64,000 nucleotides of DNA, taken from contig JAJTCN010000002.1 in NCBI GenBank assembly GCA_021323335.1, forward strand, positions 1 through 64,000, in the 5' to 3' direction. Every line of letters begins with the position of its first letter. Positions within the stretch are counted from its first letter, which is position 1. Both the position numbers and the translations under genes were made by a program. Below the pieces are notes generated by a model. That model was not told where the DNA came from, made no database searches, and saw nothing but the letters and a program-made list of their open reading frames with translations. Source of the stretch: Ramlibacter sp. GTDB lineage: Bacteria > Pseudomonadota > Gammaproteobacteria > Burkholderiales > Burkholderiaceae_C. Of this stretch, positions 1 through 64,000 are shown in pieces.

Positions 1-598
1 CGGCCGACTTGTGGGGAACGAACAGGCCGCATCCCAGCAGCCGCTGCGGCCCGATCCCGCGGCGCAGCACGCGCAGCGACTCGGCGCGGGTCAGGCCGGC
101 CAACATCACGCTGCAGCCGACCATCGCGCCTTCGGGCGACTGCCAGCGGCCGCAGACGGGCTGGGCGGGGACGTCGATGGCCTCGAGTTCGCGGCGCGCC
201 CGCCCCACGAGGGCGGCCTCGTCGGTGTCGGGCGCCGCGACGAAGTGGGCGTAGAGGGTGGCGTAGGGGAGCAGTTCCCGCAACTGCGGGCTCCATGGGC
301 GCAGCGCGTCCTGGCCCACCCGCAGCACGGTGCCCGCCAGCGCCATGGCGGCCTGCGCCCGCTCGCGCGGCACCCGCAGCACCAGGCGCGTGCGGGGCGT
401 GACCAGCATTTCGCCGCCGCCCCCCGCGACCAGGTTGAGCCGGTGGACCCCGGCATCCGGGGCTTCGGCCAGCCAGGGCAGGGCCGCCTGCAATGCCTCG
501 GCGAGGTTCGCCCGGTAGGCCTTCGCCAGGGTGCCGTCCTGCAGGGCGAAGCGGACCTCGACCATGTCGGCGATTTCCACGGCCGCCTCACTTGCCAT
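1..598 (-). CDS. Cas6/Cmx6-like RNA endonuclease family protein (C-terminus cut by window edge)
   Basis: Reads leftward from ATG at 598; 199 residues are visible and the frame is open to the window edge. The core VTPRTRLVLRVP (residues 66-77) and the C-terminal glycine-rich stretch ending GCGLFVPHK (residues 189-197) match my memory of the Cas6/Cmx6 family (type I-MYXAN CRISPR RNA nucleases). His52 in GVHRL is a candidate catalytic residue. Known Cas6 proteins bind and cut hairpins in precursor crRNA, but no CRISPR repeats or other cas genes occur here. The start overlaps the end of the 72-aa gene (stop 588-590), so the two are translationally coupled, and both diverge from dsrA. A role in sulfur oxidation or mRNA processing is inference only. 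It might alternatively be a Cas6-fold protein without nuclease activity. Confidence 0.7.
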   Translation of the reverse strand, partial: MASEAAVEIADMVEVRFALQDGTLAKAYRANLAEALQAALPWLAEAPDAGVHRLNLVAGGGGEMLVTPRTRLVLRVPRERAQAAMALAGTVLRVGQDALRPWSPQLRELLPYATLYAHFVAAPDTDEAALVGRARRELEAIDVPAQPVCGRWQSPEGAMVGCSVMLAGLTRAESLRVLRRGIGPQRLLGCGLFVPHKSA

Positions 599-806
599 GG
601 GGCTGCGTCGCGGCCCAGGCGAGCAGCGCCTCGCCCCATGCGTGCGCGGTGGCCGGGTCGATGTCGAAGATGGTGAAGCGCGACTGCTCGCGGATGCGGG
701 TGCGCAGCAGGCTCATGCCGCCGCCATCGAAGTCGACCTGCTGCAGCTCGATCTCCTGCCCGCCCAGCGGGACGCGCAGCTTGCAAAGGGGTTGGAGGCG
801 CGGCAT
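588..806 (-). CDS. Small conserved hypothetical protein paired with the Cas6-like gene
   Basis: ATG at 806 gives 72 residues, starting MPRLQPLCKLRVPLGGQ and ending at TGA 588-590. It is soluble, with one Cys (residue 8), no signal peptide and no membrane segment; the body alternates short beta-like stretches (IELQQVDFDGGG, SRFTIFDIDP) and ends in a helix. I do not recognise a function; it resembles the short DUF6967-type proteins, a tentative assignment. The stop overlaps the start of the Cas6-like gene, so the pair is probably one transcript, and its upstream region is shared with dsrA. A promoter-like element at 855-908 on this strand resembles those in front of the chemoreceptor and exporter genes. 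Confidence 0.65.
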   Translation of the reverse strand: MPRLQPLCKLRVPLGGQEIELQQVDFDGGGMSLLRTRIREQSRFTIFDIDPATAHAWGEALLAWAATQPHGK

Positions 807-854
807 GGAAGGGTTCTCGCTCGAACCCGGATTGAGCGCGCAGGGGCGGCGCAG

Positions 855-908
855 CGTCCATACCCGCTGCGGGTGGCGGGGGGATACGCCATCCGGGTAG
901 GGGGTTCC
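855..908 (-). promoter_or_regulatory. Putative regulatory element, diverged copy, in the dsrA divergent region
   Basis: Read on the minus strand this stretch has CTACCC, then ATGG, GTATCC, a C-rich run and CGGGTATGGACG. The order and near-identical spacing match the elements at 16598-16647 and 17872-17915 (GTATCC, C-run, CGGTGATGGACG in the former). It lies 49 bases upstream of the 72-aa gene and about 75 bases upstream of dsrA, so it could serve either direction. The match is weaker than between the other two copies. Confidence 0.4.
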
Positions 909-983
909 TGCCAACCGGAGGGATGGCGCGCGCGGGCCGCCGCGCCGAGTATTCGCCTCACCCCGCGCCACAGGAGACAAGCG

Positions 984-2276
984 ATGGCCAAGCAGATGCA
1001 CCCGACGCCGATGCTCGACGAACTCGAGACCGGGCCGTGGCCCAGTTTCGTCACGGGCCTCAAGCGCCTGGCCCAGGACAAGGATTACGTGGTCGACCTG
1101 CTCGGCACGCTGGAGACCTCGTACCGCACGAAGAAGGGCTACTGGAAAGGCGGCACCGTCGGCGTGTTCGGCTACGGCGGCGGCGTCATCCCGCGCTTCA
1201 CCGAGCTGAAGGACGAGAACGAGAAGCCGGTGTATCCCGACGCGGCGGAGCTCCACACCCTGCGGGTGCAGCCGCCGCCGGGCATGCACTACACCAGCGA
1301 CGTGCTGCGCAAGATGTGCGACATCTGGGAGCGCCACGGCACCGGCCTGATCGCCTTCCACGGGCAGTCCGGCGACATCATGTTCCAGGGCGCGAAGACC
1401 GACAAGGTGCAGGACGCGTTCGACGAGCTGAACGAACTGGGCTTCGACCTCGGCGGCGCCGGCCCGGCGGTGCGCACGTCCATGAGCTGCGTCGGCGCGG
1501 CGCGCTGCGAGCAGAGCTGCTACGACGAGGCGCGGGCCCACCGGCAGGTGATCAACACCTTCACCGACGACATCCACCGCCCGGCGCTGCCCTACAAGTT
1601 CAAGTTCAAGTTCTCGGGCTGCCCGAACGACTGCATGAACTCGATCCAGCGCGCCGACATGGCGGTGATCGGGACCTGGCGCGACAACATGCGCTCGGAC
1701 GAAACCCTGGCGCGCAAGTGGTTCGACAAGCACGGCATGAACGAGCTGGTCAACGACGTGGTCACGCGCTGCCCCACCAAGGCGATCATGCTCAAGGAGG
1801 TCAAGGACCTCAAGGCCGGTCCGCGCATCACCAGCGTGCAGGTCAGCGACACGCACGCGCTGGAGATCGACAACGGCGACTGCGTGCGCTGCATGCACTG
1901 CATCAACGTCATGACCGGCGCCCTGTCCCACGGCACCGACACCGGCGCGACCGTCCTGGTGGGCGGCAAGCGCACGCTGAAGATCGGCGACCTGATGGGA
2001 ACGGTGGTGATCCCCTTCCTGCCGCTGAAGACCGACGCCGACTACGAGGCGCTGGTCGACCTGGGCCAGCGGGTCATCGACTTCTTCGCCGAGAACGCGC
2101 TGGAGCACGAGCGCACCGGAGAAATGATCGAGCGCATCGGCCTGGTGAATTTCCTGGAAGGCGTCGGCATCGAGATCGACCCCCACATGGTTTCCACGCC
2201 CCGCACCAACCCCTACGTCCGCATGGACGGCTGGGACGACGAAGTGGCGAAGATCAACGCGAGGAAGGCGGCCTGA
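984..2276 (+). CDS. dsrA: Dissimilatory sulfite reductase alpha subunit (reverse type)
   Basis: 430 residues, the usual DsrA length; ATG at 984 follows a good AGGAG at 972-976. With DsrB it forms the cytoplasmic siroheme enzyme that, in sulfur oxidisers, runs in reverse and oxidises DsrC-bound sulfur to sulfite. Visible cluster ligands are the siroheme-[4Fe-4S] cysteines in CVGAARCEQSC and SGCPNDC, and a ferredoxin insert with CVRCMHC plus an upstream RCPTKA cysteine. Oxidative direction is inferred from co-occurrence with dsrEFH and dsrL and from the adjacent soeABC. First gene of a long collinear operon; dsrB starts 2 bases after its stop. Confidence 0.98.
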   Translation: MAKQMHPTPMLDELETGPWPSFVTGLKRLAQDKDYVVDLLGTLETSYRTKKGYWKGGTVGVFGYGGGVIPRFTELKDENEKPVYPDAAELHTLRVQPPPGMHYTSDVLRKMCDIWERHGTGLIAFHGQSGDIMFQGAKTDKVQDAFDELNELGFDLGGAGPAVRTSMSCVGAARCEQSCYDEARAHRQVINTFTDDIHRPALPYKFKFKFSGCPNDCMNSIQRADMAVIGTWRDNMRSDETLARKWFDKHGMNELVNDVVTRCPTKAIMLKEVKDLKAGPRITSVQVSDTHALEIDNGDCVRCMHCINVMTGALSHGTDTGATVLVGGKRTLKIGDLMGTVVIPFLPLKTDADYEALVDLGQRVIDFFAENALEHERTGEMIERIGLVNFLEGVGIEIDPHMVSTPRTNPYVRMDGWDDEVAKINARKAA

Positions 2277-2278
2277 CC

Positions 2279-3352
2279 ATGGCACAACTGCACCGGACCC
2301 CCATCGAAAGCGGCTGCCCCGACAACAAGCCGTTCCTGCACCCCACGCTGGTGAAGAACTACGGCAACTGGAAGTACCACGACCGCCCGCGCCCCGGCGT
2401 GCTGCACCACGTGTCGCACTCGGGCGACGAGGTGTGGAGCGTGCGGGCCGGCACCCAGCGGCAGATGGACGTGTACACCATCCGCAAGCTGTGCGACATC
2501 GCCGACACCTATGCGGACGGCCACGTGCGCTTCACCATCCGCTCGAACATCGAGTTCATGGTGAGCGACCCGAACAAGGTGGCGCCCCTGGTCAGCGCGC
2601 TGACCGAAAGCGGCTTCCCGGTGGGCGGAACCGGCAACTCGGTCTCGATGATCGCCCACACGCAGGGCTGGCTGCACTGCGACATCCCCGGCACCGATGC
2701 CTCCGGCGCGGTGAAGGCGCTGATGGACGAACTGCATGCCGAGTTCATCCGCGAGGAAATGCCCAACCGGGTGCACCTGTCGACGTCCTGCTGCGAAATC
2801 AACTGCGGCGGGCAGGCCGACATCGCCATCATCGTGCAGCACACCAAGCCGCCGAAGATCAACCACGACCTGGTCGCCAACGTCTGCGAGCGGCCCGCGG
2901 TGGTGGCGCGCTGTCCCGTCGCCGCGATCCGCCCGGCGCTGGTGAACGGCAAGCCCTCGCTGGAAGTCGACGAGAAGAAGTGCATCTGCTGCGGCGCCTG
3001 CTACCCGCCGTGCCCGCCGATGCAGATCAACGATCCCGAGCACTCCAAGCTCGCGATCTGGGTGGGCGGCAAGAACTCCAACGCCCGCGGCAAGCCGACC
3101 TTCATGAAGATGGTGGCGTCGGGCCTGCCGAACAACCCGCCGCGCTGGCCGGAGGTGTCGGCCATGGTCAAGAAGATCCTCTACACCTACAAGGAGGACG
3201 CCCGTTCGTGGGAGCGCCTGTCCGACTGGGTGGAGCGCATCGGCTGGCCCCGCTTCTTCGAGAAGTGCGACCTGCCGTTCACCAAGTACCTGATCGACGA
3301 CTGGCGTGGCGCGCGCGCCAACCTCAATGCGTCGGCACATATCCGTTTCTGA
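2279..3352 (+). CDS. dsrB: Dissimilatory sulfite reductase beta subunit (reverse type)
   Basis: 357 residues, normal for DsrB, starting at ATG 2279 two bases after the dsrA stop. Siroheme-cluster cysteines are visible in STSCCEINCGG and in the later VCERP and ARCPVAAI segments; the ferredoxin domain carries CICCGACYPPCPP. DsrB supplies the catalytic siroheme sites of the alpha2beta2 enzyme and the docking site for the DsrC C-terminal arm. The 68-base gap to dsrE is longer than most gaps in the operon and contains a strong hairpin. Confidence 0.98.
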   Translation: MAQLHRTPIESGCPDNKPFLHPTLVKNYGNWKYHDRPRPGVLHHVSHSGDEVWSVRAGTQRQMDVYTIRKLCDIADTYADGHVRFTIRSNIEFMVSDPNKVAPLVSALTESGFPVGGTGNSVSMIAHTQGWLHCDIPGTDASGAVKALMDELHAEFIREEMPNRVHLSTSCCEINCGGQADIAIIVQHTKPPKINHDLVANVCERPAVVARCPVAAIRPALVNGKPSLEVDEKKCICCGACYPPCPPMQINDPEHSKLAIWVGGKNSNARGKPTFMKMVASGLPNNPPRWPEVSAMVKKILYTYKEDARSWERLSDWVERIGWPRFFEKCDLPFTKYLIDDWRGARANLNASAHIRF

Positions 3353-3361
3353 AACCTTGCG

Positions 3362-3401
3362 GGACAGACCAAGAAATTGCGCAGCGATTTTTGCTCTGTC
3401 C
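3362..3401. other. 40-base near-perfect palindrome (RNA hairpin) between dsrB and dsrE
   Basis: Left arm 3362-3381 and right arm 3382-3401 pair at 16 of 20 positions; the outer 7 bp (GGACAGA/TCTGTCC) are perfect. It begins 9 bases after the dsrB stop and ends 19 bases before dsrE. There is no T-run typical of an intrinsic terminator after it. It could be an mRNA processing or stabilising hairpin, or a partial terminator that sets a high dsrAB to dsrEFH ratio. Confidence 0.6.
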
Positions 3402-3420
3402 TCAACTGATTAGGAAAGAA

Positions 3421-3780
3421 ATGAAGTTCTCCCTGCTCGTCAGCACCGGCCCGTACACGCACCAGGCGTCGGACACGGCATGGCAGTTCGCCCATGCCGC
3501 CATCGCCGGGGGGCACGAGGTCAAGCGCGTGTTCTTCTACCACGACGGTGTCTACAACGCGACGAAGCTCACCGAGCCGCCGCAGGACGACCGCCACATC
3601 GTGGACCGCTGGTCGAAGCTGCACGCCGAGCACCAGGTCGACCTGGTGGTGTGCGTCGCCGCGGCGCTGCGCCGCGGGATCAAGGACGAAGTGCTGGCCC
3701 CCGGTTTCCGCATCTCCGGGCTGGGCCAGCTGGTCGATGCCGGCATCAAGTCCGACCGCCTGGTCACCTTCGGAGACTGA
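3421..3780 (+). CDS. dsrE: Sulfurtransferase subunit DsrE
   Basis: 119 residues with a DsrE/TusD fold. Cys78 (in VVCVAAALRRG) is at the same position as the persulfide-carrying Cys78 described for Allochromatium DsrE. In the cytoplasmic DsrE2F2H2 hexamer this cysteine holds the sulfane sulfur handed on to DsrC. ATG at 3421 follows AGGAAAGA. dsrF begins 2 bases after its stop, consistent with tight co-expression of the three subunits. Confidence 0.97.
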   Translation: MKFSLLVSTGPYTHQASDTAWQFAHAAIAGGHEVKRVFFYHDGVYNATKLTEPPQDDRHIVDRWSKLHAEHQVDLVVCVAAALRRGIKDEVLAPGFRISGLGQLVDAGIKSDRLVTFGD

Positions 3781-3782
3781 GG

Positions 3783-4139
3783 ATGAAGAAGTTCATGTTC
3801 GTCAATCGCAAGGCGCCCCACGGCACCATCTACGCGCTGGAAAGCCTGGAGGTGGTGCTGATCACGGCCACCTTCGACCAGGACTGCAGCCTGGTGTTCC
3901 TGGACGACGGCGTCTACCAGCTCGCCAAGGGCCAGAACACCAAGGGCATCGGCCTGAAGAATTTCTCGCCCACCTTCCGCGCGCTGGAGGACTACGACAT
4001 CGAGAAGCTGTATGTCGAGCGCGAGTCGCTGCAGGCTCGCGGCCTGACCGAAGACGACCTGATGGTGCCGGTGGCCGTGCTGTCGGCGGCCGAACTGGGC
4101 GAGCTGATGGCGTCCCAGGACGTGGTCCTTTCCTTCTGA
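3783..4139 (+). CDS. dsrF: Sulfurtransferase subunit DsrF
   Basis: 118 residues, DsrE/DsrF/TusC-like fold, starting at ATG 3783 directly behind dsrE. Its role in the hexamer is structural. Only one cysteine is seen (in FDQDCSLVFLDDG), and it is not at the DsrE active position. Followed 7 bases later by dsrH. Confidence 0.96.
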   Translation: MKKFMFVNRKAPHGTIYALESLEVVLITATFDQDCSLVFLDDGVYQLAKGQNTKGIGLKNFSPTFRALEDYDIEKLYVERESLQARGLTEDDLMVPVAVLSAAELGELMASQDVVLSF

Positions 4140-4146
4140 GGCGCCC

Positions 4147-4446
4147 ATGCTGCACATCGTCAACAAGTCCCCCGAGCAGTCGCGCTCGCTCGAACGCTGC
4201 CTGCGCATGGCGCGGGATGGTCACAGCGTCCTGCTGGTCGAGGACGCGGTCTATGCCGCGACTTCGGCCGGCGCCGGCGCCTGCGGCCTGCAGCAGGCGG
4301 TCGGTCGCCTGAAGCTGTTCGTGCTGATGCCCGACCTGGAGGCACGCGGCATGGCCGGCAAGCGCATCGCCGGCGTCGAGCCGGTCGACTACGCCGGCTT
4401 CGTCGACCTCGTCGCCACCCAACCCGTCAACCAGTCCTGGCTCTAA
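4147..4446 (+). CDS. dsrH: Sulfurtransferase subunit DsrH
   Basis: 99 residues, TusB/DsrH family, third subunit of the DsrEFH complex. Cysteines occur at RSLERCLRM and AGACGLQQ. Presence of dsrEFH is a marker for the oxidative rather than the sulfate-reducing dsr system, because sulfate reducers usually lack it. Followed after a short gap by dsrC. Confidence 0.95.
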   Translation: MLHIVNKSPEQSRSLERCLRMARDGHSVLLVEDAVYAATSAGAGACGLQQAVGRLKLFVLMPDLEARGMAGKRIAGVEPVDYAGFVDLVATQPVNQSWL

Positions 4447-4472
4447 GCCGCAATACCCTGAAGGAGCCAACC

Positions 4473-4805
4473 ATGGCCATCGAAATCAACGGCACCTGCT
4501 ACGAAACCGACGAGGAAGGCTACCTGGTCAACCTCGCGGAATGGAACGAGGACGTCGCCAACGTCATCGCCAAGACCGAGAACGTCGAAATGACGTCCGG
4601 GCACTGGGAGGTGGTGAACTTCCTGCGCGACTACTACAACGAGTACCAGATCGCCCCGGCGGTCCGCGTGCTGACCAAGGCCATCGGCAAGCAGCTCGGC
4701 CCGGACAAGGGCAACAGCAAGTACCTGTACGAGCTGTTCCCCTACGGGCCGGCCAAGCAGGCCTGCAAGATCGCCGGCCTGCCCAAGCCGACCGGCTGCG
4801 TCTGA
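4473..4805 (+). CDS. dsrC: Sulfur carrier protein DsrC (both redox cysteines present)
   Basis: 110 residues with the DsrC/TusE fold and the flexible C-terminal arm. Both strictly conserved cysteines are present: Cys98 (QACKIAG) and the penultimate Cys109 (TGCV). They carry the sulfur delivered by DsrEFH to DsrAB and form the trisulfide or disulfide read by the membrane complex. ATG at 4473 follows AAGGAGCC. A second, cysteine-free paralogue lies at 12847-13212. Confidence 0.98.
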   Translation: MAIEINGTCYETDEEGYLVNLAEWNEDVANVIAKTENVEMTSGHWEVVNFLRDYYNEYQIAPAVRVLTKAIGKQLGPDKGNSKYLYELFPYGPAKQACKIAGLPKPTGCV

Positions 4806-4829
4806 GCGTCCAAGTTGCCGGACCGCGCC

Positions 4830-5564
4830 ATGAACGCCGTCGCCATCGTCTACGCCGCGCTGCTGTACGCGTCGGCGGCACTGCTGGTCGTGGGCGTGGC
4901 GCTGAAGATCCGGACCTGGGCCCGCACGCCCGCGCCGCTGAAGATCCCCACCACGCCGGCCCCGCGGACGCAGGGCGGCGTGGCGCTGCGGCTGGGGCGC
5001 GAGGTGGTGTTCTTCGAGAGCCTGTTCCGCGCCAGCAAGTGGACCTGGCTCTTCGGCTGGATGTTCCACGCGGCGCTGTTCGTCGTGCTGCTGCGCCACG
5101 TGCGCTACTTCCAGCAGCCCGTGTGGGAGCCCATCGTGATGGTGCAGGCCGTGGGGGCCTATGCGGGTTTCGCGATGGTGGCGGGGCTGGCGGGCCTGTG
5201 GGCGCGCCGCTGGCTGGTGGACCGCGTGCGCTACATCTCCACGCCCTCGGACCACCTGCACCTGCTGCTGCTGCTCGCCATCGGCGCGAGCGGCCTGGCC
5301 ATGCGCTTCTTCGCGCATACCGACATCGTCGCCGTCAAGGCCTTCACGCTGGGGCTGCTGCGCTTCGACCTGCAGCCCCTGCCGCTGGACGTCCCGCTGC
5401 TGGTGCACCTCGGGCTGGTGGCCGTGCTGATGGCGATCTTCCCGATCAGCAAGCTGATGCACGCGCCCGGGCTGTTCTTCAGCCCCACGCGCAACCAGGC
5501 GGACAACGCCCGCGAGCAGCGCCACGTCTCGGCCTGGGCGGCGCGCCTGGAACAACGTCCCTGA
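4830..5564 (+). CDS. dsrM: DsrM, membrane cytochrome b subunit of the DsrMKJOP complex
   Basis: 244 residues from ATG 4830; a TTG at 4815 would add five residues but has no better ribosome site. The protein is a NarI-like integral membrane protein with about five hydrophobic segments (starting near residues 5, 75, 110, 150 and 185) and several membrane-placed histidines (FHAALF, LLRHVRYF, HLHLLLL) able to bind haem b. It passes electrons between the quinone pool and DsrK. dsrK follows after 16 bases. Confidence 0.95.
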   Translation: MNAVAIVYAALLYASAALLVVGVALKIRTWARTPAPLKIPTTPAPRTQGGVALRLGREVVFFESLFRASKWTWLFGWMFHAALFVVLLRHVRYFQQPVWEPIVMVQAVGAYAGFAMVAGLAGLWARRWLVDRVRYISTPSDHLHLLLLLAIGASGLAMRFFAHTDIVAVKAFTLGLLRFDLQPLPLDVPLLVHLGLVAVLMAIFPISKLMHAPGLFFSPTRNQADNAREQRHVSAWAARLEQRP

Positions 5565-5580
5565 ACGAGTCCGCAGCAGC

Positions 5581-7077
5581 ATGGCCGCAGCCACCTTCGA
5601 CACCCCGAAGCTCAAGCCCTATCCGGTGATCCCGCTGGTGGCGGTGGGCGCCATGGCGCACAGCAAGCCTTTCGTGGCTTCGCCGCAAATCCAGGGCGCC
5701 ATCGGCTTTCCGGGCCAGCTGGAGGAGGGCTGGGAGCAGCGCGCGATCGGCAAGATGGGCGAACTCCTGGACAAGTACCGGTCGCTGCGCGTCTACATGG
5801 ATGCCTGCGTGCATTGCGGCGCCTGCTCCGACAAGTGCCACTACTACCTGGGCACCGGCGACCCGAAGAACATGCCGGTGGCGCGGCAGGACCTGATGCG
5901 GGCGGTGTACCGGCGCTACTTCACGTTCGCCGGCAAGCACTTCCCCAAGCTGGTGGGCGCCACCGACCTGACGAAGGACGTGCTGGACCAGTGGTGGAGC
6001 TACTTCAACCAGTGCTCCGAGTGCCGCCGCTGCTCGGTGTTCTGCCCCTACGGCATCGACACGGCCGAAGTGACGATGGCCGCGCGCGAGATCATGGACT
6101 CGGTCGGCCTGGGCCAGAAGTACGCCAACGAGATCATCGGCAAGGTGCACCGCATCGGCAACAACCTGGGCATCCCGGAGCCGGCGCTGGCCGACACGCT
6201 GCTCGGGCTGGAAGAGGACACGAAAGAGGAAACCGGCCTCGACGTGAGGTTCCCGCTCGACGTCGAAGGCGCCGAGGTGCTGCTGGTCACGCCGTCGGCC
6301 GACTTCTTCTCCGAGCCGCACGTCGAGAGCCTGATCGGCTACGCCAAGGTGTTCCATGCGGCGGGTATCTCCTGGACCCTGAGCTCCAAGGCCAGCGAGG
6401 CGGGCAACTTCGGCCTGTTCATCGGCAACTACGAGCAGATGCGCAACATCTCGCTGCGCGTCAAGGAAGCGGCGCAGGAGCTGGGCGTGCGGCGCATCGT
6501 GGTCGGCGAGTGCGGCCATGCCTGGCGCGTGGCCTACAGCTTCTGGAACACGCTGATCGGCCCGTTCGACTGGCTCGATGCGCGCTACCCGGTGCCGCAG
6601 CACATCTGCGAGTTCACCTACGACCTCATCCAGCGCGGCGCCCTGAAGTTCGACAAGGAAAAGAACGACGACCGCATCGTCACCTTCCACGATTCGTGCA
6701 ACGTGGCGCGCGCCTCGCGCATGGGCGACATGCCGGGCGGGCAGTTCGTCATCCCGCGCGAGATCATCAAGGCGGTCGCCAACAACTTCCACGACATGGC
6801 GCCCGACACCATCCACGAGTCCACCTTCTGCTGCGGCGGGGGCGGCGGGCTGCTGACCGACGACCTGCTGGAGCTGCGCGTCAAGGGCGCGCTGCCGCGG
6901 ATGGAGGCGCTGAAGAACGTCGTCGACGGGCACGGCGTGAATTTCATGGCGACCATCTGCGCGATCTGCAAGGCGCAGTTCAGCAAGGTGCTGCCTTACT
7001 ACGGTTTCGACATGGGCATGGTCGGCGGGGTGCACCAGCTGGTGAGCCGCGCGATCCGCCTCGGCGAGCCGCACTGA
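5581..7077 (+). CDS. dsrK: DsrK, HdrD-like iron-sulfur subunit of the DsrMKJOP complex
   Basis: 498 residues. Two [4Fe-4S] ferredoxin motifs (CVHCGACSDKC and CSECRRCSVFCP) are followed by a CCG-type domain with HDSCNVARASRMG, FCCGGGGG and CAICKAQ, the signature for the noncubane cluster that handles disulfides in heterodisulfide reductase. DsrK is the cytoplasmic face of the complex and the presumed site of DsrC disulfide/trisulfide exchange. No signal peptide, as expected. Followed by dsrL with a GGAG-type ribosome site. Confidence 0.97.
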   Translation: MAAATFDTPKLKPYPVIPLVAVGAMAHSKPFVASPQIQGAIGFPGQLEEGWEQRAIGKMGELLDKYRSLRVYMDACVHCGACSDKCHYYLGTGDPKNMPVARQDLMRAVYRRYFTFAGKHFPKLVGATDLTKDVLDQWWSYFNQCSECRRCSVFCPYGIDTAEVTMAAREIMDSVGLGQKYANEIIGKVHRIGNNLGIPEPALADTLLGLEEDTKEETGLDVRFPLDVEGAEVLLVTPSADFFSEPHVESLIGYAKVFHAAGISWTLSSKASEAGNFGLFIGNYEQMRNISLRVKEAAQELGVRRIVVGECGHAWRVAYSFWNTLIGPFDWLDARYPVPQHICEFTYDLIQRGALKFDKEKNDDRIVTFHDSCNVARASRMGDMPGGQFVIPREIIKAVANNFHDMAPDTIHESTFCCGGGGGLLTDDLLELRVKGALPRMEALKNVVDGHGVNFMATICAICKAQFSKVLPYYGFDMGMVGGVHQLVSRAIRLGEPH

Positions 7078-7094
7078 CCACAGGAGACGACGCG

Positions 7095-9053
7095 ATGTCC
7101 GCCAACCCCGAGAACGTGCCGGCCCGGCCGCTGACCTTCCGCCGCTACAAGGACGGCGACGCCAGCCCCCTGCCGTGGCAGCAGGAGATCTTCGACGCCG
7201 ACCACTCGCACAAGTGCCCGACCTACGTGCAGAGCACGCCGCCGTGCCAGGGCAGCTGCCCGTCCGGCGAGGACATCCGCGGCTACCTGAACATCGTGCG
7301 CGGCATCGAGAAGCCGCCCGCGGGCATGGCGTGGCAGGAATACGCCTGGCGCCGCCTGACCGAGGCCAATCCGCTGCCGTCCGTGATGGGCCGGGTCTGC
7401 CCCGCGCCCTGCGAATCCGGCTGCAACCGCAACGAGGTCGAGGACTTCGTCGGCATCAACTCGGTGGAGCACTTCCTCGGCGAATGGGCGATCCAGAACA
7501 AGCTGGCCTTCCCGAAGCCGCAGCAGCTCACCGGCAAGAAGGTGGCGGTGGTCGGCGGCGGGCCGGCCGGCCTGTCGGTGGCGTACCAGCTGGCGCGCAA
7601 GGGCCACTCGGTGACCATCTTCGACGAGCGCGAGCACCTGGGCGGGATGATGCGCTACGGCATCCCCGGCTTCCGGACGCCGCGTGAAGTGCTGGACGCC
7701 GAGATCCAGCGCATCCTCGACCTGGGCGTGCAGGTGCGGATGCAGTGCCGCATCGGCACCGACGTCACTCTGGAGCAACTGCGGGCCGACCATGACGCCG
7801 TGTTCCTCGGCCTGGGCGCGCAGGCCGGCCGGCCGCTGGCGGTGGAGGGCGCGCAGGCGCCCAACTGCGTGACGGCGACGGCCTTCCTGAAGGCGTTCAA
7901 CGACGGCCGCATGCGCCATGTCGGCAAGCGCGTTGTGGTCGTGGGCGGCGGCGATACTTCCATCGACGTCGCCACCGTCGCCCGCCGCCTGGGCCACATC
8001 GAGCACATGCACGAGGCCGACCTGCCCGAGCGGGTGATCGCCGGCCATGCAGCCCACGATGCCGCCTCGATCTCGGCCCGGCAGGGCGCCGAGGTGACGC
8101 TGACTTCCGTGTTCGCGGTCGAGAAGATGCAGGCCAACCGGCACGAGATCGAGCAGGCGGTGGCCGAAGGCATCGCCATCCGGGGCGGGCTGGTGCCGGT
8201 GGCGGTGGTGCGCGACGCCTCGGGCCGCGCCACGGCGCTGCGCGTGGCCCGCTGCGAGGCGAAGGTCGTCGGCGGACGGCTGGAGGTCAAGCCGATCGAA
8301 GGCACCGAAGAGGACATCGAGGCCGACCTGATCGTGTCGGCCATCGGCCAGGCCGTGGACTTCACCGGCCTCGAAGCCCTGAACAACGGCAAGGGCGGCA
8401 TCACGGCGGACAAGAACTACCAGGTGCAGGGCCAGGAGCGCATGTTCGTCGGCGGCGACGTCGTGCGGCCGCACCTGCTGACCACCGCCATCGGCCACGG
8501 GGCCATCGCGGCCGACGGCATCGACCGCATCCTCGCGGGCGAGCCGATGGACAAGCGGCCCAAGATCGACGTCCACGGCTTCGACCTGATGCGCAAGCTG
8601 GTCGAGAAAGGCCTGCCCACCGAAACCATCCGCGCGCCGCTGCACGGCACCGACAAGAGCGCCGGCGCCATCCACAACTACGAGAACCGCTCCGACCGCT
8701 ACGTCATCCCGCACACCGAGCTGTTCCTGGGCCACTTCCAGTACACGCCGCGCAACCGCCGCCAGGTGCTGACGCTGTCGAAGGAGGAGGCGCTGTCCAA
8801 CTTCGAGGAGCGCATGCTGCCGCTGCTGGAGCAGCAGGCGCAGGCCGAGGCCAAGCGGTGCATGAGCTGCGGCCAGTGCTTCGAGTGCGACAACTGCGTC
8901 GTCTATTGCCCGCAGACGGCGGTGTTCAAGGTGCCCAAGGGCAAGGCGACCACCGGCCGCTATGTCGACACCGACTACGCCAAGTGCATCGGCTGCCACA
9001 TCTGCAAGGACGTGTGCCCCACGGGCTACATCCAGATGGGGCTGGGGGAGTAG
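7095..9053 (+). CDS. dsrL: DsrL, iron-sulfur flavoprotein NAD(P)H:acceptor oxidoreductase
   Basis: 652 residues, close to Allochromatium DsrL. Order of parts: N-terminal cysteine-rich GltD-like iron-sulfur region (CPTYVQSTPPCQGSCPSG and CPAPCESGC), FAD-binding GGGPAGL near residue 155, NAD(P)H-binding GGGDTSID near residue 280, and a C-terminal ferredoxin domain with CMSCGQCFECDNCVVYCP and CIGCHICKDVCP. It couples rDsrAB electrons to NAD(P)+ in oxidisers. Its presence is one of the best marks of oxidative direction. It sits between dsrK and dsrJ as in Allochromatium. Confidence 0.97.
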   Translation: MSANPENVPARPLTFRRYKDGDASPLPWQQEIFDADHSHKCPTYVQSTPPCQGSCPSGEDIRGYLNIVRGIEKPPAGMAWQEYAWRRLTEANPLPSVMGRVCPAPCESGCNRNEVEDFVGINSVEHFLGEWAIQNKLAFPKPQQLTGKKVAVVGGGPAGLSVAYQLARKGHSVTIFDEREHLGGMMRYGIPGFRTPREVLDAEIQRILDLGVQVRMQCRIGTDVTLEQLRADHDAVFLGLGAQAGRPLAVEGAQAPNCVTATAFLKAFNDGRMRHVGKRVVVVGGGDTSIDVATVARRLGHIEHMHEADLPERVIAGHAAHDAASISARQGAEVTLTSVFAVEKMQANRHEIEQAVAEGIAIRGGLVPVAVVRDASGRATALRVARCEAKVVGGRLEVKPIEGTEEDIEADLIVSAIGQAVDFTGLEALNNGKGGITADKNYQVQGQERMFVGGDVVRPHLLTTAIGHGAIAADGIDRILAGEPMDKRPKIDVHGFDLMRKLVEKGLPTETIRAPLHGTDKSAGAIHNYENRSDRYVIPHTELFLGHFQYTPRNRRQVLTLSKEEALSNFEERMLPLLEQQAQAEAKRCMSCGQCFECDNCVVYCPQTAVFKVPKGKATTGRYVDTDYAKCIGCHICKDVCPTGYIQMGLGE

Positions 9054-9057
9054 CGCC

Positions 9058-9516
9058 GTGTTGCGCCGCGTGGCATCGGTGCTGCTGCTGGCCCTGGCCT
9101 GTGCCGGGTCCCAGGCGCAGGACGCGCGCACGCCGCGGCCGGTGATCGAGCCTGCCCGGGGCGGACAGTGCGTGGCCGACCCGGCCTTCATGCGGCGCAA
9201 CCACATGGACCTGCTCAAGCACCAGCGCGACGACACGGTGCGCGCCGGCGCGCGGGCCGGCAAGTTCAGCCTGCAGGCCTGCATCCAGTGCCATGCCAGC
9301 CAGCAGACCCGCAGCGTCGCGCAGGCCGAGACCAACTTCTGCGTCAGCTGCCACAGCTACGCGGCCGTGAAGATCGACTGCTTCGAATGCCATGCGGCGC
9401 AGCCGAAGGAAGGCACGGCCTTCCATCCGCTGGTGCCGGTCGGGCCCGGCGCAGCCGGCGCCATGCGGCTGGCCGCCAAGGTGCGCGAGCTCGGCCGCGA
9501 AGGAGCCGCGAAGTGA
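9058..9516 (+). CDS. dsrJ: DsrJ, periplasmic triheme cytochrome c
   Basis: 152 residues from GTG at 9058. An uncleaved or cleavable N-terminal hydrophobic segment (residues 5-17) is followed by three CxxCH motifs, CIQCH (74-78), CVSCH (94-98) and CFECH (106-110). Cys38 lies upstream and may correspond to the unusual cysteine haem ligand known in DsrJ, an inference from position. The protein is the periplasmic electron-transfer part of DsrMKJOP. The stop overlaps the dsrO start by 4 bases (GTGA), so the two are coupled. Confidence 0.95.
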   Translation: MLRRVASVLLLALACAGSQAQDARTPRPVIEPARGGQCVADPAFMRRNHMDLLKHQRDDTVRAGARAGKFSLQACIQCHASQQTRSVAQAETNFCVSCHSYAAVKIDCFECHAAQPKEGTAFHPLVPVGPGAAGAMRLAAKVRELGREGAAK

Positions 9517-10235
9517 GCCGCCGCGGCTTCCTCGCGGTCGCGGCGGCGGGGCTCGGCGGCCTCCTGCTCGCCCCCGGCGTGCGACTGATCGAGATCGCGC
9601 AGGCCGCCGCGCCGCAGGCCGGGGTGAAGCCCGGGGTGCGCTGGGGCATGCTCATCGACGCGACCAAGTGCGCACCGGGCTGCGACGACTGCGTCAAGGC
9701 CTGCCGCACCGAGAACGGCCTGCCGCAGGACCCCAAGCCGACCGACGCGCAGTGGATCCGCAAGATCGAGATCAAGGAGATCCGGACCGGCCGCACGGCG
9801 TCCGCCCCGGTGATGTGCCAGCACTGCGCCGAGCCGCCCTGCGTGGACGTCTGCCCGACCGGCGCCTCGTTCAAGCGTGCCGACGGCATCGTGCTGGTGG
9901 ATCGCCATTCCTGCATCGGCTGCCGCTACTGCGTGATGGCCTGTCCCTACAAGGCGCGGTCCTTCGTCCATGAGCCGGTGACGGACCAGCAGCCGGACGT
10001 GCCGCGCGGCAAGGGCTGCGTCGAGGGCTGCACGCTGTGCGTCCACCGGCTCGACCGCGGCCAGTCCGTCACGGCCTGTGCCGAAGCCTGCGCCAGGGCG
10101 GGGCACCACGCGATCGTCTTCGGCGACCTCAACGACCCCGGCAGCGAGATCTCGCAGCGGGTGCGCGAGTGGACCACCACGCAGCTGCGCGCCGACCTGA
10201 AGCTCGACCCGGGCGTGCGCTACCGGGGGATCTGA
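9513..10235 (+). CDS. dsrO: DsrO, periplasmic iron-sulfur subunit of the DsrMKJOP complex
   Basis: 240 residues from GTG 9513, which overlaps dsrJ and places a twin-arginine signal (SRRGFLAV) at residues 2-9. This start is therefore preferred. Four [4Fe-4S] clusters are predicted from CAPGCDDCVKAC, CQHCAEPPCVDVCP, CIGCRYCVMACP and CVEGCTLCVHR with ACAEAC. It is exported folded and transfers electrons between DsrP and DsrJ. Confidence 0.96.
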   Translation: MSRRGFLAVAAAGLGGLLLAPGVRLIEIAQAAAPQAGVKPGVRWGMLIDATKCAPGCDDCVKACRTENGLPQDPKPTDAQWIRKIEIKEIRTGRTASAPVMCQHCAEPPCVDVCPTGASFKRADGIVLVDRHSCIGCRYCVMACPYKARSFVHEPVTDQQPDVPRGKGCVEGCTLCVHRLDRGQSVTACAEACARAGHHAIVFGDLNDPGSEISQRVREWTTTQLRADLKLDPGVRYRGI

Positions 10236-10238
10236 AGC

Positions 10239-11423
10239 ATGGAAACCGCGCGCTCCACCCGCACCTTCTGGCTGCTCGCCGGTCTCGGCGGCGCGCTCAC
10301 CGCCGTCGGCCTGGGCGCCGCCCACTTCATGGAGACGCACGGTCACATCGTCACCGGCATGGGCAACGAGGTGGTCTGGGGCCTGCCGCACGTGTTCGCG
10401 ATCTTCATGGTCGTGGCTGCCTCCGGCGTGCTGAACATGGCCTCGGTCGGCTCCGTGTTCGGCCAGCCGGCGTACAAGACGCGCGCGCGCCTGTCGGGCC
10501 TGCTGTCGCTGGCGTTGCTGGCGGGCGGCCTGATGGTGCTGATGCTGGACCTGGGCCGGCCCGAGCGCGTGATCGTCGCCGCCACGCACTACAACTTCCG
10601 CTCCGTCTTCGCCTGGAACGTGTTCCTCTATTCGGGCATGGCGGCCATCGTCGTGGTCTACCTGTGGACGATGTTGCAGCCGGGACTGGACAAATGGTCG
10701 AAGCCGGCCGGCATCGCCGCGCTCGGCTGGCGCTTCATCCTGACCACGGGCACGGGCTCGATCTTCGGCTTCCTGGTGGCGCGCGAGGCTTACCAGTCGG
10801 CGCTGCTGGCGCCGCTGTTCATCCTGTTCTCGCTCGCCTGGGGACTGGCGCTGTTCCTGCTGGTGCAGGCGCTGCTGTCCGCGCGGGCCGGGCTGGCCGT
10901 GCCGGACGCGGTGCTCGGCCGCCTGGCGCGGCTGCTCGGCATCTTCGTCGCGGCCTGCCTCTACCTGGTCGCCGTGCAGCACATGACGCACCTGTACGAA
11001 GCCCGGCGTGGCGGCTTCGAGGCCTTCCTCCTGCTGGGGCGCAACGGCGGCGCGCCGTACGCCACCCTGTTCTGGGCCGGCTACGTGCTGCTCGGATCCG
11101 TGTTGCCGTTGCTGCTGCTGTTCCACCCCGCCCTGCGCAGCCCGCGTGGCGTGACGGCCGCCGCGGCGCTGGTCCTGATCGGCGCGTTCGCGTGGCTGTA
11201 CGCCTTCATCGTCGGCGGCCAGGCCTTCCCGCTGGACATCTTCCCTGGCCACGAAGTCCGCAGCAGCTTCGGCGACGGCGCAGTGGCGCGCTATGTGCCG
11301 AGCGTGCCGGAAGCGCTGCTCGGCATCGGCGGGCTGGGCGCGGCCCTCCTGGTCACCACGATCGGCATGCGGCTGTTCGACATGCGGCCGCATGACACGC
11401 CGGCCGCACCCGCGAAGGCCTGA
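10239..11423 (+). CDS. dsrP: DsrP, NrfD-family membrane quinone-interacting subunit
   Basis: 394 residues with about ten hydrophobic membrane segments, matching the NrfD/PsrC family and DsrP length. Together with DsrM it gives DsrMKJOP two quinone-linked modules. Begins 3 bases after dsrO; dsrN follows 4 bases later. Confidence 0.95.
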   Translation: METARSTRTFWLLAGLGGALTAVGLGAAHFMETHGHIVTGMGNEVVWGLPHVFAIFMVVAASGVLNMASVGSVFGQPAYKTRARLSGLLSLALLAGGLMVLMLDLGRPERVIVAATHYNFRSVFAWNVFLYSGMAAIVVVYLWTMLQPGLDKWSKPAGIAALGWRFILTTGTGSIFGFLVAREAYQSALLAPLFILFSLAWGLALFLLVQALLSARAGLAVPDAVLGRLARLLGIFVAACLYLVAVQHMTHLYEARRGGFEAFLLLGRNGGAPYATLFWAGYVLLGSVLPLLLLFHPALRSPRGVTAAAALVLIGAFAWLYAFIVGGQAFPLDIFPGHEVRSSFGDGAVARYVPSVPEALLGIGGLGAALLVTTIGMRLFDMRPHDTPAAPAKA

Positions 11424-11427
11424 CGCC

Positions 11428-12843
11428 ATGGACCGCCTGCTCATCTCCGCGCCGCAGAAATCCTCGGGCAAGACGACCGTGACGCTCGGCCTGTGCGCCG
11501 CGCTGGCGGCGGCCGGCACGCGGGTGCAGCCCTTCAAGAAAGGGCCGGACTACATCGATCCCATGTGGCTGGCGCGCGCGGCGGGGCGACCCTGCTTCAA
11601 TCTCGACCCGTACCTGATGGACGACGCGGCGCTGGTGCGTTGCTTCCGCCAGGGCCTGGCCGGCGCGGACCTTGCGCTGGTGGAGGGCAACCACGGCCTG
11701 CACGACGGGATCGCCCTCGACGGCACCAACAGCAACGCCGCGCTGGCGCGGCGGCTGGGCCTCCCGGTGGTGCTGGCGATCGACGCGCGCGGCATGAACC
11801 GCGGCATCGCGCCGCTGGTGCTCGGGTTCCAGGCGTTCGAGCCGATGATCCGCATCGCCGGCGTGATCCTCAACCGGGTGGGTGGCAGCCGCCACGAGGA
11901 CAAGCTGCGCGCCGCCCTCGCGTACTACACCGACGTGCCGGTGCTGGGCGCGATCGCCGAGGACGCGCGCCTGGCGCTGGACGAGCGCCACCTGGGCCTG
12001 GTGGCCTGCGCCGAACTGGACGACACCGAGGCGCGCGTGCGGCGCATCGGTCGCATCGTCGGCGGGCAGCTCGACTTGCCGGCGTTGCGGGCTGTCGCCG
12101 CCAGCGCGGCCCCGGGATTCGATCCCGCCCCCGTGCTCGCGCACGCCGCAGCCGACGTGCGCATCGGCATCGCCCGCGACCGGGCCTTCAGCTTCTACTA
12201 TCCGGACGACCTCGCCGCCCTGGAAGCGGCCGGCGCGCGGCTGGTGCCCTTCGACACCCTGCGCGACAGCCGCCTGCCCGACGTCGATGGGCTGTTCATC
12301 GGGGGCGGCTTTCCCGAGACCTGCATGGCGGAGCTCGAAGCCAACGCGGCGATGCGCGCCGCCCTGCGCGCTGCGATCGAGGACGGCATGCCGGCGTATG
12401 CCGAATGCGGCGGGCTGATGTACCTCGCCCGCAGCATCCAGTGGCTGGGCCGCTCGGCCCGCATGGTCGGCGCGATCCCCGGGGATGCGGTGATGCAGGC
12501 GCGGCCGGTCGGGCGGGGCTACGTGCACCTGCGCGAGACCGCGGCGCTGCCCTGGCCCGGCGGCGCGGCCGGCGCGGCGGTGCGCGGGCACGAGTTCCAT
12601 CACTCCCGCCTGGACAACCTGCCGGCCGGCCTGGCCTTCGCCTGGCAGGTCGAACGCGGCCACGGCATCGACGGCCAGCGCGACGGCGTGCGCGTGCACA
12701 ACCTCGTCGCGTCCTATGCCCACCTGCGCAGCGCCGCGGGCTCGGACTGGGCCGCGCGCTTCGTCGCCTTCGTGCGGGCCAGCCGGGCGCAGCGCGCGCA
12801 GTGCGCCCCGGACGCGGCGCTGGCGCTGGCGCTGGCGGATTGA
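11428..12843 (+). CDS. dsrN: DsrN, cobyrinate a,c-diamide synthase-like siroheme amidase
   Basis: 471 residues. An N-terminal P-loop of the dethiobiotin-synthetase/CobB type (APQKSSGKTT, residues 8-17) is followed by a C-terminal class I glutamine amidotransferase-like domain with nucleophile Cys in YAECGGLMYL and a late GHEFHHS segment. DsrN is thought to amidate siroheme to the siro(haem)amide form used by DsrAB. Placed after dsrP as in Allochromatium. Confidence 0.95.
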   Translation: MDRLLISAPQKSSGKTTVTLGLCAALAAAGTRVQPFKKGPDYIDPMWLARAAGRPCFNLDPYLMDDAALVRCFRQGLAGADLALVEGNHGLHDGIALDGTNSNAALARRLGLPVVLAIDARGMNRGIAPLVLGFQAFEPMIRIAGVILNRVGGSRHEDKLRAALAYYTDVPVLGAIAEDARLALDERHLGLVACAELDDTEARVRRIGRIVGGQLDLPALRAVAASAAPGFDPAPVLAHAAADVRIGIARDRAFSFYYPDDLAALEAAGARLVPFDTLRDSRLPDVDGLFIGGGFPETCMAELEANAAMRAALRAAIEDGMPAYAECGGLMYLARSIQWLGRSARMVGAIPGDAVMQARPVGRGYVHLRETAALPWPGGAAGAAVRGHEFHHSRLDNLPAGLAFAWQVERGHGIDGQRDGVRVHNLVASYAHLRSAAGSDWAARFVAFVRASRAQRAQCAPDAALALALAD

Positions 12844-12846
12844 GCG

Positions 12847-13212
12847 ATGGGGGCCACCATGCAGCCGGACATGCAGCGAACCGTCCACGCCGGCGGGCGC
12901 GACATCCCCACGGACTCCGAGGGCTACCTGCGCAACCTGCAGGACTGGTCGGAGGACTTCACGCGCGCCCTCGCGCGCGAGGAGAACCTGGTGCTGACGC
13001 AGGAACACTGGGAGGTGATCCGTTTCCTGCGCGACTACTACCAGCAGCACGGCGTGCAGGCGCAGGTGCGGGTGATGATCCGCCACTTCACCGCACGCTG
13101 GGGCACGCGGCGCGGCAGCAACCACTACCTGCACGCGCTGTTCCCGATCGGCGGTCCGCAAAAGCAGGGCAACCGCCTCGCGGGCCTGCTGCGGACCAAG
13201 GGCGAACACTGA
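12847..13212 (+). CDS. DsrC-family paralogue lacking all cysteines (RspA-like)
   Basis: 121 residues with the DsrC fold hallmarks (EGYLRNLQDWSEDF, EHWEVIRFLRDYY and a HYLHALFP region). The C-terminal arm reads GPQKQGNRLAGLLRTKGEH, so both sulfur-carrying cysteines are missing, and there is no cysteine anywhere in the protein. It cannot act as a sulfur carrier. Such cysteine-free homologues have been grouped as RspA (regulatory sulfur-related proteins); a regulatory or DsrAB-docking role is inference. The start could also be Met5 (12859). It follows dsrN by 3 bases and is surely co-transcribed with the operon. Confidence 0.85.
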   Translation: MGATMQPDMQRTVHAGGRDIPTDSEGYLRNLQDWSEDFTRALAREENLVLTQEHWEVIRFLRDYYQQHGVQAQVRVMIRHFTARWGTRRGSNHYLHALFPIGGPQKQGNRLAGLLRTKGEH

Positions 13213-13225
13213 AAGGAGCATGGCC

Positions 13226-13579
13226 ATGGCATTCCACATGACGGGCGCCGCGGCGCGCGAGATCCTGGCGGCGGCGCAGCGCAGCGGCGCGGCGGGCGCG
13301 GCCCTGCGCGTCGCCGCGAAGCCTTCGCGCGAAGGCATGTCCTACGGCATGGGCTTCGACGACCCGGCCCCGGGCGACGAGGTCGCGGTCTTCGACGGCC
13401 TCACCGTGCTCATCGGGGCGGAGAGCGGCGCCTGGCTGGCGGAAACGGTCCTCGACTTCGTCGAGCTCGACGCCGGCGGCCACGACTTCATCTTCGTGCA
13501 GCCGCAGCCGGCGTCCTCGGGCGGCTGCGCGAGCCAGCCGCGCTCCTGCGGCAGCGGCCGCTGCGGCAGTTGCGGCTGA
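13226..13579 (+). CDS. dsrR: DsrR, A-type iron-sulfur carrier-like protein with a Cys-rich tail
   Basis: 117 residues from ATG 13226, chosen over the ATG at 13220 because AAGGAG at 13213-13218 then has normal spacing. The fold is IscA-like and the MGFDD stretch follows the pattern of Allochromatium DsrR, which also lacks the conserved cluster cysteines: the first IscA cysteine position here reads [11 protein letters not shown]. Unusually, the last 20 or so residues contain four cysteines in a Gly/Ser-rich tail ([19 protein letters not shown]). Allochromatium DsrR is reported to act after transcription on dsr expression. Confidence 0.88.
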
Positions 13580-13595
13580 ACGTCGAGGAGGCCCC

Positions 13596-14441
13596 ATGAA
13601 CTCGTTCGTCGATCTCAAGTCCATGCTGTCCGCCAGCCGCGCGAGCTGCGGCACCGTCTACCTGGTGGGCGCCGGGCCGGGCGACCCGGACCTGCTGACC
13701 CTGCGCGCCGCCCGCCTGCTGGCGCAGGCCGATGCGGTGGTGTACGACCACCTGGTCGGCGCCGACGTGCTGGAGCTGGTCGCGCCGCACGCACAGCGCA
13801 TCTACGTCGGCAAGGAGCGGGCCAAGCACACGCTGCAGCAGGAGGGCATCAACACGCTGCTGGTGCGCCTGGCGCGCGAACACGCCTGCGTGGTGCGGCT
13901 CAAGGGCGGCGACCCCTTCGTGTTCGGCCGCGGGGGCGAGGAGCTGCAGGTGCTGGCCGCCGAAGGCGTGCCTTTCGAGGTGGTTCCGGGCGTGACGGCC
14001 GGCTGCGGCGTAGCCGCCTATGCGGGGATTCCGCTCACGCACCGCGACCACGCCCAGAGCTGCCTGTTCGTCACCGGGCACCTGAAGGACGGCAGCTGCG
14101 ACCTCGACTGGCCCGCCATCGCCCGGCGCCGCCAGACCGTCGTGATCTACATGGGCCTGGCCGGCCTGGCCACCATCTGCGAACGCCTCATCGCGCACGG
14201 CCTGCCGCCCGACTGGCCGGCGGCGGTGGTGGAGCAGGGCACCCTGGTCGACCAGCGCGTGGTGACGGCGACGCTGGCCACGCTGGCGGAGGCCGTGGAC
14301 AACGCGGGGCTGGAGTCGCCGTGCCTCACGATCGTCGGCGAAGTCGTCCGGCTGCGCGACCAGCTCGCCTGGTTCGAGCCGCGCGCGGGCGTGACCGCCA
14401 CCACCGAAACGCGCCCCTTGCCCGTTGCCGCGCTTTCGTGA
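13596..14441 (+). CDS. cobA: Uroporphyrinogen-III C-methyltransferase (siroheme synthesis)
   Basis: 281 residues from ATG 13596 behind GGAGG. The SUMT signature [18 protein letters not shown] is near the N-terminus, followed by [17 protein letters not shown] and [20 protein letters not shown]. It makes precorrin-2, the precursor of siroheme for DsrAB. Only the methyltransferase domain of CysG is present; the dehydrogenase/ferrochelatase part must be elsewhere. The gene could equally be called the methyltransferase part of cysG. Last gene of the dsr operon. Confidence 0.93.
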
Positions 14442-14460
14442 CCCGGTGGACGCGACGTTT

Positions 14461-14599
14461 CGTAGGCCGGCGGTGAGCCCGAAGGCGAACCCCGGTGTGC
14501 GCGCTCCGGAGGGACGAGAGCGGGCGAAGGATTTCATGCGTTGAAGAACCGAGGCGCGGCACCCATGACACCGGGGTTCCTGCTTCACCCCGGCCTACG
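14461..14599. repeat. Inverted REP-like repeat after the dsr operon
   Basis: Left unit at 14461-14498 (starts CGTAGGCCGGCGGTGAGC, ends AACCCCGGTGT) is mirrored by 14568-14599 (ends CACCCCGGCCTACG), with about 70 bases between. The units resemble dispersed intergenic repeats of Burkholderiales. It lies between the convergent 3' ends of cobA and the response regulator and may help terminate both transcripts. The rest of 14442-14632 holds no gene. Confidence 0.65.
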
Positions 14600-14632
14600 G
14601 GTGATGTGGGCCTTTGTGCGCGAGCGGGAGTT

Positions 14633-15301
14633 TCAGCGCGCCGAGGCCGCTGCCGCCGCCCGCGCCTCCACCGCGAACACCGCCGCCTCCACCCGCGAAC
14701 TCAGGTTCAGCTTCGCCAGGATGTGCCGCACATGCAGCTTGACGGTGTCGTGGCTGATGTCGAGCGCGCGGGCGATGGTCTTGTTGCTCTCGCCGCGCGC
14801 GAGGTGTTCGAGGATCTGCCGTTCCCGGTCGGTGAGCGAGGCCAGCACATCCCGCTGCTCGGGCCCCGCGCGTTCGGTACTGAGCATCTGGGCCAGCTTC
14901 AGCATCAGGGCGGGCGCCACCACGAGCTCGCCGCGCGCCGCGCGCACGATGGCCGCGATGACGTCCTCCGGTTCCATGTCCTTCAGCAGGTAGCCCCGGA
15001 CGCCGAGCCGCAGCGCGGCCGCCAGGTCCTCCTGCGCGTCGCTCATGGTCAGGATCAGCGCGGGTGTCTGGATGCCGGCGGCGCGCAGTTGCCGCAACAG
15101 GCTCAGGCCGTCCGTGGTGGGCATGCGCAGGTCCAGCACCGCGAGGTCGGGCTGGTGCTGGCGCAGCAGGTCGGCCACCTTTTCCGGGTCGCCGGTGGCA
15201 ACGACCTCCATGTGCGCCCGCTGCGTGAGCAGGTCCGTCAGGCCGCTGCGGCACAGGGCGTGGTCCTCCACCAGGAGGATTTTCAGGGACGGCGTGTTCA
15301 C
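14633..15301 (-). CDS. NarL/FixJ-family response regulator
   Basis: 222 residues from GTG 15301. N-terminal receiver domain (KILLVEDHALCRSGL; phospho-acceptor Asp in LAVLDLRMPTTDG near residue 60; Lys in GYLLKDME), then a LuxR-type DNA-binding domain (LTDRERQILEHLARGESNK and an HDTVKLHVRHIL recognition region). The kinase gene overlaps by 4 bases, so this is its partner. Its position between dsr and the exporter/soe genes makes it the likely regulator of some of them. Candidate sites with TACCC/GGGTA arms are noted at 16598-16647 and 17872-17915. Confidence 0.92.
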   Translation of the reverse strand: MNTPSLKILLVEDHALCRSGLTDLLTQRAHMEVVATGDPEKVADLLRQHQPDLAVLDLRMPTTDGLSLLRQLRAAGIQTPALILTMSDAQEDLAAALRLGVRGYLLKDMEPEDVIAAIVRAARGELVVAPALMLKLAQMLSTERAGPEQRDVLASLTDRERQILEHLARGESNKTIARALDISHDTVKLHVRHILAKLNLSSRVEAAVFAVEARAAAAASAR

Positions 15302-16542
15302 GGCGAGCCCCCCGCGGGCAGCGGCAGGAGGCATCGCACGGCGGTGCCGCCGCCCGGCCGGGCCGCCACGGACAGCACGCCCCCGAGCCGCTGGGCCCGC
15401 TCCCGCATGATTTCCAGGCCGTAATGCGAGGTCGCGTGCCCGCCCCCGGCAGGCGCCGCGGCGGGGCCGACGCCGTCGTCCTCGATGCGGATCTCGGCGC
15501 GACCCAGGCCGCCCTCCAGCGTCAGCCAGCCGTGGCGGGCGCCCGCATGGTGCTCGACGTTCGCGAGCGCCTCCTGCACGATGTGGTACAGCTCGGCCTG
15601 CGCGGTCTCCGCGAGGGCCAGCGCGGGGAGCCGGTTGTCGACGCGCAGGGGGATGCCGGTGCGCAGGGTGAAGCGGGCGGCCAGCGCCTCGAACGCCGCG
15701 CCCAGCCCGCGCGGGTCGATGCCCGTGCGGAAGTGCGTGATGATCTCGCGCAGGCTCGCGTGGGCCTCGCCCAGTGTCTCGCGGACCTCCTCGAGGAATG
15801 CCAATGCGCTCTCCTGGTTGCCGGCCTGGATAGCGTCGCGCAGCAAGGGCAGCCGCATCTTGATGAACGTCAAGTTCTGGGCAACGCCGTCGTGCACCTC
15901 GGCCGCCATGGCCTGGCGCTCCTGCGCGACGGTGGCGCGCAGGTTCTCGGCCTGCAGCCGGTGCTTCTCGAGCGCCAGGCCCAGCAGTTCGCCCACCGAG
16001 CGCAGCAGCGCGAGCACCGCCGGCGACGGCTCCGCCCGCTCGCCGAAGAACAGGTTGTAGATGCCGAGCACGCGGCCGCCGTGCTGCAGCGGCACGGTGA
16101 GCACGCGATGGCAGTCCTGGCCGAAGAAGTCCGCCCCGGTGCGCGCCGCGCAGCCGCGCAGCTCCTCCGCCCAGACCACGCGCACCTCGTCGACGCCCTG
16201 GCCGCAGAAGCCGCAATGGCGGTCCACCAGGTGCTCGGAGTCGCGCACGGCGGCCGGCAGTCCGAGGGTGCTCACCAGCTCGAAGCGTTCGCCGTCGGCC
16301 GACAGCATGCGGACCGCGCCGGCGCGTGCGTCCGCCATGCGCACCAGCGGGCCGAGGAAGCGGTCGAGCAGGGCGCGCAGGTCCTCCCCCGCCGCCAGGT
16401 CGGCGGTGATGGCCGCCAGCAGCCCCGGCGGGGCCGGCGTGGCGCAGGATGCGTGCGTTTCATCCAAGGTTCGGGTGGGCGTGTGCCAGGATTTATAAGT
16501 AGGTACTGATGCACCGTATTCAAGCGCGGATAAGGTGCGCAC
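15298..16542 (-). CDS. Soluble NarX-like sensor histidine kinase with Cys-rich GAF domain
   Basis: About 414 residues if GTG 16542 is used. The open frame reaches an ATG at 16611, but that codon lies inside the conserved promoter-like element, so a downstream start is preferred; a TTG at 16467 is also possible. There is no membrane segment. A GAF domain holds cysteines in HCGFCGQG, RGCAAR and FGQDCHRV, suggesting a redox or iron-sulfur sensor. The HisKA_3 H-box is MAAEVHDGVAQNLTFIK, followed by an ATPase domain with EALANVEHHAGA and EDDGVG. It pairs with the overlapping response regulator. The inducing signal is unknown; a sulfur or redox signal is inferred from context. Confidence 0.88.
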   Translation of the reverse strand: MRTLSALEYGASVPTYKSWHTPTRTLDETHASCATPAPPGLLAAITADLAAGEDLRALLDRFLGPLVRMADARAGAVRMLSADGERFELVSTLGLPAAVRDSEHLVDRHCGFCGQGVDEVRVVWAEELRGCAARTGADFFGQDCHRVLTVPLQHGGRVLGIYNLFFGERAEPSPAVLALLRSVGELLGLALEKHRLQAENLRATVAQERQAMAAEVHDGVAQNLTFIKMRLPLLRDAIQAGNQESALAFLEEVRETLGEAHASLREIITHFRTGIDPRGLGAAFEALAARFTLRTGIPLRVDNRLPALALAETAQAELYHIVQEALANVEHHAGARHGWLTLEGGLGRAEIRIEDDGVGPAAAPAGGGHATSHYGLEIMRERAQRLGGVLSVAARPGGGTAVRCLLPLPAGGSP

Positions 16543-16597
16543 CGCATGGGAGCTTTCCCGGAGCCGCGCGGCGAAAGTGGCCCGGTCAGGTGTCGCC

Positions 16598-16647
16598 CTA
16601 CCCCCCCACATGGGTAGTATCCGCCCCCCCCTTCACGGTGATGGACG
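16598..16647 (+). promoter_or_regulatory. Shared promoter-like element upstream of the chemoreceptor gene
   Basis: An inverted repeat CTACCC-N8-GGGTAG (16598-16617) is followed by TATCCG, a C-run and TTCACGGTGATGGACG ending at 16647, 31 bases before the chemoreceptor start. From 16604 on it is identical at 36 of 44 ungapped positions to 17872-17915. The TACCC/GGGTA arms resemble NarL-class half-sites, so the neighbouring response regulator is the best guess for a binder. It also lies in front of the divergent kinase gene. Confidence 0.55.
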
Positions 16648-16678
16648 GGCGCGGCGGAGCAGGGCACCGTGAATCCGG

Positions 16679-17860
16679 ATGAGGAACCTGCGGACCAGTG
16701 CCAAGCTGTCGATCGCCTTCGCCGTCATGGCTTCGATGGTGCTCGCGTGCGGCCTGGCCGTGTGGTTCGGCATGATCGCCGACGAGGACCGGGTCCAGGC
16801 CCTGGCTGCATCGGGCGCCGTGGCCGAAGCAGTGCGCGAAATGCGGTTCACCCGCTGGATGATGCTGTCGCTCGTGCTGTTCGTGATGGCCCTGATCGGC
16901 GCGCTGGGGCTGGCGCTGCTCGCCGGGCTGCGCCGGCAACTGGGGGGTGAGGCTGCCTACGCGAAGGACGTGGTCGCGCGCATCGCGGCCGGCGACCTCG
17001 CCTCGCCCGTGCAGGTGCGCGCCGGCGCCGGCAGCAGCCTGCTGGCGGCGATGCGGCAGATGCAGGACGATTTGCGCATGACCGTCGGCGAAGTGCTCAC
17101 GGGCGCCAGCGCCGTCGCGGGGGCCAGCGCGCACATCGCGCAAGGCAACCAGGACCTGTCGCAACGCACCGAGATGCAGGCCAGCACGCTGCAGGAGACC
17201 GCCAGCGTGATGGAGGAGCTCACCTCCACGGTGCAGCAGAACGCGGAAAGCGCCCGCCAGGCCAGCGAGCTGGCGGCACAGGCTTCGGCGGTCGCGCGCA
17301 AGGGGGGTGGCATGGTCGCGGACGTGGTGGGCACCATGAGCGCCATTTCCGACTCCTCGCGCCGGATCTCCGACATCACCGGCGTGATCGACGGCATCGC
17401 CTTCCAGACCAACCTCCTGGCGCTCAACGCCGCGGTGGAGGCCGCGCGGGCGGGCGGGCAGGGCCGCGGGTTCGCGGTGGTGGCGGAGGAGGTGCGCGGC
17501 CTCGCCGAGCGCAGCGCCGCGGCGGCGCGGGAGATCAAGGCCCTGGTCGACGAATCCGCGGACCGCGTCGAAGCCGGCAACCAGCTGGTGCACGCTACGG
17601 GCGGCACCATGCAGGACGTGGTGCGGTCGGTCGAGCGGGTCAGCGAGCTGATCGCGGAAATCGCCGCCGCCGGCCAGGAGCAGAGTTCCGGCATCGTGCA
17701 GGTCAACATCGCGGTGAGCCGCATGGAGGAAGCGGTGCAGCAGAACGCCTCGCTGGTGGAGGAGGCGAGTGCCGCCACGGAGTCGATGAAGGCGCAGGCC
17801 GGTGCATTGCTGCAGCTCGTGTCGCGCTTCCGCCTGCCCGCGCTGCCGCTGCGCGGGTGA
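16679..17860 (+). CDS. Methyl-accepting chemotaxis protein
   Basis: 393 residues. Two membrane segments (about residues 10-31 and 60-83) flank a very short periplasmic loop of about 30 residues. The cytoplasmic part has the full signalling hairpin, including [20 protein letters not shown] and [15 protein letters not shown]. No C-terminal CheR/CheB-binding pentapeptide is seen. The tiny external domain suggests it senses an internal, membrane or redox signal. Its upstream element is shared with the sulfite exporter gene, which ties it to the sulfur cluster. Confidence 0.93.
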
Positions 17861-17871
17861 CCGGCGGGACT

Positions 17872-17915
17872 CCCCACATGGGTAGTGGGGGCTCCCCCCT
17901 TCTCGGTAATAGACG
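17872..17915 (+). promoter_or_regulatory. Shared promoter-like element upstream of the TauE/SafE gene
   Basis: CCCCACATGGGTAGT at 17872-17886 and CCCCCCTTCTCGGTAATAGACG at 17894-17915 repeat the element at 16604-16647 with identical spacing. The end of the element is 30 bases before the exporter start, almost the same distance as for the chemoreceptor gene. The stretch CCCCAC-N7-GTGGGG can also fold as a hairpin just after the chemoreceptor stop. Confidence 0.55.
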
Positions 17916-17945
17916 CACCCTGGCGCCGCTGCGCCTAATGCCCCC

Positions 17946-18878
17946 ATGCTGCGCGGTGCTTCTGTCTTCCTGTGCGGCGTGCTGGCCGCCTCGGCGTCCG
18001 CGCACGCTGCCACCGGCGTGCCGCTCGCGGGGGCGCCGTGGTGGATCTGGCCGCTGGCCCTGTTCGCGTGCTGTTTCGTGCTCGGGATCGTGGCGGTCCC
18101 CGCCGGCATCGGCGGCGGCACGCTGTTCGTTCCCATCGTCGGCAGCTTCTTCCCCTTCCACCTCGATTTCGTGCGCGGCGCCGGCCTGCTGGTGGCCCTG
18201 GCCAGCGCCCTGGCCTCCGGCCCGATGCTGCTGCGCAGCGGCCTGGGCAGCCTGCGCCTGACCTTGCCGCTGGCGGTGCTGGCCTCGGCCAGCGCGATCG
18301 GCGGCGCGATGCTGGGACTGCAGATGCCGGCTTCGGTGGTCCAGACGATGCTCGGCGTCCTGGTCCTCGGCATCGTCGTGATCATGCTGATGGCGCGCAG
18401 CAGCGCCTTCCCGTTGGTCACCGCGCCGGACGTGATCTCCCGCTCGCTCGCCCTGCACGGCATCTTCATCGACCGCGCTTCCGGCCGGACGGTGCAATGG
18501 CAGGTGCACCATACGGCGGCGGGCCTCGTCGCCTTCACGGGCATCGGCGTGATGGCCGGCATGTTCGGCATCGGCGCGGGCTGGGCCAACGTGCCGGTGC
18601 TCAACCTGCTGATGGGGACGCCGCTCAAGCTGGCGGCCGGCACCTCGGGCGTGGTGCTGTCGCTGGTGGATTCCTCGGCGGCCTGGGTGTACCTGCACCG
18701 CGGTGCGGTGCTGCCGATGATCGCCGTGCCGTCCGTGCTGGGCACCATGCTGGGCGCGCGGGTCGGGGCGCAACTGCTGCACCGCATGGACGCACGGGCG
18801 GTGCGCCGGCTGGTGCTGGCCGTGCTGCTCTTCGCCGGACTGCGGTCCCTGCTCAAGGGGACGGGGGTGTGGCCATGA
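17946..18878 (+). CDS. tauE: TauE/SafE-family sulfite (anion) exporter
   Basis: 310 residues with about eight hydrophobic segments and the paired glycine-rich repeats typical of the family (VAVPAGIGGGTLFVPIVGSF and GMFGIGAGWANVPVLNLLMG). Family members export sulfite, sulfoacetate or related anions. Next to a sulfite-producing dsr system and soeABC, a role in relieving cytoplasmic sulfite is likely but inferred. The next gene overlaps the stop by 4 bases. Confidence 0.9.
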   Translation: MLRGASVFLCGVLAASASAHAATGVPLAGAPWWIWPLALFACCFVLGIVAVPAGIGGGTLFVPIVGSFFPFHLDFVRGAGLLVALASALASGPMLLRSGLGSLRLTLPLAVLASASAIGGAMLGLQMPASVVQTMLGVLVLGIVVIMLMARSSAFPLVTAPDVISRSLALHGIFIDRASGRTVQWQVHHTAAGLVAFTGIGVMAGMFGIGAGWANVPVLNLLMGTPLKLAAGTSGVVLSLVDSSAAWVYLHRGAVLPMIAVPSVLGTMLGARVGAQLLHRMDARAVRRLVLAVLLFAGLRSLLKGTGVWP

Positions 18879-19297
18879 CGGACATGCGCGGGCCGGAGGG
18901 CGTCACGCAGTCCGCGCCGCAGTTGCGTTACGCGCTGCTGCTGGAATGGGGCGCGCGGCTCGGCCTGGTGGTGCTCGCCGCGAGCTTCGCCGCCTATGTC
19001 GCCGGCTGGGTGCCGGCGCACGTGCCGCCCCAGGATCTGCCGCGGCTCTGGTCGCAGCCGGTCGCGCAGTTCCTGGCCCAGACCGGATCGCCGCGGGGCT
19101 GGGGCTGGCTGGCGCTGCTTCATCGCAGCGACATGCTGGGCCTGGCGGGCATCGCCATCCTGGCCGGCTGCTCCGCCGTCGGCCTGCTCGCGTTGCTTCC
19201 GATCTACCTGAAGAAGGGCGACGCGCCTTACGCGGTGCTCTGCCTGTTGCAGGTGGGCGTGCTGCTGGCCGCCGCCTCCGGAGCGATCGCGGAATGA
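18875..19297 (+). CDS. Small membrane protein coupled to TauE (DUF1634-like)
   Basis: 140 residues, three hydrophobic segments (near residues 25-45, 82-105 and 115-138) and a short loop with prolines between the first two. Its ATG overlaps the tauE stop. TauE/SafE genes are often followed by DUF1634 membrane proteins, and I assign it there tentatively. It is probably an accessory subunit of the exporter. The next gene overlaps its stop by 4 bases. Confidence 0.6.
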   Translation: MTDMRGPEGVTQSAPQLRYALLLEWGARLGLVVLAASFAAYVAGWVPAHVPPQDLPRLWSQPVAQFLAQTGSPRGWGWLALLHRSDMLGLAGIAILAGCSAVGLLALLPIYLKKGDAPYAVLCLLQVGVLLAAASGAIAE

Positions 19298-19932
19298 GCG
19301 ACGCGCTCGACTTCCTCGTCAAGGCCCGGCCCGAAGCCATGGGCCACTACTTCGCGTTCCTGAAGGACTGCGGCGGCAGGCTGGACCCGAAGACGCGCAA
19401 CCTGATCTCGGTGATCACCAAGGTGCATGCGCAGACGGAGCGCGGGCTGCGCCAGTACCTGCGGCGCGCTCTGCGCGACGGCTGCAGCGGCGAAGAGGTG
19501 CTCGATGCGCTGCTCATGGCCTTCCCCGCCCTCGGGCTGGCGAAGATCGTGTGGGCCGTGGACGTGATCCTCGCCATGGACCTGCCCGAGTTCGCATTCG
19601 TCGCGGGCTCCGCCGCGTCGGCCGTGCATGCGCAGGGCTGGCACGACCTCGGCCCGGCCGGGAGCGTGCCGCCCGGCGAGACCCGGCGCGTCGAATGCGC
19701 CGGCCGCGCGGTGTTCGTGCACCACGGCGAAGGCGGCTGGCGCGTCTTCGACAGTCGCTGCCCGCACCAGTCCACCGACATCCCGCTCGCCCTCGACGGC
19801 CAGGTGCTCACCTGCCCGAAGCACGGGTGGCGTTTCGATGTCGGCACCGGCGCGTGCACGGAGCACGGCGACCGGCCGCTGCGCGAATGGGACTGCCGGC
19901 TCCATGAGGGGCGCGTGCAAGGGTACTGGTAG
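19294..19932 (+). CDS. Carboxymuconolactone-decarboxylase-like / Rieske [2Fe-2S] fusion protein
   Basis: 212 residues from ATG 19294. Residues 1-100 are helical and resemble the CMD/AhpD family (KTRNLISVITKVHAQTERGL and EEVLDALLMAFPALGLAKIV), but without the CxxC pair of AhpD peroxidases. Residues 115-212 form a Rieske ferredoxin domain with CPH at 156-158 and CPKH at 174-177, 15 residues apart, the spacing for a [2Fe-2S] cluster. No signal peptide or membrane segment, so a cytoplasmic redox role is likely. It is translationally coupled to the exporter pair. The substrate is unknown. Confidence 0.8.
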   Translation: MSDALDFLVKARPEAMGHYFAFLKDCGGRLDPKTRNLISVITKVHAQTERGLRQYLRRALRDGCSGEEVLDALLMAFPALGLAKIVWAVDVILAMDLPEFAFVAGSAASAVHAQGWHDLGPAGSVPPGETRRVECAGRAVFVHHGEGGWRVFDSRCPHQSTDIPLALDGQVLTCPKHGWRFDVGTGACTEHGDRPLREWDCRLHEGRVQGYW

Positions 19933-19973
19933 CTCCCTTCACGACCTGAACGACCACAACGACGGAGACCTAG

Positions 19974-21269
19974 ATGACGAACTTCCACCGCCTGGCCCGA
20001 CTCCTCCCGCTCACCGCCGCGATGGCGGCACTGCCGGCTTTCGCCACCAACGGCTACTTCCCGCACGGCTACGGCCTCAAGGCCAAGGGCATGGGGGGCG
20101 TGTCGACGGCGCTGGCGCAGGACAGCATGGGCGGCGCCACCAACCCGGCGAGCATGGTGTGGGCCGGCTCGCGCTTCGACATCGGCGCCGACGTGTTCAG
20201 TCCGCGCCGTGATGCCGAGCGTTCGGGGGCCGGCTTCCCGACGCTCAACGGGCAGGTCGACAGCGAGCGCAACTGGCACCTGGTCCCGGAGATCGGCTAC
20301 AACCACCTGGTCAACACCGACCTGTCGCTCGGTGTCACGGTGTACGGCAACGGCGGCATGAACACCAGCTACCCGCAGGGCGATTTCAACTGCGGCGGCG
20401 GCGCGGCCAACATGCTGTGCGGCTCCGGCAAGCTCGGCGTCGACCTGATGCAGCTGATCGTGGCGCCCACCGTTTCCTGGAAGCTCGCGCCCCGGCACTC
20501 GGTCGGTGCTTCGCTGCTGCTGGGGTACCAGCGCTTCAAGGCCGAGGGGCTGCAGGCCTTCGACAATGCGCCCGGCTTCCCGCCCATGACCCAGTCGCCG
20601 GGCAACGTCACGAACCGCGGCTACGACAGCTCCACCGGCGTCGGCATCCGCTTCGGCTACTTCGGCCGGCTCACGGACTGGGTGTCCGTCGGCGCCGCGT
20701 ACTCGCCGAAGATGAACATGAGCAGCTTCGACAAGTACTCGGGCCTGTTCGCCGGCGGCGGCGACTTCGACATTCCCGAGAACTACGGGCTGGGCGTGGC
20801 GTTCACGCCGATGCCGGGGTGGACCGTCGCGGCCGACTGGCAGCGCATCGCCTATTCCGGCGTCGCCTCGGTGGGCAACCCCAGCTCGAACATGGCGCCG
20901 CTCGGTGCGCCCGACGGCCCCGGCTTCGGCTGGCGCGACATCGACGTCTACAAGCTCGGCGCGGCATGGCAGGTGGACAGCCGCTGGACGCTGCGCGGCG
21001 GCATCAACCATGGGCAGAGCCCCATCCGCTCCGGCGACGTCACCTTCAACATCCTGGCGCCGGGCGTGATGACGACGCACTACACCGCAGGGTTCACCTA
21101 CGCCATGGACAAGGACAGCGAGCTGACCGGCGCCTTCATGTATGCGCCGTCCAGGAGCGTCACCGGCTCGTCGATGTTCAACAACCTGATGGGAGCGGGC
21201 GCGGCGGGCAACGAGACGATCCGCATGCGCCAGTTCTCGGTGGGGATCGCCTGGGCCACGCGCTTCTGA
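19974..21269 (+). CDS. FadL/OmpP1/TodX-family outer membrane channel
   Basis: 431 residues. A signal peptide ends around AFA (residues 22-24), followed by the FadL hatch-type N-terminus (TNGYFPHGYGLKAKGMGGVS and a TNPASM motif) and a beta-rich body ending in the aromatic-terminated strand AWATRF. FadL proteins let hydrophobic molecules cross the outer membrane. Its stop overlaps the soeA start (TGATG), so it belongs to the sulfite-oxidation operon, which suggests transport of a hydrophobic sulfur compound rather than a fatty acid; that is inference. Confidence 0.87.
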   Translation: MTNFHRLARLLPLTAAMAALPAFATNGYFPHGYGLKAKGMGGVSTALAQDSMGGATNPASMVWAGSRFDIGADVFSPRRDAERSGAGFPTLNGQVDSERNWHLVPEIGYNHLVNTDLSLGVTVYGNGGMNTSYPQGDFNCGGGAANMLCGSGKLGVDLMQLIVAPTVSWKLAPRHSVGASLLLGYQRFKAEGLQAFDNAPGFPPMTQSPGNVTNRGYDSSTGVGIRFGYFGRLTDWVSVGAAYSPKMNMSSFDKYSGLFAGGGDFDIPENYGLGVAFTPMPGWTVAADWQRIAYSGVASVGNPSSNMAPLGAPDGPGFGWRDIDVYKLGAAWQVDSRWTLRGGINHGQSPIRSGDVTFNILAPGVMTTHYTAGFTYAMDKDSELTGAFMYAPSRSVTGSSMFNNLMGAGAAGNETIRMRQFSVGIAWATRF

Positions 21270-24175
21270 TGTCCGTGCTGCACGATCCCCTGGCGCCGCC
21301 GGCGGCCGGCGCCGCCACCGAGGTGAAGACCACCACCTGCTACATGTGCGCCTGCCGCTGCGGGATCCGGGTGCACCTGCGCGACGGGCAGGTGCGCTAC
21401 ATCGACGGCAATCCGGCGCACCCGCTGAACAAGGGGGTGATCTGCGCCAAGGGGTCCTCCGGCATCATGAAGCAGCTGTCGCCGGCGCGCCTGACGCAGC
21501 CGCTGCTGCGCAAGCGCGGCAGCGAGCGCGGAGCCGGCGAGTTCGAGCCGATCTCCTGGGAGCGCGCCTTCGCGATCCTGGAGGAACGGCTGGCCCGCAT
21601 CCGCGCGACCGACCCGAAGAAGTTCGCCCTGTTCACCGGGCGCGACCAGATGCAGGCGCTCACCGGCCTGTTCGCGCGCCAGTTCGGCACGCCCAACTAC
21701 GCGGCGCACGGCGGCTTCTGCTCGGTCAACATGGCCGCGGGCATGATCTATTCGGTCGGCGGCAGCTTCTGGGAATTCGGCGGCCCCGACCTCGACCACG
21801 CGAAGCTGTTCGTCATGCTGGGCACGGCGGAGGACCACCACAGCAATCCGCTGAAGGCCTCGATCTCGAAGTTCAAGCGTGCCGGCGGCCGCTTCATCTC
21901 GGTCAATCCGGTGCGCACTGGCTACTCCGCCATCGCGGACGAATGGATCCCGATCCGGCCCGGCACCGACGGCGCGCTGCTGATGGCGCTGCTGCACGAA
22001 CTGGTGCGCACCGGCCAGGTGGACCACGCCTTCCTGCGCCGCTACACCAACGCGCCGCAGCTCGTGGTGCTCGACGAGGGCGAGCGCGAAGGCCTGTTCG
22101 CCTTCGATCCGGACGCCGGCCCGCCCGGCGACGGCCGCCATCCGCACAACAAGCTGGTGTGGGACCGGGTGTCGGGCCGGGCCGTGGCTGCCTACCCCGA
22201 AGGCAATGCGGATGGGGTGGATGCGGCGCTCGAAGGCCACTACACGCTGGCCGACGGCACGCGCGTCGCGCCGTCCTTCCAGCTGCTCACGGACCGCGTG
22301 CGCGATTGCACGCCCGAGTGGGCGTCGGCCATCACCGGCATCCCCGCCGAACGCATCCGCAAGCTGGCGGCCGAGATGGGCGACACCGCCTTCCGGCAGG
22401 CCTTCGAGCTGCCGATTCCCTGGACCGATGCGTGGGGAAAGCACCACCAGACGACGCAGGCGCGACCGGTCGCCTTCCATGCGATGCGCGGTCTGGCGGC
22501 GCATTCCAACGGCTTCCAGACCGTGCGGGCGCTGGCGGTGCTGATGACGCTGCTGGGCACGATCGACGCGCCGGGCGGCTTTCGGCACAAGGCGCCGTAT
22601 CCGCGGCACATCGTGCCGAACTACCGGGCCTTCAACGACCCCGAACAGGTCAAGCCGAACACACCGCTCAACGCGGCGCCGCTCGGCTTCCCCGCCAGCC
22701 CCGAGGAACTCGCAGTGCTGCCCGACGGCAGCCCGCTGCGCATCGACCACGCGTTCTCGTGGGAGCACCCGCTCGCCGCCCACGGGATGATGCACAACGT
22801 GATCGCCAACGCGGCGCGGGGCGACCCCTACCGCATCGACACGCTGCTGCTGTTCATGGCCAACATGGCGTGGAATTCCAGCATGGACCCGCTGGTCGCG
22901 CGCGAGATGCTCACCCGCAAGGATGCCGCGGGCGAGTACATGATCCCCTTCATCGCGGTCTGCGACACCTTCCAGAGCGAGACCGTGGCGTTCGCCGACC
23001 TGGTGCTGCCCGACACGACCTACCTGGAACGGTACGACGTGATGAGCATGCTGGACCGGCCGATCTCGGAGTACGACGGACCGGTGGACTCGGTCCGCGT
23101 GCCGGTGGTGGCGCCGCCGCCGGGCTGCAAGCCGTTCCAGGAGGTGCTGGTGGAGCTCGCCTCGCGGCTGAAGCTGCCGGCCTTCACCACGCCCGAGGGC
23201 GGCCGCAAGTTCGGCGGCTACCAGGACTTCGTCGTCAACTTCCAGCCGCAGCCCGGCGTGGGCTTCCTCATGGGATGGCGCGGCGAGGACGGCAGCCAGC
23301 ACCTGCGCGGCGCGCCCAACCCGAAGCAATGGGAGATGTACGCGCGGAACAACTGCGTGTTCCAGTACCACATGCCGCAGGACATGCACTACATGCGCAA
23401 CTGGAACCGCGCGTACCTGGACTTCGCCAAGGAGAAGGGCTGGCGGCAGAAGGACGACCCGATCCAGCTCGCCATCTATTCCGATTGCCTGCAAAGCTTC
23501 CGGCTGGCCGCGCAGGGCAAGACGGGCGGCCGCCAACCGCCCGACCACCTGCGACAGCGCATCGAGACCTACTTCGACCCGCTGCCGTTCTGGTACCCGC
23601 CGCTGGAAGACGCGGCCACCGACCGCGAGGCGTACCCGCTGAACGCGGTCACGCAGCGGCCGATGGCGATGTACCACTCCTGGGATTCGCAGAACGCGTG
23701 GCTGCGGCAGATCCACAGCCACAACTACCTGCACGTGCACCCGGCCACGGCGCGCGCCGCGGGCGTGGCCGACGGCGGCTGGGCGTGGGCGGAAAGCCAG
23801 TGGGGGCGCGTGCGCTGCATGCTGCGCTACAGCGAAGCGGTGGAGCCGGGCACGGTGTGGACCTGGAACGCCATCGGCAAGGCCCGCGGCGCCTGGCGCC
23901 TCGCGGCCGAAGCGGACGAATCGCGCAAGGGCTTCCTGTTGAACCACGTGATCTCCAGCGAACTGCCCGACCCGCGCGGTCGCGACCTGCGCATGAGCAA
24001 TTCGGATCCGGTGACGGGGCAGGCCGGTTGGTACGACGTGCGCGTGCGCATCCGTCCCGCGGAAGCGGAGGGGCCGCGGGAAAGCTTCCCGCAGATGCCC
24101 GAGATGCCGGCCGTGCCGGGCACGCGCGAGCGCCGCCGGGTGCTGGCCTACTTCGCGGGAAGGAAACGGCAATGA
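21269..24175 (+). CDS. soeA: Sulfite dehydrogenase SoeA, molybdopterin catalytic subunit
   Basis: 968 residues, from ATG 21269 overlapping the porin stop. An N-terminal [4Fe-4S] motif (CYMCACRCG ... CAKG) precedes molybdopterin oxidoreductase domains and a C-terminal dinucleotide-binding domain (HSHNYLHVHP and later). There is no twin-arginine signal, as expected for the cytoplasmic SoeABC enzyme that oxidises sulfite to sulfate. Psr/Phs-type enzymes have a signal and sit in the periplasm. Identification as Soe rests on the missing signal and on the dsr context. Confidence 0.93.
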   Translation: MSVLHDPLAPPAAGAATEVKTTTCYMCACRCGIRVHLRDGQVRYIDGNPAHPLNKGVICAKGSSGIMKQLSPARLTQPLLRKRGSERGAGEFEPISWERAFAILEERLARIRATDPKKFALFTGRDQMQALTGLFARQFGTPNYAAHGGFCSVNMAAGMIYSVGGSFWEFGGPDLDHAKLFVMLGTAEDHHSNPLKASISKFKRAGGRFISVNPVRTGYSAIADEWIPIRPGTDGALLMALLHELVRTGQVDHAFLRRYTNAPQLVVLDEGEREGLFAFDPDAGPPGDGRHPHNKLVWDRVSGRAVAAYPEGNADGVDAALEGHYTLADGTRVAPSFQLLTDRVRDCTPEWASAITGIPAERIRKLAAEMGDTAFRQAFELPIPWTDAWGKHHQTTQARPVAFHAMRGLAAHSNGFQTVRALAVLMTLLGTIDAPGGFRHKAPYPRHIVPNYRAFNDPEQVKPNTPLNAAPLGFPASPEELAVLPDGSPLRIDHAFSWEHPLAAHGMMHNVIANAARGDPYRIDTLLLFMANMAWNSSMDPLVAREMLTRKDAAGEYMIPFIAVCDTFQSETVAFADLVLPDTTYLERYDVMSMLDRPISEYDGPVDSVRVPVVAPPPGCKPFQEVLVELASRLKLPAFTTPEGGRKFGGYQDFVVNFQPQPGVGFLMGWRGEDGSQHLRGAPNPKQWEMYARNNCVFQYHMPQDMHYMRNWNRAYLDFAKEKGWRQKDDPIQLAIYSDCLQSFRLAAQGKTGGRQPPDHLRQRIETYFDPLPFWYPPLEDAATDREAYPLNAVTQRPMAMYHSWDSQNAWLRQIHSHNYLHVHPATARAAGVADGGWAWAESQWGRVRCMLRYSEAVEPGTVWTWNAIGKARGAWRLAAEADESRKGFLLNHVISSELPDPRGRDLRMSNSDPVTGQAGWYDVRVRIRPAEAEGPRESFPQMPEMPAVPGTRERRRVLAYFAGRKRQ

Positions 24176-24882
24176 GCGCGCGGGACGCCGACGAGGCGCT
24201 GGCCGCCGCCACGGCACTGCCGGAGCCCACCTTGGCCCGGCAGCTGGCGCTGGTGATCGACCTGGACGTGTGCGTGGGCTGCCATGCCTGCGTCACGTCC
24301 TGCAAGCAGTGGAACACCTCCGGCTCCGCCGGGCCGCTCGCCGACCTGTCCGCGTACGGCGCGGCCCCGACGGGGACCTTCTTCAACCGCGTGCAGACCT
24401 ACGAGGCCGGCAACTTCCCGGCCACCGACACCGTCCACTTCCCCAAGAGCTGCCTGCACTGCCAGGACCCGCCCTGCGTGCCGGTGTGCCCGACGGGGGC
24501 GAGCTACAAGCGCAAGTCGGACGGCATCGTGCTGGTGGACTTCGACAAGTGCATCGGCTGCAAGTACTGCTCCTGGGCCTGCCCCTACGGCGCGCGCGAG
24601 TTCGACGAGGAGCGCAAGGTGATGACCAAGTGCACGCTGTGCGTGGACCGCATCTACGACGCGGCCTTGCCGGAGTCCGACCGCAAGCCGGCGTGCGTGA
24701 TGGCGTGCCCGACGGGCGCCCGCCTGTTCGGCGACGTCGCCGACCCGCAGTCCGCCGTGTCGCGGGCGATCGCGCAGCGTGGCGGCTACGAGCTGATGCC
24801 CGAGTGGGAGACGCAGCCCGCCAACCGCTACCTGCCGCGGCGCTCGCAGTCGGCCGAGCGCGACGGGGAGGGCGCTGAATGA
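24172..24882 (+). CDS. soeB: Sulfite dehydrogenase SoeB, four-cluster ferredoxin subunit
   Basis: 236 residues, ATG overlapping the soeA stop by 4 bases. Four [4Fe-4S] cluster motifs: CVGCHACVTSCK, CLHCQDPPCVPVCP, CIGCKYCSWACP and CTLCVDR with ACVMACP. It moves electrons from SoeA to SoeC. No signal peptide, consistent with SoeA. Confidence 0.95.
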   Translation: MSARDADEALAAATALPEPTLARQLALVIDLDVCVGCHACVTSCKQWNTSGSAGPLADLSAYGAAPTGTFFNRVQTYEAGNFPATDTVHFPKSCLHCQDPPCVPVCPTGASYKRKSDGIVLVDFDKCIGCKYCSWACPYGAREFDEERKVMTKCTLCVDRIYDAALPESDRKPACVMACPTGARLFGDVADPQSAVSRAIAQRGGYELMPEWETQPANRYLPRRSQSAERDGEGAE

Positions 24883-25817
24883 ATCCCGCGTGGTCCGTCG
24901 TGTTCTTCACGGTGCTCGCCGGCTTCGGGCAGGGGCTGGCGGTGGCGCTGGCGACTGCCGTGCTCGCCGGCGTCATCGCCCCCGCGAACCCGTTCCTGCT
25001 GTGGGGCCTGGCCTGCGCGATCCTGCTGCTGTCGGCCGGCCTCGCGTCGTCCTTCCTGCACCTGGGGCACCCGCTGCGGGCCTGGCGCGCGGCCGCGATG
25101 TGGCGCACGTCCTGGCTGTCGCGCGAAGTGATCGTGCTGCCGGTGTTCCTGGCGGTGCTGGCGCTGTGGTGGCTGGCGGTCTGGCGCGGTGCGCCGCCCG
25201 CGCTGCTGGCGTGGGGCCTGCCCCTGGCCGCCGTCGCGGGGGCCGGCCTGCTGTGGTGGTGCACCGCGATGATCTACGCCTGCATCCGCTTCATCCAGGA
25301 GTGGGCGCACCCGCTCACCGTGTGGAACTACGTGCTGATCGGCCTGTCGTCGGGACTGATGCTGGCGACCGCGCTGGCCACCGCGCGGCAGGAGACCGCG
25401 CTCGCCGCGGCCCTGGGACCGGCGGCGCTGGCCGTCACGCTCGCCGCGATCGTCGCGCGCCTCGCCAGCTTCCACCGCAATGCGCGGTTGAAGCCGAAAT
25501 CGACGCTGCAGTCGGCCACCGGCATCCGGGCGCGCCGGCTGGTGCAGATGACCATGGGCATGTCGGCGGGCAGCTTCAACACCCGCGAGTTCTTCCACGG
25601 CGTCGCGGTTGCCGCCGTGCGGCGCATCCGGCTCGGCGCGCTGGGGCTCGGCTTCGTGCTGCCCATGCTCCTGCTGGCCTGGGGGCTCGCGACCAGCGCG
25701 CCGTCGCTGGTGGTGGCGGCGGTGCTGGTGCAGTCGGTGGGGCTGCTGGCGGAGCGCTGGACCTTCTTCGCGCAGGCGAGCCACCCGCAGAACCTGTATT
25801 ACCAGCGGGTCGCCTGA
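24879..25817 (+). CDS. soeC: Sulfite dehydrogenase SoeC, DmsC-like membrane anchor
   Basis: 312 residues with about eight hydrophobic segments and the DmsC-family layout, including SSFLHLGHPLRAWRA and MIYACIRFIQEW. It anchors SoeAB to the inner face of the membrane and reduces quinone. ATG overlaps the soeB stop by 4 bases. It ends 12 bases from the convergent cbbR end. Confidence 0.94.
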   Translation: MNPAWSVVFFTVLAGFGQGLAVALATAVLAGVIAPANPFLLWGLACAILLLSAGLASSFLHLGHPLRAWRAAAMWRTSWLSREVIVLPVFLAVLALWWLAVWRGAPPALLAWGLPLAAVAGAGLLWWCTAMIYACIRFIQEWAHPLTVWNYVLIGLSSGLMLATALATARQETALAAALGPAALAVTLAAIVARLASFHRNARLKPKSTLQSATGIRARRLVQMTMGMSAGSFNTREFFHGVAVAAVRRIRLGALGLGFVLPMLLLAWGLATSAPSLVVAAVLVQSVGLLAERWTFFAQASHPQNLYYQRVA

Positions 25818-25829
25818 CCCTGCCTGCGC

Positions 25830-26774
25830 TCAGGTGGAGGCGACCAGTTGCAGGTGGGCGGTGAAGTGCTTCGCCAGGTAAGCCTCGCCCTGTTCGAGCA
25901 TGAAGTAGCGGAAAGCCTCCGCCGCCGGCGAGAGCACCTTGGACAGGGTGTGAACCACGTTCCAGGCGCGCAGCACCGGCGCGCCCTCCACATCCAGCAG
26001 CACCAGCAGCCCTTTCTCCAGTTCCAGCTGCAGCGTGTGAAGCGACAGGAAGCTCACGCCCATCCCGGCGATCACCGCCTGCTTGATGGTTTCGTTGCTC
26101 GACATCTCCATGACGACGCGGGGTTGCACCCGCGAGTCCTCGAGGAATTTCTCCAGGGCGGCGCGCGTGCCCGACCCCTCCTCGCGCAGGATGAAATCCT
26201 GCTGCCTCAGCGATTCGACATCGACCGGCACGCCACGGGCGGCGAGCGGGTGCGAGGGCGCGGCGATGAAGACGTGCGGATGCGCCGCGAACGGCTCGGC
26301 GCGCGTGGCGAGCTCGCGCGGCGGGCGCCCCATCACGGCGATGTCCACTTCGTTGGCCTGCAGCATCCGCACCAGCTTCTCGCGGTTGCCCTCGGCCAGC
26401 CGGATCTCCACGTGCTCGTGCTCGCGCCGGAACTCCGCCAGCATGCGCGGCAGGAAGTACTTGGCGGTGCTGACCATGCCGATCGTCAGCATGCCGACCT
26501 CGGCCCGCTTGAGCCGGGCCGCCGCGTCCTCGGCGTCCTTGAGGACGGCCAGCAGCTTGCGCGCGTAGACCAGCATGTATTCGCCCGGCGTGGTCAGCGA
26601 GACCTGCCGCCCGTTGCGCTCGAACAGGGCCAGCCCGATCTGCGCCTCCAGGTCCTTCACCTGCATCGTCACCGCCGGCGGCGTGAGATGCAGCGCGTGC
26701 GCGGCCTTGGCAAAGCTGAGCTGGCGCGCGACTTCGGTGAACACGCGCAACTGGCGGAAGGTGGCGTTCTTCAT
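25830..26774 (-). CDS. cbbR: LysR-type regulator of the Calvin cycle operon
   Basis: 314 residues from ATG 26774 (MKNATFRQLRVF); an upstream ATG is rejected because it would run through the operator. N-terminal winged helix-turn-helix (ARQLSFAKAAHALHLTPPAV) and C-terminal effector-binding domain. It is divergent from cbbL in the classic arrangement, activates the cbb operon in response to metabolites and probably represses itself. Confidence 0.95.
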   Translation of the reverse strand: MKNATFRQLRVFTEVARQLSFAKAAHALHLTPPAVTMQVKDLEAQIGLALFERNGRQVSLTTPGEYMLVYARKLLAVLKDAEDAAARLKRAEVGMLTIGMVSTAKYFLPRMLAEFRREHEHVEIRLAEGNREKLVRMLQANEVDIAVMGRPPRELATRAEPFAAHPHVFIAAPSHPLAARGVPVDVESLRQQDFILREEGSGTRAALEKFLEDSRVQPRVVMEMSSNETIKQAVIAGMGVSFLSLHTLQLELEKGLLVLLDVEGAPVLRAWNVVHTLSKVLSPAAEAFRYFMLEQGEAYLAKHFTAHLQLVAST

Positions 26775-28332
<1,558 letters not shown>

Positions 28333-28347
28333 CAGGAGAAGACCGCC

Positions 28348-28782
28348 ATGATGACCAACCCCACCGGCCGCATCACCCAGGGCCAGTTCAGCTTCCTCCC
28401 CGAACTCACGGACGAGGAGATCACGCTGCAGATCCAGTACGGCCTCGACAAGGGCTACGCCTGGAGCGTCGAGTACACCGACGACCCGCACCCGCGCAAC
28501 ACCTACTGGGAGATGTTCGGCATGCCGATGTTCGACCTGCGCGATGCGGCGGGCGTGCTGGCCGAGGTGAAGGACTGCCGCAAGGCCTTCCCCAGCCAGT
28601 ACATCCGCCTGATGGCCTTCGATTCCACCCGCGGGATCGAGTCGATCGTCATGAGCTTCATCGTCAACCGGCCGAAGCTGGAGCCCGGCTTCGCGCTGGA
28701 GCGGCAGGAGGGCAACGGCCGCACGATGCGCTACACCACGCGCGGCTATGCGGCGGGCCAGCCCGAGATGGAACGCTACTGA
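28348..28782 (+). CDS. cbbS: RuBisCO small subunit, red type
   Basis: 144 residues from ATG 28348 (the second ATG at 28351 is equally possible). [16 protein letters not shown] and [17 protein letters not shown] are typical, and the C-terminal extension (about residues 108-144) fits the beta-hairpin of red-type small subunits that fills the solvent channel. It starts 15 bases after cbbL. Confidence 0.97.
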
Positions 28783-28790
28783 AGGCCGGC

Positions 28791-29729
28791 ATGAACCATC
28801 CCCTCCACCTGTTCGCGGGCGCCGCACCGACGGCCGTGGCCGAGGAGGCGCCGGCGAAGCCGCCCGCGCGCTCCGTCGCCGAAGTCCTGGCCGACTCGCA
28901 GGTGGAGGAAGTGCTGCGCGAACTCGACACCGACCTGGTCGGCCTCGCACCGGTGAAGGCCCGCATCCGCGACATCGCAGCGCTGCTGGTGGTCGACAAG
29001 CTGCGCGCCAACCTGGGGCTCACGGCGCAGGCGCCGAGCCTGCACATGTCCTTCACCGGCAATCCCGGCACCGGCAAGACCACGGTGGCGATGCGCATGG
29101 CGCAGATCCTGCACCGCCTGGGCTACGTGCGCAAAGGCCACCTGGTGGCGGTGACGCGCGACGACCTGGTGGGCCAGTACATCGGCCACACGGCGCCCAA
29201 GACCAAGGAAGTGCTGAAGAAGGCCATGGGCGGCGTGCTCTTCATCGACGAGGCGTACTACCTGTACCGGCCGGAGAACGAGCGCGACTACGGCCAGGAA
29301 GCCATCGAGATCCTGCTGCAGGTGATGGAGAACCAGCGCGACGACCTGGTGGTGATCCTGGCCGGCTACGCCGACCGCATGGAGACCTTCTTCCGCAGCA
29401 ACCCCGGCCTGAGCTCGCGCATCGCGCACCACCTGGACTTCCCGGACTACCAGCCCGCCGAACTGATGGCGATCGCGGACAAGATGCTGCGGGCGCAGAA
29501 CTACCGGCTGGGCGAGGGCGCCGGCGAGGCGCTGGAGCGCTACATCGCGCTGCGCATCCGCCAGCCGCACTTCGCCAACGCGCGCAGCGTGCGCAATGCA
29601 CTGGACCGCGCGCGCCTGCGCCAGGCCAGCCGCCTGTTCGCCGACCGCGAGCGCGTGCTGACGGCCGCCGACCTGACCACCCTGGACGCCGGCGACATCC
29701 TTGCCAGCCGGCTGTTCGCCACCGCATGA
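28791..29729 (+). CDS. cbbX: Red-type RuBisCO activase, AAA+ ATPase
   Basis: 312 residues. Walker [10 protein letters not shown] near residue 91, Walker [13 protein letters not shown] near residue 147, and the pore-loop and sensor regions of CbbX. It remodels RuBisCO blocked by sugar phosphates and is itself activated by ribulose 1,5-bisphosphate. It matches the red-type RuBisCO encoded in front. Confidence 0.97.
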
Positions 29730-29737
29730 GACCCCGC

Positions 29738-30472
29738 ATGAAACAAGCACTTCGCGCCCTGGTGTTCGACGTCGACGGCACGCTCGCCGACACCGAGCGC
29801 TTCCACCTGCAGGCCTTCAACGAGGCCTTCGCCAGCGAGGGCCTGGACTGGCGCTGGGACCCGGCCACCTACACCCGGCTGCTGGAAATCTCCGGCGGCA
29901 AGGAGCGCATGCTGGCGTACTGGCAGGAGGTGCGCGGCGCAACCGTCGACATCGAGGGCAACGCCATGCGCGACCTGCTGGACCGCGTGCATCGCGCCAA
30001 GACCGCCATCTACGAAGCCATGGTCAACGACGGCCTGGTGCAGCTGCGCCCGGGTGTGCTGCAGTTGCTGCAGGAAGCGGAGCGCGGCGGCCTGGCGTTG
30101 GCGATCGCCACCACCACGTCGCCCGTGAACGTGGCCGCCCTGCTGCGGCGGGCCTTCGGTCCGCACTGGCGGCTGCACTTCCCGGTGGTGTGCGACGCCT
30201 CCACGGCGCCGCGCAAGAAGCCGCATCCGCAGGTGTACCTGCAGGCGCTGCAGAGCCTGAAGCTGCCGGCGGAAGCGTGCATCGCCTTCGAGGATTCGGC
30301 CAACGGGCTGCGCTCGGCGCTGGCCGCCGGCCTCGGCGTGGTGATCACGCCGACCCGCTTCACCGCGCACCAGGACTTCAGCGGCGCGCTGCGCGTGCTG
30401 TACGACCTGTCGGGCGTGCGCCTCGACGACGTCCTGGCCTGGCACGACGAGCGCCTGCAGCGCGCGGCCTGA
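29738..30472 (+). CDS. cbbY: HAD-family xylulose-1,5-bisphosphate-type phosphatase
   Basis: 244 residues from ATG 29738; an ATG at 29726 overlapping the cbbX stop would add four residues. HAD motifs: [11 protein letters not shown] near the N-terminus, [13 protein letters not shown] and FEDSANGL. CbbY hydrolyses xylulose 1,5-bisphosphate, a misfire inhibitor of RuBisCO, so it works alongside CbbX. Confidence 0.93.
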
Positions 30473-30498
30473 ACCGTATCCATCCACCGGGAGCCCCC

Positions 30499-31590
30499 AT
30501 GCCGCTGTCCAACCGCCCGACGCTGACGCAGTACCTGATCGACCAGCGCCGCCGCTTCCCGCAGGCCACCGGCGACTTCAACGCGCTGGTCCTCGACGTG
30601 GCGCTCGCCTGCAAGGCGATCGCCAAGGCGGTGGCGGCGGGCGCGCTCGGCGGCGCGCTGGGCAGCCATGCGGGGGAGCAGGGCGGCGCCGTCAACGTGC
30701 AGGGCGAGCGCCAGATGAACCTGGACGTGCTGAGCAACGAGGTCTTCCTGCGCATGAACGAGTGGGGCGGGCATCTCGCCGGCATGGCGTCGGAGGAGAT
30801 GGAGCGGCCCTATCCCATTCCCGGCCAGTACCCGCGCGGCAAGTACCTGCTGCTGTTCGACCCGCTCGACGGCTCCAGCAACATCGACGTCAACGTCTCG
30901 GTGGGCAGCATCTTCTCGGTGCTGCGTGCGCCCGAGGAGGCCGTCGCCGGCGACCTGCGCGAAGCGCATTTCCTGCAGCCCGGCCGCGAGCAGCTGGCGG
31001 CCGGCTACGCCCTGTACGGGCCCAGCACCATGCTGATCCTCACGGTCGGCAACGGCGTCGCCGGCTTCACGCTCGACCCGGTGCTCGGCGAGTTCATGCT
31101 GACGCATCCCGACCTGCGCGTGCCGGAAGACGCCCACGAGTTCGCCATCAACACCTCCAACCAGCGCTTCTGGGAGCCGCCGGTGCAGCGCTACGTGCAC
31201 GAGTGCCAGGCCGGCCGCGAAGGCCCGCGCGGCAAGGACTTCAACATGCGCTGGATCGCCTCGATGGTGGCCGAGGCGCACCGCATCCTGATGCGCGGCG
31301 GCGTCTTCCTCTACCCGCGCGACAACAAGGAGCCGAAGCGTGCCGGCCGCCTGCGCCTGATGTACGAGGCCAACCCGATCGGCTTCGTCATGGAACAGGC
31401 CGGGGGCCGCGCCAGCACCGGCCGCCGCAACGTGCTGGACGTGCAGCCCGAGGCGCTGCACCAGCGGGTCGGCCTGGTGTTCGGCTCGCGCAACGAGGTG
31501 GAGCGCATCGAGCGCTACCACGCCGAGCCGGGCGAGCTCGACATCGTCACGCCGCTGTTCCACGAGCGCACGCTGTTCCGCGCCGCCTGA
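30499..31590 (+). CDS. cbbF: Fructose-1,6-bisphosphatase class I (Calvin cycle)
   Basis: 363 residues. FBPase signature [15 protein letters not shown] and the metal-binding acidic residues are present, as is the substrate site around YVHECQ and [10 protein letters not shown]. Removes the 1-phosphate from fructose 1,6-bisphosphate, and many proteobacterial CbbF enzymes also act on sedoheptulose bisphosphate. Preceded by GGGAGC. Confidence 0.96.
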
Positions 31591-31623
31591 GCCGCCCCAT
31601 TTCCACCAGCATCCGGAGCCACC

Positions 31624-32508
31624 ATGTCCGAGCGACATCCCATCATCGCCATCACCGGCTCGTCCGGCGCCGGCACCACCTCGGTGACGCGCACCTTCGA
31701 GAACATCTTCCGGCGCGAGGGCGTCAACGCCGCCATCATCGAGGGCGACAGCTTCCACCGCTACGACCGCCAGGAGATGAAGCAGCGGCAGGCCCAGGCC
31801 GAGAAGGACGGCAACCGCAACTTCAGCCACTTCGGCCCCGAGAACAACCTGTTCGGCGAGCTGGCGCAGCTGTTCCGCAGCTACGGCGAGACCGGCCAGG
31901 GCATGCGCCGCAAGTACCTGCACGACGCCGAAGAGGCGGCGCCCTACAAGCAGCAGCCGGGCACGTTCACGCCGTGGGAGCCGCTGGCCGAGCAAACCGA
32001 CCTGCTGTTCTACGAAGGCCTGCACGGCGCGGTGGTGACGCCGGAGGCGAACGTCGCCAAGTATCCCGACCTGCTGATCGGCGTGGTGCCGGTGATCAAC
32101 CTCGAGTGGATCCAGAAGCTGTGGCGCGACAAGTCCAAGCGCGGCTACTCCACCGAGGCGGTGACGGACACGATCCTGCGGCGCATGCCCGACTACGTGA
32201 ACTACATCTGCCCGCAGTTCACGCACACCCACGTCAACTTCCAGCGGGTGCCCTGCGTGGACACCTCCAACCCCTTCATCGCGCGCGAGATCCCGGCGCC
32301 CGACGAGAGCATGGTGGTGATCCGCTTCGCCCAGCCCAAGGGCATCGACTTCCCCTACCTGCTCAACATGATCAACGGCTCCTTCATGTCGCGGGCCAAC
32401 ACCGTCGTGGTCCCGGGCGGCAAGATGGAGCTGGCGATGCAGCTGATCTTCACGCCCTTCGTGTGGCGGATGATGGAGCGCCGCAAGCGTGCGCTCGGAA
32501 CCGTGTGA
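31624..32508 (+). CDS. cbbP: Phosphoribulokinase
   Basis: 294 residues, the short bacterial class I form. P-loop [12 protein letters not shown] near residue 10, then [11 protein letters not shown] with catalytic residues, and [11 protein letters not shown]. Makes ribulose 1,5-bisphosphate for RuBisCO. cbbT starts 11 bases after its stop. Confidence 0.97.
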
Positions 32509-32519
32509 AGGAGCGCAGC

Positions 32520-34583
32520 GTGACGCACCGTCCCCCCGAAATGCGCAAGCGCATGGCCGACGCCGTGCGCATCCTCGCCATCGACGCGGTCGACCGCGCC
32601 AACTCCGGCCACCCAGGCGCGCCGATGGGCATGGCCGACATGGCGCAGGTGCTGTGGGACGAGCACCTGTCGCACAACCCCGCCAACCCGCGCTGGCCCG
32701 ACCGCGACCGCTTCGTGCTGTCCAACGGGCACGCGTCGATGCTGCTCTATGCACTGCTGCACCTCACCGGCTACGACTTGCCGCTGGACGAGCTGAAGAA
32801 GTTCCGGCAGTTGCACAGCATGACCCCGGGGCATCCGGAAGTCGGCCTCACGCCGGGCGTCGAGACCACCACCGGCCCGCTGGGGCAGGGGCTGGCCAAT
32901 GCCGTCGGCATGGCGCTGGCGGAAAAGCAGCTGGCCGCGGAGTTCAACCGCGAAGGCTTTCCCGTCGTCGACCACTTCACCTACGTGTTCCTCGGCGACG
33001 GCTGCCTGATGGAAGGCATCAGCCATGAGGCCTGTTCGCTGGCCGGCACGCTGCGCCTGTCGAAGCTGGTGGCGCTGTACGACGACAACGGCATCTCGAT
33101 CGACGGCCACGTCGAGGACTGGTTCGGCGACGACACGCCGAAGCGCTTCGAGGCCTACGGCTGGCACGTCATTGCGGACGTGGACGGACACGATGCGGCG
33201 CAGGTCGACGCCGCGCTGCGCCTGGCGCGCAGCCAGGCGGCGCGGCCGGACGGCAAGCCCACCCTGGTCTGCTGCCGCACGGTGATCGGGCAGGGCTCGC
33301 CGCAGAAGGCCGGCACGCACGACGTGCACGGTTCGCCGCTCGGCGCGCAGGAGAACCAGGCCACCCGCGACGCGCTCGGCTGGCGCCATGCGCCCTTCGA
33401 CCTGCCCGGCGACGTCGTCGAAGCCTGGAATGCGCGCGCGCGCGGGGCCGAGGCGGAGCGGCGCTGGCGCGCGCGCTTCGAGGCCTACCGCACGGCGTAC
33501 CCGGCGGAAGCCGCGGAGTTCGAGCGCCGCATCGCGGGTGAGCTGCCGCGCCCCTATGCCTCGTGCAGCGAAGACCTGCTGGAGCAGGCCGCCGCGCGGC
33601 TGGACGCCGTGGCCACGCGCAAGGCCAGCCAGCAGGCGCTGGACGGCCTGGCGCCGCTGCTGCCGGAGCTGTTCGGCGGCTCCGCCGACCTGACGGCCTC
33701 CAACCTGACCAACTTCAAGGGCTGCGTGCGGGCCCGCCGCGACACCTGGGGCAACCACCTGTCCTATGGCGTGCGCGAGTTCGGGATGGCGGCGATCATG
33801 AACGGCATCGCGCTGCATGGCGGCCTGCTGCCCTATGGCGGCACCTTCCTCACCTTCAGCGACTACAGCCGCAACGCGATCCGCATGGCGGCGCTGATGA
33901 AGCTGCGCGTGGTGCACGTGTTCACGCACGACTCGATCGGCCTCGGCGAGGACGGCCCCACGCACCAGAGCATCGAGCACGTTCCGTCGCTGCGCATCAT
34001 CCCGCAGCTGGACACCTGGCGGCCGTGCGACTCCCTGGAAACGGCCGTGGCCTGGAACTGCGCGGTGGAGCGGCGGGACGGCCCCTCGGCCCTGTGCCTG
34101 TCGCGGCAGAACCTGCCGCGCCTGGCAGGCGGCGCCGCCCGCGCCGACGCCATCCGCCGCGGCGGCTACGTGCTGTCCGACATCGAGGACGCGCAGGCGG
34201 TGATCGTCGCCACCGGCTCGGAAGTCTCGCTGGCCATGGCGGCGCAGGCGGAGCTGGCGCTCGAGGGCATCGCCGCCCGGGTCGTCTCCATGCCCTGCAC
34301 CAACCGCTTCGACCGCGAGCCGCAGGCCTGGCAGGACGCGGTGCTGCCGCCGGACCTGCCGGCGGTGGCGGTGGAGGCCGCGCACCCCGACTTCTGGCGC
34401 AAGTACGTGGGTCGCGGCGGCGCGGTGGTCGGCATCGCCGGCTTCGGCGAATCCGCGCCCGCGAAGGATCTCTACGCGCACTTCGGCCTGACGCCGGAAC
34501 GCATCGCCGGCGAAGTCCGGCGGCTGGTGCGTGCGGCCCAGGGCCGCCTCGTGAGGACCGCCGAGGCGGCGTTGACCCCGTGA
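32520..34583 (+). CDS. cbbT: Transketolase (Calvin cycle copy)
   Basis: 687 residues from GTG 32520 with GAAGGAGC in front. Thiamine-diphosphate motif [15 protein letters not shown]...[12 protein letters not shown]-terminal [15 protein letters not shown], and the central pyrimidine domain with [10 protein letters not shown] and [10 protein letters not shown]. Rearranges sugar phosphates to regenerate ribulose 5-phosphate. The stop overlaps the cbbZ start by 4 bases. Confidence 0.97.
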
Positions 34584-35266
34584 GCGGCGGCATCGACCTG
34601 GTCCTGTTCGACCTCGACGGCACCCTGGTGGAGACGGCGCCGGAGATCTGCGACGCGGTGAACGACACCCTGCAGTCGCTCGGCCTGGCCGCCGCGCGGC
34701 TGGAACAGGTGGAGGCCTGGATCGGGCACGGCACGGAGCGCCTGCTGCAGCAGGCCCTGGCGCACGCATGCGGCCGCGATGCCGCCTCCATCCCCGGCAG
34801 CAGCCTGTGGCGGGCCGCCCGCCCGCGCTTCGCCTGGGACTACGAGCGGCGCTGCGGCACCACCAGCCGCCTCTATCCGCGCGCCCGCGAGGCCTTGGAC
34901 GCGCTGGGCGAGCGCGGCGTGCGCCGGGCGCTGGTCACCAACAAGGAGCAGCGCTTCACCCTGCCGGTGCTGCGTCGCCACGGGCTGCGGGCATCGTTCG
35001 AGCACGTGGTCTGCGGCGACACCCTGCCGACGAAGAAGCCCGATCCCGCCGGGGTGCTGGACTGCCTGCACCGCTTCGGCGTGGGCGCGGACCGGGCCAT
35101 CTTCGTGGGCGATTCGTCGATCGACGTGGCGACGGCGCGCCTGGCCGGCGTGCGGTCCTGGGCCCTGACCCACGGCTACAACATGGGCCAGCCGATCTCT
35201 GCCGCCCGCCCCGACCGCGTCATCGACGGCCTCGATGCGATCCTGGCCATCCGGAGGGGGACATGA
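34580..35266 (+). CDS. cbbZ: Phosphoglycolate phosphatase
   Basis: 228 residues from GTG 34580. HAD motifs [25 protein letters not shown] and [12 protein letters not shown]. Dephosphorylates 2-phosphoglycolate formed by RuBisCO oxygenation. Overlaps both cbbT and cbbK, so translation is coupled along the operon. Confidence 0.95.
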
Positions 35267-36456
35267 ACGTGCTGCGCTTCACCGACGTCGCCGCGACCGG
35301 CTTTCCGCTGGGCAAGCGGGTCTTCATCCGCGCGGACCTGAACGTCCCGCTGGCGGAGGACGGCAGCATCGCCGACGACACGCGCATCCGCGCCAGCCTC
35401 GGCGGCATCCGCCTGGCGCTGGACGCCGGCGCCGCCGTGCTGGTGACGAGCCACCTGGGGCGGCCCGCCGAGGGCGCCCTGCGGCCGCGGGATTCGCTGG
35501 CGCCGGTGGCCGCGCGCCTGGGCGAGCTGCTGGGTCGCGAGGTGCCGCTGGCGCGCGACTGGACGCGGGGGGTCCGCGTGGCGCCGGGCGAACTCGTCCT
35601 GCTCGAGAACTGCCGGGGCAATGCCGGCGAGACGGCGAACGACGATCAGCTGGCGCGCCGCATGGCGGCGCTGTGCGACGTGTACGTGCACGATGCATTC
35701 GGCACGGCCCACCGCGCCGAGGCCAGCACCCACGGCATCGCGCGCCACGCCCCGATCGCCTGCGCCGGCCCGCTGCTGGCCGCCGAGATGGAGGCGCTGG
35801 GACGGGCGCTGGCCGCGCCGCAACGGCCGCTGGCGGCCGTGGTCGGCGGCTCGAAGGTTTCCTCCAAGCTGGCCATCCTGCGCTCGCTGGCGGGCAAGGT
35901 GGACCGCCTGGTCGTGGGCGGCGGCATCGCCAACACCTTCATGCTGGCCGCGGGCCTGCCGATCGGCCGGAGCCTGGCCGAGCCCTCGCTGGTGCCCGAA
36001 GCGCTGGCCGTGATGCGCGCCATGCGCGAGCGCGGCGCCGAGGTGCCCTTGCCGACCGACGTGGTGACGGCCAAGGCACTGGTGCCGGGCGGGATCGGCG
36101 TGGTCAAGCGCGTCGCCGACATCGCGCCGGACGACCTCATCCTCGACATCGGGCCGGAAACGGCGCGCTACCTTGCCGACGAACTGCAGCGGGCCGGCAC
36201 GATCGTCTGGAACGGACCGGTCGGCGTGTTCGAGCACGACGCCTTCGCGGCCGGCACGCGGGCCATCGCCGAAGCCATCGCCCGTTCCCCTGCCTTCAGC
36301 GTCGCCGGCGGCGGCGACACCCTGGCCGCCATCGCGAAGTACGGCGTGGAGCAGGGCATGGACTACATCTCGACCGGTGGCGGCGCCTTCCTCGAGGTGC
36401 TCGAGGGCAGGACCCTGCCGGCCTTCGCGGTGCTGCGCGAGCGCGCTGCCCATTGA
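35263..36456 (+). CDS. cbbK: Phosphoglycerate kinase
   Basis: 397 residues. N-terminal substrate site [16 protein letters not shown] and SHLGRP, hinge [13 protein letters not shown], and the nucleotide site [15 protein letters not shown] near the C-terminus. First step of reduction of 3-phosphoglycerate. Glyceraldehyde-3-phosphate dehydrogenase is not in this operon and must be elsewhere. Confidence 0.96.
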
Positions 36457-36475
36457 TCCCACCAGGAGCTTCCCC

Positions 36476-37513
36476 ATGGCATTGATCTCCCTGCGGCAGA
36501 TGCTGGACCACGCGGCCGACCACGGCTATGGCGTGCCGGCCTTCAACGTCAACAACCTGGAGCAGATCCAGGCCATCATGGAGGCGGCGCAGGAGACCGA
36601 CAGCCCGGTCATCCTGCAGGCCTCCGCCGGCGCACGCAAGTACGCGGGCGAGCCCTACCTGCGGCACATGGTGCTGGCCGCGATCGAGTCGCATCCCGAC
36701 CTGCCGGTCGTGCTGCACCAGGACCACGGCACCGGCCCGGCGGTGTGCCAGCAGTCGATCCGTTCGGGGTTCTCCAGCGTGATGATGGACGGCTCGCTGC
36801 GCGAGGACGGCAAGACGCCCGCCGGCTACGACTACAACGTGGAGGTCACGCGCCGCGTCTGCGAGATGGCCCATATGGTGGGTGTTTCCGTCGAGGGCGA
36901 ACTGGGTTGCCTGGGCTCGCTGGAAACCGGGGAGGCCGGCGAGGAGGACGGCATTGGCGCGGCCGGCAAGCTGTCGCACGACCTGCTGCTGACCGACCCG
37001 GTGCAGGCGAAGGACTTCGTCGCCCGCACCGGCGTCGATGCGCTGGCCATCGCGATCGGCACCAGCCACGGCGCCTACAAGTTCACCCGCAAGCCCACCG
37101 GCGACATCCTCGCCATCGACCGCATCGCGCAGATCCACGCGCAGGTTCCCGACACGCACCTGGTGATGCACGGCAGCTCCAGCGTGCCGCAGGAATGGCT
37201 GGAGATCATCCGCGCGCACGGCGGCGAGATCAGGGAGACCTACGGCGTGCCGGTGGAGGAAATCCGGCGCGGCATCGCCCACGGCGTGCGCAAGGTGAAC
37301 ATCGACACCGACATCCGGCTGGCGATGACGGGCGCCATGCGGCAGGTCTTCGCCACCCAGCCCGGCGAGTTCGACCCGCGCAAGGCGCTGGCCGCGGCCC
37401 GCACGGCGGCGCGAGGCATCTGCAAGGAACGCTTCGAGGCCTTCGGCTGCGCCGGCCAGGCGTCCCGCATCCGGCCGGTGGCGCTCGAGCGGATGGTCGC
37501 GCGCTACCGCTAG
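36476..37513 (+). CDS. cbbA: Fructose-bisphosphate aldolase class II (Calvin cycle subtype)
   Basis: 345 residues from ATG 36476 behind CCAGGAGC. Zinc-binding [19 protein letters not shown] and HGSSS motifs define class II. Condenses triose phosphates to fructose and, by family knowledge, sedoheptulose bisphosphates. Last gene of the cbb operon; converges on the DUF302 gene with 2 bases between stops. Confidence 0.96.
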
Positions 37514-37522
37514 CGCTAGCGG
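37507..37522. other. 16-bp perfect palindrome over the convergent stop codons
   Basis: CCGCTAGCGCTAGCGG covers both the cbbA stop (37511-37513) and the DUF302 gene stop (37516-37518). It may fold as a bidirectional hairpin at two transcript ends, although there is no T-run. Confidence 0.4.
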
Positions 37523-37920
37523 CCGGCCAGCAGGGGCGTGGACAGCGCCTGCCGCACGCGATCGAGCCGCGCGGCGGCGTCGTCCGCCACTTGCTTGACT
37601 TGCGGGTCCCCGGTCAGCTGCACCATGACCTGAGGATCGAGGAAGCCGACGCTGATGCCGCCCGCCGTCTCCTGCACGGTGACGTTGCAGGGCAGCAGCA
37701 GGCCGATCTGCGGGTCCGCCTGCAGCGCCTTGTGCGCCAGCGGCGGGTTGCAGGCCCCGAGGATGCGGTAGGCAGGCATGTCCACGCCCAGCTTCTCCTT
37801 CATGGCCTTCTGGATGTCGATGTCGCTCAGGACGCCGAAGCCCTCCACCTTCAGGGCGGCGAGCACCTTGTCCACCGCCTCGTTGAAGGGGCCGGCGATT
37901 TCCACGTGATGTCCGTACAT
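37516..37920 (-). CDS. DUF302-family protein
   Basis: 134 residues. Matches DUF302: DKVLAALKVEGFGVLSDID at the N-terminus, ILGACNPPLAHKAL and GLLLPCNVTVQE in the middle, with two cysteines (about residues 57 and 78) conserved in the family. No signal peptide. Function unknown, but such genes often lie with sulfide oxidation and ArsR genes, as here. It begins one base after the arsR stop and is the last gene of the sqr/efflux operon. Confidence 0.85.
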   Translation of the reverse strand: MYGHHVEIAGPFNEAVDKVLAALKVEGFGVLSDIDIQKAMKEKLGVDMPAYRILGACNPPLAHKALQADPQIGLLLPCNVTVQETAGGISVGFLDPQVMVQLTGDPQVKQVADDAAARLDRVRQALSTPLLAGR

Positions 37921-37921
37921 G

Positions 37922-39603
<1,682 letters not shown>

Positions 39604-40995
39604 TCAGCGAGGGGAGGGGCCGGCCGCGCTGGCGGCGAGCTCCCGGTTGGCGCCCTCCAGCGCGGCTTCGTCCAGCGCGCCGGCCAGCGCGGCGAGGCGA
39701 AGCCGCTGCGTGAGCAGCGTGACGCGCGACTGCAGCAGCGCGAGTTCGATGGCGGCGGCGTCGTTCTGCGCGTTCAGCAGGTCCAGCGTCGTGCGGTCGC
39801 CGGCCTGCAAGCCCACCTCGGTCGCGTCGAGCCGGGCCCGGCTGGCCAGCAGCCCCGCTTCGAGCGCGGCGGTCCGGTCCTGGCCGACGGAAATATCCAG
39901 CCAGGCGGCGCGGGCCTGCTGCATGGCCTGCTGCCGCGCCCGGTCGAGCTCCGCCTGCGCCTTGCGCAGCAGGGCGGCGCTGCCGGCCTGGCGGGCCGTG
40001 CGCCAGCCGCCGGTATAGAGCGGCACCGTCAGCTGCACGCCGACGGCGCGCTGCGTGGACGTATTGCTGGCCTGGCCGAAGTCGCCGCTGCCGGAGAGGC
40101 GGTCGCGGCCCAGCTGGGCGACGAGGTCCACCGACGGCGAAACCGCCGATGCGGTCTTGGCCGCTTCCTGCTCCGCCTTGCGCACCTCGAGCTCGGCCAG
40201 GCGCACTTGCGGATTGTCCCGCGCGGCGCGCTGCAGCCAGTCGTCCATGGGCGCCAGCGGCGCGCCGGCGAGCCCGGACCGCGGCGTCGCCAGGACGGAA
40301 CCCGGCGGCAGGCCCGTGAGGTCGGCCAGCTGGGCCTGCCGGATCTCGTGCTCGCTGGCGGCCGCGAGGCGCTGGGCGCGGAGCGCAGCCGCCCGGGCGG
40401 TGGCCTCGTGCACGTCGGTGACCGGCCGGTCGCCGATGCGGAAGCGGTCCTGCGCCTCGATGCGCGCGCGCTCGACCGCCGTTTCCTGCCGCTCGAGCAG
40501 GCGCAGCTGCTCCTTCGCGACGGCGGCTTCGAAGTAGCGCTGCGTGCTGCGCAGCATCAGCTCCTGCTCCGCCGCGCTGAACGCGGCGTCGCCGGCGTCT
40601 CCCGCCAGTTCGAGCTGCCGGCCCTCCGCGAGCCGCCCGCGGTTGTAGAGAGGCTGGCGCAGGACCACGCCGTAGCGCAGGCTGGTTCCCCGGGTGACCG
40701 AGGTGTCGAAGTTCACGCCGGTGGACGAGCCGAAGCCGGGGGCCGAAAAGCTCGCGCCGCGCGTGGCGCTCTCCTGCGTCGCGATCCCGGCGCCGGCTTC
40801 CAGGTTCACCGTGGGCCGCCACAGGGCCCGCGCTTCGGCACGCCGCGTGTCGCCGGCCTCGCGGGCCGCGCGCGCCGCGGCGAATTCCGGGTCGTGCGCG
40901 GCGGCGGCGCGCCAGGCCTCCACCAGGTCGAGGGACCACGCCGGCGCCGTCGCGGCGGCCAGCAGCGCGATGGAGAGTGCGCGCGCCCGCTTCAT
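39604..40995 (-). CDS. TolC-family outer membrane efflux protein
   Basis: 463 residues from ATG 40995. Signal peptide (about residues 1-24, ending at APAWS), then the repeated helical coiled-coil pattern of TolC with two sets of QAR/RLDA-rich helices. Forms the outer-membrane exit duct for the RND pump encoded upstream. The start overlaps the stop of the DUF2892 gene. Confidence 0.92.
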   Translation of the reverse strand: MKRARALSIALLAAATAPAWSLDLVEAWRAAAAHDPEFAAARAAREAGDTRRAEARALWRPTVNLEAGAGIATQESATRGASFSAPGFGSSTGVNFDTSVTRGTSLRYGVVLRQPLYNRGRLAEGRQLELAGDAGDAAFSAAEQELMLRSTQRYFEAAVAKEQLRLLERQETAVERARIEAQDRFRIGDRPVTDVHEATARAAALRAQRLAAASEHEIRQAQLADLTGLPPGSVLATPRSGLAGAPLAPMDDWLQRAARDNPQVRLAELEVRKAEQEAAKTASAVSPSVDLVAQLGRDRLSGSGDFGQASNTSTQRAVGVQLTVPLYTGGWRTARQAGSAALLRKAQAELDRARQQAMQQARAAWLDISVGQDRTAALEAGLLASRARLDATEVGLQAGDRTTLDLLNAQNDAAAIELALLQSRVTLLTQRLRLAALAGALDEAALEGANRELAASAAGPSPR

Positions 40996-41213
40996 CAGCA
41001 GCTCTGGCAGTCCTCGCGCACGCCGAGCTTCTTCAGCACGCTGTCGAGCGGGCAGAAGCCGGTGAGCGAACTCTGGAACAGGTTGAAGCCGACGAACGCG
41101 GTCACGGCCAGGAACCACTGGCTGACGAACGCCGGGCTGCCGGGCACGCCGAGGGCGAGCGAAACGAGGATGAAGGTGCCTGCGAAAAGGCGGACGATCT
41201 GGTTGGCGGTCAT
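40995..41213 (-). CDS. Small DUF2892 membrane protein
   Basis: 72 residues, two hydrophobic helices (residues 5-25 and 28-50) and a Cys-containing C-terminus (FCPLDSVLKKLGV and EDCQSC). This is the YgaP-like inner membrane DUF2892 module found with rhodaneses and sulfur genes. It lies between, and overlaps, the RND pump and tolC, an unusual position for an efflux operon. Confidence 0.88.
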   Translation of the reverse strand: MTANQIVRLFAGTFILVSLALGVPGSPAFVSQWFLAVTAFVGFNLFQSSLTGFCPLDSVLKKLGVREDCQSC

Positions 41214-44200
41214 GCGGGGGCTCCTTGGGTTGTTGAAAGGGAAGGGACGGGGGCTGCCTTGCCGCGGGCGGCAATGAAGTACAGCAGCGGGATCACGACC
41301 AGCGTGAGCATCGTGCTCACGAAGATGCCGAAGATCAGCGAGATGGCCAGCCCGTTGAAGATCGGGTCGTCCAGGATGAAGAAGGCGCCGAGCATCGCCG
41401 CCAGCCCGGTCAGCAGGATCGGCTGGGCCCGCGTCGCGGCGGAGCGGATCACGGCCTCCTTGAGCGGCATGCCCTCGGCCACCTGCAGGCGGATGAAGTC
41501 CACCAGCAGGATGGAGTTGCGCACGATGATCCCGGCCAGCGCGATCATCCCGATCATGCTGGTCGCGGTGAACTGCGCGCCCAGCAGCGCGTGGCCGGGC
41601 ATCACGCCGACCAGCGTCAGCGGAATGGGGGCCATGATGATCAGCGGCGCCAGGTAGGAGCCGAACTGCGCCACCACCAACAGGTAGATCAGGATCAGGC
41701 CGACCGCATAGGCCGCGCCCATGTCGCGGAAGGTCTCGTAGGTCACCTGCCACTCGCCGTCCCATTTGAGCGCGTACTCGCGATAGGTGTCGGCGGGCTG
41801 GCGGATGAAGTACTCGCCCAGCGCGCCGCCGTTGGGCGGGCGGATCGCCCGGATCTCGTCGCGCATGCCGAACACCGCGTACAGCGGGCTGTCCACTTCA
41901 CCGGCGGCGTCGGCCACCACGAAGTTCACCGGCAGCAGGTCCTTGTGGTACACGGGCTGCTCGCGCAAGGTGTCGCTGACCGTGACCAGCTCGCGGATGG
42001 GAACCAGCTGGCCGCCGGCGCCGCGCACGGCCAGTTGCAGCAGCGTGTCGAGCTCGCCCTGCCGGTCCGCCGGCAGCTGCAGCATGGTGGCCGCGGGATA
42101 CTTGCTCTCGTCGTGCAGGTAGGCCGCGGACTCCCCGGCCAGGCCGGCGCGCAGGGTGCTCACGATGGCCTGCTGCGGCACGCCGAGCAGGGCGGCCTTG
42201 CGCCGGTCCACCAGCAGCAGCTTGCGCGGCGCCGCCGCGATGCTGCTGTCGTCCACGTCCACCACGCCCGGGGTCCGCTCGAACACCGCGCGCACGGCCT
42301 TGGCGACCTGGCGGCGGCCCTCTGCGTCGGGGCCGTAGACCTCGGCCACGATCGGCGACAGCACCGGCGGGCCGGGCGGAACCTCGACCACCTTCACGTT
42401 GGCGCCGTGCCGCTTGCCGATCTCCTGCAGGCCGGGCCGCAGGCGGGTGGCGATGGCGTGGCTCTGTTCGTCGCGCGCCTGCTTGTCGACCAGGTTGACC
42501 TGCAGGTCGCCCACTTCGCCGCCGGCGCGCAGGTAGTACTGCCGCACCAGGCCGTTGAAGTTGATCGGCGCGGCGGTGCCGGCGTAGGCCTGGTAGTGGG
42601 TGACCTCCGGCTGCGTGGCCAGGGAGGCGCCCAGCTCGCGCAGGACGGCGGCCGTCCGTTCCACCGGCGTGCCGGCCGGCATGTCGACGATCACCTGGAA
42701 CTCCGACTTGTTGTCGAAGGGCAGCATCTTCAGCACCACCAGCCCCAGGGCCGGCAACGCCAGCGACACGGCGATCAGTACGGCGACGGCCGCACCCAGC
42801 AGCTTGCGGTTGCGCGCGCCGGAGCGCTCGTCCAGCAGCGGCCCGAAGACGCGCGCGGCGAGCGCGTCGAGCTTGCGATTCAGGAGGCCGGGGCCTGCAT
42901 GCGCATGCTGGGGACCGTGCTTCATCCACAGGCGCGCCAGCCACGGGGTGACGACGAAGGCGATGGCCAGCGACAGCAGCATGCCCATGCTGGCATTGAT
43001 CGGGATCGGGCTCATGTACGGGCCCATCAGGCCGCTGACGAAGGCCATCGGCAGCAGCGCCGCGATCACGGTGAAGGTGGCCAGGATCGTGGGGCCGCCG
43101 ACTTCGTCCACCGCGCCGGGGATCAGCTGCGCCAGGGTCTTGTCCGGATGCAGGGCCTGGTGGCGGTGGATGTTCTCCACCACCACGATGGCATCGTCCA
43201 CCAGGATGCCGATGGAGAAGATCAGCGCGAACAGCGAAACCCGGTTGAGCGTGAAGCCCCACGCCCACGAGGCGAACAGGGTCGCGGTGAGGGTCAGGAT
43301 CACGGCGCTGCCCACGATGGCGGCCTCGCGCCGCCCGAGCGCGAAGAACACCAGCGCGACCACCGACGCCGTGGCGAACAGCAGCTTCTGGATCAGCTTC
43401 TGCGCCTTGTCGTTCGCGCTCGCGCCGTAGTTGCGGGTTTCGGCCACTTCCACGCCGTGCGGGATGACGGTGTTGCGCAGGTCGGCGACCCGGCCCATGA
43501 CGGCCTCGGCCACGTCGATGGCGTTCTCGCCGGGCTTCTTGGTGATCGTCAGGGTCACGGCGGGGTATTCGCCGCCGTCCTGGCCGGCCACCCCGTGCCA
43601 GACGTAGCGCAGCGCGGGCAGGGCGCCGTCGCGCACGTTGGCGACATCCTGCAGGAAGACGGGGCGGGCGTTGCGCACGCCCACCACCAGCTCGCCGACG
43701 TCGCGCGCGTCGCGCAGGAACGGGCCCGCCTCCAGCGCCACCGACCGGTTGCCGCCGAGCAGGTCGCCCACGGGGGCGCCGAGGTTGGCGGACTGCAAGG
43801 CCTGGCGCAGTTCCGCCACGGTCACGCCGGCGCCGGCCATGCGCGCGGGATCGAGCTCCACCACCACGCCGCGGCCCGGGCCGCCGATGGTCGCGACTTC
43901 GCGCGTTCCGGGAACGCGCTTCAGGTCGGCTTCCAGGCTGTGCGCCACGCGCTCGAGATCGAAGGCGCCCAGCGCGGCGTCGCGCGCGAACAGCGTCAGG
44001 CTGACGATCGGCACGTCGTCGATGCCTTTCGGCTTGATCAGCGGCTCGCCGACGCCCAGCCCGCGCGGCAGCCAGTCGGCATTGGCATTGACCGTGTCGT
44101 ACAGCCGCACCAGCGCCTCCGTCCGCGGCACGCCCACCTGGAACTGCACCGTGATCACGGCCAGCCCGGGACGGGACACCGACATCACGTGTTCGATGCC

Positions 44201-44449
44201 GGCGATCTGCGACAGCACCTGCTCGGCGGGCGCCGCCACCATCTGCTCCACGTCGCGCACGGCGGCGCCGGGAAACGGGATCAGCACGTTGGCCATCGTC
44301 ACGTTGATCTGCGGCTCCTCCTCGCGCGGCGTGACCAGCACCGCGAACAGGCCCAGCAGGACGGCGACCAGCGCCAGCAACGGGGTGATCTGCGCCGACT
44401 GGAAGGCGGCGGCGATGCGGCCGGAGATGCCGAAGCGCGGCTCGTTCAT
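41210..44449 (-). CDS. RND-family efflux pump inner-membrane permease
   Basis: 1079 residues, full length for an RND transporter, with twelve expected membrane segments. The proton-relay acidic pair is in SIGILVDDAIVVVENIHRH near residue 410. Substrate is not apparent: the sequence lacks an obvious methionine-rich metal-transport signature, and the operon includes sqr. Overlaps both neighbours by 4 bases. Confidence 0.92.
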   Translation of the reverse strand: MNEPRFGISGRIAAAFQSAQITPLLALVAVLLGLFAVLVTPREEEPQINVTMANVLIPFPGAAVRDVEQMVAAPAEQVLSQIAGIEHVMSVSRPGLAVITVQFQVGVPRTEALVRLYDTVNANADWLPRGLGVGEPLIKPKGIDDVPIVSLTLFARDAALGAFDLERVAHSLEADLKRVPGTREVATIGGPGRGVVVELDPARMAGAGVTVAELRQALQSANLGAPVGDLLGGNRSVALEAGPFLRDARDVGELVVGVRNARPVFLQDVANVRDGALPALRYVWHGVAGQDGGEYPAVTLTITKKPGENAIDVAEAVMGRVADLRNTVIPHGVEVAETRNYGASANDKAQKLIQKLLFATASVVALVFFALGRREAAIVGSAVILTLTATLFASWAWGFTLNRVSLFALIFSIGILVDDAIVVVENIHRHQALHPDKTLAQLIPGAVDEVGGPTILATFTVIAALLPMAFVSGLMGPYMSPIPINASMGMLLSLAIAFVVTPWLARLWMKHGPQHAHAGPGLLNRKLDALAARVFGPLLDERSGARNRKLLGAAVAVLIAVSLALPALGLVVLKMLPFDNKSEFQVIVDMPAGTPVERTAAVLRELGASLATQPEVTHYQAYAGTAAPINFNGLVRQYYLRAGGEVGDLQVNLVDKQARDEQSHAIATRLRPGLQEIGKRHGANVKVVEVPPGPPVLSPIVAEVYGPDAEGRRQVAKAVRAVFERTPGVVDVDDSSIAAAPRKLLLVDRRKAALLGVPQQAIVSTLRAGLAGESAAYLHDESKYPAATMLQLPADRQGELDTLLQLAVRGAGGQLVPIRELVTVSDTLREQPVYHKDLLPVNFVVADAAGEVDSPLYAVFGMRDEIRAIRPPNGGALGEYFIRQPADTYREYALKWDGEWQVTYETFRDMGAAYAVGLILIYLLVVAQFGSYLAPLIIMAPIPLTLVGVMPGHALLGAQFTATSMIGMIALAGIIVRNSILLVDFIRLQVAEGMPLKEAVIRSAATRAQPILLTGLAAMLGAFFILDDPIFNGLAISLIFGIFVSTMLTLVVIPLLYFIAARGKAAPVPSLSTTQGAPA

Positions 44450-45528
44450 TGCGCGGCTCCCTGCCGGATGCGGGCCGCGGCCTGCGGGTCGAGCGCGATG
44501 CGCTCGCCGACGTTCACGCCGCTGAGCACTTCGACCCGGTCGCCCTCCGCGCGGCCCAGGCGGACCTGGCGCAGCAGCGGCTGGCCGGCGGCGCCCACCA
44601 CGTAGACGCCCGTGAGTTCGGCACGCCGCAACACCGCGGCGGCCGGCACGAACAGGCGGCCCTGGGCGGCGCCGGCCAGCGGCAACCAGGCGCGGGCGAA
44701 CATGCCCGGGGTCACGCCGGCAGCTCCGGCGGGCAGCTCGAGCCGCAGCTCCTGCGAGTGCGTCGCGGGGTCCACGGTCGGCAGCAACTGAACCTTGACG
44801 GGTTGGATGCGCCCGGCCGCGCCCGGCACTTCGACCTCGGGCAGCGCGTCCTTGGGGAGCCGCGCCACGACCGTCTGCGGGACCGAGGCGGTGACGCGCA
44901 GGGTGGACGGGTCGTAGAGGGTGAGCAGGGCGCGGCCCGGCATGGCCATGTCGCCGAGCACGACGGCAACGTCGGCCACCACGCCCGCATAGGGCGCCCG
45001 GACGATGTGGAAATCCGACTGCGTCCGCGCGGCGCCGGCGCCGGCCACCTGGGCCGCCGATTCGGCCTGCGTCGCCTTGTACTGGGCTTCCGCCCGGTCC
45101 AGGGCGGCGCGGCTGATGTAGTTCTTCTCGAACAGCTGCTTCTGCCGCTCGTATTCGCGGGTGGCGGCTTCCTGGCCGGCTCGCGCTGCGCGCACCTGGG
45201 CGGCGCCCGCGGCGACCGCCTGTTCGGCCGCGCGCGCATCGAGCCGCAGCAGCACCTGGCCCGCCTGCACGCGATCGCCCGCCTTCGCGTTCAGGGCAAC
45301 CACGGCGCCGGGGACCTGCGCGGCGATGACCGTCTGGCGCACCGCCTCCACGACGCCGTCGTAGGCCGCCTGCTCCGTCCCGCCGCCGGCCGTCACCACG
45401 GCGGTCGCCAGGGCCGGACGCCCGGCCGCCCCATTGGGCGCGGCGGGCGCACCTGCCGCGGCACAGGCGGCCGCGGCGAGCAGCAGGGCTGCTGCGGCAA
45501 CGCGCGGGCGGCGCGGGAAGGTTCTCAT
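44446..45528 (-). CDS. RND efflux periplasmic adaptor (membrane fusion protein)
   Basis: 360 residues. N-terminal hydrophobic leader with a possible but weak lipobox (AAAAC), lipoyl-like half-motifs (VALNAKAGDRVQAGQVLLRLD and VRAPYAGVVADVAVVLGD), an alpha-hairpin between them, and a beta-barrel domain. Bridges the RND pump and TolC. First gene of the leftward operon; its upstream DNA is shared with the divergent ArsR gene. Confidence 0.92.
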   Translation of the reverse strand: MRTFPRRPRVAAAALLLAAAACAAAGAPAAPNGAAGRPALATAVVTAGGGTEQAAYDGVVEAVRQTVIAAQVPGAVVALNAKAGDRVQAGQVLLRLDARAAEQAVAAGAAQVRAARAGQEAATREYERQKQLFEKNYISRAALDRAEAQYKATQAESAAQVAGAGAARTQSDFHIVRAPYAGVVADVAVVLGDMAMPGRALLTLYDPSTLRVTASVPQTVVARLPKDALPEVEVPGAAGRIQPVKVQLLPTVDPATHSQELRLELPAGAAGVTPGMFARAWLPLAGAAQGRLFVPAAAVLRRAELTGVYVVGAAGQPLLRQVRLGRAEGDRVEVLSGVNVGERIALDPQAAARIRQGAAQ

Positions 45529-45571
45529 CTCGATCCCCTGGAAGCTGTTCCGTTGGTGGTATTATTTAGCT

Positions 45572-45598
45572 AAGTAGTTAAGAAAGCAAGTAGTCAAG
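45572..45598. promoter_or_regulatory. Putative ArsR operator: two AAGTAGTYAAG direct repeats
   Basis: AAGTAGTTAAG at 45572-45582 and AAGTAGTCAAG at 45588-45598 are 16 bp apart, in an AT-rich patch of the 45529-45634 divergent region. Likely bound by the adjacent ArsR protein to control both the efflux/sqr operon and itself. Confidence 0.5.
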
Positions 45599-45634
45599 TA
45601 ATTATTTTCCGCAGCCCCGATGGAGGCCCAGGCA

Positions 45635-46048
45635 ATGAGGCATGATTCCGGTCCACGCGAGGACCCCTGTACATCCATGGAAGGACTTCCCCCCGAAGCG
45701 CTGGAGCAAGTCGCCGCCTACTTCCAGGCGTTGTCGGAACCCACGCGCCTGCAGATCCTCAACCTGCTGCGCGCCGGCGAGCGCAACGTCGGCGAGATCG
45801 CGCAGCAGACCGGCTTCACCTCGGCCAACATCTCTCGCCACCTCTCGTTCCTGATGCAGCGCGGCCTGCTGGAGCGGGAAAGCCGGGGGACGGCGGTGTA
45901 CTACCGCATCGCGGACCCTTCGGTGTTCGCGCTGTGCGACCTGGTGTGCGGCAACATCGGGCGCCAGCAGGAGAGGGCGGCACGGGGCAGCCTGGCCTTC
46001 GCGGCCGGCGCGCCGGCGGCACGGGCGCGCCGCAAGTCTTCCCGCTGA
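45635..46048 (+). CDS. ArsR/SmtB-family regulator, divergent from the efflux operon
   Basis: 137 residues from ATG 45635, preferred over 45620 because GGAGG at 45622-45626 gives good spacing. Winged helix ALSEPTRLQILNLL, GERNVGEIAQQTGFTSANIS and GTAVYYRIADPS. A pair of cysteines sits in the last core helix (FALCDLVCGNI), suited to metal or thiol sensing, and another near the N-terminus (EDPCTS). A basic tail ends the protein. It probably represses the divergent operon. Confidence 0.9.
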   Translation: MRHDSGPREDPCTSMEGLPPEALEQVAAYFQALSEPTRLQILNLLRAGERNVGEIAQQTGFTSANISRHLSFLMQRGLLERESRGTAVYYRIADPSVFALCDLVCGNIGRQQERAARGSLAFAAGAPAARARRKSSR

Positions 46049-46177
46049 AAGGCGGGGCGGTACCGGGCAGTCCTGGCGTGCCATCGGCCGAGGATGCGCG
46101 CGCCTGCCCGCCGGCGTTTGCGCTGGATCAACAAGAAGCGAGGGCCGCGGGCGTGCCTCGCAACTGGAAACCAAACA

Positions 46178-46301
46178 ACCGGACGCAGAAGACGCGAAAG
46201 TTACGCAGAAGACGCAGAAGAGGCAGGGGGCAATTTCCAGAATGAATTCCGGGAGTCCTTTTGCGACTTTTGCGTAACTTCTGCGCCTTCTGCGTCCGGC
46301 T
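46178..46301. repeat. Long inverted-repeat hairpin element, copy A
   Basis: Arms 46178-46221 and 46256-46301 are nearly complementary over about 43 bp. Each arm is built of short units of the type GACGCAGAAG, with a TTACG in the middle. It lies between the convergent arsR and gloA ends, so it may act as a terminator. Related to copy B at 57336-57452. The rest of 46049-46315 shows no gene. Confidence 0.75.
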
Positions 46302-46315
46302 GTCCGATCCCGGCT

Positions 46316-46708
46316 TCAGGCGCCCGAATCCCGCTGGATCAGCTCGATCTTGTAGCCGTCGGGATCGGTCACGAAGGCGATCACCGTGTTGCCGCCCTTC
46401 ACCGGGCCCGGCTCGCGGGTGATGTTGCCGCCGGCGGCGCGGATCCGGTCGCACGCGGCGTAGACATCCGGCACGCCGATCGCCATGTGGCCGAAGGCCG
46501 TGCCCAGCTCGTACTTGTCCACTCCGTGGTTGTAGGTCAGCTCCAGCTCCGCATGCTCGGGGTTGGTGCCGTAGCCGACGAAGGCCAGCGAATACTTCTG
46601 CTCCGGCCGTTCGGTGGTGCGCAGCAGGTTCATGCCGAGCACCTTGGTGTAGAAATCGACGGCGCGCTGCAGGTCGCCGACACGCAGCATGGTGTGGAGG
46701 ATTCGCAT
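46316..46708 (-). CDS. gloA: Lactoylglutathione lyase (glyoxalase I)
   Basis: 130 residues from ATG 46708 ([13 protein letters not shown]), the usual family start; an ATG three codons upstream is possible. Metal ligands His, Glu, His, Glu of glyoxalase I fit [21 protein letters not shown] and GYKIELIQR. Converts the methylglyoxal-glutathione adduct to S-lactoylglutathione. Confidence 0.94.
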
Positions 46709-46809
46709 GGACCGCATTATGGCGAGGCCGCGCCAGCTCTGCCATGCGGGGCAATCGTCGGATTCGGCCTACGGCGCGGGGCGCTCCGCTCGGCCATAGT
46801 TCACCCTCC

Positions 46810-48597
46810 ATGATTCGCAAGCTCTACGCCGCTGCGGGGCTGGCGCTGTCCTGCCTCGTGCTGGCGGCGCCGGCGGCCGCCCAGGACGGCCCCGCCTTCG
46901 ACCTGGTCGTCCGCGCGCCCGACCCCCTGCGCGAACTCCTCGAACGCAACCTCGAACTGCGGCGCTACCGGGAGGTGAGCGACCTCGACGATGCCGAGGT
47001 CGCGCGCCTGGTCGTGGTCGCCGAGAAGGACGCGCGCGAGCTGCTCGCCACGCAGGGCTACTTCAAGCCCGAGGTGCGCATCGTCCGCGAGGCCGGGGCC
47101 CGCACCACCCTCGTCATCACCGTCGAGCCGGGGCCGCGCACCACCGTCGGCGAGTTCCGCATCGACTTCGAAGGCGACATCGCGCGCAGCACGGAGCCCG
47201 AAGCGGTCGCGCAACGCGAAGCCATCCGCGAGGGCTGGGACCTTCCGGCAGGCCGTGCCTTCACGCAGGCCGGCTGGGACCGCGCCAAGTCGGACGCCAC
47301 CAAGCAGCTGCTGGCGCGCCGCTATCCGGCCGGCCGCATCAGCTACAGCCTGGCCGACATCGACGCCGCCACCGGCACCGCGCGGCTCGGGCTGCGGCTG
47401 GACTCGGGCGCGTTGTTCCGCCTCGGCCCGCTGCGCGTGACCGGCATGGAGCGCTACGACCCCGTGCTGGTGCCGCGGCTGGCGCGGCTGCCGGTCGGCA
47501 TGGTGTACGACCAGGAGAAGATCGTGCAGGCGCAGCTGCGGCTGGCGGGCAGCGGCTACTTCGACTCGGCCTTCATCTATGTCGATCCGCAATCGGACCC
47601 CGACAACGCCGACGTGCAGGTGACGGTGCGCGAGGCGCCGCTGCAGAAAGTGGTGCTGGGGGTGGGCTTCACCACCGACGGCGGGCCGCGCGCGTCGGTG
47701 GAGCACACGCACAACCGGCTGCCCGGCATCGGCTGGCGGGCAGTGACCAAGCTGCAGGCCGAGCGGAAGAATCCCTTCGCGCAGACGGAGTGGATCGCCA
47801 TCCCCGGGGAAGACGGCTGGCGCTGGGCGGTGCTGGCGCGCGGCGAGCGGCTGGACGACGACCGCATCGTCACGCACAGCCAGCGGCTGCGCGCCGGCCG
47901 CTTCCAGAACGAGGACCGGATCGACCGCAACGTGTACGTGCAGTACGAGCGCGCCTCCGTGCAGAACCCGCGCGACGTCGCGTTGACCCCGCAGGAAACG
48001 GGGGACGGCTCGGCCGTCAGCGTCAACTACGTGTGGACCGGCCGCTACTTCGACAACCTGCAGTTGCCCACCAGCGGCTACGGCGTGGGGTTCGAGTTCG
48101 GCGCCGGCGTCACCCTGGGCAGCGTGAACGAGCCGTTCCAGCGCACGGTGCTGCGCGGCCTGGTGTACCGGCCGCTGGGCAGCGGCACGCTCAAGTTGCG
48201 CGCGGAGGCCGGCGCTGTGTTCGCCAAGGCCAACGCGCCGATACCGGCCACCCAGCTGTTCCGCACCGGCGGCGACACCACGGTGCGCGGCTACAAGTTC
48301 CTGGACATCGGCGTGCCGCTCGACGACGGTCTGGTGGGTCCGGGCCGCTATCTCGGCGTGGCCAGCGTGGAATGGCAGAAGCCGATCGTGCGGCGAGGCC
48401 AGCCTACGCAGTTCGACCATGTCGTGTTCATCGATTCCGGTGCGGTCGCGGACAAGGTCGGCGACCTGCGCCCGAAGTTCGGCGTCGGCACCGGCGTGCG
48501 CTGGCGCAGCCCGCTGGGGCCGGTGGAGGCTTCCATCGCCTACGGCGTGCAGCCGCGCGAGTTCCGGCTGCACTTCACCGCCGGGTTCGTGTTCTGA
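46810..48597 (+). CDS. tamA: Outer membrane translocation/assembly factor TamA (Omp85 family)
   Basis: 595 residues from ATG 46810 (MIRKLYAAAGL) with a signal peptide ending at AAAQD; the in-frame ATG at 46744 is rejected because it would bury the signal. POTRA domains fill residues 30-270, then an Omp85 beta-barrel with RTGGDTTVRGYKFLDIG and the terminal FTAGFVF. With TamB it helps insert outer-membrane proteins and move phospholipid. tamB overlaps the stop. Confidence 0.94.
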   Translation: MIRKLYAAAGLALSCLVLAAPAAAQDGPAFDLVVRAPDPLRELLERNLELRRYREVSDLDDAEVARLVVVAEKDARELLATQGYFKPEVRIVREAGARTTLVITVEPGPRTTVGEFRIDFEGDIARSTEPEAVAQREAIREGWDLPAGRAFTQAGWDRAKSDATKQLLARRYPAGRISYSLADIDAATGTARLGLRLDSGALFRLGPLRVTGMERYDPVLVPRLARLPVGMVYDQEKIVQAQLRLAGSGYFDSAFIYVDPQSDPDNADVQVTVREAPLQKVVLGVGFTTDGGPRASVEHTHNRLPGIGWRAVTKLQAERKNPFAQTEWIAIPGEDGWRWAVLARGERLDDDRIVTHSQRLRAGRFQNEDRIDRNVYVQYERASVQNPRDVALTPQETGDGSAVSVNYVWTGRYFDNLQLPTSGYGVGFEFGAGVTLGSVNEPFQRTVLRGLVYRPLGSGTLKLRAEAGAVFAKANAPIPATQLFRTGGDTTVRGYKFLDIGVPLDDGLVGPGRYLGVASVEWQKPIVRRGQPTQFDHVVFIDSGAVADKVGDLRPKFGVGTGVRWRSPLGPVEASIAYGVQPREFRLHFTAGFVF

Positions 48598-51500
48598 TGT
48601 TCTCGCCCGCTCGCGCCGCCCGCTGGGGTGCCCGTATCCTCGTCGGTTTCGTCCTGCTGCTGGCGCTGGCCGCGGCCGCAGTGTGGTGGTGGGCCGGCCA
48701 GGAGGGCTCGCTGGAATGGGTGCTGCAGCGCGTCGCCCGCGACCAGCCGCTGAAGATCGAAGGCGTGAACGGTTCCCTGCGCGGCGGCTCGCAGGTCCGG
48801 CGCATCGCCTGGGAGCAGGACGGACTGCTGCTGGAGGCCGAAGGCGTCCGGCTGGACTGGCAGCCGCTTGCGCTGCTCAATCGCACGCTGCAGCTGGAGC
48901 GGGTGCAACTGGCGCTGGTGCGGGTGACCGACACGCGCCCCGCTTCGCCCGAGCCGCTGCAGCCGCCCGCGAACCTGTCGCTGCCATGGCGCGTGTTCGT
49001 CGATGCGCTGGAGGTCGAGCGCATCGAATACCGCGGCCGCACCGACGTCGACGCGACCCGGCTGTCGGCGCAGTACGGCTTCGACGGCGGCCGCCACCAG
49101 GTGGCGCTGCGCACGCTGCAGTTCGCCGGTGGCGACTACCGGGGCGAGGCCACGCTGCTGGCGTTGCCGCCGCTGACGCTGGATGCGAAGCTGGCGGGCC
49201 GCTTCCAGGCGCCGGTGCCGGGCAGCGATGCGAAGGTGCCGCTGGACTTCCAGCTGCAGGCCAGCGGCCCCGCGAGGTCCATCGCCGCGCGGGCGCAGTT
49301 GCAGGTGGCGAAGGCGGGCGGCAGCGGGCTGCCCCAGGCCACCGCGACGGCCCGCATCACGCCGTTCGACAAGATGCCGGTGCCCGAAGCCGCGGCGGAC
49401 TTCCGCCGGCTGGACCTGGCGCTGTTCTGGCCCGAGGCTCCGCGCACCCAGTTGTCGGGCAACGCGCGGATCGTCCCGGCCGGCGCGCAGAGGTGGCGCC
49501 TCGAGGCCGACGTCGCCAATGCGGCCGCCGGCCCTTGGGATGCGCAGCGGCTGCCGGTCACGGCCGCGCGGGGCGAGGGCGAGTGGCGCGACGGCACGGC
49601 GCTGGTCAAGTCCCTGCAGGCGCAGGTCGGCGGGGGGACGGTCAGCGGCAGTGGCCGCTGGGAAGGGGATGGCTGGCAATTCGAGGGCCGCATCGCCGGT
49701 GTCGATCCGGCGCAGGTGCATCGCAGCCTGGCGCCCTTGCCGTTGAGCGGGCCGGTCAAGCTGGCCGGCGCAGGCCGCGAGGTGGAGTTCGACGTCAACG
49801 TGGAGGCGGGCGCGCTGCGCAAGTCCGCCCGGCCCGATGCGCTGGCGGCGGCCGCCGGCGCGCTGGAACTGCGCGATGCGCTGGCACGCGGCAAGTGGTC
49901 GGGTGACACGCTGTCGCTGGCGCAACTGCGCGTGCGGACCAGCGACGCGGTGGCGGAAGGACAGCTGGAACTGCAGCTCGCGCAGCGTTCCGGCAGCGGC
50001 AAGCTGCAGTTGCGCGCGCCGGGGCTGAACGCGCAGGCGCAGGGCAGCGTGTCGCCGGCGCGTGGCCAGGGCACGGCCAACCTCACCGCGCCCGACCTGG
50101 CGCTGGCGCAGCGCTGGCTGGCGCGCTGGCCGGGCCTCGGTCCCCTGCTGAAGGACACCGCGTTGCGCGGGCAGGCGCAGGCGCAGCTCGCCTGGCAGGG
50201 CGGCTGGCAGGACCCTTCCGTGGATGCGCGTGCCACGCTGCGCAACCTCGCCTGGCAAGCGCTCGCTCCGGCCCAGGACGCGCGCGCGCTGCCCTGGTCG
50301 GTGCGCGAGGCGCGGCTGCAGGTGCAGGGCCGCCTGCGCGATGCGGTGCTGGAGCTGCGGGGGCAGGCCGAACGCGGCCAGCGCAAGCTCGATCTCAGCG
50401 TGGCCGGCCGCGTCGGCGGCACGCTGTCGCCCTCGGCCTGGCGCGGCCGGTTCACGTCGCTGGCCGTGCAGATGCAGGATCCGTCGATCACGCCGGGTCC
50501 CTGGCAGGTGCAGCTGCAGCGTCCGGTGGACTGGCGGTTCGCCGGCGGCAATTTCGAGCTGTCGGCGGGCGAGGCGGCCTTGCGCGCGCCGGCCATGCGC
50601 AGCGGCACGCCGGCCACCACGGCCACCCTCACCTGGGCGCCGGTGCGTCGCGAGCAGGGCCGCATCACCACGTCCGGCAAGCTCGCCGGCCTGCCGCTGG
50701 CCTGGGTGGAGCTGGTGGGCGGCCCGCAGCTGGCCGGTTCCGCGCTGTCCGGCGACATGGTGTTCGACGCCCAATGGGACGCGCAGCTGGGCGACACGCT
50801 GCGCATCGATGCTTCGCTCGCCCGCGTGCGCGGCGACGTCACCGTGCTGGCCGAAAGCATCGACGGCGCGGCGGCGCGCGTGACCGCCGGCGTGCGCGAC
50901 GCGCGCGTGACGGTGAGCACGCAGGGCGAACAGCTCGTGTTCGCCCTGCTGTGGGACAGCGAGCGCGCCGGCCGCGCCGAAGGCCAGGTGCGCACCCGGC
51001 TCGTGCGCACGCCCGGCGGCGGCTGGGAGTGGCCGGAACAGGCGCCCCTGGCCGGCCGGGTGCGCGCGCAGTTGCCCCGCATCGGCGTCTGGTCGCTGCT
51101 GGCGCCGCCGGGCTGGCGCCTGCGCGGCTCGCTCGACGCGGACATCACCGTGGCCGGCACGCGCGCGCAGCCGGAGCTGTCCGGGCCGGTGAAGGCGGAC
51201 GACCTGGCACTGCGCTCGGTGGTGGACGGCATCGAGCTGCGCAATGGCCGGTTGCGCGCCCAGCTCGCGGGCCGCAAGCTGCTGGTGCAGGAATTCCTGC
51301 TGTACGGCAGCGGGGATGGCGGCGCCGGTGGCACCGGCGGGACGCTGGTCGCTTATGGCGAGGGCACCCTGACGCCGCAGGGGCCGATGTTCGAGGCGCA
51401 CGCCCAGCTGTCGCAATTGCGGGCCAGCATCCGCAGCGACCGGCAGCTCACGGTGTCCGGGGCGGTGGCCGCCCGCATGGACCGCAGCGGCACCACCGTC

Positions 51501-52367
51501 ACCGGCGAGCTGAAGGTGGACCGCGCGCGCATCCAGGTGCCGGACGAATCGCCGCCGCGCCTGGGCGACGACGTGGTGGTGCGCAACGCGCCGGGCGTGG
51601 CGCCCACCGAAGCGCAACGCAAGCTGCGCCCGGCCGCCAGCCAGGGTGGCGGCACCGTCACGCTGCGCATGGGCTTCGACCTCGGCCCCGACTTTCGCGT
51701 CTCCGGCCGCGGCCTCGACACGCGGCTGACCGGCAAGGTGCAGGTGGTGGGCGTCTCCGGCGGCATGCCGCAGATCACCGGGCTGATCGCCACCGCGGGC
51801 GGCACCTACGAGGCGTACGGGCAGAGGATGAAGATCGAGCGCGGCGAACTGCGCTTCACCGGCCCCGCCGACAATCCCGCGCTGGACATCCTGGCCATCC
51901 GCCCGAACATGACGCAGAAGGTCGGCGTGCTGGTGACCGGCCGCGCGCAGTTCCCGCACGTGGAGCTGTATTCCGATGCGGGCCTGTCGGAAGCGGAGAC
52001 GCTGTCGTACATCGTGCTCGGGCGGTCCTCCACCGGCGGCGGCGCCGAGACGGCGCTGCTGCAGCGCGCCGCCACGGCCCTGCTGGCGGGCCGGGCCGGG
52101 ACCGGCACGGGCTTCATCGGGAAGCTGGGCCTGGACGACCTGACCGTCGCCCAGGACAGCACCAGCGGCACGCTGGTGCGGCTGGGCAAGCGCTTCGGCG
52201 ACAACTTCTATGCCGCGTACGAGCGCAGCCTGTCCGGCGCCATGGGCACGCTGTTCATCTTCTACGACATCTCGCGGCGCGTCACGCTGCGCGCCGAAGC
52301 GGGCGAGCGCACCGGCCTGGACCTGATCTTCACCTTCGCGTTCGACGGCCCGGGCCGCAAGCGCTGA
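48597..52367 (+). CDS. tamB: TamB, AsmA-like translocation/assembly module protein
   Basis: 1256 residues, typical TamB size. A single N-terminal membrane helix (about residues 12-32) is followed by a long beta-rich periplasmic body and a C-terminal DUF490 domain containing GLIATAGGTYEAYGQ and ETLSYIVLGR. ATG at 48597 overlaps the tamA stop. Thought to form a lipid-carrying groove across the periplasm. Confidence 0.95.
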   Translation: MFSPARAARWGARILVGFVLLLALAAAAVWWWAGQEGSLEWVLQRVARDQPLKIEGVNGSLRGGSQVRRIAWEQDGLLLEAEGVRLDWQPLALLNRTLQLERVQLALVRVTDTRPASPEPLQPPANLSLPWRVFVDALEVERIEYRGRTDVDATRLSAQYGFDGGRHQVALRTLQFAGGDYRGEATLLALPPLTLDAKLAGRFQAPVPGSDAKVPLDFQLQASGPARSIAARAQLQVAKAGGSGLPQATATARITPFDKMPVPEAAADFRRLDLALFWPEAPRTQLSGNARIVPAGAQRWRLEADVANAAAGPWDAQRLPVTAARGEGEWRDGTALVKSLQAQVGGGTVSGSGRWEGDGWQFEGRIAGVDPAQVHRSLAPLPLSGPVKLAGAGREVEFDVNVEAGALRKSARPDALAAAAGALELRDALARGKWSGDTLSLAQLRVRTSDAVAEGQLELQLAQRSGSGKLQLRAPGLNAQAQGSVSPARGQGTANLTAPDLALAQRWLARWPGLGPLLKDTALRGQAQAQLAWQGGWQDPSVDARATLRNLAWQALAPAQDARALPWSVREARLQVQGRLRDAVLELRGQAERGQRKLDLSVAGRVGGTLSPSAWRGRFTSLAVQMQDPSITPGPWQVQLQRPVDWRFAGGNFELSAGEAALRAPAMRSGTPATTATLTWAPVRREQGRITTSGKLAGLPLAWVELVGGPQLAGSALSGDMVFDAQWDAQLGDTLRIDASLARVRGDVTVLAESIDGAAARVTAGVRDARVTVSTQGEQLVFALLWDSERAGRAEGQVRTRLVRTPGGGWEWPEQAPLAGRVRAQLPRIGVWSLLAPPGWRLRGSLDADITVAGTRAQPELSGPVKADDLALRSVVDGIELRNGRLRAQLAGRKLLVQEFLLYGSGDGGAGGTGGTLVAYGEGTLTPQGPMFEAHAQLSQLRASIRSDRQLTVSGAVAARMDRSGTTVTGELKVDRARIQVPDESPPRLGDDVVVRNAPGVAPTEAQRKLRPAASQGGGTVTLRMGFDLGPDFRVSGRGLDTRLTGKVQVVGVSGGMPQITGLIATAGGTYEAYGQRMKIERGELRFTGPADNPALDILAIRPNMTQKVGVLVTGRAQFPHVELYSDAGLSEAETLSYIVLGRSSTGGGAETALLQRAATALLAGRAGTGTGFIGKLGLDDLTVAQDSTSGTLVRLGKRFGDNFYAAYERSLSGAMGTLFIFYDISRRVTLRAEAGERTGLDLIFTFAFDGPGRKR

Positions 52368-52901
52368 TCACTTCATCTCGAAGACCAGGCAGGTGGTGGT
52401 GGCGTGCGCGTACAGCGTGCCGTCCGGGCCGACCAGCCGGGCCTCGGCGGTGGCCAGCTGGCGGCCGCAATGCAGCACCTTGCCTTCCGCGCGCACGCGC
52501 CGCACCTTGGGGCCGATCGCCCTGACCAGGTTCACCCCGAGTTCGGCGGTGGTGTAGGCGCGGCCCGGCGGCATCATCGTATGGACGGCGCAGCCCAGCG
52601 CCGAATCGAGCAGCGTGGCGTACCAGCCGCCGTGCACCGTGCCCATCGGGTTCAGGTGATCGGGTCCCGGCGTGCCCTGGAACACCGCGCGGCCCGCTTC
52701 CACCTCCATCAGCTGGAAGGCCAGCGTGCGCGCGATGGGCGGGTAGGGCAGTTCGCCGCGCAGCATGGCGAGCATCACGTCCAGCCCGCTGCGGCCGGCC
52801 ACCTGCTCCGGACGGGCCACGCCGCAGCCCACCCCGGCCTCGACGCGTTGCACCACCTCGCGCTCCTGCGCCAGCCACTCTTCCAGCCTGTCCTGCGTCA
52901 T
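52368..52901 (-). CDS. PaaI-type hotdog-fold thioesterase
   Basis: 177 residues from ATG 52901. Hotdog motif HLNPMGTVHGGWYATLLDSALG with the usual His-Gly-Gly, then YTTAELGVNLVRAI. Hydrolyses acyl-CoA or aryl-CoA esters; the specific substrate is not evident. Divergent from the MarR gene with MarR-like operators between them, so it is probably under that regulator. Confidence 0.87.
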   Translation of the reverse strand: MTQDRLEEWLAQEREVVQRVEAGVGCGVARPEQVAGRSGLDVMLAMLRGELPYPPIARTLAFQLMEVEAGRAVFQGTPGPDHLNPMGTVHGGWYATLLDSALGCAVHTMMPPGRAYTTAELGVNLVRAIGPKVRRVRAEGKVLHCGRQLATAEARLVGPDGTLYAHATTTCLVFEMK

Positions 52902-52920
52902 CCCGCCTCCGCGAAAAAGG

Positions 52921-52947
52921 TTGCACCTGCAACAGTTGCAGCTACAA
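52921..52947. promoter_or_regulatory. MarR-type operator pair
   Basis: A perfect palindrome TTGCACCTGCAA (52921-52932) and a near copy TTGCAGCTACAA (52936-52947) lie between the divergent thioesterase and MarR genes, 15 bp apart. Confidence 0.55.
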
Positions 52948-52955
52948 TAATCGCC

Positions 52956-53411
52956 ATGGACACCGCTGTCAAGCCGCAGGGCTGCACCAACCTCAAGCTG
53001 CGGCAGTTGATGCGGCGGGTGGCGCAGCTCTACGACGCCGAGGTCGGCAAGACCGGGCTGCGCGGCACCCAGTATTCGCTGCTGTCGTATGCGGTGAAGC
53101 TCGGGCCGGTGCGTCCCGTCGACCTGGCGCGCGCGATGAAGGTGGACGCCTCCACGCTCACCCGCAACCTGCGCCCGCTGATCGCCGCCGGCCTGCTGGT
53201 GCAGGAGGCGGGACCGGACGCCCGCAGCCGGCACGTGCGGGCGACGGAAGCCGGCCGCGAGAAACGGGTGGAGGCGCAGCGCCGCTGGCGTGTCGCCCAG
53301 GAAGCCCTCAACCAGCGGCTGGGCGTGCAGCGCGTCGTCGCCCTGCACGCGCTGCTCGACGAATGCCAGGAACTGCTGGCCGACCTGCCGGAAGGAGCCT
53401 TCGATGAATGA
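52956..53411 (+). CDS. MarR-family transcriptional regulator
   Basis: 151 residues. Winged helix typical of MarR: TQYSLLSYAVKLGPVRPVDLARAM, DASTLTRNLRPLIAAGLL and DARSRHVRATEAG. Has one early cysteine (Cys10) and one late (DECQ). Overlaps the MFS transporter gene by 8 bases, so probably controls that transporter and the divergent thioesterase. Confidence 0.92.
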   Translation: MDTAVKPQGCTNLKLRQLMRRVAQLYDAEVGKTGLRGTQYSLLSYAVKLGPVRPVDLARAMKVDASTLTRNLRPLIAAGLLVQEAGPDARSRHVRATEAGREKRVEAQRRWRVAQEALNQRLGVQRVVALHALLDECQELLADLPEGAFDE

Positions 53412-54627
53412 CACGACGAAGCGGCGCACGGCGCTGTGGCTGGTGCTGCTGGCCGCGGCCGGCACCTTCGCGCTGACCATGGGCGTGCGCCAGACCATGG
53501 GCCTGTTCCTGTCGCCGCTGAACACTTCCACCGGGCTCGGCGTCGCCAGCATCAGCCTGGCCTTCGCCTTCGGCCAGCTCTGGTGGGGGCTGACGCAGCC
53601 CTTCGCGGGCGCGATGGCCGACCGCATCGGCGCCGGCCGGGTGCTGCTGGCGGGCGCCGTCCTGGTGGCGATCGGGACCTTCATCACGCCCTTCATGACG
53701 ACCACCTGGGGCCTGGTGCTCGCCATCGGCATCTTGGCGGCCGGTGGCGCGGGCATGGCGGGGCCGGCGGTGCTGATGTCGGCCACCATGCGCATGATCG
53801 ATCCGGCGCGGCGCGGCCTCGCGACCGGCATCGTCAACGCCGGCGGCTCGTTCGGGCAGTTCGCGCTGGCGCCGGTCGCCGCCGCGCTGATCGTGTCGAC
53901 GGGCTGGGCCACGGCGATGCAGGTGATGGCGGTGTTGGTGCTCCTGTGCCTGCCGGCGGCCTGGGTGCTGCGCGGCAACTCGGTGCATGCGGCGCCGGCC
54001 GGCCAGAAGCCGGTGGGCACGGGCGAGGCGGTGCGTGGGGCGTTGCGCCACCAGGGTTTCCTGCTGCTGGCCGCGGGCTTCTTCGTCTGCGGCTTCCACG
54101 TCGCCTTCCTGGCCACGCACCTGCCCGGCGTGGTGGCCGCCTGCGGCCTGTCGGAGCAATGGGGCGGCTGGGCGCTGGCGATGCTGGGGCTGTTCAACAT
54201 CGTCGGCAGCATCGGCATCGGCTGGGCCGTCGGCCGCTGGCGCATGAAGTCGCTGCTGTCGCTGATCTACGCCGCGCGCGGCATCGGGGTGCTGCTGTTC
54301 CTGCTGGCGCCGAAGACCGGCCCGGTGGTGCTGGTGTTCGCGGCCTTCATGGGCCTGACCTTCCTGTCCACCGTGCCGCCGACGGCCGGGCTGGTGGCGA
54401 AATTCTTCGGCACCGCCAACATGGCGACGCTGTTCGGCATGGTCATGCTCACGCACCAGGTGGGCGGCTTCCTCGGCGCCTGGCTGGGTGGCAAGGTGTT
54501 CCAGGCCACCGGCTCGTACGACTGGGTCTGGTACATCGACATCGTGCTGGCCGCGGCGGCGGCGCTGGTGCACCTGCCGATCCGGGAAGAGCGGCCCCGC
54601 GGCGTGGCAAGGGCCGCGACGGCCTGA
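53404..54627 (+). CDS. MFS transporter
   Basis: 407 residues with twelve predicted membrane segments and the family loop motif after segment 2 (GAMADRIGAGRVL). N- and C-terminal halves are similar in layout. Substrate unknown; organic acids are common for this type. Co-transcribed with the MarR regulator. The 169 bases after its stop (54628-54796) show no gene. Confidence 0.9.
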   Translation: MNDTTKRRTALWLVLLAAAGTFALTMGVRQTMGLFLSPLNTSTGLGVASISLAFAFGQLWWGLTQPFAGAMADRIGAGRVLLAGAVLVAIGTFITPFMTTTWGLVLAIGILAAGGAGMAGPAVLMSATMRMIDPARRGLATGIVNAGGSFGQFALAPVAAALIVSTGWATAMQVMAVLVLLCLPAAWVLRGNSVHAAPAGQKPVGTGEAVRGALRHQGFLLLAAGFFVCGFHVAFLATHLPGVVAACGLSEQWGGWALAMLGLFNIVGSIGIGWAVGRWRMKSLLSLIYAARGIGVLLFLLAPKTGPVVLVFAAFMGLTFLSTVPPTAGLVAKFFGTANMATLFGMVMLTHQVGGFLGAWLGGKVFQATGSYDWVWYIDIVLAAAAALVHLPIREERPRGVARAATA

Positions 54628-54796
54628 CGCCATTGCCGTCGCCAGGCTCAGCGTTGGCGTCCGCCTACAAACGGCAGAGCAAAAACCGCCGCCTGCCTGT
54701 GCCATTCTTCCCGGCCGGCTTCGGTTGGCGTACTACCGCACGCCGCGTGGGGTCATCGCATAGTCGAGGCCTGGATATCGAAGCAAGCCACTACGC

Positions 54797-54982
54797 ATGG
54801 AAGCCAAGCCCGCACGACTGACCGTCCTGATGGACGCCGAAAAGAAGAAAGCATTCGAAGCGCTCTGCGCCGCCCAGGACGTCACCGCCTCGCAGGTGGT
54901 GCGCCAGCTGATTCGCGAATACCTCGCGCGGCACGGGATCGACAAGTTCGCCAGGGAGCGGCGAAGCGCCACCGGCCAGTAG
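54797..54982 (+). CDS. Small ribbon-helix-helix protein
   Basis: 61 residues: an RLTVLMD strand followed by two helices (AEKKKAFEALCAAQ and TASQVVRQLIREYLARHG), the Arc/CopG-like DNA-binding layout. No partner toxin gene is adjacent. Role unknown. Confidence 0.72.
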   Translation: MEAKPARLTVLMDAEKKKAFEALCAAQDVTASQVVRQLIREYLARHGIDKFARERRSATGQ

Positions 54983-55003
54983 CGGCGGCCTGGGAGCCTG
55001 CTC

Positions 55004-55792
55004 CTAGACCGGGACCGTGTAGTTCAACGCCATCCGCCCGCCGTCCACCACCACGATTTCGCCGGTCACGTAGCTGGCCGCGTCGCTGGCCAGCCAGGCC
55101 ACCGCGTCCGCCACCTCCGACGGCTCGCCCAGCCGCCTCATCGGCGTGCGGCTCATGATGCGCGCCTTCGCCTCCTCGCTGGTGAGCACGGCCTTCGCGG
55201 CCAGTTCGGTGGCGATCGTGCCGGGGGCGACCGCATTGACGCGCACGCCCCGGTCGGCCAGCGACAGCGCCATCACGCGCGTGAGCTGGTTGATGCCGCC
55301 CTTGCTGACGTTGTAGCTGGCGATGCTGGGGATGGCGAGCACGGCGTTGACCGAGCTCATGTTGACGATGCTGCCGCTGCCCGCCCTGGCCATCTCGCGG
55401 GCGACCGCCTGGCCGACCAGGAAGGAGCCCTTGAGGTTGACGCGCAGCACCGCGTCGAAGTCCGCTTCGGTGATGTCCAGGAAATCGCAGGCCTTGAAGA
55501 TGCCCGCGTTGTTGACCAGCACGTCGATGCGGCCGTGGGTGAGCATCGCCTTGGCCACCAGCGTGTCCACCTGCGCCTTGTCGCCGACGTCGCAGTGCAC
55601 GAACAGGCCGCCGAGCTCCTGGGCGAGCGCCTGGCCCCGGGTGTCCTCGACGTCGGCCAGCACGACTTTCGCGCCTTCGCGCGCGAAGCGGCGGGCACAG
55701 GCCTCGCCGATGCCCTGCGAGGCGCCGGTGACGACGCAGACGCGGCCGCCGAGGCCGAAGGAGACGTTGGAGGAAGAGGGCGCGCTGTTCAT
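55004..55792 (-). CDS. SDR-family NAD(P)-dependent dehydrogenase
   Basis: 262 residues from ATG 55792, overlapping the dgoA stop. Rossmann motif TGASQGIG, NNAG, catalytic Ser-Tyr-Lys in SSVNAVL and SYNVSKGG, and the VVDGG end. Probably oxidises a sugar or sugar lactone in the same pathway as dgoA and dgoK; exact substrate not evident. Confidence 0.88.
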   Translation of the reverse strand: MNSAPSSSNVSFGLGGRVCVVTGASQGIGEACARRFAREGAKVVLADVEDTRGQALAQELGGLFVHCDVGDKAQVDTLVAKAMLTHGRIDVLVNNAGIFKACDFLDITEADFDAVLRVNLKGSFLVGQAVAREMARAGSGSIVNMSSVNAVLAIPSIASYNVSKGGINQLTRVMALSLADRGVRVNAVAPGTIATELAAKAVLTSEEAKARIMSRTPMRRLGEPSEVADAVAWLASDAASYVTGEIVVVDGGRMALNYTVPV

Positions 55793-56436
55793 GCGCGCAT
55801 GGTACCCGCCCATGCGTCGGCGAAGGCCCGCGCGCTGGCCCCCACCGCGGCGGCATCCATGCCCGGCTTGTACAGCGCGGAGCCGATGCCGAAACCGTTG
55901 GCGCCGGCTTCCCGGTAGGTCGCCATGGTGCCGGGGCCGATGCCGCCGACCGGCAGCAACTGCACGTGCGCGGGCAGCACGGCGCGCATCGCCTTCACCG
56001 CCGCGGGCGGGATCGACTCCGCGGGAAAGAGCTTCAGTGCCGTGGCGCCGGCGTCGAGCGCGCCGAAGGCTTCGCTGGGCGTCATCACGCCCGGCAGGCT
56101 CAGCAGGCCCAGCGCGACGGTGGCGCACACCACGCTGGCATCGAAGTGCGGCGACACGATGATGCGGCCGCCATGGTCCTGCACCTGGTGCACTTCCTCC
56201 TCGGTGCGCACCGTGCCCGCGCCGACCAGCGCCTGCGGGAAGCGGCGCGCCAGGAGCTCGATGCTTTTCAGGGGCTCCGGCGAGTTCAGCGGAACCTCCA
56301 TCAGGCGCCAGCCGGCATCCCAGAGCGCCTGGCCGACCGCTTCGACTTCGGACGGGCCGATGCCGCGCAGGATGGCCACCAGCGGCAGCTGCCGCGTCGC
56401 CTGCTGCCAGGCCGTGAGGGTGTCGTCGTTGCTCAT
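55789..56436 (-). CDS. dgoA: 2-dehydro-3-deoxy-6-phosphogalactonate aldolase
   Basis: 215 residues. KDPG/KDPGal aldolase features: VAILRGIGPSEVEA, EVPLNSPEP with the active Glu, and the Schiff-base Lys in ATALKLFPAES. Cleaves the phosphorylated keto-deoxy acid to pyruvate and glyceraldehyde 3-phosphate. Overlaps dgoK and the SDR gene by 4 bases each. Confidence 0.9.
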   Translation of the reverse strand: MSNDDTLTAWQQATRQLPLVAILRGIGPSEVEAVGQALWDAGWRLMEVPLNSPEPLKSIELLARRFPQALVGAGTVRTEEEVHQVQDHGGRIIVSPHFDASVVCATVALGLLSLPGVMTPSEAFGALDAGATALKLFPAESIPPAAVKAMRAVLPAHVQLLPVGGIGPGTMATYREAGANGFGIGSALYKPGMDAAAVGASARAFADAWAGTMRA

Positions 56437-57320
56437 GGGCGCTCCAGTGTGCGGGCCAGTGCGCGCAGGCCGCGCCACGTCGCCTCGGCTCCGAGGCAGC
56501 GGGTTGCGCAGCCGGCCGCGCCCAGGGCCAGCGCATAGCGGGTGGTGAGCGCGGGACTGCCGACCAGGACGGCGCGTTGCCGTGTGCCGGCCGCTGCGCG
56601 CAGTTCCTCCCCGATCACGAGGCCCGAGAGATAGCTTGGCTGCACGGCAGCGGGCAGACGCTCGAACAGGGACAGCGTACGCGCGCTGAAGGCGGAGCGC
56701 AACAGGCTGCCGGCGTCGCGCGCGTAGCGCACGCCGCGCAGGAACGCGGCCTCGTCGAGCGGGCCGTCATCGGCCGGCAAGGTGCGCGACAGGATCGAGT
56801 GCTGGCGCAGCAAGGCGTAGAACTCGCCGGAAATGAAGGTGGCGAAGGAGCGCACGCGGCCGTCCTGCACTTCGACCCACTTGCTGTGCGTGCCGGGCAG
56901 AACGAAGAGGCCGTCGCGAACGCCCAGCAGGTCCATCGCGCCGAAGACCTGCACTTCCTCCCCGCGCATCACGTCCGGCACGCCGTCGTGCTCGTACGAG
57001 AGGCCGGGGACCAGCGCGATGCGGCCGGGTTCGATCCACGCGAGGCTGTGCGCCACCTCCTCGAAGCCGGCCGGGCAGGCGCAGTAGGGCGCCTCGCGCC
57101 ATCCCTGCTTGCTGCCGGCCATGCCGCTGACGAGGCACAGCGTGTCCGGCTGCGCGAGCCAGTCGCCGCAGGTTTCCTGCAGCACGGCCGGGAAACCGCC
57201 GGACGGCACGGTGAGGATCCCGCGCTGCGATGCGCGCTCCTCGAGCACCGCGCCGTCAGCCGCGATGCGCGCGGCACGCAGGGAGGAGGTGCCCCAGTCG
57301 ATGGCGATGAGGTCAAGCAT
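56433..57320 (-). CDS. dgoK: 2-dehydro-3-deoxygalactonokinase
   Basis: 295 residues. DgoK family: N-terminal IAIDWGTSSLRAARI, SGMAGSKQGW, FVLPGTHSKWVEV and late VGSPALTTRYA. Phosphorylates 2-keto-3-deoxygalactonate for DgoA. First of three overlapping genes read leftward; the hairpin element B lies just upstream of it. Confidence 0.92.
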   Translation of the reverse strand: MLDLIAIDWGTSSLRAARIAADGAVLEERASQRGILTVPSGGFPAVLQETCGDWLAQPDTLCLVSGMAGSKQGWREAPYCACPAGFEEVAHSLAWIEPGRIALVPGLSYEHDGVPDVMRGEEVQVFGAMDLLGVRDGLFVLPGTHSKWVEVQDGRVRSFATFISGEFYALLRQHSILSRTLPADDGPLDEAAFLRGVRYARDAGSLLRSAFSARTLSLFERLPAAVQPSYLSGLVIGEELRAAAGTRQRAVLVGSPALTTRYALALGAAGCATRCLGAEATWRGLRALARTLERP

Positions 57321-57335
57321 GCGTCAAACGGAAGA

Positions 57336-57452
57336 CAAGGACGCAAAGGACGCGAAGGTTACGCAAAGGACGCAAAAAAAACCAAGGAAAGGTTTTTGGA
57401 TGTCCTTTTGCGTCCTTTGCGAAATCTTTGCGTCCTTTGCGTCCGGCTGTTT
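57336..57452. repeat. Long inverted-repeat hairpin element, copy B
   Basis: Arms 57336-57376 and 57403-57452 are nearly complementary and consist of GGACGCAAAG-type units, with TTACG in the left arm. Same design as copy A at 46178-46301 but with AAAG in place of GAAG. It sits between the dehydratase stop and the dgoK start, where it could terminate or process the transcript. Confidence 0.75.
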
Positions 57453-57461
57453 GGTTATGAC

Positions 57462-59198
57462 CTAGTGGTTATCCCGCGGCACGAAGGAGCCGCGCCTGCC
57501 CACCAGGAAGTCCAGGTCCACGCCCTCGTCCGCCTGCAGCACGTGGTCGACGTACAGCTTCCAGTAGCCGGAGTCCATCGGCGGCTTCGGCGCTTTCCAC
57601 GCCGCCAGGCGGCTCGCCATTTCCGCATCGCTGATGTCCAGGTGCAGGCGGCGCTTCGGCACGTCCAGCTCGATCATGTCGCCGTTGCGCACGATCGCCA
57701 GCGGGCCGCCGGCCGCAGCCTCCGGCGCGGTGTGCAGCACCACCGTGCCGTACGCCGTGCCGCTCATGCGCGCGTCGCTGATGCGGACCATGTCGGTGAT
57801 GCCCTTGCGCAGCACCTTGGGCGGCAGCGGCATGTTGCCCACCTCCGCCATGCCGGGATAGCCCTTGGGCCCGCAGTTCTTCAGCACCAGCACGCAGGTC
57901 TCGTCGACGTCCAGGTTCTCGTCGTCGATGCGCTTGTGGAAGTCCTCGATGTCCTCGAACACCACCGCGCGGCCGCGGTGCACCATCAGCGCCGGCGTCG
58001 CCGCGCTCGGCTTGATGACGGCGCCGCGCGGCGACAGGTTGCCGCGCAGCACGGCGATGCCGGCCTTGTCCTTGAAGGGCGCGTCCAGCGGCAGGATCAC
58101 TTCCTTGTTGTAGTTCTCCGCGTCGGCGATGTTGTCGCGCACGGTCTGCCCGCTGGCGGTGACCGCGTCGAGGTGCAGGTGCGAGGAGATCTCCTTCATC
58201 ACCACCGGCAGGCCGCCGGCGTAGCAGAAGTCCTCCATCAGGTGCTTGCCGGAAGGCTGCAGGTTCACCAGGCAGGGCATCTCGCTGCCCAGCTTGTCGA
58301 AGTCCTCGATCGACAGCTCCACGCCGATGCGGCGGGCGATGGCGATCAGGTGGATCACCGCGTTGGTCGAGCCGCCGATGGCGGCCAGGGTCTTGATCGC
58401 GTTCTCGAAAGCCTGGCGCGTCAGGATGCTGGAGAGCTTCTGGTCGGTGTGCACCATCTCCACCACGCGGCGGCCGGCCATGCGGGCCAGCACGTTGCGG
58501 CGGCCGTCCACGGCGGGGTAGGCCGCGTTGCCCGGCAGGCCGACGCCGAGCGCCTCGACCATGCTGGCCATGGTGGAGGCCGTTCCCATGGTCATGCAGT
58601 GGCCGTGGCTGCGGTGCATGCAGCTTTCGGCCTCGAAGAAGTCCTGCAGCTTCAGCGTGCCGGCGCGCACCTGCTCGCTCATGCTCCAGACGCCGGTGCC
58701 CGAGCCCAGCTCCTGGCCGCGCCACTTGCCGGACAGCATCGGGCCGCCGGAGACGCCGATGGTGGGCAGGTCGACGCTGGACGCACCCATCAGCAGCGAG
58801 GGCGTGGTCTTGTCGCAGCCCATGAGCAGCACCACGCCATCGATGGGGTTGCCGCGGATCGATTCCTCCACGTCCATGCTCGCCAGGTTGCGGTACAGCA
58901 TGGCGGTGGGGCGCAGCAGCGTTTCGCCGAGCGACATCACGGGAAATTCCAGCGGGAAGCCGCCGGCCTCGTAGACGCCGATCTTCACCTGCTCGGCCAG
59001 CGTGCGGAAGTGCGAGTTGCAGGGCGTCAGTTCGCTGAAGGTGTTGCAGATGCCGATGACCGGGCGGCCGTCGAACTGGTCGTGCGGCACGCCCTTGCCC
59101 TTGACCCAGCTGCGGTACGCGAAGCCGTCGCGGTCCTGGCGGCCGAACCACTGCTGGGAGCGGAGTTCGGAGGCGGGTTTCTTTTTTGGGGAGTTCAT
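57462..59198 (-). CDS. IlvD/EDD-family sugar-acid dehydratase (L-arabonate dehydratase-like)
   Basis: 578 residues from ATG 59198; an ATG nine codons upstream lies too close to the regulator operator. Iron-sulfur cysteines in TPCNSH, LMGCDKTTPS and HGHCMTMGTAS. The sequence RSQQWFGRQDRDGF and overall length match my memory of L-arabinonate dehydratases better than dihydroxy-acid dehydratase. The neighbours dgoK and dgoA argue for a six-carbon or fuconate-type acid, so the substrate is open. Confidence 0.88.
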   Translation of the reverse strand: MNSPKKKPASELRSQQWFGRQDRDGFAYRSWVKGKGVPHDQFDGRPVIGICNTFSELTPCNSHFRTLAEQVKIGVYEAGGFPLEFPVMSLGETLLRPTAMLYRNLASMDVEESIRGNPIDGVVLLMGCDKTTPSLLMGASSVDLPTIGVSGGPMLSGKWRGQELGSGTGVWSMSEQVRAGTLKLQDFFEAESCMHRSHGHCMTMGTASTMASMVEALGVGLPGNAAYPAVDGRRNVLARMAGRRVVEMVHTDQKLSSILTRQAFENAIKTLAAIGGSTNAVIHLIAIARRIGVELSIEDFDKLGSEMPCLVNLQPSGKHLMEDFCYAGGLPVVMKEISSHLHLDAVTASGQTVRDNIADAENYNKEVILPLDAPFKDKAGIAVLRGNLSPRGAVIKPSAATPALMVHRGRAVVFEDIEDFHKRIDDENLDVDETCVLVLKNCGPKGYPGMAEVGNMPLPPKVLRKGITDMVRISDARMSGTAYGTVVLHTAPEAAAGGPLAIVRNGDMIELDVPKRRLHLDISDAEMASRLAAWKAPKPPMDSGYWKLYVDHVLQADEGVDLDFLVGRRGSFVPRDNH

Positions 59199-59227
59199 AA
59201 GGGTTGGTCCTGATCGGTCAATCATCT

Positions 59228-59237
59228 TATGGTCATA
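59228..59237. promoter_or_regulatory. Putative GntR-type operator
   Basis: The palindrome TATGGTCATA lies in the 65-base divergent region between the dehydratase and GntR genes. Short, but of the GT-N-AC type favoured by FadR-subfamily regulators. Confidence 0.35.
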
Positions 59238-59263
59238 CGATTGCGCCCGCTTCCGTGCAAACC

Positions 59264-60007
59264 ATGATCAAGAACGTTTCGGGCACCACCCTCGACCTGC
59301 TCGGCGCCGCCATCGTCGGCGGCCGCTATGCCGTCGGCGCGAGCATGCCACCGGAACCGCTGCTTGGCGAGGAGCTCGGCGTCAGCCGGACCGTGGTGCG
59401 TGAGGCGGTGAAGTCGCTGGTGGCCAAGGGCCTGGTCACCACCGGCCCCAAGGTCGGCACCCGGGTGCTGGCGCCCGAGTACTGGAACTGGTTCGACCCG
59501 GACGTGATCGTCTGGCAGACGCAGGCCGGGCTCACGCGCGAGTTCCTGCGCGACCTGCAGGAGCTGCGCCGGGTGATCGAGCCCGCCGCCGTGCGCATCG
59601 CCGCCGAGCGCGCCACGCCCGCGGACATCGCGGAGATCGAGGCCGCCTTCGCCGGCATGAAGAAGGCGGTGGAGCAGGGCGGGGACTACGTGGCCTCCGA
59701 CCTGCGCTTCCACCAGGGGCTGCTGCGCGCCTGCCACAACCGAATGATGGTGCAGATGAGCAAGGCGCTGTCCGCCCTGCTGCGCACCAGCTTCGAGGTC
59801 TCCACCAGCCGCAAGGACGGGCCGAGGAACTCGCTGCCGCTGCACCGGGCCGTGGTCGACGCGGTGATCGCCCACGATGCCGACGCCGCGGAGCGCGCCA
59901 TCCTCGTGCTGATCGACGGGGCGCGCGAGGACATCGAAACCGTGCTGGCGTCGCGGCGCAGGCTGCCGAAGCTCGACATGCCGGCGCCGCTGCTGCGCGC
60001 GGCCTGA
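59264..60007 (+). CDS. GntR/FadR-family regulator of the sugar-acid genes
   Basis: 247 residues from ATG 59264 (MIKNVSG). N-terminal winged helix with EELGVSRTVVREAVKSLVAKGLV and the all-helical FCD domain with metal-site histidines (FHQGLLRACHN and LHRAVVDA). Divergent from the dehydratase-dgoK-dgoA-SDR genes and upstream of the TRAP transporter; likely represses both until a sugar acid binds. Confidence 0.92.
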   Translation: MIKNVSGTTLDLLGAAIVGGRYAVGASMPPEPLLGEELGVSRTVVREAVKSLVAKGLVTTGPKVGTRVLAPEYWNWFDPDVIVWQTQAGLTREFLRDLQELRRVIEPAAVRIAAERATPADIAEIEAAFAGMKKAVEQGGDYVASDLRFHQGLLRACHNRMMVQMSKALSALLRTSFEVSTSRKDGPRNSLPLHRAVVDAVIAHDADAAERAILVLIDGAREDIETVLASRRRLPKLDMPAPLLRAA

Positions 60008-60014
60008 GGATGCG

Positions 60015-60572
60015 ATGCGGAAAGCCGTCGACCTCTTCTTCAAGCTGCTGGAACTGCTGGTGGTGCTCGCCCTGGTGGTGATGGTCATCATGGTGTTCGG
60101 CAACGTCGTGCTGCGCTATGCCTTCAACTCCGGCATCCTGGTGTCGGAGGAGCTCTCGCGCTACTTCTTCATCTGGCTCACCTACATCGGCGCGATGATC
60201 GCCATGCGCGAGCGCGGCCACCTGGGCGTGGACACGCTGGTGCGGCGGCTGCCGCGCGCGGGCAAGGTGATCTGCCTGTTCCTCAGCGAAGCCATGATGC
60301 TCGGCGTCAACGTGCTGTTCTTCATCGGCACCTGGAGGATGCACGAGCTGCAGGTGACCAACGTCTCGCCGGTGGTGGGCATCTCCATGATCTGGGTCTA
60401 CGGCATCGGCTACGTGGTCGCCGTGGTGATGGCGCTGTTCAACATCGGCGTGCTGTACCGCCTGTTCACCGGCCGGCTGTCCGACGAGGAACTCGTGCAG
60501 GTGGTGGAGTCCGAGGACCTGCCGCACGGGGTGCCCCCCGCCGAGCCGCAGCCCCGGGGAGCGCCGCGATGA
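60015..60572 (+). CDS. dctQ: TRAP transporter small membrane subunit (DctQ)
   Basis: 185 residues with four hydrophobic segments and the DctQ marks FNSGILVSEELSRYFFIWL and RERGHLGVD. Begins 7 bases after the GntR stop; overlaps dctM by 4 bases. Carries an unusual proline-rich C-terminal tail. Confidence 0.94.
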   Translation: MRKAVDLFFKLLELLVVLALVVMVIMVFGNVVLRYAFNSGILVSEELSRYFFIWLTYIGAMIAMRERGHLGVDTLVRRLPRAGKVICLFLSEAMMLGVNVLFFIGTWRMHELQVTNVSPVVGISMIWVYGIGYVVAVVMALFNIGVLYRLFTGRLSDEELVQVVESEDLPHGVPPAEPQPRGAPR

Positions 60573-61867
60573 CCGTCTTCATCTTCGTGGGCAGCCTGCT
60601 CGGCGCGATGGCGCTGGGCATGCCGATCGCCTACGCGCTGCTGGTCTGCGGCCTCTCGCTGATGGCCTTCATGGCGGCGACGGGCATGCTGCCGGCCTTC
60701 GACTCGCAGATCCTGGCCCAGCGCTTCGTCGACGGCGCCGACAACTTCCCGCTGCTGGCGGTGCCCTTCTTCCTGCTGGCCGGCGAGTTCATGAACGCCG
60801 GCGGCCTCTCGCGCCGCATCGTCCACCTGGCCATGGCCTGGGTCGGCCACTTCCGCGGCGGCATGGGCTACGTGGCGGTGCTGGCCGCGGTCATCATGGC
60901 GTCGATCTCGGGTTCGGCGGTCGCCGACACCGCCGCGCTGTCCGCGCTGCTGATCCCCATGATGCGGCAAGCGGGTTACCAGGTGAACCGCTCCGCCGGG
61001 CTGATAGCCGCCGGCGGCATCATCGCGCCGGTGATCCCGCCGTCGATCGGCATGATCATCTTCGGCGTGGCCGGCAACGTGTCGATCACCAAGCTGTTCC
61101 TGGCCGGCATCTTCCCCGGCATCCTGATGGGCCTGGCCATCGGCATCACCTGGTGGATCGTGGCCAAGAAGGAGAACGTGCAGGCCGCGCCGCGCATGCC
61201 CATGGGCGAGCGGCTGCGCGTGACCGGCCAGGGCACCTTCGCGCTGCTGCTGCCGGTGGTCATCCTCGGCGGCATGAAGTTCGGCGTGTTCACGCCGACG
61301 GAGGCCGCGGTCGTGGCGGCCGTCTACAGCTTCGTGGTGGGCATGTTCATCTACCGCGAACTGAAGCTGAAGGACCTCTACGGCCTCGTCCTGTCCGCGG
61401 GCAAGACGACCGCCGTGGTCATGTTCCTGGTCGCCGCGGCGATGGTCAGCGCCTGGCTGATCACCGTGGCGAACATCCCCGACGAGGTCGCCAAGCTGCT
61501 GTCGCCCTTCGCGCACAACAAGACGCTGCTGATGCTGGTGATGATGGTGATCATCGTCGTGATCGGCACCGCGCTGGACTTCACGCCCACCGTGCTGATC
61601 CTCACCCCGGTGCTGATGCCCATCGTGCTGAAGGCCGGCATCGATCCCGTGTACTTCGGCGTCATGTTCATCATGAACAACGCCATCGGACTGATCACGC
61701 CGCCCGTGGGCACCGTGCTGAACGTGGTCTGCGGCGTGGCCCGCATCACCATGGACGAGGCCTTCAAGGGCGTCATGCCGTTCTTCATCGCCCAGCTCAT
61801 CGTGCTGTTCGGCCTGGTCCTGTTCCCCGAGCTGGTCCTCGTGCCACTGCAGTGGCTGATGCGCTAG
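60569..61867 (+). CDS. dctM: TRAP transporter large membrane subunit (DctM)
   Basis: 432 residues with about twelve membrane segments and DctM motifs (VPFFLLAGEFMNAGGLSRRI, ASISGSAVADTAA and IPPSIGMIIFG). Provides the sodium-driven transport path. The solute-binding protein gene follows after 46 bases with its own AGGAGA ribosome site. Confidence 0.95.
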   Translation: MTVFIFVGSLLGAMALGMPIAYALLVCGLSLMAFMAATGMLPAFDSQILAQRFVDGADNFPLLAVPFFLLAGEFMNAGGLSRRIVHLAMAWVGHFRGGMGYVAVLAAVIMASISGSAVADTAALSALLIPMMRQAGYQVNRSAGLIAAGGIIAPVIPPSIGMIIFGVAGNVSITKLFLAGIFPGILMGLAIGITWWIVAKKENVQAAPRMPMGERLRVTGQGTFALLLPVVILGGMKFGVFTPTEAAVVAAVYSFVVGMFIYRELKLKDLYGLVLSAGKTTAVVMFLVAAAMVSAWLITVANIPDEVAKLLSPFAHNKTLLMLVMMVIIVVIGTALDFTPTVLILTPVLMPIVLKAGIDPVYFGVMFIMNNAIGLITPPVGTVLNVVCGVARITMDEAFKGVMPFFIAQLIVLFGLVLFPELVLVPLQWLMR

Positions 61868-61913
61868 GCCCCGTTTTCGCCCGTGTTCACCCCTTACCCC
61901 TAGGAGACAAACC

Positions 61914-62921
61914 ATGTTGAAGCGACGCACCCTCGTCACCCTCGTCGCCGGCGCCATGCTGGCGGCAGCCCCTGCCTTCGCGCAGTTCCAGGAGCGCACC
62001 ATCAAGTTCACCAACGGCGTGAACGAGGACCACCCGGTCGGCGTGGGCGTGAAGAAGATGCAGGAAGTGCTGGCGGCCAAGACCGGCGGCAAGATGAAGA
62101 TCAACGCCTTCTGGGGCGGCGCGGCGGGCAACGACCTGCAGGCCACCCAGGCGCTGCGCGCCGGCACCCAGGAGATGGTGTGCACCTCCTCGTCGCCCCT
62201 GGTGGGCATCGTCAAGGAACTGGGCGTCTTCGACCTGCCCTTCCTGTTCGCCAACGAGAAGGAAGCCGACGCCGTGCTGGACGGCCCGGCCGGCGTCTAC
62301 TTCAACAAGAAGCTGGAAGAGGCGGGCCTCGTCAACCTGGCCTACTGGGAAAACGGCTTCCGCAACCTGACCAACAGCCGCAAGCCGGTGGCGAAGGTCG
62401 AGGACTTCGACGGCATCAAGCTGCGCGTGATGCAGAACAACATCTTCCTGGACACCTTCCGCGCGCTCGGCACGAACGCCGTGCCGATGGCCTTCCCGGA
62501 AGTGTTCACCGCGCTGGAGACCAAGACCATCGACGGCCAGGAGAACCCCTTCGTCACCATCGAGACTTCCAAGTTCAACGAGGTGCAGAAGTACCTGTCG
62601 GTCACCCGCCACGCGTACACGCCGTTCCTGGTGCTCTATTCGAAGAAGCTGTGGGACCAGCTGAGCCCGCAGGAGCAGGCGGTGCTGCGCGAGGCCGCCG
62701 TGGAAGGCCAGAAGGTGCAGCGCGTCGCCAACCGGCAGCTCAACGAGAAGTCGCTGGCCAGCCTGCGCACCAAGGGCATGCAGGTCAACGAGATCACCCC
62801 GGCGGAGCAGCGCCGCATGTTCGACAAGGTCAAGCCGGTGTACGACAAGAACGTGCCCACGATCGGCGCGGAGCCGGTGAACGTGGTGCTGGATGCGCTG
62901 AAGAAGGCCCGCGGCGGCTGA
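61914..62921 (+). CDS. dctP: TRAP transporter substrate-binding protein (DctP)
   Basis: 335 residues with a clear signal peptide (MLKRRTLVTLVAGAML, cut near AFAQF). DctP family fold with the carboxylate-binding Arg in GIKLRVMQN. Gene context (dgoK, dgoA, sugar-acid dehydratase) suggests a hexonate or related sugar acid. The 110-base gap to the next gene shows nothing notable. Confidence 0.94.
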   Translation: MLKRRTLVTLVAGAMLAAAPAFAQFQERTIKFTNGVNEDHPVGVGVKKMQEVLAAKTGGKMKINAFWGGAAGNDLQATQALRAGTQEMVCTSSSPLVGIVKELGVFDLPFLFANEKEADAVLDGPAGVYFNKKLEEAGLVNLAYWENGFRNLTNSRKPVAKVEDFDGIKLRVMQNNIFLDTFRALGTNAVPMAFPEVFTALETKTIDGQENPFVTIETSKFNEVQKYLSVTRHAYTPFLVLYSKKLWDQLSPQEQAVLREAAVEGQKVQRVANRQLNEKSLASLRTKGMQVNEITPAEQRRMFDKVKPVYDKNVPTIGAEPVNVVLDALKKARGG

Positions 62922-63031
62922 TGACCGCCTAGGCCACTCCCTTACGGGCTGCCCGACCGTGGGCCCTACAATTTCCCTCGTCACCGCGCGCCTCGAAGCG
63001 CGCGGGTTCTCGTTGGGAAAAGGTAGTACGC

Positions 63032-63805
63032 GTGAAGCAGCTCGCAGAAGTTTTGCTGCCGCCGGACGCGCCGCGTCCGCGGCGCTGGCTCGGGTCCACC
63101 CCCCTGCTGGACCTGGAAGATCCGCGGCTGCGCCTGCGGGTGCACGCCCTGACCCAGCTGTGCACGTCCGAGCGCGACAAGGCGCTCGCCCTGTATCGCT
63201 TCGTCAAGCGCATGCCGGTCTGCCGGCCTTTCAAGGCGCGCCTGCAGACCGCGCGCCAGGTGCTGGACGTGGGCCGTGGCGATGCCCTGGACAAGGCGAC
63301 GCTGCTGGTCGCCATGCTCAGGGCGGCCGGGATTCCCGCCCGCATCCGCTGCATCACGCTGGACGGCCGCATCCTGCGCGGCCTGACCTCCGCCCTGCGC
63401 GAGGCCAACCGCCCGCTGGTGGAGCTGTGGCTCGACGGCGAGTGGCAGCAGACCGACACCTACATCTACGACGCGGACACGATGGCGGCCGCCCGCCAGC
63501 GGCTGAAGGACCTCGGCTGGGAGTGGGGCTACGGCATCCACGTCGAGGGCCGCATGCTGTGGCAGGCGGAGGGCAGCGCCTTCGTGGGCGGCCAGCCCGA
63601 CGCGTCCAATCCGATGTTCGTCCAGGACTTCGGCTGCTTCGACGACCCGCTGCACTACATCTCCTCGCCGGCCTACCGCCGCCGCTACAACCCGCTGCGC
63701 CGGCTGATGCACTGGAACGTGCTGGCGCCCTTCATCGAACGCGCCTGGCGCATGCTGCGCGAGCAGCCGGCGCCGCCGCGCGACCCCTCCAGCAAGACCT
63801 CCTGA
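63032..63805 (+). CDS. Transglutaminase-like protein without the catalytic cysteine
   Basis: 257 residues from GTG 63032. A transglutaminase-core pattern is visible (YRFVKRMPV, DKATLLVAMLRAAGIPARIR and LDGEWQQTDTYIYD), but the position where the nucleophilic Cys usually sits reads GRGDALDKA. It is therefore probably a non-catalytic or altered member. No signal peptide or membrane segment. Function unknown; it lies between the TRAP operon and an enolase-superfamily gene, in the same direction. Confidence 0.7.
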   Translation: MKQLAEVLLPPDAPRPRRWLGSTPLLDLEDPRLRLRVHALTQLCTSERDKALALYRFVKRMPVCRPFKARLQTARQVLDVGRGDALDKATLLVAMLRAAGIPARIRCITLDGRILRGLTSALREANRPLVELWLDGEWQQTDTYIYDADTMAAARQRLKDLGWEWGYGIHVEGRMLWQAEGSAFVGGQPDASNPMFVQDFGCFDDPLHYISSPAYRRRYNPLRRLMHWNVLAPFIERAWRMLREQPAPPRDPSSKTS

Positions 63806-63833
63806 GGCCGGCCCCCGTGCCGGCGCCACCGGC

Positions 63834-64000
63834 ATGAAGATCCGACAGCTCGAAACCATCCGCCTCGGCGAATTCCCCAACATCCTCTGGGTGCGCGTGC
63901 ACACCGACGAGGGGCTGGTGGGGCTCGGCGAAACCTTCATGGGCGCCGAAGCCGTGGAGGCCTACCTGCACGAGTGGGCGGCGCCGCGCCTGGTCGGCCA
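63834..64000 (+). CDS. Mandelate racemase/muconate lactonizing enzyme family, N-terminal part
   Basis: 55 codons are visible, cut by the window end. MKIRQLETIRLGEFPNILWV, HTDEGLVGLGETFMGAE and EAYLHEWAAP match the N-terminal capping domain of enolase-superfamily sugar-acid dehydratases. The catalytic barrel is outside the window, so the reaction (for example galactonate dehydration) cannot be stated. Confidence 0.85.
   Translation, partial: MKIRQLETIRLGEFPNILWVRVHTDEGLVGLGETFMGAEAVEAYLHEWAAPRLVG

Follow-up and report, generated by a model that had tools for sequence, protein, structure and literature searches.

A lone Cas6/Cmx6 homologue and a cysteine-free DsrC paralogue beside the reverse dsr operon

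Genes at the divergent cas6-dsr locus

The window, by which we mean the whole 64,000-nucleotide stretch that was analysed, comprises bases 1-64000 of contig C69 in an assembly of 4.49 Mb and 165 contigs that is 89.7% complete. Its left end carries a minus-strand cas6/cmx6 homologue (598..1; ORF 598-2) that starts at 598 and stays open at the contig edge; C69 begins at window base 1, and the reading frame is therefore cut by the contig end. A second minus-strand gene (588..806), encoding a 72-aa DUF6967 protein, overlaps the start of cas6 by 11 bases. Beyond it lies an upstream region of 177 bases that is common to the cas6 and dsr operons (807..983), after which the dsr genes run on the plus strand: dsrA at 984..2276 (TIGR02064, 512 bits), dsrB at 2279..3352 (named from its position and a DsrB match to dsrA-flanking loci), followed by dsrEFH and more, and the dsrC of the operon at 4473..4805 (PF04358, TIGR03342), whose C-terminal cysteines are normal. 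The earlier note on this DNA had placed a 72-aa gene beside cas6, with both diverging from the dsr genes, and this layout stands; the co-transcription that it also proposed is suggested by the 11-base overlap.

The missing end of cas6 was found, in a search of the same genome, through a PF09559 match on contig C87, whose first 99 bases are the reverse complement of the window's first 99. The two contigs probably adjoin, judging from this overlap and from the like gene order in relatives, and cas6 completed across C69 and C87 encodes a protein of 206 aa. After cas6, C87 carries a dsrC paralogue (PF04358), a 219-aa orf3, a dioxygenase of the TauD family, a ferredoxin reductase (2Fe-2S/FAD) and a 73-aa ORF and, further on and on the opposite strand, a YeeE-type transporter (PF04143) and then a DsrE-family protein. 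Being on a separate contig, these partners had escaped the earlier note, the most notable among them being the DsrC paralogue without cysteine.

The window protein matches PF09559 over profile positions 1-191 of 191 (E 4.4e-45; 154.5 bits, cut-off 26.7) and TIGR02807 cas6_cmx6 with 111.8 bits against a cut-off of 98.85; it also has both motifs from which it had been called Cas6/Cmx6-like, and that assignment is upheld. Another Cas6 model, PF01881, has no match in the window's own genome. The predicted model (pLDDT 93.2) finds Cas6 structures as its best fold matches, headed by the type I-B CAST Cascade Cas6 (TM 0.83), which is also the closest solved structure by sequence profile (E 4e-30). 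Family profiles, a predicted double ferredoxin-like fold and a conserved Gly-rich loop together make this protein a Cas6 by descent.

At the DH-motif position, 160 aligned rows of dsr-type Cas6 carry His in 143 cases, Tyr in 12, Asn in two, and Ser, Ala and Pro in one each; the His is kept in 75 of 77 gamma-type and 68 of 83 beta-type copies, and its 17 losses are spread over 14 clades of a FastTree tree. All eight comparison rows that cover the position, seven from CRISPR-Cas loci and one (L189) a lone plasmid copy, have His, which is probably catalytic, given how widely it is kept and that it sits at helix 1. By alignment the window's copy is one of the 12 Tyr rows, with Tyr28 at this position, and "nuclease" may therefore not fit it; it may bind RNA rather than cut it, or cut slowly. 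Dsr-type and comparison rows alike keep R75 and the Gly-rich loop almost unchanged, and W42, H52, E127, G150 and a PHK tail form a signature of the dsr type. One copy, in G003 (L017, 9078-9622), is split over two frames, as a pseudogene or through an assembly error. The lone Gloeobacter plasmid cas6 (L189, 5974-6765) adjoins PAPS-reductase-family and cupin genes in a stretch without an annotated cas gene.

Distribution, gene order and CRISPR context

Among 370 genomes sampled at class level, the class presumably being Gammaproteobacteria in the wide sense, Cas6 (by PF09559) occurs in 128 genomes, dsrA (by TIGR02064 at E<=1e-60) in 124 and both in 121, which leaves seven with Cas6 alone and three with dsrA alone (G154, G166, G245). 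Cas6 is thus present in 121 of 124 dsrA genomes and in 7 of 246 without dsrA (Fisher p 1.7e-84, kinship ignored). Among the seven, G414 has its copy inside a cas operon, as recognised from its ORFs; each of the remaining six has a gene of the TauD or DsrC family close by, and in G254 dsrA is matched as well. Counting 129 Cas6 places (the split match in G294 taken as one and the C87 fragment excluded), Cas6 and dsrA share a contig at 93, of which 90 have the two genes divergent and at most 5.2 kb apart; at the remaining three (G153, G411, G344) Cas6 lies 42-518 kb from dsrA. Among 61 relatives, dsrA is found in six and Cas6 in all six of these and in a seventh, G017, which has a dsrA fragment at a contig end. 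A phylum sample of 299 genomes holds dsrA in 36, of which the four inside the class all have Cas6 and the 32 outside it have none. The tie is near-complete inside the class and none was seen outside, so Dsr works without Cas6 in those 32 genomes.

We also scanned 84,980 named genomes with a peptide pattern of dsr-type Cas6, which yielded 397 relatives, and analysed the best 80 of them; this locus set was drawn by pattern and is a biased count, and the family searches are unbiased. Titles among the best 80 of 397 are proteobacterial, chiefly Burkholderiales and Betaproteobacteria; Ramlibacter lithotrophicus, Rubrivivax albus and Hydrogenophaga aromaticivorans are among the titles other than MAGs. 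Upstream and divergent dsrA is found in 77 of these 80, and in the other three (L032, L054, L091) the sequence ends 2-384 bases upstream of Cas6. The position beside dsrA, which had been described for this one locus, is systematic. As separate observations, G050 has two dsrA-like places (on C59 and C13), each matched by two separate segments of the profile (1-127 and 160-399), which looks like an interruption, and in the 1.16 Mb genome G411 (f118; L136, 8379-9783) Cas6 is divergent from genes that read by sequence as RNase III-like and era-like.

Two gene orders recur. Beta-type loci have DUF6967, Cas6, a DsrC-family gene (DsrC2), orf3, TauD and a reductase diverging from dsrA, and among 80 such loci, some of them incomplete, the labels were assigned to DUF6967 in 78, orf3 in 78, DsrC2 in 75, TauD in 74 and the reductase in 60. 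Gamma-type loci have TauD, a ~62-aa protein, often an ORF-X, Cas6, DsrC2, often a ~68-aa protein, and orf3; the 60 loci of this set, which include L134, the CRISPR one, hold the ~62-aa protein in 47, ORF-X in 24, the ~68-aa protein in 25 and orf3 in 26, and at L173, L182 and L183 it is DUF6967 that sits upstream of Cas6. The pair of cas6 and the 72-aa gene, for which a survey of dsr loci had earlier been suggested, recurs in the beta type. The gene before Cas6 varies by lineage and the Cas6-DsrC2 pair is mostly constant: at 128 of 147 Cas6 loci the 2.5 kb downstream hold a DsrC-family gene of the same strand, the pair is kept away from dsrA in L142, L144, L145 and L147, and the f118 genomes of L135-L138 are without a downstream DsrC-family gene. 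At L097, a 520-base gap between Cas6 and DsrC2 holds what we take to be a tandem TusA-type gene.

DsrC2 of the window's genome, on C87, matches PF04358 and TIGR03342 (TusE/DsrC/DsvC) and ends in KGGY. Among 127 full-length DsrC2 ends (the fragment L185 left out, and some genomes entering twice under two locus ids), 125 are KGGY, one is KAGY (L091) and one is a normal GCV (L182); the penultimate cysteine of a sulfur carrier is accordingly present in 1 of 127, that of L182. Opposite-strand DsrC-family rows, chiefly the DsrC of the dsr operon, have it in 108 of 110. The TauD proteins keep their metal-ligand residues, with the HxD pair present in 114 and a distal His in 110 of the 116 rows. DUF6967 of the window (PF22295, E 3e-30) has no solved relative by sequence; its predicted beta4-alpha topology (pLDDT 92.3) fits a PUR/Whirly-type repeat, and Pur-alpha chains are among the top fold matches, all of which are weak (best E 0.57, nothing at 0.001 or better), which gives a hint, no more, that it may bind nucleic acid. 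We considered ORF-X as a remnant of Cas11/Cse2 and rejected it: 1 of 24 copies matches PF09485, at E 0.013 and below the cut-off, which we attribute to chance, and PDB support is absent.

The region between the divergent operons carries two elements. A palindromic, operator-like motif, P1, lies at 862..874 of the window, and a second element, P2, at 885..900, where it can be made out by eye in a degenerate form that the P2 pattern misses. Across 78 beta-type upstream regions, P1 occurs in 54, P2 in 58 and both in 40 (shuffle means 4.9, 0.2 and 0), with a spacing of 21-23 bases in 32 of the 40; by a strict pattern, the beta-type motif was found in 0 of 40 gamma-type loci. P1 and P2 look like a tandem operator that would serve the two operons, although they might instead be RNA hairpins. 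A. vinosum DsrC is said, in PMC5944118, to bind DNA upstream of dsr. In a search for an RNA target, 128 gaps between Cas6 and DsrC2 were extracted (median 45.5 bases), and a CRISPR-repeat-like hairpin was discarded as a candidate when 31 of the 128, folded and read by eye, had nothing in common. Gaps within the dsr operon are short (medians 30-53 bases, ~10 of them coding), and Rfam at gathering scores has no match in the window or C87.

The earlier note had reported that the window holds neither CRISPR repeats nor cas genes, and had held that a complete CRISPR-Cas locus immediately before its first base would refute its reading. A simple array detector finds no array in the window; its sensitivity is unproven, since it flagged three of eight plasmid comparison loci, and some of the eight may have no array within the sequence covered; no cas genes lie beside cas6 in the window or on C87, and a CRISPR locus was looked for on C87 and is absent there. 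The window's Cas6 has neither adjacent cas genes or array nor the probably catalytic His. In the window's genome, at its 89.7% completeness, there is no Cas1 and no DevR/Cas7, and three cas3_core matches each fall below their cut-off. Among 80 of 134 Cas6 genomes, picked for assembly quality, Cas1 matches occur in 41, some of them weak, and are absent from 39; the window's genome belongs to these 39, as do nine assembled as a single contig and six with a size of 1.0-1.1 Mb. Over 188 sources the array detector flagged two. The one at L141 (4487-5690, in G386) is genuine, with 19 copies of the repeat found; a dsr-type Cas6 stands alone ~3 kb away from it, and dsrA is on another contig; L072 was flagged but is an 81-base repeat in three copies (10955-11135) between DsrC2 and orf3.

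In a 98-row tree made by a quick method, one branch (SH-aLRT 95) splits 89 dsr-type from nine comparison rows; eight of those nine come from cyanobacterial plasmids, and the tree therefore gives neither direction nor date of the switch. Distances of Cas6 and DsrA are correlated (r 0.84 over 106 loci; 0 of 1000 permutations), for which shared species history may be the source. Among viral contigs, 55 pattern matches included no relative.

A proposed role and its alternatives

Reverse Dsr is a main bacterial route of sulfur oxidation, and little is known of how it is regulated. We suggest, with somewhat more belief than doubt, that the dsr-linked protein is a Cas6 exapted to bind a specific RNA, and in most species to cut it, within a DsrC-KGGY module serving reverse-Dsr sulfur oxidation. 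A Cas6 would have departed from CRISPR to become a standing companion of this pathway in one bacterial class; its conserved Gly-rich loop would recognise a short RNA element, which in most species would be cut by way of the conserved His, and in the window's organism the change of His to Tyr would leave binding without cutting, or slow cutting. The KGGY DsrC is without an end cysteine, hence cannot carry sulfur there, and might instead be an adaptor or state reader of the DsrC/DsrEFH/DsrAB system. Together the two would adjust the amount or the processing of a sulfur-oxidation RNA, most simply a transcript of the dsr or cas6 operon, a scheme that supposes contact between Cas6 and DsrC and an effect on sulfur oxidation. 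The earlier idea of a Cas6 nuclease reused for cellular RNA, perhaps dsr mRNA, survives in part: a Cas6 homologue, outside a CRISPR locus and systematically tied to dsr, is what we find; an action on dsr mRNA or any other RNA is conjecture, and for this organism the word nuclease is weakened by Tyr28. More tentatively, and with belief falling a little short of doubt, we posit that the lone Cas6, the KGGY DsrC, the TauD dioxygenase and lineage-variable small partners make up a regulatory device of RNA and protein that accompanies reverse Dsr almost obligately across one bacterial class. A Cas protein would thereby have been domesticated for energy metabolism, with DsrC-KGGY as reader of the sulfur state and Cas6 as the RNA effector. 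Homology, fold, co-occurrence, gene order, the KGGY ending, the His kept in 143 of 160 copies, the Gly-rich loop, the separate side of the tree, the lack of Cas1 in 39 of 80 genomes, the shared motif, the TauD ligands and the DNA binding ascribed to A. vinosum DsrC count for an exapted Cas6 in sulfur oxidation; the search for an RNA target that found none, the loss of His in 17 of 160 copies, the window's among them, a DsrC2 that is not universal, Cas1 in 41 of 80 genomes, the array at L141 and the 0 of 32 outside the class count against it.

The same evidence has to be weighed under other readings. That the His has been lost 14 times, in 17 of 160 copies, with the gene retained, and that DsrC2 adjoins Cas6 in 128 of 147 loci, would suit a Cas6 fold kept solely as a scaffold on which the KGGY DsrC and other partners assemble for sulfur handling, with RNA irrelevant; we consider this unlikely, given a His kept in 143 of 160 copies and 75 of 77 of the gamma type and a near-invariant Gly-rich loop of the RNA-contact type. 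A part in tRNA metabolism is conceivable because TusE, a DsrC relative, belongs to tRNA thiolation: Cas6, DsrC2 and the dioxygenase would act on tRNA and balance sulfur between thiolation and Dsr. The match of DsrC2 to the TusE/DsrC/DsvC family TIGR03342 and the kept dioxygenase ligands fit this, yet DsrC2 is without the end cysteine and no result of the analysis points to tRNA, and we hold it to be distinctly improbable.

Our doubts are greater still about a Cas6 that continues to serve arrays elsewhere in the genome, in spite of the Cas1 matches in 41 of 80 genomes, the array ~3 kb from the G386 copy and the His kept in most copies, since Cas1 is absent from 39 of 80, the window's genome included, the presence of Cas6 tracks dsrA rather than CRISPR, the dsr type has its own side of the tree, and in 370 genomes one copy was seen in a cas operon, in a genome (G414) without dsrA. 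Least credible of all, to the point of near dismissal, is a cas6 with little function that is carried by linkage to dsr: the correlated Cas6 and DsrA distances and the frameshifted copy in G003 could be cited for it, but the gene is retained in genomes of ~1 Mb and apart from dsrA (G153, G344, G411), and its motif positions are conserved.

If exaptation for RNA binding and cutting is correct, it would be, as far as is known, the first metabolic role of Cas6 outside CRISPR, of which we know of no earlier case, and it would add a new layer of control to sulfur oxidation. The pairing of Cas6 and DsrC with 121 of 124 dsrA genomes in the class sample, kept at ~1 Mb, makes direct tests possible, and a label of "type I-MYXAN Cas6/Cmx6" in such genomes does not necessarily imply CRISPR.

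Relation to known systems

We found no account of a dsr-linked Cas6 in the open-licence literature, and the tie is absent from the accessible parts of PMC5728499, PMC5944118, PMC10952691, PMC3368242, PMC11267869, PMC12669027 and PMC6018796. A. vinosum has four more DsrC-family genes, according to PMC3368242, and one of them, Alvin_1508, goes down ~7- to 8-fold on pyrite, several dsr genes going down too, according to PMC11267869.

With Cas6/Cmx6 of types I-MYXAN and I-B, the dsr-type protein shares profile matches above cut-off, the predicted fold, the Gly-rich loop and, in most copies, the DH motif; unlike them, it is without an adjoining cas operon or array, is tied to dsrA and has different signature residues, the window's copy having Tyr for His. 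Its nearest solved structure, by the E value and TM score given above, is the Cas6 of the type I-B CAST Cascade (PDB 8fcj, 8fcu), but Tn7-like and Cascade genes are lacking here, and the neighbours are dsr, DUF6967, DsrC2, orf3, TauD and the reductase. DsrC2 likewise belongs with the DsrC/TusE family by PF04358 and TIGR03342, and differs in ending in KGGY instead of a cysteine-bearing end and in adjoining Cas6; cysteine-free DsrC relatives are presumably what is called RspA. The Dev CRISPR genes of Myxococcus are a case of Cas proteins tied to a cellular programme, within a CRISPR-Cas operon. Here too a Cas protein appears to be tied to a cellular programme, but as a lone Cas6 in a metabolic locus.
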